36,999 nt of DNA, from contig CANQYD010000021.1 of NCBI GenBank assembly GCA_947627985.1, positions 1-36,999 on the forward strand. Reading direction: 5' to 3'. The position numbers and the translations under genes are program-made. Numbering within the stretch: the first letter of the stretch is position 1; every line of letters starts with the position of its first letter. This stretch comes from an uncultured Clostridia bacterium. Its GTDB lineage: Bacteria; Bacillota; Clostridia; Oscillospirales; Ruminococcaceae. Of this stretch, positions 1 through 36,999 are shown one piece after another. The notes beneath the pieces are model-generated. The model saw only the letters and a program-made list of their open reading frames with translations, was not told where the DNA came from and did not search any database.

Positions 1-26
1 AGAGAAGTCTCCGGAAAGCTCCATGA

Positions 27-380
27 TCACTTGATATTCTTGATGTCGTACAGAATTACCGTACCATCCCCCTTCACCTCGTATCCTTTTTTTAGCCGGG
101 CTTCTGCGATTCGCGCCTTTACGATCTCTTGAATCAGCTGTTCTTTTGTCATTGATTCCAGTTCTTCCATTCCTGCTGGCGGAGTTTGAAATGACGGCGC
201 GGAGATTGAATGTTTTGCTGCCTGCTTCGGTGGAAGCTGATTGACATCGCGATACAGTCTCATATAGTCTCGCGCCGACTGTTCGCTGATGCCATAGCTT
301 TCTGCCGCCTGACGGCGAGTGATTTCACCGGAATAAAGTTTGCGCCCGATGTCTAATCGTTCTTCTTTGGTGTACTTCAT
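27..380 (-). CDS. IS3-family transposase OrfA (helix-turn-helix subunit)
   Basis: A 117-residue protein of the IS3 OrfA type. The N-terminal half (about residues 1-50) reads as a helix-turn-helix of the form KEERLDIG...RRQAAESYGIS and would bind the insertion-sequence ends. The segment around residues 75-105 (ESMTKEQLIQEIVKARI) is a leucine-patterned helix typical of the OrfA dimerisation region. I chose the ATG at 378-380 because AGGAGG lies at 387-392; an ATG six codons upstream has no such site. In IS3 elements the catalytic DDE subunit OrfB follows immediately, usually joined by a -1 frameshift. Here it would lie left of position 27, outside the window, so I cannot tell whether the element is intact. 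A TATAAT-like box lies upstream near 441-446, without a clear -35. Confidence 0.8.
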   Translation of the reverse strand: MKYTKEERLDIGRKLYSGEITRRQAAESYGISEQSARDYMRLYRDVNQLPPKQAAKHSISAPSFQTPPAGMEELESMTKEQLIQEIVKARIAEARLKKGYEVKGDGTVILYDIKNIK

Positions 381-504
381 GATAAGCCTCCTGTTCACAC
401 TTGGGGATTGCTTGTTTGGAAGATGATTTTATCATGTCTTATATTATACTATCTTCTGTACAAAATCTACCCCCTTTGTGTACGATTTTAGGATAGCACT
501 ACAC

Positions 505-810
505 GCTTCGCTCGGCTCCGGGCGACTTCGTCGCCGGTTTTTTGTTGGGGGAACCCCCGGCGAGGGTTCCCCCGATGAAAACAGTCCACCGGACTGTTTT
601 CATTCCCCCTCCTGCGCTTTTTTATAAGGGGATTTCGCGCTCTGCGGAGCGCGACCAGAGGCTCCTCGCCTCCGGACTCCGCCCGCGGTAACACGCGGGG
701 TTTTGCCCAAGAGCACGAGCAATCAATCGTTTACGATTGCGAAGTGCGATTGGTTGCAAAACCAGCTTGTTCACTTGAGGAAAAGCGGGGCAAAACCTTT
801 TTGACTTGTC
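505..810 (+). repeat. Composite multi-hairpin intergenic element, copy E1
   Basis: This is the longest of three full copies (others at 3178-3424 in inverted orientation and 15605-15863). It begins GCTTCGCTCGGCTCC and ends TTGACTTGTC. In order it holds a hairpin GGCGAC/GTCGCC (521-535), a perfect 10-bp stem at 547-556/564-573, a perfect 13-bp stem with arms ATGAAAACAGTCC (loop ACC, about 575-603), and a hairpin with arms CGCGCT/AGCGCG around the loop CTGCGG (near 636-653). Then comes an inserted module (about 691-771) with arms GGTTTTGC/GCAAAACC. In the other copies the stem around CTGCGG is CGCTCA/TGAGCG, so the pairing is kept while the bases change. No reading frame in it looks like a protein. 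Confidence 0.8.
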
Positions 811-836
811 TCTTCGAACGCAAAGCACAAAATCCC

Positions 837-870
837 CCTCTGCCCTCTGATCTCTGCCACTCTGCCATCT
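837..870. repeat. Degenerate heptanucleotide tandem tract H1
   Basis: About five imperfect 7-8 bp units of the type TCTGNNN (CTCTGCC, CTCTGAT, CTCTGCC, ACTCTGCC). It starts 26 bp after the TTGACTTGTC end of element E1 and directly precedes the ftsZ terminator. Comparable tracts lie at 3121-3160, 3934-3960, 10901-10935, 15886-15915, 18354-18385 and 20002-20040. Confidence 0.7.
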
Positions 871-906
871 AAAAAGGCGCCAGCCGATCGCTCAGCTGCC
901 GCCTTT
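871..906 (-). terminator. Rho-independent terminator after ftsZ
   Basis: Read on the minus strand, this is a stem of about 12 bp with one mismatch (AAAGGCGGCAGC pairing with GCTGGCGCCTTT), a 10-base loop and a run of five T. It starts about 20 bp after the ftsZ stop codon and closes the dcw operon. Confidence 0.8.
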
Positions 907-924
907 GGCATACATATACTTAAC

Positions 925-2007
925 TTATTTATTCAAAAAATTCCACAGATTCAGCGCGTCATAGAAGCTGTCGCCTGTGTGATTCTCGGGCTGCTCGTCC
1001 GCCTTCTCGGGGTCCTGAGCGCTCTCGGCTTCGTCGCTCGAAGTCTCGGGCTGGTAGGCGTCGAAATCCGCGGCAATGACGATGATGTCGATCGAGTCGC
1101 TGAGATCGGGGTTGAAGTCGGCGCCGAAGATCAGGTTGACGTCGGGAGCCGCAGCCTTTGTGATCGCGTCGGTGAGCTCGGTGACGTCGCCGGTGCCGAT
1201 ATCCTCCGACATCGTGATGTTCAGAAGCAGCCTCTTGGCGCCCTTGATGGAAGTCTCAAGCAGCGGGCTGGAGATGACCTGCTGGACCGCGTCCGCGACC
1301 TTGTCCTTGCCCTCGCCGTGACCGATCGCCATGTGCGCATAGCCCGAATCCTTCATGATCGACTGCACGTCCGCAAAATCGACGTTGATCCAGCCGTGGC
1401 AGAGGATCAGCTGGGTGACCGAAAGCACCGCGGTTTTCAGGATATCGTCCGCGAGCGCGAAAGACTGCCTCATCGTGAGGTTTTCCTTGCCCGTCAGGAG
1501 CTTCTGGTTCGGGATGACGACCAGCGAATCAACATTTTTAAGCAGCGCGTCGATGCCTCTTTCAGCCTGAGCAAGCTTTTTGGAGCCCTCGAACATGAAC
1601 GGCTTCGTGACGACGGCGACGGTGAGTATTCCCATGTCTCTCGCGATTTCGGCGACGACGGGAGCCGCACCCGTTCCGGTTCCTCCGCCCATTCCGGCGG
1701 TGATGAAGATCATGTCGGCGCCTTTGAGAGCGTCCGCAATCTCGTCTTTTGATTCCTGAGCCGCGCCTTCGCCGACCTCGGGTCTTCCGCCTGCGCCGAG
1801 ACCGTGGGTCAGCTTCTGACCGATCTGTATCTTGACCGTAGCTTTGGAATTCTTGAGCGCCTGAGCGTCGGTGTTCACCGAGATATACTCTACATTCTGG
1901 ATTCCCGTGGAAACAATGCAGTTCAAGGCGTTTCCTCCGCCTCCGCCGACTCCCACTACTTTGATCTTTGCCAAGTCAATGCCTTCATTTTCCATGATGA
2001 ATCCCAT
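925..2007 (-). CDS. ftsZ: Cell division protein FtsZ (tubulin-like GTPase)
   Basis: FtsZ polymerises into the cytoplasmic Z ring that recruits the septal wall machinery encoded upstream in this operon. The 360-residue protein has the N-terminal nucleotide loop GVGGGGGNA (19-27), the tubulin signature GGGTGTG (107-113) and a catalytic T7 loop NVDFADV (208-214) with both aspartates. An acidic variable linker follows, then a short C-terminal peptide, LNLWNFLNK. Start: ATG at 2005-2007 with GGAGG at 2016-2020, eight bases upstream; an in-frame ATG ten codons earlier overlaps this site and is unlikely. Several usually conserved stretches are changed: the helix before the T7 loop reads [16 protein letters not shown] instead of the usual GVQGISDLI...GLIN, and the NITGG stretch is NITMSED. 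It is last in the dcw cluster and has two promoters of its own and a terminator. Confidence 0.96.
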
Positions 2008-2064
2008 TTTCAATTCCTCCAATATAAAATATATCATGCCGCAGCAATACTTATAAGATTTAAA

Positions 2065-2094
2065 ATTATAGCAAATCTGGAAATATCTATGTAA
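2065..2094 (-). promoter_or_regulatory. Proximal ftsZ promoter (P2)
   Basis: On the minus strand TTACAT (2089-2094), an 18-bp spacer and TATAAT (2065-2070) preceded by TGC, an extended -10. It lies about 58 bp upstream of the ftsZ start. Confidence 0.55.
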
Positions 2095-2134
2095 TCTGCA
2101 TATAATTCTGCCCGTATTTTGTACTTACGGTTCT

Positions 2135-2163
2135 ATATTACCACAAAATTTCGGGTTTGGCAA
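2135..2163 (-). promoter_or_regulatory. Distal ftsZ promoter (P1)
   Basis: On the minus strand TTGCCA (2158-2163), a 17-bp spacer and TAATAT (2135-2140) preceded by TGG. It sits in the 195-bp gap between ftsQ and ftsZ, so ftsZ can be expressed independently of the upstream dcw genes. Confidence 0.65.
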
Positions 2164-2202
2164 TAGTTTTTGTGAGATTTTTTCAGGAAAGTTATCACAG
2201 TT

Positions 2203-3096
2203 TCAGTCGTTTTCCGACAGCTCGGGGTCATCTTCGCCCTCATTATCCTCCTCGGCGTCGTTTTTGGGAGCATTTTTAGCCGCTTCCCGCTCTGCCGCGT
2301 TGAGTTCGAGGTCCTCTTTTTTGATGAACGACGCGCCCGCTGCCGAGCTGTGATAGACTATCGTACCCTCGTCGTCCGGCTGAAGATTTTCCTCAATTAT
2401 CGCGGTGATGTAGCGAAGCTTGTAGTCATAATCAAGGGAGGAGCCGAAGTCGATCGTGATGCGGTCCTCATATTTCATCGTGATATTGGTACGGTCGGTG
2501 ATATCGATCTCGGTGATCTTACCGTCGCAATTTTGGTAGATCGCCTCCATCAGATCCAAAATAATATCATGCTTCGCCTCGTCGGAGGAGACAAAATCCT
2601 GCCCGAGGGCGACGTCCTTGAGCTCCATGCCCTTGATGAGAATAAGACCAGCGCGGGGACCGAGCTGTTCGGTCTCGAGATATCTGCCCGACTTCGTTAT
2701 CACGGCATACCGATTGCCCTCGTATTCGCAGCATGCAAAGGCTGTGGCTTCGGTGACGGTGACGATCATCTTGTCGGGAAGCTTGCGTTTGAGGTTGATG
2801 TCCTCGATGTAGACGAGGCTGTCTTTGATCTTCTGCTCGGTCTTTTCGAGGTTGACCCCGTACATGTTCCTGCCGTCGCGAAGGTTGCCGGCGTCGAGGA
2901 TTTTCTGGGCGCTGTAGATGCTGTTCCCCTCGACGACGTACTCGTTGATGTTGAAGAGGACGGTGCGGGAGAGGATCAGGAAGATCACAAGGCAGATGAC
3001 GAAGATCATGAGGTAGTAGAGGGACAGGTTGCGCCTGCGGCGTCTTGGGCGCGACGGCGCGCCCTGGGGCTTAGAAACTTTTACAACGTCTTTCAT
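2203..3096 (-). CDS. ftsQ: Cell division protein FtsQ/DivIB
   Basis: A bitopic divisome protein that links cytoplasmic and periplasmic division proteins, in complex with FtsL and DivIC. The 297-residue product has an arginine-rich cytoplasmic N-terminus (RPRRRRRN, about 17-24) and one membrane segment (about 26-48). A POTRA domain starts near VLFNINEYVVEGN, and a beta domain holds the VTVTEATAFA strand. The tail after about residue 255 is very acidic and probably disordered. Start ATG at 3094-3096 with GGAGG at 3104-3108. It lies between murA and ftsZ as in many dcw clusters. The 986 bp separating it from murA are filled with repeats. I see no convincing promoter immediately upstream: a TTGACT belonging to repeat E2 is present but has no good -10 at 17 bp. 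Confidence 0.88.
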   Translation of the reverse strand: MKDVVKVSKPQGAPSRPRRRRRNLSLYYLMIFVICLVIFLILSRTVLFNINEYVVEGNSIYSAQKILDAGNLRDGRNMYGVNLEKTEQKIKDSLVYIEDINLKRKLPDKMIVTVTEATAFACCEYEGNRYAVITKSGRYLETEQLGPRAGLILIKGMELKDVALGQDFVSSDEAKHDIILDLMEAIYQNCDGKITEIDITDRTNITMKYEDRITIDFGSSLDYDYKLRYITAIIEENLQPDDEGTIVYHSSAAGASFIKKEDLELNAAEREAAKNAPKNDAEEDNEGEDDPELSEND

Positions 3097-3120
3097 TGGA
3101 AGTCCTCCGCGGTTAGATGC

Positions 3121-3160
3121 TATCAGAATTCAGAAATCAGATATCAGAAAGCAGATTCTG
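3121..3160. repeat. Heptanucleotide tandem tract H2
   Basis: Minus-strand reading gives about five units of TCTGNNN (TCTGCTT, TCTGATA, TCTGATT, TCTGAAT, TCTGATA). It lies 17 bp beyond the GACAAGTCAA end of element E2, the same arrangement as E1-H1 and E3-H5, and just upstream of the ftsQ ribosome site. Confidence 0.7.
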
Positions 3161-3177
3161 CACAATGCTTTCTGAAA

Positions 3178-3424
3178 GACAAGTCAAAAAGTTCGCCAGC
3201 CTTTCAAGGCTGCGGGTTCCAAGGGCGGAGCCCTTGGTCGCTCACCGCAGTGAGCGAAATCCCCAAGCAAGAGGACGGCGGAGCCGTCGTCTTGCTCTTA
3301 ATCGTAATGAGCGCAGGAGGGGGAAATGAAAACAGTCCTGTGGACTGTTTTCATCGGGGGAACCCTCGCCGGGGGTTCCCCCAACAAAAAACCGGCGACG
3401 AAGTCGCCCGGAGCCGAGCGAAGC
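3178..3424 (-). repeat. Composite multi-hairpin element, copy E2 (inverted)
   Basis: Same element as at 505-810 in opposite orientation, running from GACAAGTCAA (3178-3187) to GGAGCCGAGCGAAGC (3410-3424). It contains a CCAAGGG/CCCTTGG-type hairpin, CGCTCA/TGAGCG around CCGCAG, an AAGAGGACGGC hairpin with a single mismatch also present in copy E3, the 13-bp ATGAAAACAGTCC stem (loop TGT), the perfect 10-bp stem 3356-3365/3373-3382 and GGCGAC/GTCGCC (3394-3408). It fills part of the ftsQ-murA gap. Confidence 0.8.
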
Positions 3425-3436
3425 GAGGCTCACATG

Positions 3437-3460
3437 CCCCCTCTCCCTTGGGAGAGGGGG
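3437..3460. repeat. CCCCCTCTCC palindrome with GGTGAGGG-type flank
   Basis: A perfect 10-bp stem CCCCCTCTCC/GGAGAGGGGG with loop CTTG, followed by TTGGGGGTGAGGGTGG. I have the impression of having met this combination of a CTCTCC palindrome and a GGTGAGGG flank as a dispersed intergenic repeat in unrelated phyla; that is memory, not a search. Confidence 0.55.
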
Positions 3461-3759
3461 TTGGGGGTGAGGGTGGAGCACGGAAAGGGCTTGGGGAAAA
3501 CCCCGCAGGGGTTGTCCCCAGAGGTTTGCCGAGCGAAGCGAGGCAAAACAGCAGTGCAGACGGAAAAAGCGCTTTGTTATGCATGGATTGGGAAATTAGG
3601 CAAGCCCTGATAGCATGCAAGCTTCCTATACCCGCTGTGCTCTTTTAAAAGGTGTTGGCGAGTGTTGATTTTTCTTTCCCTCCCGCCGTCCCTTTTGGAA
3701 AAGGTATATAAAATTCTCACAGGGGTGAGAATTTTATATGCTATCTAAAGCCCCCACCC
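3461..3759. other. Non-coding stretch rich in short hairpins
   Basis: No convincing gene. It contains AACCCC/GGGGTT near 3500-3515 and TTTGCC/GGCAAA around GAGCGAAGCGA near 3525-3545. The strongest structure is a perfect 15-bp stem at 3706-3720/3725-3739 (arms ATATAAAATTCTCAC, loop AGGG). The latter is AT-rich and unlike the GC-rich repeats around it. Confidence 0.6.
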
Positions 3760-3843
3760 CGACTTGCGACAAAAACTCTCAGAGCACGAGCAATCCCGCG
3801 TTTTTGATTGCGAAGTGCGATGAGCAAGTTTTTGCGCAAGTCG
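3760..3843 (+). repeat. Stand-alone copy of the hairpin-in-hairpin module F
   Basis: Outer arms CGACTTGCGACAAAAACT (3760-3777) and AGTTTTTGCGCAAGTCG (3827-3843) pair with one bulge. They enclose AGAGCACGAGCAATC...GATTGCGAAGTGCGA, which also occurs inside E1 at about 709-749. A diverged module with different outer arms sits at 17229-17312. Confidence 0.65.
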
Positions 3844-3933
3844 TACCTCCCCGAGGAGGGGTCAAGCCTTGGCACGGGGCTTGGTGCCCCTGCCGAACCG
3901 TAACAGAAGCGGAAGGTAAAAGATATAATCCGA

Positions 3934-3960
3934 CCTCTGCCTTCTTCCCTCTGTCCTCTG
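3934..3960. repeat. Heptanucleotide tandem tract H3
   Basis: Four imperfect units (CCTCTGC, CTTCTTC, CCTCTGT, CCTCTGT) between the F module at 3760-3843 and the cloverleaf repeat at 3975-4059. Confidence 0.55.
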
Positions 3961-3974
3961 TGCGGGGACGCACC

Positions 3975-4059
3975 GGGCGAAGCCCCCGGCGCCTTCGGCG
4001 CCGGCTGCCGCCGCTCCGCGGCGGCAGCGACCGCGCTCGCGCGCGGTCGGGCTTCGCCC
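3975..4059. repeat. Cloverleaf palindromic repeat, copy A
   Basis: An 11-bp outer stem GGGCGAAGCCC (3975-3985)/GGGCTTCGCCC (4049-4059) encloses three back-to-back perfect hairpins: 8 bp CCGGCGCC with loop TTC (3986-4004), 10 bp CTGCCGCCGC with loop TCC (4005-4027) and 8 bp GACCGCGC with loop TCGC (4029-4048). Almost no unpaired base remains. It lies 23 bp after the murA stop codon. Copies B, C and D share the plan with other stem sequences. Confidence 0.9.
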
Positions 4060-4082
4060 CCCTCCCCCGCGCCTCTTACGCG

Positions 4083-5342
4083 CTACCCTCTTCTCACCCT
4101 CGCCCCAAGCCCCGTCAGCGCACTCTCCAGCTGCTCATACCCCCGGTCGATGTAGTGCACGTTCGAGACCGTTGTGGTCCCGTCTGCCGAAAGCCCGGCA
4201 AGAACCAGCGCAGCCCCGGCTCGAAGGTCGGTCGCGACGACGGCAGCTCCCGAGAGCCGCTTCCCGCCTTCTATGACCGCTACCCTTCCCTCGGCTTTGA
4301 TGTCGGCTCCGAGACGCCTCAGCTCCGGCGCCGCGCGAAATCTGTTTTCAAAAATGTTCTCGACGATCACCGAGGCGCCCTTGGCTCTTGTTAAAAGCGC
4401 CATCACGATCGGCTGGCAGTCGGTCGGAAAACCCGGATAAGGCGCGGTTCTTAAGGTCTTTATCGCGTTCAGAGGCTTTTTTGCCGAGATGAATATTCTG
4501 TCATTATATGGATATACCGAGCACCCCGCCTGCTCGAATACCGAGATGGTCGAGTGCATATCCTGAGCCCTGACGTCGCGCAAGATCAGTTCTCCGCCCG
4601 TTACGGCTGCGGCTCCCATGTATGTTGCGGCGACTATTCTGTCCGGCATTACGCGGTACTTCGCGCCGTGGAGTGCTTTGACCCCGGTTATCACGACGGT
4701 AGATGTCCCGGCTCCCGCGATCTTTGCACCGCAGGCGTTTAAATATCCCGAAAGATCGACTATTTCCGGCTCTCTTGCGGCGTTTTGTATCACCGTCTCG
4801 CCCGAGCCGATGACCGCCGCAAGCATGATGTTTTCCGTGGCTCCGACCGACGGAAGAGGAAGATTTATCACCGCTCCGCTCACCGTTTCGGGAAGCGCAC
4901 AGTCGAGCACCCCGTGGTCCTCGATTATCCTTGCGCCGAGCTTTGTGAGCCCCGAGATGTGAATATCAATAGGTCTCGGACCAAGTTCACACCCTCCCGG
5001 GAAGGACAGTCTGCATCTTCTGAGCCTGCCCAGAATCGCGCCCAAAAAGACGATCGAGGACCGCATCTGCCGCATCATCTGCTCCGAAATTTCACACCCC
5101 GAGAGGTCGGAGGCGTCGATCTCGACGGCGTCGCCGACTCGACGGCACCTGCACCCGAGCGAGCTCAGGATTCGGCAGGAGGCATAGACGTCGGAAAGTG
5201 CCGGGCAATTTTCTATCACCGAAACCGACGGGTTAAGAAGCGTCGCGGCAAGGATCGGCAGGGCGCTGTTTTTTGCGCCGTGCACCCTTATCTCGCCGGA
5301 AATCTTTCTGCCGCCTTCTATGTAAAGCTTTGTATTTGTCAC
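4083..5342 (-). CDS. murA: UDP-N-acetylglucosamine 1-carboxyvinyltransferase MurA
   Basis: First committed step of peptidoglycan synthesis: transfer of enolpyruvate from PEP to UDP-GlcNAc in the cytoplasm. The 419-residue protein has the N-terminal HGAKNSALPI (Lys24-Asn25 contact the substrates) and the catalytic loop FPGGCELGPRPIDIH, whose Cys118 is the residue alkylated by fosfomycin. The inside-out alpha/beta barrel repeats span the full length, which is normal for the family. I chose the GTG at 5340-5342, preceded at 5349-5354 by GGAGGG; an ATG eight codons upstream would overlap that site. murG ends 61 bp upstream. MurA is not usually a dcw member, but here it occupies the place between murG and ftsQ where murC or murB often sits. 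Another MurA paralogue may exist elsewhere, as is common in Bacillota. Confidence 0.95.
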   Translation of the reverse strand: MTNTKLYIEGGRKISGEIRVHGAKNSALPILAATLLNPSVSVIENCPALSDVYASCRILSSLGCRCRRVGDAVEIDASDLSGCEISEQMMRQMRSSIVFLGAILGRLRRCRLSFPGGCELGPRPIDIHISGLTKLGARIIEDHGVLDCALPETVSGAVINLPLPSVGATENIMLAAVIGSGETVIQNAAREPEIVDLSGYLNACGAKIAGAGTSTVVITGVKALHGAKYRVMPDRIVAATYMGAAAVTGGELILRDVRAQDMHSTISVFEQAGCSVYPYNDRIFISAKKPLNAIKTLRTAPYPGFPTDCQPIVMALLTRAKGASVIVENIFENRFRAAPELRRLGADIKAEGRVAVIEGGKRLSGAAVVATDLRAGAALVLAGLSADGTTTVSNVHYIDRGYEQLESALTGLGARVRRG

Positions 5343-5403
5343 CCGGATCCCTCCTTCACTCTGCATAATATGCAGATGGGGGAAAGCGGGTACCTGTGTG
5401 AAT

Positions 5404-6543
5404 TTAATGATTAAGAAGATTATCTACTTCCCGCCAGATTCTGTCGGGGGTGTCCTTGATAAACTGCTCGCTTGCGTGTTGGGACATTTCGCTTAAAGCA
5501 TTCGGGTCGCGGATCAGCTTCGAGACCGTCTCGGCGATGAGACCGTCGGTGATGTCCTTCTGCTCGTACAAAACAGCCGCTCCGGCGCTTTGAAGCACCA
5601 AGCCGTTGTAATACTGATGATTCTCTGCAAGGTAGGGCGACGGGATAAGTATCGACGCCTTTCCCTCCGCTTCTATCTCGGTAAGAGCGCCCATTCCGCA
5701 TCTGCTGATGATGAGGTCGGCAGCCGCCATGCAGGTGGACATATTGTCAATATATTCCTTGACGATGAAGTTCGGATGATCGGAAAGGTTTATATTTTTT
5801 GACTTAAGCCCCTCGGCGAATTCCTCGCGGTTATTTTTGCCGTATGAGTGGATATGATTGACCTTGATCCCGTCCTTGATATACCACTCCATGAGCTCAA
5901 GAGCCGCGTTATTTATCGCCCTTGCGCCGAGGCTGCCGCCGGTTGAGAGTATGCATACCGAGCCGTCAAGACCGAGAGCTTTTTTGGCTTCTTCCTTAGA
6001 CATCACCGAATCGGAAAAGCCCTTTCTCACCGGAAGCCCCGTCACGACGCACTTTGAACGGTACTGCGGCTCCAATCTGTCAGCCGCTTTGTCGACGGTG
6101 AGCATGATTTTATCGACGTCGGGCGCCAAGAGCTTCGTCGTGAGACCCGGGAAGGCGTTTTGCTCGTGAATAAGCGTCTTTATGCCCATCTTTGCCGCCA
6201 TTCGCACAATAGGACCGCAGACATATCCACCGGTGCCGATGACGAGATCGGGCTTAAAGTCCTTGATGATCTTTTTGCAGCGGGGTCCCGAGGTGACGAC
6301 GTATGCCGCGGCTTTGATGTTGCGACCGATGTTTTTGAGGCTCAGGTGCCGCTGAAATCCTGCGACTTTTACCGGGACAAACTCAAACCCCGCGTCCTCG
6401 GCGAGGCGGTGTTCCATGCCGCCGGGAGTGCCGACGTAGATGAATTTAACGTCGGGAAGGCGGTCTTTGATGATCTCCGAGATGGCAAGAGCCGGGTTGA
6501 CGTGCCCCGCGGACCCGCCTCCGGAAAGTATGATTTTTTTCAT
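5404..6543 (-). CDS. murG: UDP-GlcNAc:lipid I N-acetylglucosaminyltransferase MurG
   Basis: Converts lipid I to lipid II at the inner face of the membrane, the last cytoplasmic step before flipping. The 379-residue GT-B protein has the N-domain glycine loop GGGSAGHVNPALA (8-20), the second loop GTGGYVCGP, HEQNAFPG, the C-domain loop TGGSLGARAIN and the donor-binding ISRCGMGALTEIE. The ATG at 6541-6543 follows a GGGGGT ribosome site. It lies downstream of ftsW across a 528-bp gap that contains two cloverleaf repeats, and is followed by murA. Confidence 0.96.
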   Translation of the reverse strand: MKKIILSGGGSAGHVNPALAISEIIKDRLPDVKFIYVGTPGGMEHRLAEDAGFEFVPVKVAGFQRHLSLKNIGRNIKAAAYVVTSGPRCKKIIKDFKPDLVIGTGGYVCGPIVRMAAKMGIKTLIHEQNAFPGLTTKLLAPDVDKIMLTVDKAADRLEPQYRSKCVVTGLPVRKGFSDSVMSKEEAKKALGLDGSVCILSTGGSLGARAINNAALELMEWYIKDGIKVNHIHSYGKNNREEFAEGLKSKNINLSDHPNFIVKEYIDNMSTCMAAADLIISRCGMGALTEIEAEGKASILIPSPYLAENHQYYNGLVLQSAGAAVLYEQKDITDGLIAETVSKLIRDPNALSEMSQHASEQFIKDTPDRIWREVDNLLNH

Positions 6544-6658
6544 GATTACCCCCTGATCTGCCGTGCGGCAGGGAATTTACGGTTGGTGGGAGGGTTGGGT
6601 GAAGCATCTGACGGGCAGGGTATGTATTACCGGGGTTGCTGCTGAGTGATGCTTGGGA

Positions 6659-6743
6659 GGGCGAAGCCCCCGACGCCGAAGGCGTCGCCTCCGAAGCGAA
6701 GCTTCGGAGGAAGTCGCGCTTGCGCGCGACTTGGGCTTCGCCC
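6659..6743. repeat. Cloverleaf palindromic repeat, copy B
   Basis: Outer stem GGGCGAAGCCC (6659-6669)/GGGCTTCGCCC (6733-6743). Inner hairpins: 7 bp CGACGCC loop GAA (6671-6687); 10 bp CCTCCGAAGC loop GAA (6688-6710); 9 bp AAGTCGCGC loop TTGC (6711-6732). It shares its right flank CCCTTTTACCCACCTTTACT and a left motif TATGTATTAC with copy C 265 bp further on, so B and C are a tandem duplication including flanks. Confidence 0.9.
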
Positions 6744-6923
6744 GGACCCCTTTTACCCACCTTTACTGCTAAAATGTGCCCCTACCCCGGGCTTGCAGCT
6801 GCCGCACCGCGTTCACGCTGCAAGGAGAAAGGCATGCCGGATAGGTCCGGGCTTGCTCCCGGGGTTTAAGCTGTATTGAAGGTGATGTATGTATTACGGG
6901 CTTTGGGTGCGGGATCGTACCCG

Positions 6924-7008
6924 GGGCGAAGCCCCCGACGCCGAAGGCGTCGCCTCCGAAGCTTCGCTTCGGAGGAAGTCGCGCTCCCGCGCGACTTGGG
7001 CTTCGCCC
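6924..7008. repeat. Cloverleaf palindromic repeat, copy C
   Basis: Outer stem 6924-6934/6998-7008, identical to copies A and B. Inner hairpins: CGACGCC loop GAA (6936-6952); CCTCCGAAGC with loop TTC (6953-6975), the reverse complement of the loop in copy B; AAGTCGCGC loop TCCC (6976-6997). It lies 63 bp after the ftsW stop codon. The 6756-6915 spacer between B and C contains no gene I can recognise. Confidence 0.9.
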
Positions 7009-7071
7009 GAGCCCTTTTACCCACCTTTACTTTCTGAGTCCCGCCGGGCAAGACCCCGGCTTGCGCACTCG

Positions 7072-8352
7072 CTATATGTCGCACTGCCTCGACACCGCCA
7101 GCACGATCCCCATCTCCGCAAGCTGCAAAAGAAGCGCCGTGCCGCCGTATGAAAAGAAGGGCAGCGAAACGCCAGTGTTCGGGAAGGCGTTGCAGGCGAC
7201 GCCGATATTTAAAAGCGCCTGGACCCCGATCTGAAACGTGATCCCGGTCACGACGAGCATGCCGAATTTGTCCTTCGCCTTCTTGGCGATGTAAAATCCG
7301 CGGTAAATGAGCAGCCCGAAGAGGATAATGACGACGAGACCGCCGAGATATCCGAGCTCCTCGACGATTATCGGGAAGATGAAGTCGTTCTGAGGTTCGG
7401 GCAGCCATGCGTATTTCTGCCGCGATTCGCCGAAGCCCAGCCCGAACCAGCCGCCAGAGCCTATCGCGATGAGTGACTGCGCGGTCTGCCAGGAGTCGTC
7501 GGTGATCTCGCCCTCGCTCGCCTGACCCATTCCGCTGAAGCGGTCGGCGATGTAGTTTAATCCTCCGCCTTTTGCCGATGAGTATAATATCGCCGCCAAA
7601 ACAGCCAACACCATCAGCACCGAACAGAGCTGTATAAAAGTCTTCCACGGCATTCCGCCGACGAAGATCACGCATAATCCGATAACTCCCATGAGGAGCA
7701 TTCCAGAGATATGCCTCTGCGCAACCATCACAATGCAGACGATCCCGAGGATAACAAGAAGCGGAAAAGCACCCTTTCCGAAGCTTGAAAGTTTATCGGT
7801 ATTTTGACAGATAAGTCCCGCCAAAAATACTATCAGCACCGCTTTCATCAGCTCCGAGGGCTGAAAAGACTGTCCCGCGACGTTTATCCACCTATGCGCT
7901 CCCGCTTCGGCATGACCTAACGGCGCCGGCGCAAAGCATAAAAGCATAAGCCCGAGGGTCACGATAAACCCAAACGTCGCAAGTTTTCTGTTCATCAGGA
8001 TATGATAGTCAAAAAAGGATATGAAGATCATCAGGAAAACGCCGAAAATAGCCGCTATCCCTTGGGTTTTTACATATCTGTACCCGTCCGGGGGATTGAG
8101 GCTCAGCCCCGCGACATAGCTCGCCGAGAACATCATGATGATACCGTACGCCAGCAAAACGATGACGACGGTGAAAAACACCATGTCGATAGGTCCGTCG
8201 TAAAACCGAAGCCCGACGGATTTTTTGCGAAGCTCCCCGCCTTGCTCGCGCTCATCATGTGCGGGAGCGTCGGCATGATCGGGCTTTCTTGCTTTTTTTA
8301 CACGCCTTCCGTTCACCGTATCCGGATATCTTCGGGCGGCTGTATTTGTCAT
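7072..8352 (-). CDS. ftsW: SEDS-family septal glycosyltransferase FtsW
   Basis: A polytopic SEDS protein that polymerises lipid II at the septum together with its class B PBP partner, probably the ftsI product of this operon. The 426-residue protein has a basic, charged cytoplasmic N-terminal tail of about 50 residues followed by roughly ten membrane segments. Family motifs visible are QPSELMKAVLIVFLAG in the middle, PEPQNDFIFPIIVEELG before the late helices and the C-terminal NTGVSLPFFSYGGTALL. Start ATG 8350-8352 behind GGGGAAGAG. mraY ends 15 bp upstream. The 3' flank carries cloverleaf repeats C and B, so the message may be processed or terminated there before murG. Confidence 0.95.
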   Translation of the reverse strand: MTNTAARRYPDTVNGRRVKKARKPDHADAPAHDEREQGGELRKKSVGLRFYDGPIDMVFFTVVIVLLAYGIIMMFSASYVAGLSLNPPDGYRYVKTQGIAAIFGVFLMIFISFFDYHILMNRKLATFGFIVTLGLMLLCFAPAPLGHAEAGAHRWINVAGQSFQPSELMKAVLIVFLAGLICQNTDKLSSFGKGAFPLLVILGIVCIVMVAQRHISGMLLMGVIGLCVIFVGGMPWKTFIQLCSVLMVLAVLAAILYSSAKGGGLNYIADRFSGMGQASEGEITDDSWQTAQSLIAIGSGGWFGLGFGESRQKYAWLPEPQNDFIFPIIVEELGYLGGLVVIILFGLLIYRGFYIAKKAKDKFGMLVVTGITFQIGVQALLNIGVACNAFPNTGVSLPFFSYGGTALLLQLAEMGIVLAVSRQCDI

Positions 8353-8367
8353 AAACTCTTCCCCTAT

Positions 8368-9384
8368 CTATTTAAAACTGTAAAGTGCCGTAAGTATCAC
8401 TCCCAAAGCCCCCGCGGCAAGAGTGATCCCGGAAAACACAAACATTATCTTATACTCACTCCAGCCCGAGAGCTCGAAATGATGATGAATAGGCGCCATC
8501 TTAAAGACCCTCTTGTGCCTCAGCTTAAAGCTCCCGATCTGGATAACGTCGCTCATCGCTTCGGTTAAATAAATTATCCCGATTATCGGTATCAGTATCT
8601 CAAGCCCCGAGGCAAGCCCGAACGCGACAACGCAGCCTCCCAAAAACATCGAGCCCGTGTCACCCATAAAGACTTTAGCCGGGTGAAGATTCCATACCAA
8701 AAATCCGAGGCAGCCTCCGCACAGTGAAAACGCAAAAGCCGCATATTCCCAGTCGTTTATGATCACGAAAACCAGCGCAAAGCAGGCGGAGTAGATTAAA
8801 GTGACCGAGCCGCATAAGCCGTCCACGCCGTCCGTTAAATTCACGGCGTTGACAAAGCCGTAAATCGCGACAGCCATCAGCGGATAGTAAAACCAGCCGA
8901 GCTCCCACTCCCCGATAAACGGGATCGTGAGCGCGGTGTCGTTTCCCAAAAGTCTCAGGGCGATAAGATACAAGATCACTATGACCGCCTGGCAGACGCT
9001 CTTTGCCTTCGCGTCAAAGCCTTTATTGCGCTTTTTGACGACTTTTATGTAGTCGTCCGCAAACCCGACAAGCATGAATCCCAAAGCCGCGCCGAGCCCC
9101 GCAAGAAGCTTAAGCAGCGCGTTTTCGGGGGCTTCCAAAAGATGAGCCCCGCGGTATTTTAAGATGATGAAATACCCTATCAGCGAACAGAAAACGGTCG
9201 AGAGAATGAACATGAATCCCCCCATCAGCGGGGTGCCTTCCTTGTCCTTTTGCCATCTGGGACCGATTTCCAGGATGTGCGCGCCGGCTTTGAGCTTTTT
9301 AAGATAGGGGATCAGAATAAATCCGATCCCTGCCGAAATCAGCGCCGAGAGAATTGTAACGATGAGATTTATCCAAAACGGCAT
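8368..9384 (-). CDS. mraY: Phospho-N-acetylmuramoyl-pentapeptide transferase MraY
   Basis: An integral membrane enzyme that attaches phospho-MurNAc-pentapeptide to undecaprenyl phosphate, giving lipid I. The 338-residue length and about ten hydrophobic segments fit the family. Motifs: the cytoplasmic loop GTPLMGGFMF; the metal-site aspartates in FADDYIKV; NLTDGVDGLCG; MGDTGSMFLGG; and the HHHFELSGW motif near the C-terminus. It starts at the ATG 9382-9384, five bases after the murE stop codon, with only a weak ribosome site (AAGG), suggesting translational coupling to murE. Confidence 0.96.
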   Translation of the reverse strand: MPFWINLIVTILSALISAGIGFILIPYLKKLKAGAHILEIGPRWQKDKEGTPLMGGFMFILSTVFCSLIGYFIILKYRGAHLLEAPENALLKLLAGLGAALGFMLVGFADDYIKVVKKRNKGFDAKAKSVCQAVIVILYLIALRLLGNDTALTIPFIGEWELGWFYYPLMAVAIYGFVNAVNLTDGVDGLCGSVTLIYSACFALVFVIINDWEYAAFAFSLCGGCLGFLVWNLHPAKVFMGDTGSMFLGGCVVAFGLASGLEILIPIIGIIYLTEAMSDVIQIGSFKLRHKRVFKMAPIHHHFELSGWSEYKIMFVFSGITLAAGALGVILTALYSFK

Positions 9385-9389
9385 TTTAT

Positions 9390-10853
9390 TTACCTTCCGC
9401 TTTTTTCAAGATTTTCAAGAGCTTCGGCAATCTGCTCCCGCTCGTCGAAGTGAATTTTTCTGTTCCCCGCAAGTATCTGATAATCTTCATGACCCTTGCC
9501 CGCCAAAACCACAGTGTCCCCCGATCTTGCGTTTTCCATCGCCCAGAAGATCGCTTCCCTGCGGTTGTCGATCTCGATATATTCGGTATCCGAGCCTTCA
9601 AGACCCGCTATAATCTGGGTGATGATCGAGTGCGGGTCCTCGTTTCGGGGATTGTCGGAGGTGACTATCAAAAAATCGGAATATTTGGCGGCAGCCTCAG
9701 CCATCAAAGGTCTCTTGATGGGATCGCGGTCCCCGCCGCACCCGAAGAGGCACACCACCCTCCCGTGCGCGCATTCTTTGACGCTTGAGAGGATATTTTC
9801 AAGGGCGTCGGGGCTGTGAGCGTAGTCGATGATGACCGTGAAATCTCTTCCGGTGGGGACGACCTCGCACCTTCCTCTTACGCCTTCGACCTCTTTTAAG
9901 TTTCTGATATTCTCCTCGGGATCATACCCCAAAAGCTCAGCCATAGCGAGCGCGCAGAGGGTGTTTGAGATGTTGTAGCTACCGGGAAGCTTTACCGAAG
10001 CCTTATATTCCCCGCTTTCCGAGCGGTAAAGATACTCGGAGCCGTGGGGCATGAGATGATGATCCCGGGCGGTGAAATCCGCAAGCCGCGTGAGGGAAAA
10101 GCCGTATTTTTCACAGCCTATCTCCTCAAAGAGCCGCCTGCCGTATTCATCATCGATATTTACAAGCGCTTTCCTGCATTGACTGAACAAAATCTTTTTC
10201 GCCCGATAGTAGTTTTCCATGGTCCCGTGGACGTCGAGATGGTCCTGCGTAAGATTTGTAAACGCCGCGATTTCAAATGTGACCCCCGCAAGCCGCCTCT
10301 GCTCAAGCCCCTGGGACGTAGCCTCCATCACGCAGTATTTGCAGCCCTGATCCGCCATCTTCTTTAAGAGCGGATAGAAATCCTCCTGCTCGGGGGACGA
10401 CGGAGCCATGCGGTCGGAATGAAGGACCTGCTCGCCTATTTCATCTCCAGCGGTGCCGATAAGCCCGACCTTCTCGCCCGACATCGATAAAAGCCGCTTT
10501 AAAACCGTTGTAACGGTGGTCTTGCCGTTTGTTCCGGTGACGGCGATCATCTTCATTCTGCGCTGGGGATTTCCCGTGAAGTTTGCCCAGAGCTTTGATA
10601 AAGCCTCTCTTGCGTCGGGGACGGTTATCTGATTATCTATCCCGCAGTCCCTTTCCGTCACGAATGCCGATACGCCTTTTTTGATAAGCTCGGGGATCGC
10701 CGAGTGCGCGTCAAATCGCTTTCCGGTAAGACATACAAAAAGACTTCCCTCCCCCATTTCCCGTCTGGAATCGGAGAAAAGCCCGGTGATCTCAATGTTT
10801 TTAAGCTGCTCGGGCACAGACGCTATGCCCTCAAACAATTCGTTAAGCTTCAT
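9390..10853 (-). CDS. murE: UDP-MurNAc-tripeptide synthetase MurE (diaminopimelate-adding)
   Basis: ATP-dependent Mur ligase that adds the third residue to UDP-MurNAc-L-Ala-D-Glu. The 487-residue protein has the P-loop TGTNGKTT (106-113), the Lys in YYRAKKILF (about 219) that is carbamylated in the family, and DNPR at 400-403, the motif of enzymes selecting meso-diaminopimelate rather than lysine. The peptidoglycan is therefore predicted to be of the A1-gamma type. I place the start at ATG 10851-10853 (MKLNELFEG, typical of the family) behind a G-rich TTTGGGGG. The open frame continues 32 codons further upstream through heptad tract H4 with non-family sequence. In a standard dcw cluster murF would follow; here mraY does. 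Confidence 0.95.
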   Translation of the reverse strand: MKLNELFEGIASVPEQLKNIEITGLFSDSRREMGEGSLFVCLTGKRFDAHSAIPELIKKGVSAFVTERDCGIDNQITVPDAREALSKLWANFTGNPQRRMKMIAVTGTNGKTTVTTVLKRLLSMSGEKVGLIGTAGDEIGEQVLHSDRMAPSSPEQEDFYPLLKKMADQGCKYCVMEATSQGLEQRRLAGVTFEIAAFTNLTQDHLDVHGTMENYYRAKKILFSQCRKALVNIDDEYGRRLFEEIGCEKYGFSLTRLADFTARDHHLMPHGSEYLYRSESGEYKASVKLPGSYNISNTLCALAMAELLGYDPEENIRNLKEVEGVRGRCEVVPTGRDFTVIIDYAHSPDALENILSSVKECAHGRVVCLFGCGGDRDPIKRPLMAEAAAKYSDFLIVTSDNPRNEDPHSIITQIIAGLEGSDTEYIEIDNRREAIFWAMENARSGDTVVLAGKGHEDYQILAGNRKIHFDEREQIAEALENLEKSGR

Positions 10854-10900
10854 ATACAGCCCCCAAAGGAGCACCCTCCCCGGGGCGCCCCATATATAAA

Positions 10901-10935
10901 TCTGATATCTGACTTCTGCCCTCTGACTTCTGTCA
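10901..10935. repeat. Heptanucleotide tandem tract H4, abutting the ftsI stop codon
   Basis: Five units: TCTGATA, TCTGACT, TCTGCCC, TCTGACT, TCTGTCA. The last contains the ftsI stop codon (TGA on the minus strand, 10933-10935). This is the most regular tract in the window. Confidence 0.75.
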
Positions 10936-13188
10936 GCCCGTTTCGTCATCTACGATAAAGTACGCCTCTATAACCGACCCCACCTCGGCATATTGCCCTG
11001 CGGTGTCGTTTCCCGAGCACTTAGCGCCCGTCTTTTTGGCGGCGCCGCCGAGGGGTTTTAAATTCAGCCCGAGGCGTGAAAGCGTATCGGTCGCCGATTC
11101 TAAGCTCTTTCCCGTCAGATCTGGCACGGTGACATACTCCGGCTCGGCGCCTTCTTCGGTGTAGAGCATGACGGTGCAGCCCTTGGGCATGGCGCTCTGA
11201 TCGGACGGCATCTGCCTTATGACCGTATCGCCAGAGCCGATGACTTCGGCTTCCAGTTCAAGCGCTTCGATAGTGGATTTTGCGGATTCTACCGAGCTGC
11301 CCGTCACGTTCGGGACATTGACGTCAAGGTTAGAGATATCTTCCTCCGAATATTCGGCATAGTAACCGAGATAGGGAAGGACCTCTGTCAGAGTCTGCGA
11401 CACGACGGGAGCCGCGACTGCCGAGCCGTAGTATTTGCCGTTTCTCGGCTCGTCTACCATCACGAGCATGATGATTTCGGGATCGTCTGCGGGGTAAAAC
11501 GCGCAGTAGGAGGAGACATATTTCGTCTCGCCTCCCGGCTCGTCGAGCTTCTGGGAGGTGCCGGATTTTCCGCCGATGTTGTAGCCCTTTATGTATACGT
11601 TCGAGCCCTGATTTGTCGTGACGACGGTCTCAAGGGTCTGCCTCATGACAGCCGAAGTCTCCTCCGAGATGACCTGCCGCTTGACGGTGGGTTCAAACTG
11701 CTTTACGATGTTGCCGTCGGAATCGACTATTCTGTCCACAAGATAGGGGGTGACGAGATATCCCCCGTTGACGACTGCCGCATATGCCGTTATCATCTGT
11801 ATCGGGGTGATCTTGTTCGCCTGTCCGAACGCCGAAACAGAGAGGTCGACAATGGACATTCTCGAATAGGGAACATAGATGGAATCAGCCTCGGCGGGGA
11901 GGTCGATACCCGTCTTTTCGGTGAATCCGAACGCCTTGAAGTAGTCGGTGAATGCCTTTGCTCCGAGGGTCTGACCGATCGTCATAAACGCCGGGTTGCA
12001 GGAGTTGGTCATCGCCTGAACGAAATTCTGCGTGCCGTGTCCGCCGTGGGTGGTCCAGCAGCTGATGGTCTCGGGTCCGACGGTCATATATCCCTTGCAG
12101 TAATATGTGTCGTCCAAGGATATCGCCTGCTCCTCAAGCGCGGCTGAACCGGTCACGACCTTAAATACCGAGCCGGGATAGTAAAGCTCGCTGACGGCTT
12201 TGTTGCGCCACTGGCGGTTCCACACGGTCGAGCGCTCGGCTTCATATGCCTCTTCTCCCTCGTCGGCTAAGACTTTTTCAAGATTTTCTTCATCTTTCGG
12301 ATCAAACACCATCGCCGGGTCGTTTAAGTCGTAGCCGTTCTCGGTCGCCATCGCGAGAATTTTTCCCGTCTTGCACTCCATGACGATGGCGCAGCCCCTA
12401 TCCTTGGCGTTGTTGTCATCGACTGCCTGCTTCAGCGCTTTTTCGGTGTAATACTGGATAGTGGTGTCAAGATTTGTATATATGGAGTCCCCGTCCTGAG
12501 CGTCGTAGGACTGCTTGTATTTATACTGAATTTCACGGTTATGCGCGTCCACCGCGGTTATTATCTTGCCGTCGACGCCGGTGAGGTACTCGTCGTAGTA
12601 GCTCTCAAGACCCAAAATGCCGTAGCCGTCGTAGTGAAGATGACCTATCACGGCAGCCGCAAGGTCGTTGTGGGGATAATATCTCTTTGCGGTGGGAGTC
12701 GCGCCGACGGATGTCACCGGCACCTTCTCCTCGCCCTCGTAGTCTTTGTCATATGTCGGGTTCAGCGCCTCCATCATATCCTCGACGGTGACTTTGTCCA
12801 CGTCCTTTTTGATGATCTGGTACTGATTGTTCTGATATAGCTTTTTCCTTATCTCTTCGCCGTCGACGTCAAGATAATTGCTTAATGTCCCGACGATATC
12901 GTTTTCGCGGTCTCTATCGCGCTCTTGGAAGGTCTTTGGGTCGACAAATACCGTGTAGACCGTCACGCTCTGGGCGAGCACCTGACCCGTTGAGTCGTAG
13001 ATGGAGCCTCGGTTGGCGGCGATGGTCATCGTCTTGAACTGCTGAGAATTCGCAAGCTGCTGATATTTGTCGCTCTCCTTGACGGCGACGTTATACATCG
13101 TGTAGGAAATATATACCGCGACCAAGATCATCACGGTAAAAACCATGCACAGAAGCCGAAAGCGCATGGACTGCGTGGACTTTTCCAA
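10933..13188 (-). CDS. ftsI: Class B penicillin-binding protein with PASTA domains (FtsI/SpoVD type)
   Basis: A DD-transpeptidase that cross-links septal or spore peptidoglycan, anchored by one N-terminal membrane helix (about 11-32). The 751-residue protein has an N-terminal dimerisation domain (RGSIYDSTGQVLA near 60-72), a transpeptidase domain with SVFK (340-343, nucleophile Ser340), SCN (396-398) and KSG (541-543), and two C-terminal PASTA repeats from about 624. The start is a TTG at 13186-13188 preceded by AAAGGAGTG; no ATG upstream fits better. Its place after ftsL argues for the divisome transpeptidase, while the PASTA tail and domain order equally resemble SpoVD, which in spore formers lies in the same position. 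I cannot separate the two from sequence alone. Confidence 0.93.
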   Translation of the reverse strand: MEKSTQSMRFRLLCMVFTVMILVAVYISYTMYNVAVKESDKYQQLANSQQFKTMTIAANRGSIYDSTGQVLAQSVTVYTVFVDPKTFQERDRDRENDIVGTLSNYLDVDGEEIRKKLYQNNQYQIIKKDVDKVTVEDMMEALNPTYDKDYEGEEKVPVTSVGATPTAKRYYPHNDLAAAVIGHLHYDGYGILGLESYYDEYLTGVDGKIITAVDAHNREIQYKYKQSYDAQDGDSIYTNLDTTIQYYTEKALKQAVDDNNAKDRGCAIVMECKTGKILAMATENGYDLNDPAMVFDPKDEENLEKVLADEGEEAYEAERSTVWNRQWRNKAVSELYYPGSVFKVVTGSAALEEQAISLDDTYYCKGYMTVGPETISCWTTHGGHGTQNFVQAMTNSCNPAFMTIGQTLGAKAFTDYFKAFGFTEKTGIDLPAEADSIYVPYSRMSIVDLSVSAFGQANKITPIQMITAYAAVVNGGYLVTPYLVDRIVDSDGNIVKQFEPTVKRQVISEETSAVMRQTLETVVTTNQGSNVYIKGYNIGGKSGTSQKLDEPGGETKYVSSYCAFYPADDPEIIMLVMVDEPRNGKYYGSAVAAPVVSQTLTEVLPYLGYYAEYSEEDISNLDVNVPNVTGSSVESAKSTIEALELEAEVIGSGDTVIRQMPSDQSAMPKGCTVMLYTEEGAEPEYVTVPDLTGKSLESATDTLSRLGLNLKPLGGAAKKTGAKCSGNDTAGQYAEVGSVIEAYFIVDDETG

Positions 13189-13216
13189 AAATGCTCACTC
13201 CTTTACGCATAAACCG

Positions 13217-13261
13217 AAAAAAATTGAGCCCGCAAGAAGGTCGTTTAAGCTCAACTTTTTT
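13217..13261 (-). terminator. Weak intrinsic-terminator-like hairpin between ftsL and ftsI
   Basis: The minus strand reads AAAAAAGTTGAGC, a 19-base loop, then GCTCAATTTTTTT. The core stem is TTGAGC/GCTCAA extended by A-T pairs and ends in a T run. It is nearly symmetric and so works equally in both directions. It lies inside the dcw operon, so it may attenuate rather than stop transcription. The long loop lowers confidence. Confidence 0.45.
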
Positions 13262-13282
13262 CTTCTCTATATTATTATTTGT

Positions 13283-13765
13283 CTAAGCTCCCAAATATTC
13301 CCGGAGCTCGTTTATCTTGTTTCTGATGATGACGAAGATGTTCTTCTGCTCGGTCTCGACGATCTCGATGACCTGATCCCCCGGCAGCTCGACATACTCG
13401 ATCTGGGACTTGTCCAGCTTCTTAAGACCCAAGACGTTCTCGGCGTAGTCCTCGACGTTCTTTAAAGACGTCCTCGACTCGTATTCCGCGGCAAGGGTGA
13501 TGTTTTCGCTCTGGAGGTTTTTGAGCTCGCTCTCGAGGTCGTGGATCTCGTTGAATAATGAATTCGACTCGACCTTGCCGTAGAGCACCGCGCAGAACAC
13601 CGCAAAGATGAATGCCGCTCTGACAAAGAGCCGAAGAGCCGACTCATGCCGAACCGGAGCCGGGTTTTTCTTCATCTTGATGGCTGGGGATTCGGGCTTC
13701 TGCACCGGCTTTTGCTTCGGCTCGTAAACCGAGAGATCATATGCTAAATTTCCTCTTTGCGCCAA
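13283..13765 (-). CDS. ftsL: FtsL/DivIC-like septum formation protein
   Basis: A 160-residue bitopic protein with a basic cytoplasmic N-terminus of about 45 residues, one membrane helix (about 47-63, FVRAAFIFAVFCAVLYG) and a heptad-patterned coiled coil (about 68-95). A short extracytoplasmic tail contains YAENVLGLKKLDKSQIEYVELP, typical of FtsL/DivIC. Such proteins form a trimer with FtsQ/DivIB and activate FtsW-FtsI. Its position between rsmH and the transpeptidase gene is the canonical place of ftsL. The start is a TTG at 13763-13765 preceded by AAGGGGG. The family is poorly conserved, so the assignment rests on topology and position. Confidence 0.82.
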   Translation of the reverse strand: MAQRGNLAYDLSVYEPKQKPVQKPESPAIKMKKNPAPVRHESALRLFVRAAFIFAVFCAVLYGKVESNSLFNEIHDLESELKNLQSENITLAAEYESRTSLKNVEDYAENVLGLKKLDKSQIEYVELPGDQVIEIVETEQKNIFVIIRNKINELREYLGA

Positions 13766-13891
13766 GACCGTTTCCCCCTTAAGATGATGATGTATATCCC
13801 ATATATTTCACAAAGACGGCGCCGCGAGGGCTTTTTTGCTTCTCCCCGGCAGACTTTTGCCGACCGAAGATATCACGGCGCCGCCCTTAAC

Positions 13892-14812
13892 TCAAAGCTT
13901 CTCGATTATCCGAAGCTTAGCCGATCTCGATCTTGAATTGATCCTCTGTTCCTCTTCCGAGGGTTCTATCGGCTTTTTGGTGATCAACTTCGCCCTCGGC
14001 TTTTTGCCGCATACGCATACCGGGAATTCCGGCGGGCAGGTGCAGCCCTGACAAAACTCCGCAAACCGCTGTTTTACAAGCCTGTCCTCTAATGAGTGGA
14101 AGGTGATTACGCATAATCTTCCGCCCTGATTTAATAACTCAAAAGCCTTGTCCAAGCCCTCCGAGAGGGCTTCAAGTTCGTTGTTGACCTCGATCCTTAT
14201 CGCCTGAAATGTGCGGCGGCAGGGATTTTTGTCCCGCCGAACCCTTTGCGGAACCGACGAGCATATTATCTCGGCGAGCTCCGCAGTAGATCCGATGGGT
14301 TTTTGTTCACGCAACTTTACTATATTGGAGGCTATGGATTTTGCATATTTTTCCTCGCCGTACTCAAAGATGATACGGCTGAGTTCTTCCGCGGAATACC
14401 CGTTGACCACGTCGTACGCGGATAATCCCTCCTTTGACATTCTCATGTCAAGAGGCGCGTCGCCGTGGTAGGAAAATCCCCTCTCGCGGTTATCAAGCTG
14501 CCAGCTCGATACCCCGAGGTCCAAAAGCATTCCGTCGATTTTGTCTATATAAAGGTCTTTAAGAACCTTGTCGATATCCCGATAATCCGCTCTGACGACT
14601 TTCGCGTTGAGACCGTAGAGCCGCTCGGAAGCGGTTTTTACGGCGTCGGGGTCTTTATCTATCGATATCAATAAACCCGTCGTGAGCCTGCCCGCGATCT
14701 CTCTTGAGTGACCTCCTCCGCCGGCTGTGCCGTCGACGTAGATTCCCGCGGGGTCGATATCAAGCCCGTTTACCGCTTCATCGAGCAGGACGGGCAGATG
14801 TGAAAATTCCAC
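13892..14812 (-). CDS. rsmH: 16S rRNA (cytosine-1402-N4)-methyltransferase RsmH
   Basis: SAM-dependent methylation of C1402 in the 16S rRNA decoding centre. The 306-residue length is normal. The N-terminal HLPVLLDEAV and SAM loop DGTAGGGGHS, the central LLDLGVSSWQLD and RGFSY, and the C-terminal VITFHSLEDRLVK are family hallmarks. Start: GTG at 14810-14812 with GGAG overlapping the end of mraZ; the genes are separated by only two bases. A 126-bp gap to ftsL follows and shows no gene. Confidence 0.96.
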   Translation of the reverse strand: MEFSHLPVLLDEAVNGLDIDPAGIYVDGTAGGGGHSREIAGRLTTGLLISIDKDPDAVKTASERLYGLNAKVVRADYRDIDKVLKDLYIDKIDGMLLDLGVSSWQLDNRERGFSYHGDAPLDMRMSKEGLSAYDVVNGYSAEELSRIIFEYGEEKYAKSIASNIVKLREQKPIGSTAELAEIICSSVPQRVRRDKNPCRRTFQAIRIEVNNELEALSEGLDKAFELLNQGGRLCVITFHSLEDRLVKQRFAEFCQGCTCPPEFPVCVCGKKPRAKLITKKPIEPSEEEQRINSRSRSAKLRIIEKL

Positions 14813-14814
14813 TT

Positions 14815-15264
14815 TTAATCTCCCAAAGCGCCGAGAGCCGAATAGAGCTCTTCCGGCGCGATCGACTGGGTAAACGCCTCGTATGCGGCTTTGTCCCAGA
14901 TTTCCGCCGTATCCATCGCGCCGACGACATAGACGTCCTTGATGAGACCCGCGTACTCCCTAAGAGCCTGCGGGACTAAAATTCTGCCCATCTTATCGCA
15001 CTCGACGGATATCGCGCCCTTGATGTATATCTGCTTTAAAATTTCCTTATCTCTGCCTTCGCGCATAGCCGAGATTTTCAGCATTAAGCTGTTCCAGTTC
15101 TCTTCGGAGTAGACGGTCAGCCTGCGGTCGGCGCCTCTTGTGAGGATAAACCTGTCGCCCAAAATGTCGCGGAAGCGCTGCGGGAAGCTCATTCTCCCCT
15201 TTGGGTCCACGGTATACGGCAGTTCGCCGCTCATCAGTTTCATGGCGTCGTTTTTTTCGGGCAT
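14815..15264 (-). CDS. mraZ: Transcriptional regulator MraZ
   Basis: A ring-forming double-AbrB protein that binds repeated boxes in front of its own operon. The 149-residue protein carries two SpoVT-AbrB half-domains: YTVDPKGRMSFPQRFR (about 17-32) and VECDKMGRILVPQALR (about 86-101), each with the D-x-x-G/R-hallmark. Start: ATG at 15262-15264, with GGAGGTG at 15271-15277; the frame is open 13 codons further upstream without another ribosome site. It is the first gene of the dcw operon. Confidence 0.95.
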   Translation of the reverse strand: MPEKNDAMKLMSGELPYTVDPKGRMSFPQRFRDILGDRFILTRGADRRLTVYSEENWNSLMLKISAMREGRDKEILKQIYIKGAISVECDKMGRILVPQALREYAGLIKDVYVVGAMDTAEIWDKAAYEAFTQSIAPEELYSALGALGD

Positions 15265-15368
15265 CAGGCTCACCTCCGTCCCGATTTTGATTTTAAGAGG
15301 CAAAATCCGGGAAAAAGAGACCCTGCGACCGGCTGAGAATCAACTTCAAAGCTGCCGCTGAAAAATCC

Positions 15369-15398
15369 TTTTTCCCACGAAATTGCACTAAATTCCAC
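15369..15398 (-). promoter_or_regulatory. Putative MraZ operator: three 10-bp direct repeats
   Basis: On the minus strand GTGGAATTTA, GTGCAATTTC and GTGGGAAAAA follow one another without spacing, placing GTG(G/C) cores exactly one helical turn apart. They start about 11 bp downstream of the -10 box, in the 5' leader. Known MraZ sites are two to four repeats of a TGGG- or AAGTGG-like core with about 10-bp periodicity, so autoregulation is the simplest reading. Confidence 0.65.
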
Positions 15399-15409
15399 TT
15401 GATACCGAA

Positions 15410-15438
15410 ATTATACCACCGATGGCGCAAAATTGCAA
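15410..15438 (-). promoter_or_regulatory. dcw operon promoter
   Basis: TTGCAA (15433-15438), a 17-bp spacer and TATAAT (15410-15415) preceded by TGG (extended -10) on the minus strand. The leader to mraZ is about 140 bases. Confidence 0.8.
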
Positions 15439-15604
15439 GGTCTTTTTCCAAATCCCCGGACAGGAATTTGTGAGAAGTTTTAACATAAATTTTGTGCAAA
15501 TTTTACAAAAAGTGTATCATACGGGACGGATTTTGATTTTTCTCGGGAAGTGAGAATGTGCGGAAGGCGACGAGGGGGATTTTGTGGGGAGGATGTTTTG
15601 ACGC

Positions 15605-15863
15605 GCTTCTCTCGGCTCCCGTGCGACTTCGTCGCCGGTTTTTTGTTGGGGGAATCCCCGGCGAGGGTTCCCCCGATGAAAACAGTCCACAGGACTGTTT
15701 TCATTTCCCCCTCCTGCGCTTATGAACGAAAAAAGCAAGACGACGGCTCATGCCGTCCTCTTGCTTAAGAGATTTCGCTCACTGCGGTGAGCGACTCGGG
15801 GACGCTGTCCCCGAGACCCCCGCAAGCCCTTTAAAAAGGGCTTGATCCTAAACTTGACTTGTC
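15605..15863 (+). repeat. Composite multi-hairpin element, copy E3
   Basis: Runs from GCTTCTCTCGGCTCC to TTGACTTGTC, upstream of the dcw promoter. In order: GCGAC/GTCGC; GGGGGAATCC/GGGTTCCCCC (one G-T pair); the 13-bp ATGAAAACAGTCC stem with loop ACA; the GCAAGACGACGGC hairpin with the same single mismatch as E2; CGCTCA/TGAGCG around CTGCGG; CTCGGGGA/TCCCCGAG with loop CGCTG; and AAGCCCTTT/AAAGGGCTT. It is the cleanest copy and the best reference for the element. Confidence 0.8.
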
Positions 15864-15885
15864 CTTTAGAAGGTATAGTACAAAA

Positions 15886-15915
15886 TCTACCCTCTATCCT
15901 CTAACCTCTAACGCC
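15886..15915. repeat. Heptanucleotide tandem tract H5
   Basis: Four units (TCTACCC, TCTATCC, TCTAACC, TCTAACG) between element E3 and the stop codon of the 33-codon peptide gene. The TCTA core here replaces TCTG. Confidence 0.7.
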
Positions 15916-16016
15916 TAAATGCCCGCCCTCAGCTCAACGCCTCCGACGATCCCCTCAAGCTCGGAATCCTTAAGTTCTGCCACTTTTTCCAAATCCTTGT
16001 CATTTATTTCTGCCAT
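15915..16016 (-). CDS. Small peptide with double-glycine leader (RiPP/bacteriocin precursor-like)
   Basis: A 33-residue peptide read directly from the sequence. It begins MAEINDKDLEKVAELKDSEL and continues EGIVGG then VELRAGI. The stretch LKDSELEGIVGG fits the classical double-glycine leader consensus (LSxxELxxIxGG) recognised by peptidase-containing exporters. That leaves only seven residues, VELRAGI, as the core, which is unusually short and lacks Cys, Ser and Thr. The ATG at 16014-16016 has an excellent GGGAGG ribosome site at 16023-16028, six bases away. It lies 207 bp downstream of a radical-SAM maturase remnant on the same strand. Heptad tract H5 begins exactly at the stop codon, so the core may have been cut short by that element. 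No transporter or immunity gene is present nearby. Recognition is by motif only. Confidence 0.6.
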   Translation of the reverse strand: MAEINDKDLEKVAELKDSELEGIVGGVELRAGI

Positions 16017-16223
16017 AATTATCCTCCCGATTTAGTTAATTGGGTTTACAGTGCGGAAAATGCGGAAAATCCGCAAAGTTATAAATACCAAAATTGCTTT
16101 AATACATTAAATTGTGAAAGCAAAATTCATATTTTTTATCTTGCAGATTCATGAATAATTGACATTTTCAACATTTTCAACCCGATTATGCGGGGCGACG
16201 GATATCAACCGACTTCCGACTTA
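16017..16223. other. AT-rich leader between maturase remnant and peptide gene
   Basis: Markedly more AT-rich than its surroundings. It holds TTGAAA motifs and a TATTTATAAC box on the minus strand, but none at a convincing 17-bp spacing. A small GCGGA-TTTT-TCCGC hairpin lies near 16057-16070. No gene seen. Confidence 0.5.
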
Positions 16224-16883
16224 TCACATGCTCCCGTCGAGCGCGGGGATAGGGCTTAAGCACATAAACTCCTTGCCGCATTCCTTTCCGGCTTCGTCGA
16301 AGGCTTTTTTAGCTTTTCGGTAATATCCCTTATTATAGAAGACGCATTTTGACGGGTCGGGTCCGGTGAAATCGCCGGTGAAGCCGAGAGATTTGATCTC
16401 CCGAAGCATTTCACGGGTCAAAAGCGCGCCGTTTGTTAAGATGACGTCGATGTCCATGCCCCGCCTTGCGATCTCTCTTACGAGGTCCATGAAGCGCGGG
16501 TGAAGGGTGGGCTCGCCTCCCGTCAGTTCAATCGTCTGAATGCCGCATTTATCGAATTCATCGAGAGCCGCGATCATCTCTTCCCAAGAAAATTCGGTGA
16601 GGTTTGCGGCGTTGTCCTTTGCCATGAAGCAGTGGCGGCAGTTGTAGTTGCACTTTCCGGTGATGGACCAGTTCACGCCCGGCATATAGCGGTTGTCGCA
16701 GAATCTGACTTTCTGCCAGTCCGTCAGCGTCTCGCCGTCTTTCGCGGGACGGATAAGCCCGTGCATTTCAAGATGTTTTAAGCGCTCGGAATCGGGGTCC
16801 TGCTCGGTCTTGCCGTCGCAGGTCATGAGGATTAAAAAGTCCTCCGGGGTGAGCTCCGCCCCGGAGGTTTTTGCGATATTCAA
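16224..16883 (-). pseudogene. Internally deleted radical-SAM/SPASM peptide maturase
   Basis: 219 residues from a TTG at 16881-16883. The radical-SAM cluster motif CNYNCRHC (78-85), with the CxxxCxxC spacing, and TGGEP (121-125) show the N-terminal part of an AdoMet radical barrel. After LREIKSLGF (about 160-168) the sequence passes directly to TGDFTGPDPSKCVFYNKGYY, which resembles the extreme C-terminus of SPASM-domain peptide maturases. The second half of the barrel and the SPASM cysteine cluster are missing, and full-length relatives are roughly 350-450 residues. The junction is in frame near 16375-16385. The start is also poor: the frame continues ten codons upstream (encoding ...AKSPEEL) to a stop at 16914-16916 without an ATG. 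The N-terminal SPEELLNIAKTSGAELTPED resembles a Nif11-type leader segment. Probably a decayed maturase of the peptide at 15915-16016; a working short enzyme or an assembly collapse are alternatives. Confidence 0.65.
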
Positions 16884-16919
16884 AAGCTCCTCGGGAGACT
16901 TTGCGCACTTTATTTATCC

Positions 16920-17122
16920 ATGAAAAGAAAAATTTTATGTACGGCGCTTGCACTTGCGCTTTTGCACGGTATGACGGCTTGCGCCTCAGAACCCAACTGC
17001 TGCACATTCAACGGCAGCATAATAACATCGCAGAAATCAAAAAGATTTCGGAAGCAGACGCCAAATATTTAATGAAGGAAAATAACCCGCAAGACAATGG
17101 GAAACTCACGACGGAAGAATAA
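16920..17122 (+). pseudogene. Frameshifted remnant of a lipoprotein gene
   Basis: The ATG at 16920-16922 opens a frame starting MKRKILCTALALALL and then HGMTACAS, a lipoprotein signal peptide with a MTAC lipobox; it stops after 49 codons. In the next frame, ending at 17122, IAEIKKISEADAKYLMKENN looks like the start of a rhodanese-type domain (usually ...ISxxEAKxLM...), without the catalytic part. No ribosome site precedes the ATG. A good plus-strand terminator follows at 17160-17188, which supports a former plus-strand gene. The assignment of the second part to rhodanese is tentative. Confidence 0.4.
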
Positions 17123-17159
17123 AATCAACTTCAAATTCAGTGTTCCGGCGCATGACGGC

Positions 17160-17188
17160 AAAAGGACAGCTCTCGCTGTCCTTTTTTT
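17160..17188 (+). terminator. Rho-independent terminator (plus strand)
   Basis: A perfect stem AAAAGGACAGC / GCTGTCCTTTT with loop TCTC and continuing T run. It lies 38 bp after the end of the lipoprotein-gene remnant and is the only clear plus-strand expression signal in the window. Confidence 0.8.
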
Positions 17189-17360
17189 GGATTTCGCTCA
17201 CTGCGGAGAACGACTCGGGGGCGCTGTCTTACATGCGGGGTTTTGTCTGCGAAACAACCGAGGCAATCGTTGTTGCCGAGGGCAGTTGAGCAGGAACAAA
17301 ACCGGCATGTAATGGAGACCCCCGCAAGCCCTTTAAAAAGGGCTTGATCCTAAACTTGTC
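17189..17360 (+). repeat. Composite element, partial copy E4 with an insertion
   Basis: Holds only the right half of the element: the CGCTCA-CTGCGG hairpin with a decayed right arm (AGAACG), the left arm CTCGGGGGCGCTGTC, then an 84-bp insertion (17229-17312). After it come AGACCCCCGCAAGCCCTTTAAAAAGGGCTTGATCC, matching E3, and TAAACTTGTC. It lies between the fruK stop codon and the terminator at 17160-17188. Confidence 0.7.
17229..17312 (+). mobile_element. 84-bp palindromic insertion (module F) inside E4
   Basis: Ends are imperfect inverted repeats: TTACATGCGGGGTTTTGT on the left and ACAAAACCGGCATGTAA on the right. The interior is CGAGGCAATCG...TTGCCGAGGGCAG. Comparison with copy E3 shows that it interrupts the CTCGGGGA/TCCCCGAG hairpin and replaces its right arm. 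A similar module, with other arm sequences, lies inside E1 (about 691-771) and alone at 3760-3843. It has no coding capacity, so it would be a non-autonomous, MITE-like element if mobile. Confidence 0.5.
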
Positions 17361-17367
17361 TTGCCGC

Positions 17368-18303
17368 TCATAGACCCGCCGTCATATCCAAAAGCTCCTC
17401 AAACCTTCCCCTCCCGCAAAATGCCGTGCCCTCGCGCTCGACTGCGCCGGCGGCTGAGCAGATGCCGTATCGCAAAATATCGCGTAAGCCCTTCCCTTCC
17501 GAGATCGCAAGGCATGCCCCCGCGACCATCGCGTCGCCGGCACCCTGCGCACTCTTGGCTTCGATCTTCGCCGCAGGCATGCTCACCGCTTCGTCAGCCG
17601 TGACCGCGACCGCGCCGCCTGCTCCCTTTGATACCAAAATTATCCCGACGCCGTATTTTTCGATGATTTTTCTGCCGGCTGCGACGATATCCTCATCGCT
17701 CCGAACCTTCACCCCGAATGTCCGCTCGAGCTCCTCTACGTTTGGCTTTATCATCATCGGACCCGCGCAAAGCCCCTCTTCAAGGGCTTTTCCCTCGCAA
17801 TCAAGTATTACTTTTGCGCTCGGGTCGGCAGTTTTGATCTTTAAAATGATGTCGCGGTAAACCGTCGTCGGCACCCCCGGAGGCAGGCTTCCCGCCAAAA
17901 CGAAAATGCCGCCCGCCTCGCCCCGGGAGATCGCGGAAATCATCTCAAAAAGCTTCTCGAGCTGCTCACGCCCGACCGCCGGGTTCTGCTCGTTGATCTC
18001 GACCGTGCGCCCGCTTTCAAGTACAAGCAGCTTGGTGTTGGTGCGAATCAGCCCGGGGCAGGGCAGGAAAAGCGGCTCCGCGCCGGCGTTTGCAAGGGCT
18101 TTGGGGATGATGTCCCCGCCGTCGAAGCAAAGCCCGATCGCGCGCGAAGGGACGCCGAGAGCCGCAAGGGCAAGGCTGACGTTGACCCCCTTTCCGCCGG
18201 GGTCGAGCCGGACGCCTTTGGCTCGGTTGAGCGACGTCTCGGAGAATGCGTCTAAAATGACGGTTTTGTCGATACTCGGGCTGAGCGTTACGGTTGTGAT
18301 CAT
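17368..18303 (-). CDS. fruK: 1-phosphofructokinase family sugar kinase (PfkB fold)
   Basis: An ATP-dependent kinase of the ribokinase/PfkB superfamily, phosphorylating fructose 1-phosphate or a related phosphosugar. The 311-residue protein has the N-terminal TVTLSPSIDKTV, the substrate glycine pair in DPGGKGVNVSLALAALG (about 34-50), FVLAGSLPPGVP, IKPNVEELE, and the catalytic SAQGAGDAMVAG with the base Asp. Start ATG 18301-18303 behind AAGGGGG. It has its own strong promoter and no fructose PTS genes nearby, so tagatose-6-phosphate kinase (LacC-type) specificity is not excluded. Confidence 0.82.
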   Translation of the reverse strand: MITTVTLSPSIDKTVILDAFSETSLNRAKGVRLDPGGKGVNVSLALAALGVPSRAIGLCFDGGDIIPKALANAGAEPLFLPCPGLIRTNTKLLVLESGRTVEINEQNPAVGREQLEKLFEMISAISRGEAGGIFVLAGSLPPGVPTTVYRDIILKIKTADPSAKVILDCEGKALEEGLCAGPMMIKPNVEELERTFGVKVRSDEDIVAAGRKIIEKYGVGIILVSKGAGGAVAVTADEAVSMPAAKIEAKSAQGAGDAMVAGACLAISEGKGLRDILRYGICSAAGAVEREGTAFCGRGRFEELLDMTAGL

Positions 18304-18324
18304 GCTTGTGCCCCCTTTTTAGAC

Positions 18325-18353
18325 ATTATAACACGGTCTTGGAGAGATGTAAA
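18325..18353 (-). promoter_or_regulatory. fruK promoter
   Basis: TTTACA (18348-18353), a 17-bp spacer and TATAAT (18325-18330) preceded by TGT (extended -10) on the minus strand. The leader is only about 15 bases. Heptad tract H6 overlaps the first A-T step upstream of the -35 box. Confidence 0.85.
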
Positions 18354-18385
18354 GGGATAGAGGTTAGAAAGTTAGAAGATAGATG
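18354..18385. repeat. Heptanucleotide tandem tract H6
   Basis: Minus-strand units TCTATCT, TCTAACT, TTCTAACC, TCTATCC, directly upstream of the fruK -35 box. The TCTA core is shared with H5. Confidence 0.6.
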
Positions 18386-18492
18386 TGCGGGTTTAACCGG
18401 GACTTGGGAGGTTTCGGATAATGTAAAATATATGCAACCCGCCGTCAGGGAAATTCCCCGGCGGCGGCGTTCACTCTTCACTTCCTGCTGAT

Positions 18493-19830
18493 TCACAGCT
18501 TCTGCGTCACAAAAATATCGTAAACCGCCTTGACCGACGTCTCGAAATCCTCTCCCTGAACGCCGACGATCACGTTCAGCTCGCTCGATCCCTGATCTAT
18601 CATCTTGACGTTTACCTTCGCGTGCGCGAGTGCGGCAAAAATCCTTGCTGCCGTTCCCCGCTGGGATTTCATGCCCCGACCGACGACCGCCAAAAGAGCT
18701 ACGTCCCGGTCGATCTCGATCTTGTCGGGGCTGCAGGAGGATCGGATTTCCTTCAGGATTTCCGGCTCCTTCGCCTCGAATTCGTCTTTATGGACGACAA
18801 CCGACATCGTGTCGATCCCCGACGGCATGTGCTCGAAGCTGATCCCATGATCCTCAAAAGCTTCCAAAACTTTCCGCCCGAAGCCGAGCTCGGAGTTCAT
18901 CATGTCCTTCTCGATCGTGACCGTGACAAAGCCCTTTTTGCCGGCGATTCCGGTGATGATGAAGGGTGAGGTGTCCTCCTCGGCGTTCTCGACGATCATC
19001 GTGCCCTCGTCCTCGGGTCGGTTGGTGTTTCTGATGTTGATGGGTATGCCTGCCTGCCTGACCGGGAAGATGGCGTCCTCATGAAAGACCTGCGCGCCCA
19101 TATATGCAAGCTCTCTGAGCTCTCGGTAGGTGATGACCTTGACCGGCTCGGGGTCGGGCACAATCCTCGGGTCGCATACTAAATATCCCGAAATATCGGT
19201 CCAGTTTTCATATAGATCAGCCGATACCGCAGCCGCGACGATCGCCCCGGTGATGTCGGAACCGCCTCTTGAGAAGGTCTTGACGGTGTCGTTAGGCATC
19301 GAGCCGTAGAAGCCGGGGATCACCGCGTGCTCCACCCCCGACAGCCGCTCTTTGACGGCGTGGCAGGTCTCCTTAAGCTTTAATTTTCCGTCCTCGCCGA
19401 AGAAGATGACCTCCGCGGCGTCTATAAATTCAAAGCCGAGATACTTAGCCAAGATTATGCCGTTTAAATATTCTCCTCTTGAAGCGGCATAGTCCCGACC
19501 GGCGCGCGCCAAAAAGCTCATTCTGATGGTCGAGAGTTCCCTTACGAGCGTGTCCTCGATCCTGAGCCCGAGGTCGCGGATTATCCCCATATACCTCGCG
19601 ACTATCTCCTCAAACATCTCCGAGAAGTCCCCGCCTCTTGCGGCGACGTCGTAGCAGGCGTAGAGCATGTCGGTGACTTTGGTATCTTTCGGATATCTCT
19701 TTCCCGGCGCCGAGGGGACGACATATTTCCTGCTCGGGTCGGAACCGATTATATTTGCTACTTTGATAAACTGGTTGGCGTCGGCAAGCGAGCTCCCGCC
19801 GAACTTGACTACTTTGGTTGACAATTCCAT
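18493..19830 (-). CDS. lysC: Aspartate kinase with tandem ACT domains
   Basis: Phosphorylates L-aspartate, the entry step to diaminopimelate, lysine, threonine and methionine; it therefore feeds the DAP used by MurE here. The 445-residue protein starts KVVKFGGSSLADANQF (ATP site) and has a kinase domain to about residue 280, including TFSRGGSDITGAIVAAA (substrate and nucleotide loop). Two ACT domains follow (FVTVTIEKDMMNSELGF and VALLAVVGRGMKSQRG) that usually bind the end-product inhibitor. Start ATG 19828-19830 with TAGGAG four bases upstream, in front of its own promoter. The gene stands alone, with repeats or hairpins on both sides. Confidence 0.93.
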   Translation of the reverse strand: MELSTKVVKFGGSSLADANQFIKVANIIGSDPSRKYVVPSAPGKRYPKDTKVTDMLYACYDVAARGGDFSEMFEEIVARYMGIIRDLGLRIEDTLVRELSTIRMSFLARAGRDYAASRGEYLNGIILAKYLGFEFIDAAEVIFFGEDGKLKLKETCHAVKERLSGVEHAVIPGFYGSMPNDTVKTFSRGGSDITGAIVAAAVSADLYENWTDISGYLVCDPRIVPDPEPVKVITYRELRELAYMGAQVFHEDAIFPVRQAGIPINIRNTNRPEDEGTMIVENAEEDTSPFIITGIAGKKGFVTVTIEKDMMNSELGFGRKVLEAFEDHGISFEHMPSGIDTMSVVVHKDEFEAKEPEILKEIRSSCSPDKIEIDRDVALLAVVGRGMKSQRGTAARIFAALAHAKVNVKMIDQGSSELNVIVGVQGEDFETSVKAVYDIFVTQKL

Positions 19831-19861
19831 CGCTCCTAAACTCTTATTTACAGCTCTCTAT

Positions 19862-19890
19862 ATTATATTATCAAAGGTCGGTTTAGTCAA
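19862..19890 (-). promoter_or_regulatory. lysC promoter
   Basis: TTGACT (19885-19890), a 17-bp spacer and TATAAT (19862-19867) on the minus strand, about 30 bases upstream of the start. I see no lysine riboswitch: the leader is too short. Confidence 0.85.
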
Positions 19891-20001
19891 CCCCCAAATG
19901 ATACGAAAACTTAAGGCAATATACAGTGTTCTTTTGTGAAAAACGATTGTATTTTCCCGGGACACAGATAAGCCCCGGCAGGATATCCCGCCGGGGTATA
20001 T

Positions 20002-20040
20002 ATCTTCCGATATCCGAATTCTGACTCTCTGCCCTCTATT
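20002..20040. repeat. Heptanucleotide tandem tract H7 with adjacent hairpin
   Basis: Units TCCGATA, TCCGAAT, TCTGACTC, TCTGCCC, TCTATTT. The tract overlaps the stop codon (20036-20038) of the coiled-coil gene. On its other side a CCCCGGC/GCCGGGG hairpin lies at about 19974-19997, again a hairpin-plus-heptad pairing. Confidence 0.6.
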
Positions 20041-20494
20041 TGCCTTCTTCTTTGGCTTTGACGGCTTCATGCATGGCTTTTATCTCATTTAAAGCCTTCT
20101 GGAGGACCTTTTCGGTCTCGCCCAAAGTGCCGTTTAACTTGTCGGTCATGGCATTTCTGATCGAGAGGTCCATAGCCCTCGCCTGATTTGTGATCTCCTC
20201 AGCCGAAGCCTGAGCCTGACGGGTTATCTCGTCCTGCGACACCAAAATCTTTGCCCTCTCCTCGGCTTTTTTGATGATCTCCTCAGCCTCAGCGTTGGCT
20301 TCGTTGATGATCTCGGTGCGGTCGGCAACCATCTCCTTGGCGCGCTTTATCTCGGTCGGAAGGTTGTAGCGGATATTGTCGATGTACTCTCTGAGCTTTT
20401 CCGAGTCGATCATGCACTTCTTGTTTGAAAACGGCACCGTCACCGATTTGTCGATCAGATCGTCCATCATCTCTAAAATCTCGTCTATTGTCAT
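20036..20494 (-). CDS. Coiled-coil protein of unknown function downstream of coaD
   Basis: 152 residues, soluble, no signal peptide. About residues 1-45 form a compact N-terminal part (TIDEILEMMDDLIDKS...). Residues about 45-148 are almost continuous charged heptads (EANAEAEEIIKKAEERAKIL) resembling stator or DivIVA-type coiled coils. I recall such proteins often being labelled ATPase-like in clostridia, but no nucleotide-binding motif is visible. Start ATG 20492-20494 with AGGAGG seven bases upstream, 15 bp after coaD, so cotranscribed with rsmD and coaD. The function is not assignable from sequence. Confidence 0.75.
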   Translation of the reverse strand: MTIDEILEMMDDLIDKSVTVPFSNKKCMIDSEKLREYIDNIRYNLPTEIKRAKEMVADRTEIINEANAEAEEIIKKAEERAKILVSQDEITRQAQASAEEITNQARAMDLSIRNAMTDKLNGTLGETEKVLQKALNEIKAMHEAVKAKEEGK

Positions 20495-20509
20495 TATTTG
20501 CCTCCTGTT

Positions 20510-20992
20510 CTATTTATAAAGCCTTTTCATGATCCTGTCTGCGATCTTCTCGGGCACGAATCCCGAGATGTCTCCGCCAAAAGACGCAACCTGCCTGACG
20601 ACGGAGGAGCTTAGATACATATTCTCCGACCTCGCGACCAAAAACACCGTCTCGGCTTCGCCGTAGAGCCTTCGGTTGACAAGAGCCATCTGAAACTCGT
20701 TTTCAAAGTCGGTCATCGCCCGAATCCCCTTGACGATGGCGCATGCCCCGCTCTCGCGGACAAAATCCGCCAAAAGCCCGTCAAAAGCCTCTACGCTGAC
20801 GTTTTTGAGATCGCCTGTGACCTCCTTTATCAGCTCCACCCTCTCCTCTGCCGAGAATGCTGGGTTTTTATCGACATTTTTCGACACCAAAACTATCACC
20901 CGATCAAAGAGCTCCGAGGTCCTTGTGATGATGTCGAGGTGCCCTAAAGTCACCGGGTCGAAGGAGCCGGGACATACTGCTATTCTTTCCAT
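20510..20992 (-). CDS. coaD: Pantetheine-phosphate adenylyltransferase CoaD
   Basis: Transfers AMP from ATP to 4'-phosphopantetheine, the penultimate step of coenzyme A synthesis. The 160-residue length is typical. The nucleotidyltransferase motif PGSFDPVTLGHLDII (8-22) contains TLGH; KGIRAMTDFENEFQMA binds pantetheine phosphate; and LSSSVVRQVASFGGDISGFVP holds the C-terminal ISSS/T-like motif. Start ATG 20990-20992, one base after the rsmD stop, with the ribosome site GGAGGG inside the end of rsmD, implying translational coupling. Confidence 0.96.
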   Translation of the reverse strand: MERIAVCPGSFDPVTLGHLDIITRTSELFDRVIVLVSKNVDKNPAFSAEERVELIKEVTGDLKNVSVEAFDGLLADFVRESGACAIVKGIRAMTDFENEFQMALVNRRLYGEAETVFLVARSENMYLSSSVVRQVASFGGDISGFVPEKIADRIMKRLYK

Positions 20993-20993
20993 T

Positions 20994-21533
20994 TTATCCC
21001 TCCGCTGTATATGTCGTCAGCGCTACGGTCTTGCCGTAGGAATATTCCTTTTTCTTTTTCAGTTTTCCTATTTCATCGGGAAGATCGAGCCCCGCTTCAT
21101 GCTCGCAAACGACTATCCCGCCGGGGTTCATATGATCCGAAAGAAGCGGCAGCGCCGACATTATCAGCCCCTGCCTGTACGGCGGATCCAAAAGGGCGAT
21201 GTCGTAATTCCCGGGGCGTTTAAGATAATCTGTCCCGTCTGAATTTACAATTTTTGATTTGTCGGAAAAACCGCAGGCAAGGACGTTTTCGCGGGTGCAT
21301 TCGATACTTGCGCGGCTCATATCCACAAAAACGCAGCTCTTGGCGCCTCGGCTGAGAGCTTCGATCCCGAGCTGACCGCTTCCCGAGAAGAGGTCGATGA
21401 CAGCTGACTCCGGCAGGTCGAACTGAATGATGGAAAAGATCGCCTCTTTGACCTTGTCGGAGGTGGGTCTTACGTCCAGCCCGTCGAGGGTCTTTAAGCG
21501 CTTTCCGCGCGCAGTCCCGGTGATCACTCTCAT
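20994..21533 (-). CDS. rsmD: 16S rRNA (guanine-966-N2)-methyltransferase RsmD
   Basis: Methylates G966 of 16S rRNA using SAM. The 179-residue Rossmann protein begins MRVITGTARGKRL, has RPTSDKVKEAIFSII, the SAM loop IDLFSGSGQLGIEALSRGA, and the catalytic LLDPPYRQG. The rsmD-coaD pairing is conserved in Gram-positive bacteria. Start ATG 21531-21533 behind AAAGGAG. It has its own promoter at 21571-21599. Confidence 0.95.
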   Translation of the reverse strand: MRVITGTARGKRLKTLDGLDVRPTSDKVKEAIFSIIQFDLPESAVIDLFSGSGQLGIEALSRGAKSCVFVDMSRASIECTRENVLACGFSDKSKIVNSDGTDYLKRPGNYDIALLDPPYRQGLIMSALPLLSDHMNPGGIVVCEHEAGLDLPDEIGKLKKKKEYSYGKTVALTTYTAEG

Positions 21534-21570
21534 CTTTCTCTCTCCTTTGCCGCAAAATTCTACATTTTAT

Positions 21571-21599
21571 ATTATATCCGAAATTTCGGCGTTTGTCTA
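21571..21599 (-). promoter_or_regulatory. rsmD-coaD promoter
   Basis: TAGACA (21594-21599), a 17-bp spacer and TATAAT (21571-21576) on the minus strand. Confidence 0.7.
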
Positions 21600-21615
21600 T
21601 AGTTTTGAAAAATAT

Positions 21616-21966
21616 TTATCGCTCTTTAGCTTCGGGAGATGATTTTTTCCCCGGCTTTTTCTTGGGCTCGGGGAGCTCGTCATACATAGAAATAAACAGA
21701 TTTGTCAGAAAATCTCTGTTATCTACGTCGTCCACCCGAAGAAGCTTCTTTTTCCCACCTTCGTATACCGAATCATATTCAGCACCGGGAAGCATTTTTA
21801 TCGCCGACGGGACCGGCTTCACCAAAAGCCTGCCGTCGCAAAGATATGCCGCGACTTTGCCGCGGTAATATATCAAATACTCGCCCATCATCATGCGGCT
21901 CGATATCCCGTCAAGTGAGGAGAGCTGCTCCGTGATAAAGTCAAGAAATTCTTTACTTGTTGACAT
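21616..21966 (-). CDS. TfoX N-terminal-domain protein
   Basis: 116 residues. The fold signature SSRMMMGEYLIYYRGKVAAY followed by LCDGRLLVKP matches the N-terminal domain of the TfoX/Sxy family. The C-terminal helix-hairpin domain of Proteobacterial competence regulators is absent; instead there is a lysine-rich tail (EPKKKPGKKS). Single-domain forms are common in Bacillota and have no settled role, so a competence function should not be assumed. Start ATG 21964-21966 with GGGAGGG upstream; uvrC ends 16 bp away, so it is cotranscribed with it. Confidence 0.8.
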   Translation of the reverse strand: MSTSKEFLDFITEQLSSLDGISSRMMMGEYLIYYRGKVAAYLCDGRLLVKPVPSAIKMLPGAEYDSVYEGGKKKLLRVDDVDNRDFLTNLFISMYDELPEPKKKPGKKSSPEAKER

Positions 21967-21982
21967 GATTTCCCTCCCGCGC

Positions 21983-23833
21983 TTATTTGATCTCCGAAAT
22001 GAACCGCCCGATCACTTCCGACGCCTTTTCCTCGCTGATCTTCATGGCAGTTGCGATCTCTTTGGGCGAAGCTTCCTTGAGCGCCTGCTTGGTCTTGAAC
22101 GTCCTGAAAAGCGCCTCCGCCTTCTTGGGACCTATGCCGGGTATCTTCATCAGCTCCGATTCGAGGCTTTCGCGGCGGTGGCGGTTGGTCTGGTAGGCGA
22201 TGGTGAAGCGGTGCACCTCGTCCTGAAGACGTGTCAGGAGGTTGAATACCGCTCGGTTTTTTGAGATGACTATCTCCCCGCCTTCCGGCGATATCACAGC
22301 CCTTGTGCGGTGCCGACCGTCCTTGACAAGACCGTATACCGGGCAGGGCACGCCCATATCCTTAAGCATCGGCGCGACTGCGGCAACATGCCCTCTGCCG
22401 CCGTCCAAAAAGATAAGATCGGGCATCGTGGCAAAGCCGGTGTCCTTGCATTCGGGGTCGAAATAATTTTCAAAACGGCGGTGCAGGACCTCCTGCATGG
22501 AGGCGTAGTCGTTTTGCTCATCAACGGTCTTTATGCTGAATTTTTTATAAAATCTCTTTGCGGGTCTGCCGTTGTCAAGTACCACCATGCCTCCCACCAT
22601 GCTCGATGAAGCGAGGTTTGAGATGTCGTAGCATTCAATATATAAAGGCGGCTTGGGAAGTCCTAATAGCTTTCCCAAATCCTCCAAAACCGCTATCTCA
22701 TGACCGCTTCTGCCGACGTTTAAGGACAGTCTCTCCCGGGCGTTTGATCTCGCCATGTCCACAAGAGTTGTGAGCTCTCCTCTCTTCGGGACGTTTATAT
22801 GGACCGCGTGGGCGGATTTTTCCCGGAAGAAGCGCTCAAGCTCCTCCTTTGAGTCGGGTTCCGAGTCAAGAAGTATCTCCTTCGGAATTTTGGCGCCGTA
22901 GGAATAATACTGCATGAGAAAATCGGCTCGCGTCTCGGAATCCTCCTCTTCGTCTCCCAAGATGAAGTCGGATTTGTCGGTCAGCCTGCCGCCTCGGTAA
23001 TTAAGGACAGCTGCACAGCATTCCTCGCCGTTTCTTGAAAGAGCGATGACGTCGCAGTCGGGGATATCCTTCTCAAAGACGATCTGCGTCTCGGCTGCAC
23101 GCTTGACGGCTGCTATCCTGTCTCTTAAGACCGCCGCGCGCTCAAATTCAAGATTTTCGGAAGCCTTTTCCATCTCCTCTGTCATCGCCTCGACGGAAGC
23201 GGTGCTGCCGGACTTGATGTACTCCTCAGCCTCCCTGATGATCGCCGCGTAGTCCTCTTTGGATATGCAGCCGCGGCAGAGCCCGATACAGCGCTTGATC
23301 TGGTAGTTCAGGCAGGGTCGCTCTTTTTTGAAATCCCTCGGGAAGACGCGTCGGCAGGTCGGGAGCATGAATACGCGGTTGACCTCCTCGACGGTCTGCT
23401 TCGACGTGAAGGAGGAGGTATAGGGTCCGATGAATTCTCCTTCTCCCTTTTTCTGCATTTCCCGGGTGATTCTGGGATATTCCTCCGCAGAAATCTTGAT
23501 GTAGGAGTAGCCTTTGTCATCTTTCAGCAAAATGTTGTACTTGGGTTTATGCTGTTTGATGAGGGAGTTTTCAAGCACCAGAGCCTCATATTCCGAAGCG
23601 GTGACGATGAAGTCGTAGTCGTAGACGTTTGAGACCATCTTGGCGACTTTTGTGAGGTGGTCGGAATCGCGGAAATAGGAGGAGACGCGGTTGTGAAGGT
23701 TTTTCGCCTTGCCGATGTAGATAATGTTCCCGCCCTTGTTTTTCATGATGTAGCACCCCGGCAGATGTGAGAGCTTCGAGGTCTTGTCCCGAAGATAGGG
23801 AAGACGGGGATTGTCCTCCACGGTCACGCGCAT
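21983..23833 (-). CDS. uvrC: Excinuclease ABC subunit C (UvrC)
   Basis: Makes both incisions in nucleotide excision repair with UvrA/UvrB. The 616-residue protein shows, in order, a GIY-YIG domain (GCYIMKN...NIIYIGKAKNLHNRV, about 26-50) for the 3' cut and a cysteine cluster (about 178-194: CLNYQIKRCIGLCRGC). A UVR motif that contacts UvrB (about 205-240) and the RNase-H-like 5' endonuclease (ECYDISNLASSSMVGG, catalytic Asp) follow, then a C-terminal helix-hairpin-helix (MKIPGIGPKKAEALF). The full family length is present. Start ATG 23831-23833 with GGGAGGTG. It follows the cyclophilin gene by 31 bp. Confidence 0.96.
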   Translation of the reverse strand: MRVTVEDNPRLPYLRDKTSKLSHLPGCYIMKNKGGNIIYIGKAKNLHNRVSSYFRDSDHLTKVAKMVSNVYDYDFIVTASEYEALVLENSLIKQHKPKYNILLKDDKGYSYIKISAEEYPRITREMQKKGEGEFIGPYTSSFTSKQTVEEVNRVFMLPTCRRVFPRDFKKERPCLNYQIKRCIGLCRGCISKEDYAAIIREAEEYIKSGSTASVEAMTEEMEKASENLEFERAAVLRDRIAAVKRAAETQIVFEKDIPDCDVIALSRNGEECCAAVLNYRGGRLTDKSDFILGDEEEDSETRADFLMQYYSYGAKIPKEILLDSEPDSKEELERFFREKSAHAVHINVPKRGELTTLVDMARSNARERLSLNVGRSGHEIAVLEDLGKLLGLPKPPLYIECYDISNLASSSMVGGMVVLDNGRPAKRFYKKFSIKTVDEQNDYASMQEVLHRRFENYFDPECKDTGFATMPDLIFLDGGRGHVAAVAPMLKDMGVPCPVYGLVKDGRHRTRAVISPEGGEIVISKNRAVFNLLTRLQDEVHRFTIAYQTNRHRRESLESELMKIPGIGPKKAEALFRTFKTKQALKEASPKEIATAMKISEEKASEVIGRFISEIK

Positions 23834-23864
23834 GATGTCACCTCCCGGAAATCATTTACAAATT

Positions 23865-24338
23865 TTATTCCTCAATATAAACCCGTTTCATTTTCTGCTC
23901 TTTTAAAGGTCGATCGCGAAAATCTGTTTTAACGGTCGCGATCTCGTCCACCGTCTCTATTCCCTCGACGACTTTGCCGAACGCGGCATACTGACCGTCA
24001 AGGTGCGGCGCGTCCTTATGCATGATGAAAAACTGCGAGGATGCGGAGTCGGGGTTTTGCGAGCGCGCCATTGAGATGACGCCTCTTGTGTGTTTTATCG
24101 GGTTCATGACGCCGTTTGCCGCGAATTCGCCCTTGATCCTCTCTTTCGAGCCTCCCATGCCCGTGCCCTCGGGGTCTCCGCCCTGGATCATGAATCCCTC
24201 GATGACCCGATGAAAGATGAGACCGTCATAGAAGCCTTCTCTTACGAGCTTTTCAAAATTTGCGACCGTGATCGGCGCGGCGTCGGGGTAAAGTTCAAGC
24301 TTTATAAGCTTGCCGTTGTCCATCTCTATTGTTACCAT
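23865..24338 (-). CDS. Cyclophilin-type peptidyl-prolyl cis-trans isomerase
   Basis: 157 residues with the cyclophilin core: FHRVIEGFMIQGGDP (active-site Arg and Gln), SMARSQNPDSASSQFFIM, and HLDGQYAAFGKVVEG. There is no signal peptide, so it is cytoplasmic. It catalyses proline isomerisation in protein folding. Start ATG 24336-24338 with AAAGGAG. It is separated from clpE by 200 bp carrying cloverleaf repeat D; no clear promoter is visible there, so it may be read from the clpE side. Confidence 0.93.
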   Translation of the reverse strand: MVTIEMDNGKLIKLELYPDAAPITVANFEKLVREGFYDGLIFHRVIEGFMIQGGDPEGTGMGGSKERIKGEFAANGVMNPIKHTRGVISMARSQNPDSASSQFFIMHKDAPHLDGQYAAFGKVVEGIETVDEIATVKTDFRDRPLKEQKMKRVYIEE

Positions 24339-24381
24339 CTTTATCTACTCCTTTAGCTGTTTTTGTGCGGGAAAGGGGTAT

Positions 24382-24471
24382 GGGGCGCAGCCCGGTCGGC
24401 GAAGCCGACCCCTCCGACCCCGAAGGGGTCGGAGGCTCCGGTTCCTTCGGAACCGGAGGGGGCTGCGCCCC
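24382..24471. repeat. Cloverleaf palindromic repeat, copy D
   Basis: Outer stem GGGGCGCAGCCC (24382-24393)/GGGCTGCGCCCC (24460-24471). Compared with the other copies both arms changed together, CGA to CGC on the left and TCG to GCG on the right. Inner hairpins: GGTCGGC loop GAA (24394-24410), 11 bp CCTCCGACCCC loop GAA (24411-24435), 10 bp CTCCGGTTCC loop TTC (24436-24458). It lies 67 bp after the clpE stop codon. Confidence 0.9.
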
Positions 24472-24538
24472 GGCGCCTCCCCTCTTCCGCTTGTGAATTT
24501 AAGAGGCAGAAAGCCCCGTGCAAGGTCTTATCCTGCAC

Positions 24539-26794
24539 TCAGTTAAGTCCTTCGATCTTTATCTTCCCGTCAACTGCCGTGACGTTTATAGAGCGCAGTT
24601 TGATCTCCCCGCTGTCGACGATCATCGAGGCGATCTTGTCCTCGACCTCCTTTTGCAGCACCCTGCGGATATCCCTCGCGCCGTATCTTTCATCGTAAGC
24701 AAGCTCGGCTACGGCTTCCTCCGCCGCACGGTCGAATGTGAACATGATCAGCTTTTCGGCAAGCGGCGCCTCCATCTCTTTGAGCATGATATGCGCGATA
24801 TCGGCATAATTTTCCTTCGTAAGGGGATTGAATACCACGATCTCGTCCACCCTCGAGATGAATTCCGGGCGAAGAAATTCCCGAAGTCCCTTTATAGCGC
24901 GGTCCCTTGAGACCTGCGACTCGGTCTTTGAAAAGCCGATGCCGAGGGATTTGTCGGTCGAGCCGGCGTTTGATGTCATAATTATGACCGTATTTTCAAA
25001 GTTTACGCTCCTGCCTTGGGCGTCGTTGACGCGCCCTTCGTCCAGAATCTGTAAAAGAATGTTCATGACGTCGGGGTGCGCCTTCTCGATCTCGTCAAAA
25101 AGAACCACCGAATAGGGCTTTCTGCGTATCTTCTCGGTGAGCTGCCCCGCCTCGTCGTATCCGACATACCCCGGAGGCGAACCGATGAGCCTTGAGACCG
25201 TGTGCTTCTCCATGTATTCCGACATGTCGATTCGCACAAGCGGCTCCGTCGCGTCGAAGAGCTCGGCTGCAAGGGTCTTTGCGAGCTCGGTCTTGCCGAC
25301 GCCCGTCGGTCCCACGAATATGAAGGACGCGGGTCGCTTTTTCTCACTGAGCTGCACCCTCGAGCGCTTTATCGCGTTGCAGACAAGATCGACCGCCTGC
25401 GGCTGACCGACGATCCTCTTTGAGAGCGCGGCGTGGAGATTTCTTATCTTCTCATATTCGCTCTCGACGATCTTGTTCGCGGGAATGCCGGTCCAGAGCT
25501 CGATCACCTTCGACAGATCCTCTTCGTTGACGGTGACGGCGTTGACGATCGGCTCCAGCGCCTCGGCTTCCTTTGAGAGCCTCATCGCCTCGGCTCTTGC
25601 CCTTGCGATCTCCTCATAATCGGGATTTTCGGCATTTTCCTTCTCGGTTATCCCGGCTTCTATGTCCGAAAGCTTCTTTTTGAGATCGGCATATTCCCCG
25701 AGCTCCGGAGTTCTTATCGAAGCAGAAGCGCAGGCTTCATCCAAAAGATCAATCGCTTTATCCGGCAAAAATCTGTCGGTGATATATCTCTCCGAAAGCA
25801 CCGCGCACATTCTCAGCGCCGCGTCGGATATCTTCACATGGTGGAAGTCCTCGTAATATCCCCTGATACCTTGAAGCACCTGCACCGTGTCCTCCACAGT
25901 CGGCTCGGGGACGGTGACGGGCTGGAACCTTCTCTCGAGCGCGGAATCCTTCTCGATATACTTTCTGTACTCCTTAAAAGTCGTCGCGCCGATGACCTGC
26001 ACCTCGCCTCTTGAAAGAGCCGGTTTTAAGATGTTTGCGGCGTTCATCGAGCCGTCGCTGTCGCCCGTGCCGACAAGGCGGTGTATCTCGTCGATGAAGA
26101 GGATTATGTTCCCCTCCCGCTTGACCTCTTCTATCAGCCCCTTCATTCTCGACTCAAACTGACCCCGAAACTGCGTTCCCGCGACGAGAGCCGTCATGTC
26201 GAGCAGGAAAAGCCTCTTTCCCCTGATGTTGTAGGGCACTTCTCCGGCAACGATCTTCTGGGCGATGCCTTCCGCGATCGCCGTCTTTCCGACGCCCGGC
26301 TCGCCTATCAGGCAGGGATTGTTTTTCTGACGGCGGGAAAGAATCTGCATCACCCTGCCGATCTCCCGATCTCTTCCGACGATCCGGTCTAATTTCCCCT
26401 CCGAAGCCCGGGCGTTCAGGTCGGTGCAGTAGGTATTCAAAAACCTCAGCTCATTTTTCTGCCGACCGCCCTGCTTGGTCTTGGTATCGGGATTGTCAGC
26501 CTGTTCCCGGGGCTTTTGCGGTCCTCCTCCGAACTTGTTCATGAGATTAGAAAAGAACTCCGGCATGGTGCCCGAACCCCCCGGCTCGAAGCTGTCTCCC
26601 TCGGGCGGAAAGCTCTCCGCGAATTCTTCGAGGTCCTCGTCGGTGATCCCCATCTGCTTCATGTAATCGTCGATCTGTGATATCCCCGCCTTCTTGGCGC
26701 AGATAAGGCAGAGACCCTCGTTCTTCTTTTCGTTTCCGTTCATCGTGGTGATGAACACCACTGCCTGCCGCTTTTTGCATCTTGAGCAAAGCAT
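24539..26794 (-). CDS. clpE: Clp AAA+ unfoldase with N-terminal zinc finger (ClpE-like)
   Basis: A HSP100 unfoldase that feeds substrates to ClpP or disaggregates proteins. The 751-residue protein lacks the Clp-N double repeats of ClpC/ClpA. It starts instead with CSRC...CLIC (Cys3, 6, 29, 32), the treble-clef zinc finger characteristic of ClpE. Two AAA+ modules follow: Walker A GEPGVGKT (164-171) with FIDEIHRL, then [10 protein letters not shown] with [13 protein letters not shown] middle region with coiled-coil character lies between them. Start ATG 26792-26794 behind AAGGAGG. In Bacilli clpE is under CtsR control; I see no CtsR heptad repeat here, and the gene is 15 bp downstream of the CvpA-like gene, implying operon transcription. 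ClpC is the main alternative name. Confidence 0.88.
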
Positions 26795-26809
26795 AAACCA
26801 TTTCCTCCT

Positions 26810-27721
26810 TTATGAAATCATGTCTTTTATTGCCGAAATTGACGGATTCATCATGAATTTAAATATATACGTCTTATCCACCGTCGCGCTGTTCAAAAAC
26901 ATCAGCGAATCCCCGGTAAGATAGAGTACAAACCTAACCACCTGAGCGATCAGAAAAACTATCAGCGCGCCTTCCGCAAATCCCAAAAGCCCGCCAGCCA
27001 AAATGTTCACGGGACCGATTATCGGTATTTTATTGACGCTCTCAAAGGCGTTCGCGATAAATCTTGAGGCGACCGTTAATATTATCATCGATACAGCCCA
27101 GATTATCTCCTCCAAAAGCGACTTGACAGCCGGGGCAACAACCATCTTCTCGACAGCGTCGGCGGTCTCGGGTCGGTTGCCTCTTAAAAATACGTCCACA
27201 GCCGTCCTCAAGCCGTTTTCGGCTCCCGACACCTGAGCAAGGACCTCTTTTAAGGTCTCGGGGGACACAACATCGCCTATAAGATATGTCAGCATTCTGT
27301 CGGTGACGGTGCTCTCCATGCCGGTTCTGATGTCGTCGGCACTGTCGGGGGCGCCGTTATTTTTGATTTCCGTCGCGATATTTGAAAAGAAATCTCCACC
27401 GAGACCGATGACGCCTTTTATCTCGGGATCGGTCATCTCGACACCGTATCCCCCTCCCGAAACGGCTCCCGAGACGACGCTCAAGGGGTCGGTCTTTTCG
27501 GATGCTTCGTTAAGAGCGGTGATGATCCTTTGCTGCAAAAATTTTTCATAGATTACGGGGGCGCCGACTGTCGATATCATCCGGCTTGCCGCGAAGGAGA
27601 CCGCCATCAGTATCACCAATACGGCGCTTCGCATGAATCCCCGCTTGCCGCCGCAGTAGACTGCGATGAGGATTATCCCCAGCGCGGCGACGTCGTAAAA
27701 CCAAAAAAGCTCGTGAGCCAT
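26810..27721 (-). CDS. CvpA-family membrane protein
   Basis: 303 residues with two N-terminal hydrophobic helices (about 9-48) and two or three C-terminal ones (about 205-268) on either side of a large polar insertion. The N-terminal AALGIILIAVYCGGKRGFMRS and C-terminal IPIIGPVNILAGGLLGFAEGALI match the CvpA/colicin V production family layout, whose true function in Gram-positives is unknown. The central insertion makes it longer than the roughly 160-200 residues of plain CvpA. Start ATG 27719-27721 with AGGAGAG; DUF5711-like gene 18 bp upstream, clpE 15 bp downstream. Confidence 0.75.
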   Translation of the reverse strand: MAHELFWFYDVAALGIILIAVYCGGKRGFMRSAVLVILMAVSFAASRMISTVGAPVIYEKFLQQRIITALNEASEKTDPLSVVSGAVSGGGYGVEMTDPEIKGVIGLGGDFFSNIATEIKNNGAPDSADDIRTGMESTVTDRMLTYLIGDVVSPETLKEVLAQVSGAENGLRTAVDVFLRGNRPETADAVEKMVVAPAVKSLLEEIIWAVSMIILTVASRFIANAFESVNKIPIIGPVNILAGGLLGFAEGALIVFLIAQVVRFVLYLTGDSLMFLNSATVDKTYIFKFMMNPSISAIKDMIS

Positions 27722-27739
27722 AGTTATCTCTCCTACATT

Positions 27740-28918
27740 TTAAATGCTGAATTCTATCTTCTCCACCGACCGATATCCCAAAAGATATACGTCGTCCCCG
27801 AGCACCGAAAATGCCCGGTACGGGGTGCTTAAAGGCGCCGTCGCCAAGAGATTGCCGGTGCGGTCAAAAGCGTCGAGCTCGCCGTCCGAGAGGATATAGA
27901 CCGCCTTGTCGGTCACATAACAGCCGTCCACCCGGCTTGTTATAGCTGCCGTGCCGAGGTCGGAATCATCGACGGAAGCCACAGTTACCGTTCCTCCCGA
28001 GCCGTCCGCCGTCTCAAATATCATCACCGCAAGCTTATCCCCGAGGTCAAATCCCGAGAGCTCGTAGTCGTATTCAAGATTAAACTCCACCCCGCCGTCG
28101 GAATTGAGGCGGTAAAGCCTATCCCTGCCGAGAAGCCAGAATCCGCCGTCGCAGTATCTGACCTCAAACCCGAGGGTCTCGAGCGGGACCGTCTGCATCG
28201 GGACTTCGGTGGAGGAAAAATCGAGCCTTGAGACGACCGATCTGAACGTCCCGCCTCTTGCGTACGAGCAGGAGACAAGGCAGCCCTTGCCGTTTTCGGC
28301 GATGTCGACGGCTGTTATCATCGTGCCGTCAGCCCAGTGATATATCTCGCTGCCGCTCTTGTCATAAATGGTTAAATATGATATATATTTCTCGTCCGCG
28401 GTGACGATAGCGGCGCTTCCGTCGGGACCGATGGCGCCGAGGAGTATCTGATTTGTCAGCCGCTTTGAATATATCGTGTCCCGGGGACCCGCGACGGTGA
28501 AGTTATATCCTCCCTGATCGTAAACAAGCGCTCTCTTGCCGGATTCTTCCACTATCGGGTTAGAATAGGGAGCCTGAGCCGAATAGACGATGTCGCCGGA
28601 GGAATCGTAGACATAAAACGTCGTGTCCGCAAAGAGGGTCCAGTTTTTGGACATCTTCCCTATGCGGGTGTTGGTCTTTTTCGAGATGTCGATGGGATAG
28701 TTCCCGCCTTCGAGCGTGCCGTCGTACTGCACTGCTGTGTGCTGATGCTTATCCAAAATCCCGTCGAAGAATTCAAGCCAAGCGTCGCGGCTGAGATAGA
28801 CAAGCCCCAAGACCATCACGACGGCAAGTACAAATGTAAGATTTTTGATATTTCTCTTTGCGCGCTTTTTTCTTCTTGCGCGCTTCATGTCCGTTTCAAA
28901 GGATTTTACGGAGGGCAT
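27740..28918 (-). CDS. Membrane-anchored DUF5711-like beta-propeller protein
   Basis: 392 residues: a very basic cytoplasmic N-terminus (KRARRKKRAKRN), one membrane helix (about 26-43) and an extracytoplasmic region of short beta-rich repeats (for example LFADTTFYVYDSSGDIVYSA and GYNFTVAGPRDTIYSKRLT), resembling a WD/PQQ-like propeller. I recognise the layout as that of DUF5711 proteins of clostridia, which have no known function. The pairing with a CvpA-like gene suggests a joint envelope role. Start ATG 28916-28918 with AAAAGGAG; truA ends 12 bp upstream. Confidence 0.7.
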   Translation of the reverse strand: MPSVKSFETDMKRARRKKRAKRNIKNLTFVLAVVMVLGLVYLSRDAWLEFFDGILDKHQHTAVQYDGTLEGGNYPIDISKKTNTRIGKMSKNWTLFADTTFYVYDSSGDIVYSAQAPYSNPIVEESGKRALVYDQGGYNFTVAGPRDTIYSKRLTNQILLGAIGPDGSAAIVTADEKYISYLTIYDKSGSEIYHWADGTMITAVDIAENGKGCLVSCSYARGGTFRSVVSRLDFSSTEVPMQTVPLETLGFEVRYCDGGFWLLGRDRLYRLNSDGGVEFNLEYDYELSGFDLGDKLAVMIFETADGSGGTVTVASVDDSDLGTAAITSRVDGCYVTDKAVYILSDGELDAFDRTGNLLATAPLSTPYRAFSVLGDDVYLLGYRSVEKIEFSI

Positions 28919-28930
28919 AATTTTCTCCTT

Positions 28931-29665
28931 TTAATAAAATACTCTGTTCAGATAAAGTCCCTGCGGTGGGACCGTCTTGCCGGCTCTCCGGCGGTCTTTT
29001 GATGAGATGATGCCAGGTATGCTGTCCTCTTTTAACTTTCCGTCGTTTATAAATAACAGCGTGCCGACGGTAATTCTCACCATGTTGTACAAAAATCCGT
29101 CGCCCGATACCGTGAATATCACAAGATCGTTTTGCCGCTCGACTTTGTAATCAAAGACGGTCCTCACCGTGATATCCTTGTCGCAGGCAGCCGCGCAGAA
29201 GGCTTTGAAGTCGTGCTCGCCGATGAAATCTTTACAGGCTCTGTCGAGCTTTTTTTCATCTATAGGATACCACGAGCGGTATGCCCGATCAGCCAAAAAG
29301 GGGGATTTTGTCTCGGAATTGTGAATGATGTATTTATATTCCTTACCCTTGCACAAAAACCGGGCGTGAAAATCATCCGGAGCTTCTTCCGCTTTTAAGA
29401 TCGCGATGTCGGGAGGCAAAACGCCGTTCAGACCGAATTTTATCCCTCGGGGGTCGATAGCGGTATCGATAAACGCGTTAAACACAAACTCGTTTGCATG
29501 TACCCCGGCGTCGGTTCTTGAGCAGCCGTTGACCTGAGTTTTCTCCCCCAAAAGCTTGTAAAAAGCCTTTTCAAGCTCTCCCTGAACCGTCGGGAGATTT
29601 TCCTGCCGCTGGAAGCCGTGGTAATTCGTGCCCGAAAAGGCGCAGGTGATCTTGAAGTTTTTCAT
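28931..29665 (-). CDS. truA: tRNA pseudouridine(38-40) synthase TruA
   Basis: Isomerises uridines 38-40 in the anticodon arm. The 244-residue protein has YHGFQRQENLPTVQGELE, the catalytic CSRTDAGVHA (Asp) and the C-terminal VSGDGFLYNMVRITVGTLL. It overlaps the end of ecfT by four bases (ATGA), showing translational coupling. The ecfA-ecfA-ecfT-truA order is the same as in Bacillus. Confidence 0.95.
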   Translation of the reverse strand: MKNFKITCAFSGTNYHGFQRQENLPTVQGELEKAFYKLLGEKTQVNGCSRTDAGVHANEFVFNAFIDTAIDPRGIKFGLNGVLPPDIAILKAEEAPDDFHARFLCKGKEYKYIIHNSETKSPFLADRAYRSWYPIDEKKLDRACKDFIGEHDFKAFCAAACDKDITVRTVFDYKVERQNDLVIFTVSGDGFLYNMVRITVGTLLFINDGKLKEDSIPGIISSKDRRRAGKTVPPQGLYLNRVFY

Positions 29666-30471
29666 ATCGGGCAGAAGATGTTCAAAAGCACCACCGCAGC
29701 CATGAACAGCACCGTGATCCCGACCGCGATATAGTCCCTCGGAGCCGTTTTGAGCTGCTTAAGCCTTGTCCTTCCCTCGCCGCCGTGATAGCAGCGGCAT
29801 TCCATCGCAAGGGCAAGCTCCTCGGCTCGTCTGAATGCCGATACAAAGAGCGGTATCAGGATCGGTATCAGAGCCTTGGCGCGCTGAACGACGTTTCCGC
29901 TCTCCATGTCGGCTCCCCTCGCTTTCTGTGCTGACATTATCTTGTCGGTCTCCTCAATAAGCGTCGGGATAAAGCGCAGGGCGATAGTCATCATCATCGC
30001 GATCTCATGAGCCGGGAAGTGAATTACTTTCAAGGGCGATAAAATCCTCTCGATGGCGTCGGTCAGGGTGATCGGGGAGGTGGTGTATGTCAAAAGCGCC
30101 GTGCCGCAGATAAGAAGGATAATCCTTAAAGCCATGAAGATCATCATATGCAGACCGTCCGAGGTTATCCTGATAAAGTGCCACTGCACCAAAATATCGC
30201 CGGTCGAGATGAAAAACAGGTTTAAAATGCCGGTGAAGATGATGATCGGCACTATCGGCTTGACGGATTTTACCATCATCTTGATGGGTATGCCCGACAT
30301 CAAAAACGCCATGAGCATGTACGCGATGCCGACCCCGAGACCCGAAATGTTCTTGGCGATGAAGAGCATCACTATATATAAAACGGTTAAAAGCAGTTTA
30401 ATTCTCGGGTCGAGGCGGTGGATTACCGACTTGCCGGGAAAATACTGACCGAGCGTAATATCCTTAATCAA
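29662..30471 (-). CDS. ecfT: ECF transporter transmembrane subunit EcfT
   Basis: The scaffold membrane subunit of energy-coupling-factor vitamin and metal importers. The 269-residue protein has about five to six membrane helices and the two cytoplasmic coupling-helix motifs, SAQKARGADME (the A-R-G signature) and ALAMECRCYHGGEGRTRL, that contact the two ATPases. The start is a TTG at 30469-30471 overlapping the ecfA2 stop (TTGA), with AAAAGGAG just upstream. No S component is encoded nearby, so this is a shared (group II) module serving dispersed substrate-binding subunits. Confidence 0.93.
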   Translation of the reverse strand: MIKDITLGQYFPGKSVIHRLDPRIKLLLTVLYIVMLFIAKNISGLGVGIAYMLMAFLMSGIPIKMMVKSVKPIVPIIIFTGILNLFFISTGDILVQWHFIRITSDGLHMMIFMALRIILLICGTALLTYTTSPITLTDAIERILSPLKVIHFPAHEIAMMMTIALRFIPTLIEETDKIMSAQKARGADMESGNVVQRAKALIPILIPLFVSAFRRAEELALAMECRCYHGGEGRTRLKQLKTAPRDYIAVGITVLFMAAVVLLNIFCPI

Positions 30472-31334
30472 CTTTTATTCTCCTTTTCACGCAAAAGCCG
30501 CAGCACAAGGTCGCGCGCGTAGTCGATGCTGAAAACCTCGTCGGAAAATTCAATTCCCATCGCCCGAAGCCGATCGAATACCCTCGTCACCTGCGGGACC
30601 GTCAAGCCCATCGAGGTCAGCTCCTCGGCTCTTGCAAAGACGCTCGAGCGGTCGGAATACATAAAGACCTTCGCGTCGTTCATGACAAGTATTTTCGAGA
30701 CCGTCCTCGCGACGTCCTCCATCGAGTGGGACACCAAAAGGACCGTCGTCCCCTTTTCGGCGTGATATTCTTTTATGAGGCTTAAGATCATGTCCCTGCC
30801 CCTCGGGTCGAGCCCGGCTGTGGGTTCATCTAAAATCAGGACCTTCGGCTCCATCGCCATGACGCCTGCGATCGCGACTCTTCGCTTCTGTCCTCCCGAA
30901 AGTTCAAAGGGAGATTTATCCAAAAGCCCCTCTTCAAGACCTACAAGCCTTGCGGTCTCCTTGACCCGGCGGTCTATCTCATCATCGTTAAGACCCATGT
31001 TCTTAGGTCCGAAGGCGATGTCTTTATAAACCGTCTCCTCAAAGAGCTGGTGCTCGGGATATTGAAATACAAGCCCGACTTTAAATCGTATCTCCCTAAG
31101 CCTTGATTTGTCGGCAAATAGCTCTTCCCCGTCGATATAAACTTTTCCCGACGTGGGCTTTAAAAGCCCGTTAAAGTGCTGTATCAGGGTGGATTTGCCG
31201 GAACCGGTGTGCCCGATTATCCCGACGATCTCTCCCTCGTCTATGTCAAGGCTGACCTTGTCTATCGCGACTTTTCTAAAAGGCGTGCCTTCGCCGTAGA
31301 CATAGCTCAGCTCTTCCGTTCTGATGATTCCCAA
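30468..31334 (-). CDS. ecfA2: ECF transporter ATPase EcfA2
   Basis: ABC ATPase of 288 residues with Walker A GHTGSGKST, the Q-loop VFQYPEHQLFEETVYKDI typical of EcfA', signature LSGGQKRRVAIAG, Walker B VLILDEPTAGLDP and the switch histidine in LLVSHSMEDV. It pairs with EcfA1 as a heterodimer. I prefer the TTG at 31332-31334, eight bases after AAGAAGGG; the TTG at 31341-31343 overlapping the ecfA1 stop codon would sit directly against that ribosome site. Confidence 0.93.
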   Translation of the reverse strand: MGIIRTEELSYVYGEGTPFRKVAIDKVSLDIDEGEIVGIIGHTGSGKSTLIQHFNGLLKPTSGKVYIDGEELFADKSRLREIRFKVGLVFQYPEHQLFEETVYKDIAFGPKNMGLNDDEIDRRVKETARLVGLEEGLLDKSPFELSGGQKRRVAIAGVMAMEPKVLILDEPTAGLDPRGRDMILSLIKEYHAEKGTTVLLVSHSMEDVARTVSKILVMNDAKVFMYSDRSSVFARAEELTSMGLTVPQVTRVFDRLRAMGIEFSDEVFSIDYARDLVLRLLREKENKS

Positions 31335-31339
31335 AAAAA

Positions 31340-32194
31340 TCAACCCTTCTTAAGTAATCGATATAATTTTTCCACGCATTCGTCCTCCGAGATGATGTCG
31401 TCCGGGAGGTCTATCCCGGCTTTTATGAGGTCGTGCGTGAGATCGGTGACGTCCGGCACGTCGAGCCCCACGGATTTGAGCTTATCAGCCTGCGAAAAGA
31501 CCTCTTTCGGTCCCCCGTCCATCAAAATGCTGCCCGAATCCATGACGATAACCCTGCCTGCCTGCGCCGCTTCTTCCATATAGTGGGTGATGAGGACTAT
31601 CGTGACCCCTTCGGCATTCAGCTCTTTTATGGTCTCCATGATCTCTCTTCTGCCGATCGGGTCGAGCATCGCAGTCGGCTCGTCCATCACGATACACCTC
31701 GGCTGCATGGCGAGCACCCCGGCGATCGCTATCCTCTGCTTTTGTCCTCCCGAGAGCTTGTGGGGCGCATGTTCGCGGTATTCATACATGCCGACCTCAT
31801 TCAGGGCTTCGTCCACCCGCCTGCGTATCTCCTTCGGCTCGACGCCGATGTTTTCGAGCGCAAACGCCACGTCCTCCTCGACGACCGTCGCGACGATCTG
31901 GTTGTCGGGGTTCTGAAAGACCATTCCGACAGTCCTTCTTATATCGTATAAAAGCTTCTCGTCGCGGGTGTCCATGCCGTCAATCAGCACTTCCCCCGTC
32001 TCGGGGAGATTGATGGCGTTCAAAAGCTTTGCAAGAGTGGATTTTCCGGAGCCGTTGTGCCCGAGCACGGCTACAAATTCCCCTTCGTCGATCTCAAGAC
32101 TGATGTCCTTTAAGACCGTATTTTTTGTCGGGGGATCGTCGTAGTCGTTTATATATGAAAAGCTTACGTTTTTAATTTCGATAAATTTTCCCAT
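31340..32194 (-). CDS. ecfA1: ECF transporter ATPase EcfA1
   Basis: ABC ATPase of 284 residues: Walker [11 protein letters not shown]-loop [20 protein letters not shown] (the hallmark of EcfA1), signature [13 protein letters not shown], Walker [14 protein letters not shown] and switch LITHYMEEA. It supplies the first half of the EcfA1-EcfA2 motor that drives EcfT. Start ATG 32192-32194 with AAAGGAG; nine bp after the methyltransferase gene. Confidence 0.94.
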
Positions 32195-32203
32195 TTTTCT
32201 CCT

Positions 32204-33070
32204 TTATTCAGCCTGCCAGATTGCAGTGGAACCGGCAGGAAGCGACATTTTCTTCTCCTCTACAAGTAAACCTATCTCATCAGCCGACACAATGCCCCCA
32301 TGCCCCGGCTTAATCAGCGCCCCGAGCATGTATGACATCACCGATGGCGAAAGCCCGGCGGTGTAGCTGTTCAGCATGAAAAAGAGCGGCTTTTCGCTGA
32401 GAAGTTTTACGCATACTTCCAATAGTTCATATATCGAATCCTCAAGCTTCCAGACTTCTCCCGACGGACCTCTTCCGTATGAAGGCGGGTCCATGATGAT
32501 GGCGTCGTAGGTCCTGCCGCGGCGTATCTCCCGCTCGGTGAATTTTAAGCAGTCGTCCACTATCCAGCGTATCGGCTTATCCGAAAGCCCCGAGGCTTTT
32601 GCATTGTCCCGAGCCCACTGCACCATTCCCTTTGAAGCGTCTACATGACATACCGAAGCCCCTGCCTGAGCGCACGCAAGGGTGGCGCCGCCGGTATATG
32701 CAAATAAATTTAAAACGCTTATCGGTCTTCCGGCTGATTTTATCATGCCCGCTGCCAAGTCCCAATTCACAGCCTGCTCCGGGAAGAGACCGGTGTGCTT
32801 AAAGCCGGTGGGTCTTATTATGAATTCAAGCCCGCCGTAGCCTATATTCCAGCTTTCCGGGAGTTTTTTTCGGAATTCCCAGCTGCCTCCGCCTCGTTCC
32901 GAGCGGTGATATATCGCGTCGCAGCTTTGCCAGAGGGGGTTTTCCTTATTTGTCTTCCAGATTATCTGCGGATCGGGTCGGCAGAGGGTGATCCCCTTCC
33001 AACTCTCGAGCCGCATACCGTCCGAGGCGTCGATGAGCCGATAGTCTGTCCACCGCTCAGCCGTTCTCAT
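32204..33070 (-). CDS. Class I SAM-dependent methyltransferase (RlmI/RlmK-like)
   Basis: 288 residues. The SAM loop LNLFAYTGGATLACAQAGAS, the acidic VDASKGMVQWARDNA and the catalytic-site IIMDPPSYGRGPSG are those of the RlmI/RlmK rRNA-methylating branch, but the N-terminal PUA domain is replaced by a divergent segment of about 90 residues. The substrate is probably rRNA; not certain. The ATG at 33068-33070 lies inside the last codons of the phosphomutase-like gene (14-base overlap) behind a GGAGGAG, so the two are translationally coupled. Confidence 0.82.
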   Translation of the reverse strand: MRTAERWTDYRLIDASDGMRLESWKGITLCRPDPQIIWKTNKENPLWQSCDAIYHRSERGGGSWEFRKKLPESWNIGYGGLEFIIRPTGFKHTGLFPEQAVNWDLAAGMIKSAGRPISVLNLFAYTGGATLACAQAGASVCHVDASKGMVQWARDNAKASGLSDKPIRWIVDDCLKFTEREIRRGRTYDAIIMDPPSYGRGPSGEVWKLEDSIYELLEVCVKLLSEKPLFFMLNSYTAGLSPSVMSYMLGALIKPGHGGIVSADEIGLLVEEKKMSLPAGSTAIWQAE

Positions 33071-34436
33071 CTTCCGTCTCCTCCTCAAGACCGACGTAGT
33101 CCGTCGCCGTCTTTGCTATCGCCTGAGCATACTGCCAGACGACGTCTTTATTCCTGCCCTCGGCAAGAATCCTCAGAATCGGCGACACCGCAGATTCCCG
33201 AACCAGCACCCTGCCGTCTCCTTCAAGCTTTTGCTGACAGTAGCTGATGATCTCTTTCAGAGCCGGCACGTCAGCCCACCGCGAGCAGTATTCCGGTCGA
33301 AGATTTATATTTATTTTAAATGACGGGTAGGGCTGATATCCCGAGGCAAGCTCCGACAGTTTTTTGTGATATTTTGACATTATCTCGGCGACAAGAGCGC
33401 CCGTAAGAAGCCCGTCTGCGGTCTTTGAAGGTCTGACGACGACGTGACCCGAAGCCGAGCCGCCGAGGTTGTAATCCCCCGTCTTCATTCTCTCCAAGAT
33501 GTGCCGAAGCCCCACTTCGGGAGCCTGAGAGCTGACGATGCCGTTCTCCTTTGCCCATCTGAAAAACGCGAGGTTTGTGGTCTGGGAGACGACGCAGGTG
33601 TTTGCCGAGAGTTTTTGCTCCCTCTTCATGTATTCCGAAAGTATCGCGATTATGCGGTCCCCGCCGAGGATATTTCCCTGCTCGTCGCACAGAATGCATC
33701 TTCCGCCGTCGCCGTCAAGAGCGATACCGATGTGCGCCCTGTGCTCCAAAACGCTCTTTGAAAGCTCTTCCGGCTCAAACGCGCCGCAGCCCGAATTGAT
33801 GTTCTTGCCGTCGGGGTTGCTGCCGATGAGAAATACGCTCGCGCCGATTCCTCTGAAGAATTTCTCGGCGCATGTGAAAGCCGCTCCGTTTGCGCAGTCG
33901 ACGACTATCCTCATGCGGTTTAAGTCGCCCTCGATCCTCTTCATCAAGCCTCTGACATAGTCCCACTCGGCGTTTTTTTCATAGACGATATTCCCGATAT
34001 TTTCGCCGCCCGGGCAATCCTTCTCGGCGTTTTTCTCCCAGACGAGCTTCTCAGCCTCTTCGGCTATGCTGTCGGAGAGCCTGTCCCCGGTGCCGTCGAA
34101 TAAAACGATCCCGTTGTATTCATATGAATTGTGCGCCGCGGTTATCATGATCCCGGCGTCCGCGGAGTATTTTCTGCATAGGTCGCTCACCCCCGCAGTC
34201 GGAATTATCCCTAAAATATGGCAGTCAGCGCCTGCCGAGCAGCAGCCCGCGGCAAAGGCGAGGGATAAAATCTCCCCCGAAATTCTTGTGTCGCGACCGA
34301 CAATGATCTTCGGCTTGCCCTCTTTTTTCCTTGAGATGACAAGCGCCAAAGCCCTGCCGGCTTTTATCATCAGCTCGCAGCTGAGCTCCTTGATCGCGCG
34401 CCCCGAAGCGCCGTCTGCCGAAAACAGTTTCGTCAT
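33057..34436 (-). CDS. Phosphohexomutase (GlmM-type) homologue lacking the catalytic serine
   Basis: 459 residues with the alpha-D-phosphohexomutase plan and GlmM-like landmarks: GRDTRISGE (47-55), CANGAA (181-186), KNINSGCGAFEPEEL (211-225), PEVGLRHILERMKTGDYNLGG (306-326). However, the phosphoserine motif, normally (T/S)ASHNP, reads TAAHNS, with Ala101 (codon GCG at 34134-34136) in place of the phosphorylated serine. The metal loop, normally DGDxDR, reads DGDGGR (241-246; Gly245 at 33702-33704). The sugar-binding GExSGH reads GSASGH (326-331). All three active-site elements are thus altered while the frame is intact, which points to a non-catalytic or re-purposed protein rather than true phosphoglucosamine mutase. 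It lies in the ruvB-ecfA1 operon, 17 bp after ruvB. Confidence 0.85.
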   Translation of the reverse strand: MTKLFSADGASGRAIKELSCELMIKAGRALALVISRKKEGKPKIIVGRDTRISGEILSLAFAAGCCSAGADCHILGIIPTAGVSDLCRKYSADAGIMITAAHNSYEYNGIVLFDGTGDRLSDSIAEEAEKLVWEKNAEKDCPGGENIGNIVYEKNAEWDYVRGLMKRIEGDLNRMRIVVDCANGAAFTCAEKFFRGIGASVFLIGSNPDGKNINSGCGAFEPEELSKSVLEHRAHIGIALDGDGGRCILCDEQGNILGGDRIIAILSEYMKREQKLSANTCVVSQTTNLAFFRWAKENGIVSSQAPEVGLRHILERMKTGDYNLGGSASGHVVVRPSKTADGLLTGALVAEIMSKYHKKLSELASGYQPYPSFKININLRPEYCSRWADVPALKEIISYCQQKLEGDGRVLVRESAVSPILRILAEGRNKDVVWQYAQAIAKTATDYVGLEEETEDENG

Positions 34437-34453
34437 ATTTCAGCCTCTTTTTT

Positions 34454-35503
34454 TCAGAATAATGTCGTCTGCCCGCCGTTATCCGGCTTGATTATGCCCA
34501 AGTGTTTATATGCAAGCTCCGTGGCGCATCTGCCTCTCGGTGTCCTTGCCAAGAATCCTAACTGCATAAGATACGGCTCGCAGACGTCCTCCAAAGTCAC
34601 CGATTCCTCGCCGATCGCCGAGGCAAGTGTCTCAAGCCCGACCGGTCCGCCGTTGTAACCCTTGATGATCATCGTCAGCATTCTCTTGTCAAGAGAATCA
34701 AGACCCAAATTATCTACTTCCATTCGATCAAGCGCGATTTTGGCGATGTCCTTCGTTATGCGACCGTTTCCCATCACGTCGGCATAGTCCCGCACCCGCT
34801 TTAAAAATCTGTTTGCGATACGCGGGGTGCCGCGGCTTCTTGTCGCCATCTCCTCGGCGGCTTCGTTGTCGATAGCGACGCCCAAGATGACAGCCGAGCG
34901 CTTGATGATCTCGGCAAGGTCCTGCGGGCTGTACAGTTCAAGCCTCTGGATTATGCCGAATCGGTCCCGAAGCGGCGCCGAGAGCTGACCCGAGCGCGTA
35001 GTCGCGCCGATGAGCGTAAATCTCGGTAAATCGATCCTTATCGATCTTGCCGCAGGTCCGTTTCCCACCATGAAATCTATCGCGAAGTCCTCAAGCGCGG
35101 GATACAGGACCTCCTCTATCGCATGGCTGAGGCGGTGTATCTCATCGATGAACAACACGTCTCCCGCCTGAAGGCTCGTAAGAAGCGCCGCAAGATCGCC
35201 CGTCTTTTCGATAGCGGGACCCGACGTCACCCTGATGTTCACGCCGAGTTCATGGGCGATGATGTTTGAGAGGGTCGTCTTTCCGAGACCGGGAGGACCG
35301 TAGAGCAGCACATGATCAAGTGCTTCTCCCCGCCTCTTTGCGGCTTCGATGTAGATCGACATATTCTCCTTGACCTTGTCCTGACCGATGTACTCAGCAA
35401 GCGTCTTAGGTCGCAGGGAGTAGTCGAGGTCCTGATCGTCCTCTTTAATGACCTGGGGTGCAACTATTCTGTTTTCAAAATCAAATTCGCCTGTTTCGAT
35501 CAT
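34454..35503 (-). CDS. ruvB: Holliday junction branch-migration helicase RuvB
   Basis: AAA+ motor that, loaded by RuvA, drives Holliday junction migration. The 349-residue protein has [20 protein letters not shown], Walker [11 protein letters not shown], Walker B FIDEIHRL, sensor [18 protein letters not shown] and a C-terminal winged helix ([22 protein letters not shown]). Start ATG 35501-35503 with GGAGGG; ruvA ends 15 bp upstream. Confidence 0.97.
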
Positions 35504-35518
35504 CTTGTCCCTCCGTCA

Positions 35519-36127
35519 TCAGAATTTTCCGCTCGAAAGTTCCCGCAAGCCCTTCTTGATGAGTTCCTCCACCGAGAGCGCGGGATCCATCTTCCCAAGA
35601 CAGGAAGCCGCTTCCGACTGGGTGTAGCCGAGCACCACCAGCGCCTCGATCGCGTCGGCGACGTTTGAAGAGGGTCGGGCGATCTTTGAGATGTCAGAGC
35701 CCGAGGGGCTTCCGAGATACTGATAATCCTTGGCGATCTTATCCTTGAGCTCCATCACGATCCTCTGGGCGAGCTTCGTGCCGACGCCTTTTACGCGGGT
35801 GAAGGTCTTTATATCCTCCGAAGCGATGGCAAGAGCGGTCTGGTCGGGGCTTAACGATGATAAAATAGCGAGAGCATATTTGGCGCCCACGCCGCTTACC
35901 GACGTTAAAAGCCGGAAGCAGTCGAGCTCCTCCTCGCTCGAAAATCCGAAGAGGTCAATGGCGTCCTCCCTGACCGCAAGATATGTATATAATGTGCAGG
36001 TCTCGGCACCCTGAATATCCGCAAGGGAAAAGAGCGTCGTCTTGCAGGCATAGCCCACTCCCCCGCATTCCACCACGATCATCTCGGGAGTGGTCTTCAG
36101 AACCTTTCCCGTCAAGCTGTATATCAC
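35519..36127 (-). CDS. ruvA: Holliday junction DNA-binding protein RuvA
   Basis: 202 residues: an N-terminal OB fold (MIYSLTGKVLKTTPEMIVVE), a helix-hairpin-helix pair (LLTSVSGVGAKYALAIL and FTRVKGVGTKLAQRIVMEL) that grips the junction, and a C-terminal domain III (EALVVLGYTQSEAASCL) that contacts RuvB. The start is GTG at 36125-36127 behind AAAGGAGG, overlapping the ruvC stop by four bases (GTGA). Confidence 0.97.
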   Translation of the reverse strand: MIYSLTGKVLKTTPEMIVVECGGVGYACKTTLFSLADIQGAETCTLYTYLAVREDAIDLFGFSSEEELDCFRLLTSVSGVGAKYALAILSSLSPDQTALAIASEDIKTFTRVKGVGTKLAQRIVMELKDKIAKDYQYLGSPSGSDISKIARPSSNVADAIEALVVLGYTQSEAASCLGKMDPALSVEELIKKGLRELSSGKF

Positions 36128-36684
36128 TGTCGCGAACCTCCTTTTGGAGTATTTCTGTATTTCTGGTAATCGCCGCTTTTGTAGGCGGATTTTGCATATT
36201 CCCCGAATGCTGCCGAGGCGGAGTAGTGACCGTGGGTGATGGCAAGCGCCAAGGCGTCTGCGGCGTCGTCGGGCTTGGGTATCTCCCGAAGTCCCAAAAT
36301 AGAGCGGACCATCTCCTGCACCTGATGTTTCTCGGCTCTGCCGTACCCAACGACCGAGCCCTTGACCTGAAGCGGGGTGTATTCATAGACCCTGACGGCG
36401 TTCTGTTCAGCCGCAAGGAGGATCACCCCTCTTGCCTGCGCCACGTCGATTCCGGTGGTGTGATTGGTATTGAAAAAGAGCTTTTCGACCGAGACGGCGC
36501 TCGGCCGGTAAATCTTAATGAGGTCGGTCATATCGCCGTGGACCGTCAGGAGGCGCTGAGAGAATTCGGAGTCGGGGGTCGTCGTGATCGCGCCGAAATT
36601 CACTACTTTAAAGCCTCTGCCGTCGTAATCGAGCACCCCGAACCCGACCGTGGCATAGCCGGGGTCTATCCCTAAAATCCGCAA
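36124..36684 (-). CDS. ruvC: Crossover junction endodeoxyribonuclease RuvC
   Basis: Resolves Holliday junctions as a dimer. The 186-residue RNase-H-fold protein begins RILGIDPGYATVGFG with the first catalytic Asp7, has VEKLFF (Glu), the loop GYGRAEKHQV and the terminal acidic pair in DDAADALALAI. I chose the TTG at 36682-36684, which gives the standard N-terminus and has GGAGGAG at 36694-36700; the open frame runs 36 codons further upstream through the promoter and is not used. First gene of the long operon. Confidence 0.94.
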   Translation of the reverse strand: MRILGIDPGYATVGFGVLDYDGRGFKVVNFGAITTTPDSEFSQRLLTVHGDMTDLIKIYRPSAVSVEKLFFNTNHTTGIDVAQARGVILLAAEQNAVRVYEYTPLQVKGSVVGYGRAEKHQVQEMVRSILGLREIPKPDDAADALALAITHGHYSASAAFGEYAKSAYKSGDYQKYRNTPKGGSRQ

Positions 36685-36714
36685 AATTTCACACTCCTCC
36701 ATTCTAATCATTTT

Positions 36715-36743
36715 ATTATAGCACATTCGGAAAAAATAATCAA
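36715..36743 (-). promoter_or_regulatory. ruvCAB operon promoter
   Basis: TTGATT (36738-36743), a 17-bp spacer and TATAAT (36715-36720) preceded by TGC (extended -10) on the minus strand, about 30 bases before the ruvC start. I see no LexA-type box (GAAC...GTTC) around it. Confidence 0.8.
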
Positions 36744-36751
36744 GGGGGTGG

Positions 36752-36890
36752 GGGGAAAAGGGAGTGTACAAACCGCCCACATTTAAGCCCAAATCAGTTA
36801 ATGGAAAGCGTTTAGTAACGGCGAATCATCCGGCAAAAAATTTTATAATGTGGGCGGATGGGACACTCCCGGGGAAAAAGGGAGTTCCCC
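36752..36890. repeat. Nested inverted repeat upstream of ruvC
   Basis: Outer arms GGGAGTGT (36760-36767)/ACACTCCC (36863-36870) and inner arms CCGCCCACATT (36773-36783)/AATGTGGGCGG (36847-36857) are separated by small equal bulges. The structure is flanked by direct repeats GGGGAAAAGGGAGT (36752-36765) and GGGGAAAAAGGGAGT (36871-36885). A further GGGGAA/TTCCCC hairpin ends at 36890. No reading frame of note lies inside. Confidence 0.65.
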
Positions 36891-36956
36891 ACACTTAAAG
36901 ACCCTCAACCCATTCCCACGCTTACAATCAAAGCAAAACAATCTCACAAACCGCTT

Positions 36957-36988
36957 CGGCACTTGTACGCCAAAACGCACAAGTGCCG
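36957..36988. repeat. Perfect 10-bp inverted repeat at the right edge
   Basis: Arms CGGCACTTGT/ACAAGTGCCG with a 12-base loop, followed by CTTTTAT on the plus strand. It may be the terminator of a gene beyond the edge, but the T run is weak. The rest of 36891-36956 shows nothing I can identify. Confidence 0.5.
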
Positions 36989-36999
36989 CTTTTATAGAT

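Follow-up and report, generated by a model that had tools for sequence, protein, structure and literature searches.

The four cloverleaf-shaped sites in the 36,999-nt stretch of DNA analysed here (the window) are, in our preferred reading, copies of a REPIN-like intergenic repeat that is limited to one genus, occurs in high copy number and acts as folded DNA, an explanation to which we give a probability of about 0.52. The evidence comes from the plan of the four copies, from the many further copies in the same and related genomes, from the way in which pairing is kept while sequence changes, and from the kinds of loops, the gene contexts and the insertions at orthologous junctions.

Four cloverleafs in the window

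A structure-only detector, which has no knowledge of sequence and looks for three perfect hairpins of at least 6 bp each within a closing stem of at least 8 bp, found exactly four such structures in the window, at 3975-4059, 6659-6743, 6924-7008 and 24382-24471; the coordinates and common plan that the first-pass annotation had given for these copies were exact. The detector found none in five dinucleotide shuffles of the window, and no closed structures with two or four inner hairpins in the window itself. On either strand every copy folds into one closing stem and three hairpins, with z from -6.9 to -9.6 as RNA (eight folds, each copy on both strands) and from -7.5 to -10.7 as DNA (six folds). 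The four cloverleafs are therefore real and beyond chance.

Copy A (3975..4059; no strand is assigned to this or any of the following features) lies between murA and the next gene, which is ftsQ/divIB-like. Its arms are at 3975-3985 and 4049-4059 and its hairpins at 3986-4004 (loop TTC), 4004-4028 (TCC) and 4028-4049 (a 4-nt loop). Copy B (6659..6743), between ftsW and murG, has arms at 6659-6669 and 6733-6743 and hairpins at 6671-6687 (GAA), 6688-6710 (GAA) and 6711-6732 (a 4-nt loop). Its near-tandem twin, copy C (6924..7008), has arms at 6924-6934 and 6998-7008 and hairpins at 6936-6952 (GAA), 6953-6975 (TTC, inverted relative to B) and 6976-6997 (a 4-nt loop). Both are borne by a near-tandem unit of about 265 bp (6659..7018), with similar sequence (CCCTTTTACCCACCTTTACT) immediately to the right of each. 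Since the inner parts of B and C, 265 bp apart, differ in two loops only, one of these differences being the exact inversion of GAA to TTC, the two copies count as a single case of covariation, independent of A and of D. Copy D (24382..24471), between clpE and a peptidyl-prolyl isomerase gene, has arms GGGGCGCAGCCC at 24382-24393 and 24460-24471 and hairpins at 24394-24410 (GAA), 24411-24435 (GAA) and 24436-24458 (TTC). The earlier remark that all copies lie downstream of a minus-strand gene is uninformative, since all 32 genes that a simple script called in the window are on the minus strand. A second composite repeat occurs in the window at 504-609, 3320-3425 and 15619-15749, in both orientations, and in many other places of the same genome; it is laid out as ATGAAAACAGTCC..GGACTGTTTTCAT, a CCCTCGCC..GGGGGTTCCCCC hairpin, and then GGCGACGAAGTCGCC and CGGAGCCGAGCGAAGCGAGGC.

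A high-copy family with one plan

The 2.16-Mb genome of the window (G000) holds 191 exact-arm copies of the form GGGCGAAGCCC...GGGCTTCGCCC with 50-80 bases between the arms, or 197 when GNA arms are allowed, and the reversed-pattern control gave 0 for either kind of arm. The proposed repeat family thus exists well beyond the window and follows one plan, in which an 11-bp arm, GGGCGNAGCCC, and its inverse enclose three packed hairpins. The usual arm contains GCGNAGC and is a small palindrome in its own right, whose centre reads GNA on the 5' side of either strand; its variants are GGGCGCAGCCC, GGCGAAGCCCC, GGCGGAGCCCC and GGGCTAAGCCC, with GCGCCCCTTTTT seen once.

An arm-only search, blind to inner structure, gave 132 elements in stretches from the genus that were partly picked where copies were already known: 49 in 816 kb of G000, 73 in 420 kb of a second species, G018, and 10 in 508 kb from 29 other species of the genus. 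The same search gave no element in 147 kb from outside the genus or in shuffles. A three-hairpin parse succeeded for all elements except one, and 127 of the 131 parsed elements outscored the best of 396 shuffles of their inner part. When any arm spacing up to 300 bases was accepted, a right arm followed 44 of the 58 left arms of G000, always at 50-69 bases. The corresponding 60 of 78 left arms in G018 are spaced at 50-79 bases (30 cases), 20-29 bases (2) and 120-300 bases (28), the last group probably consisting of elements whose own right arm is not exact. Exact arm 11-mers lie inside paired elements in 90 of 94 cases in G000 and in 94 of 161 in G018, so it is probable that degenerate copies exist in the latter. 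When mismatches were allowed in a structure-only search of 425 kb of G000, 37 three-hairpin, two two-hairpin and no four-hairpin structures were found.

Some copies stand in tandem. One array (L041 14900-16100, contig C3 of G000) contains three cloverleafs 282-292 bp apart, of which copies 1 and 2 have flanks that are 89% (left) and 93% (right) identical and inner parts that agree at 76% of 51 aligned positions; in copy 2 the third hairpin looks chimeric. Among the tandem pairs of G000, 9 of 14 have inner parts that are at least 92% identical. The linkers between cloverleafs contain short degenerate repeats of the type TCAGAAGTCAGAGG, found in the flanks of several G000 copies (for example at L041 15120-15160).

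Pairing is kept while sequence changes

Stem lengths differ from copy to copy, and pairs were therefore tallied by script for each element separately. Of the 3508 stem pairs in 128 distinct elements, 3447 are Watson-Crick (the others being 14 G-T, 11 A-C and 36 of other kinds), while 129 of the 132 inner sequences are distinct, which bears out for the family the stem covariation that had been noticed between the four copies. No broken pair is present in 89 of the 128 elements (40/46 in G000, 41/72 in G018), and at least one unpaired stem position in the other 39, most of them from G018 (31/72).

Between close copies, with each change counted once per hairpin pair and position, there were 28 double transversions, 12 double transitions, 23 single changes and one double change that began or ended as a non-pair. 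If changes passed through G-U, double transitions should be favoured; at 12:28, they stand near the 1:2 expected in the absence of such a path. The single changes, read on the arbitrary contig strand, comprised 10 involving G-T, 2 involving A-C and 11 others. Over 66 close pairs, which are not independent of one another, we counted 18 exact loop inversions, 65 other loop changes, 42 double changes, 25 single changes and 8 junction changes.

A loop inversion is also seen between orthologues, at the phoU-phoB junction, where six species have one copy at the same position (L048 15880 in G000, L026, L263, L265, L266 and L267). In the gap-free columns of this locus none of 74 paired positions varies, compared with 23/90 flank positions, 8/15 loop and junction positions and 268/1583 positions of other sequence. 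The surroundings are about 91-94% identical in the six species, beyond the MurA-based expectation, and the region has therefore probably been exchanged between species. This indicates that the paired bases are under constraint, or are mended, on top of copying, and that they are unchanged even in pairs speaks for selection or recency over ongoing copying. Inverted loops and homogenised arms are described as footprints of template switching in excerpts of two studies (PMC8794818; PMC8604942).

Loops of the cloverleafs

Among the triloops, 274 of 311 are GNA or TNC (117 and 157, respectively), and the closing pair is C-G in 297 of the 311 and G-C in none. Tetraloops have the form gCNNGc in 39 of 56 cases, d(gCNNGc) too being a stable loop in DNA, and 17 loops are longer. 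GNA loops on G-C stems give extraordinarily stable DNA mini-hairpins, with a Tm of 78 °C for GCGAAGC (excerpt of PMC4686876), and GNA and CTTG loops are found in Streptomyces telomeres, for which models of "clover leaves" have been presented (excerpt of PMC7205883).

In G000, GNA or TNC loops are carried by 50 of 56 distinct hairpins inside elements and by 12 of 74 outside (Fisher 9e-18). The contrast is weaker in G018 (76/97 inside, 36/75 outside), perhaps since degenerate elements were not all masked there, and in the other carriers 2 of 15 hairpins outside elements have such loops. In the 16 non-carriers of the genus, where no cloverleaf was found, 14 of 28 perfect triloop hairpins have GNA or TNC loops, so the preference is in part a habit of the genus and not of the element. 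The controls gave 1/12 outside the genus and 20/76 in 69 other Clostridia loci.

Folded DNA or RNA

The first-pass annotation had offered two options, an RNA element of 3' ends, processing or stability, and a hairpin-forming mobile DNA element. Of the two, the evidence favours folded DNA over RNA as what is being preserved. With genes called by a simple script, the 42 classified copies of G000 lie at 25 co-directional, 11 divergent and 6 convergent junctions, where these classes make up 70, 15 and 15% of intergenic bases; 5 further copies are at edges and 2 inside called genes. The 60 classified copies of G018 lie at 20 co-directional, 18 divergent and 22 convergent junctions (49, 25 and 26% of intergenic bases), with 3 further copies at edges and 10 inside called genes, so that 12 of 122 copies in the two genomes fall within genes. 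Co-directional junctions are under-used in both genomes, and convergent junctions are over-used in G018 (22/60 against 26%) but not in G000 (6/42 against 15%); there is therefore no preference for 3' ends that is consistent across genomes.

Nor do the copies favour one strand. On the sense strand of 45 co-directional elements the loops are GNA in 52 cases, TNC in 53 and other triloops in 11, and the imperfect pairs comprise 2 G-T, 2 A-C and 9 other mismatches. The T tract of an intrinsic terminator, sought as a T5 run within 15 nt, was present at 4 of 244 sides and at 1 of the 45 downstream sides of co-directional elements. Given the copies between divergent genes, the lack of a strand preference in the loops, the lack of any excess of G-U (14 G-T against 11 A-C) and the scarcity of T tracts, we abandoned the RNA 3'-end or terminator as the main reading, although the convergent excess in G018 stands. 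The view that the element is neither a tRNA nor a riboswitch of a recognised class agrees with our searches: the tRNA search found none, and the Rfam covariance models gave no match at the gathering threshold in the window, none at E<=1 around copies A-C, and at copy D three matches with E of 0.45-0.81, all far below gathering.

Insertion and mobility

Junction gaps were measured between the ends of protein matches. The ftsW-murG gap is 15-87 bp in the 23 measured relatives without an element there, and with a cloverleaf 528 bp in G000 (copies B and C), 194 bp in G004 and 285 bp in G026; it was not measurable in G001, G002, G019, G020 and G029. The murA-ftsQ gap is 18-56 bp in most relatives and 121 bp in G023 without an element, compared with 986 bp in G000, where it contains copy A and further repeats, and 156 bp in G010, where it likewise contains a cloverleaf. 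At both orthologous junctions the elements are thus insertions, the empty sites coming from other species rather than strains, and this fits the mobile-element option. The ftsW-murG cloverleafs of G000, G004 and G026 have different hairpins, and murA-ftsQ is occupied in both G000 and G010, so that insertion into the same junctions appears to have happened repeatedly. The clpE-isomerase gene order around copy D was not found in relatives and is uninformative as an empty-site test. The clpE loci of 29 relatives gave no match to the isomerase (the clpE end being missing in G011 and G020), and copy D, in the region 24338-24539, may therefore lie at a rearrangement point.

No target-site duplication was detected, as flanking direct repeats of 2-8 nt around the 132 elements are about as frequent as with swapped flanks (4 nt: 14/132 against 10 expected; 5 nt: 2 against 2.8). 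Flank sequence is common to different copies for up to about 280 bp, so the unit that spreads may be larger than the cloverleaf. A longer closing stem beyond the arms, suggested by inspection of the sequences, was rejected as copy-specific pairing, since an element's own flanks pair no better than swapped flanks.

Y1 genes score above the cut-off in 7/15 carriers and 1/16 non-carriers, and no element lies beside a Y1 gene (flanks of up to 1.5 kb) at the six loci inspected of 19 matches, leaving linkage to IS200/RAYT unsupported. G000 has two Y1 transposase genes, at C5:21314 and C1:728; the former, which we take to be IS200-like, has CCCCCGG..CCGGGGG hairpins around it. Reverse transcriptase showed no clear association (above cut-off in 5/15 carriers and 2/16 non-carriers), the match in G000 being below the cut-off. 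Loss of SbcCD as the reason for survival of the repeat was also rejected: SbcD, the hairpin nuclease subunit, is above the cut-off in 9/15 carriers and 2/16 non-carriers, a pattern over the 31 genomes of the genus that is the opposite of what loss would predict. As to a phage origin, seven IMG/VR contigs match the arm pattern, none of them with a three-hairpin element, and plasmids gave no match to copy A with its flanks.

Distribution among genomes

Among 30 further species of the genus, 14 carry exact-arm copies (2 to 68 each); none of 29 genomes from outside it does. All 13 species with 76-79% MurA identity carry copies, as does one further species at 68% (G026); the remaining 16 species of the genus (64-68%) have none. 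An order-wide search with GNA arms in 394 genomes, six of them in the genus, matched five, namely G000, the carriers G010, G022 and G028, and G065 in another family, where the match is isolated and by arm pattern alone (G065:C2:169119, L255). In our reading the repeat is limited to a genus of gut Clostridia, in which it is high-copy and intergenic. Identical junction sequences place Candidatus Faeciplasma pullistercoris (L148 and G012; Oscillospiraceae) in this genus, and the named records nearest to it, seven metagenome bins, bear the label "Lapin", which we read as rabbit. Among 80 named murA loci, three contain cloverleafs (L092, L095 and L097, which by junction sequence are the carriers G010, G004 and G026) and 77 do not.

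Interpretation and alternatives

We propose that each copy, with its 11-bp mini-hairpin GGGCGNAGCCC and the reverse complement of it inverted around three packed hairpins, would fold into a cloverleaf on either strand once that strand is single, be it at the replication fork or after extrusion of a cruciform, helped by loops most of which belong to a kind with exceptional stability in DNA. Such folding presumably takes place in the cell. The repeat would have spread in a REPIN-like manner as a non-autonomous passenger, through a putative enzyme or by hairpin-mediated recombination, perhaps as the cloverleaf itself rather than as a larger unit, and it may have some function for the host. Pairing would be kept partly since a constraint on the DNA fold makes broken hairpins rare; template switching, which copies one arm onto the other, may be a further cause of the kept pairing and would leave the loops inverted. 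It is doubtful that the repeat goes further and is a selfish element whose unit of replication is the folded single-stranded cloverleaf, with a candidate fold-reading protein that keeps and spreads the shape while sequence drifts or is swapped hairpin by hairpin. Such a protein would read the mini-hairpins of the arms and the three GNA-capped hairpins, and a telomere-like fold would have turned into a high-copy interspersed repeat. Were the fold read by a protein, this would be a novel mode of DNA recognition and might serve as a genome tool.

Three other explanations were weighed against the folded-DNA repeat. An RNA element of 3' ends or operon junctions, whether terminator, processing or stability hairpin and perhaps made from both strands, would account for the very good RNA folding on both strands, for the 25 of 42 classified G000 copies between co-directional genes and for the over-used convergent junctions of G018 (22/60). 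An RNA element acting from both strands would also forbid G-U. Against the folded-DNA reading itself we count the 10 G-T against 2 A-C single changes between close copies, read on the arbitrary contig strand, and the 39 of 128 elements with an unpaired stem position. Other bacterial palindromic repeats have been deemed plausible RNA elements (excerpt of PMC3733652). We nevertheless consider an RNA element quite unlikely, because T5 runs occur at 4 of 244 sides, loops and wobble pairs lack a sense-strand bias, copies are present between divergent genes and the loops are mostly other than the GNRA and UNCG kinds of RNA.

The near-constant number of three hairpins and the invariant paired bases of the pho locus are left unexplained by copying, and in G000 the loops inside elements differ strongly from those of other hairpins. 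These observations make it unlikely that the cloverleafs are a neutral by-product, that is, quasi-palindromes kept perfect by template switching alone and amplified with larger intergenic repeats, without function or dedicated mobility. Such an account would draw on the loop inversions and double transversions between close copies, which are footprints of template switching (excerpts of PMC8794818 and PMC8604942), on the flanks common to copies and on the frequency of GNA-type loops in other hairpins of the genus. Very unlikely, in our estimate, is a recombination or replication site in which folded single-stranded DNA is read by a dedicated protein, as at the telomeres of linear replicons or attC, and in which the inner hairpins are an exchangeable cassette. 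The loop repertoire (GNA and CTTG) and the cloverleaf model of Streptomyces telomeres (excerpt of PMC7205883) would suit it, as would L041 copies 1 and 2, with flanks 89% and 93% identical around an inner part at just 76%, but inner parts are at least 92% identical in 9 of 14 G000 tandem pairs, the copies are interstitial and the loops lie on both strands (117 GNA, 157 TNC), and the protein families looked for were Y1 and reverse transcriptase.

The repeat offers a natural experiment, with many different sequences and one four-way fold in one genome, that allows the direct question of whether bacteria select on folded DNA and lets covariation at the DNA level be told apart from that at the RNA level. 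Judged by a covariation test on its own, these repeats would probably be labelled structured RNA. They also provide a case in which template switching may imitate compensatory evolution.

Comparison with known systems

MITEs are short, non-coding, high-copy elements with inverted ends and a target-site duplication. The cloverleaf repeat is likewise short, non-coding and high-copy, is inserted into gene junctions and has 11-bp inverted arms, but it lacks a target-site duplication and no matching transposase was found. REPINs are inverted doublets of REPs, with a spacer predicted to form hairpins in single-stranded DNA or mRNA (excerpt of PMC3116915). Like REPs, BIMEs and REPINs, the repeat consists of short, intergenic, high-copy palindromes, and its arms form an inverted hairpin doublet; a perfect 8-bp REP with a 3-nt loop is described from S. 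maltophilia (excerpt of PMC8266576). It differs in that its spacer is three further hairpins, that the GTAG and CGTC tags are absent (within 8 nt of 1/132 elements each, compared with 4 and 14 for the reversed motifs), that no element adjoins the six inspected Y1 genes, and that G-T pairs, often observed in REP stems (excerpt of PMC3733652), are very rare (14/3508).

Perfect pairing, concerted double changes and loop inversions are all found here as in template-switched quasi-palindromes (excerpt of PMC8794818), which are, however, the outcome of a mutation process on existing hairpins; in the cloverleafs the target of this process would be a high-copy element whose architecture is fixed. The closest work-alike is the telomeres of Streptomyces, in which packed palindromes capped by 5'-GNA-3' or CTTG show compensatory changes (excerpt of PMC7205883), and the cloverleaf repeat shares with them palindromes with such loops that fold into a cloverleaf. 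Those telomeres are replicon ends with terminal proteins, whereas the present copies are interstitial between genes at about 200 per genome, are enclosed by an inverted pair of arms and have loops on either strand. In a survey covering 40 genomes, 92 families of stem-loop repeats are presented, with single, double and some more complex structures, and the word cloverleaf is not used (excerpt of PMC2267715). The literature searched by arm letters and for cloverleaf repeats, which leaves most subscription papers outside, contained no description of the repeat, and the papers in which arm 11-mers occur were, from titles and the beginnings of abstracts, judged unrelated. We conclude that this is a real repeat family, undescribed in the literature searched, which combines a REPIN-like layout with telomere-like loops and is best explained as folded DNA.
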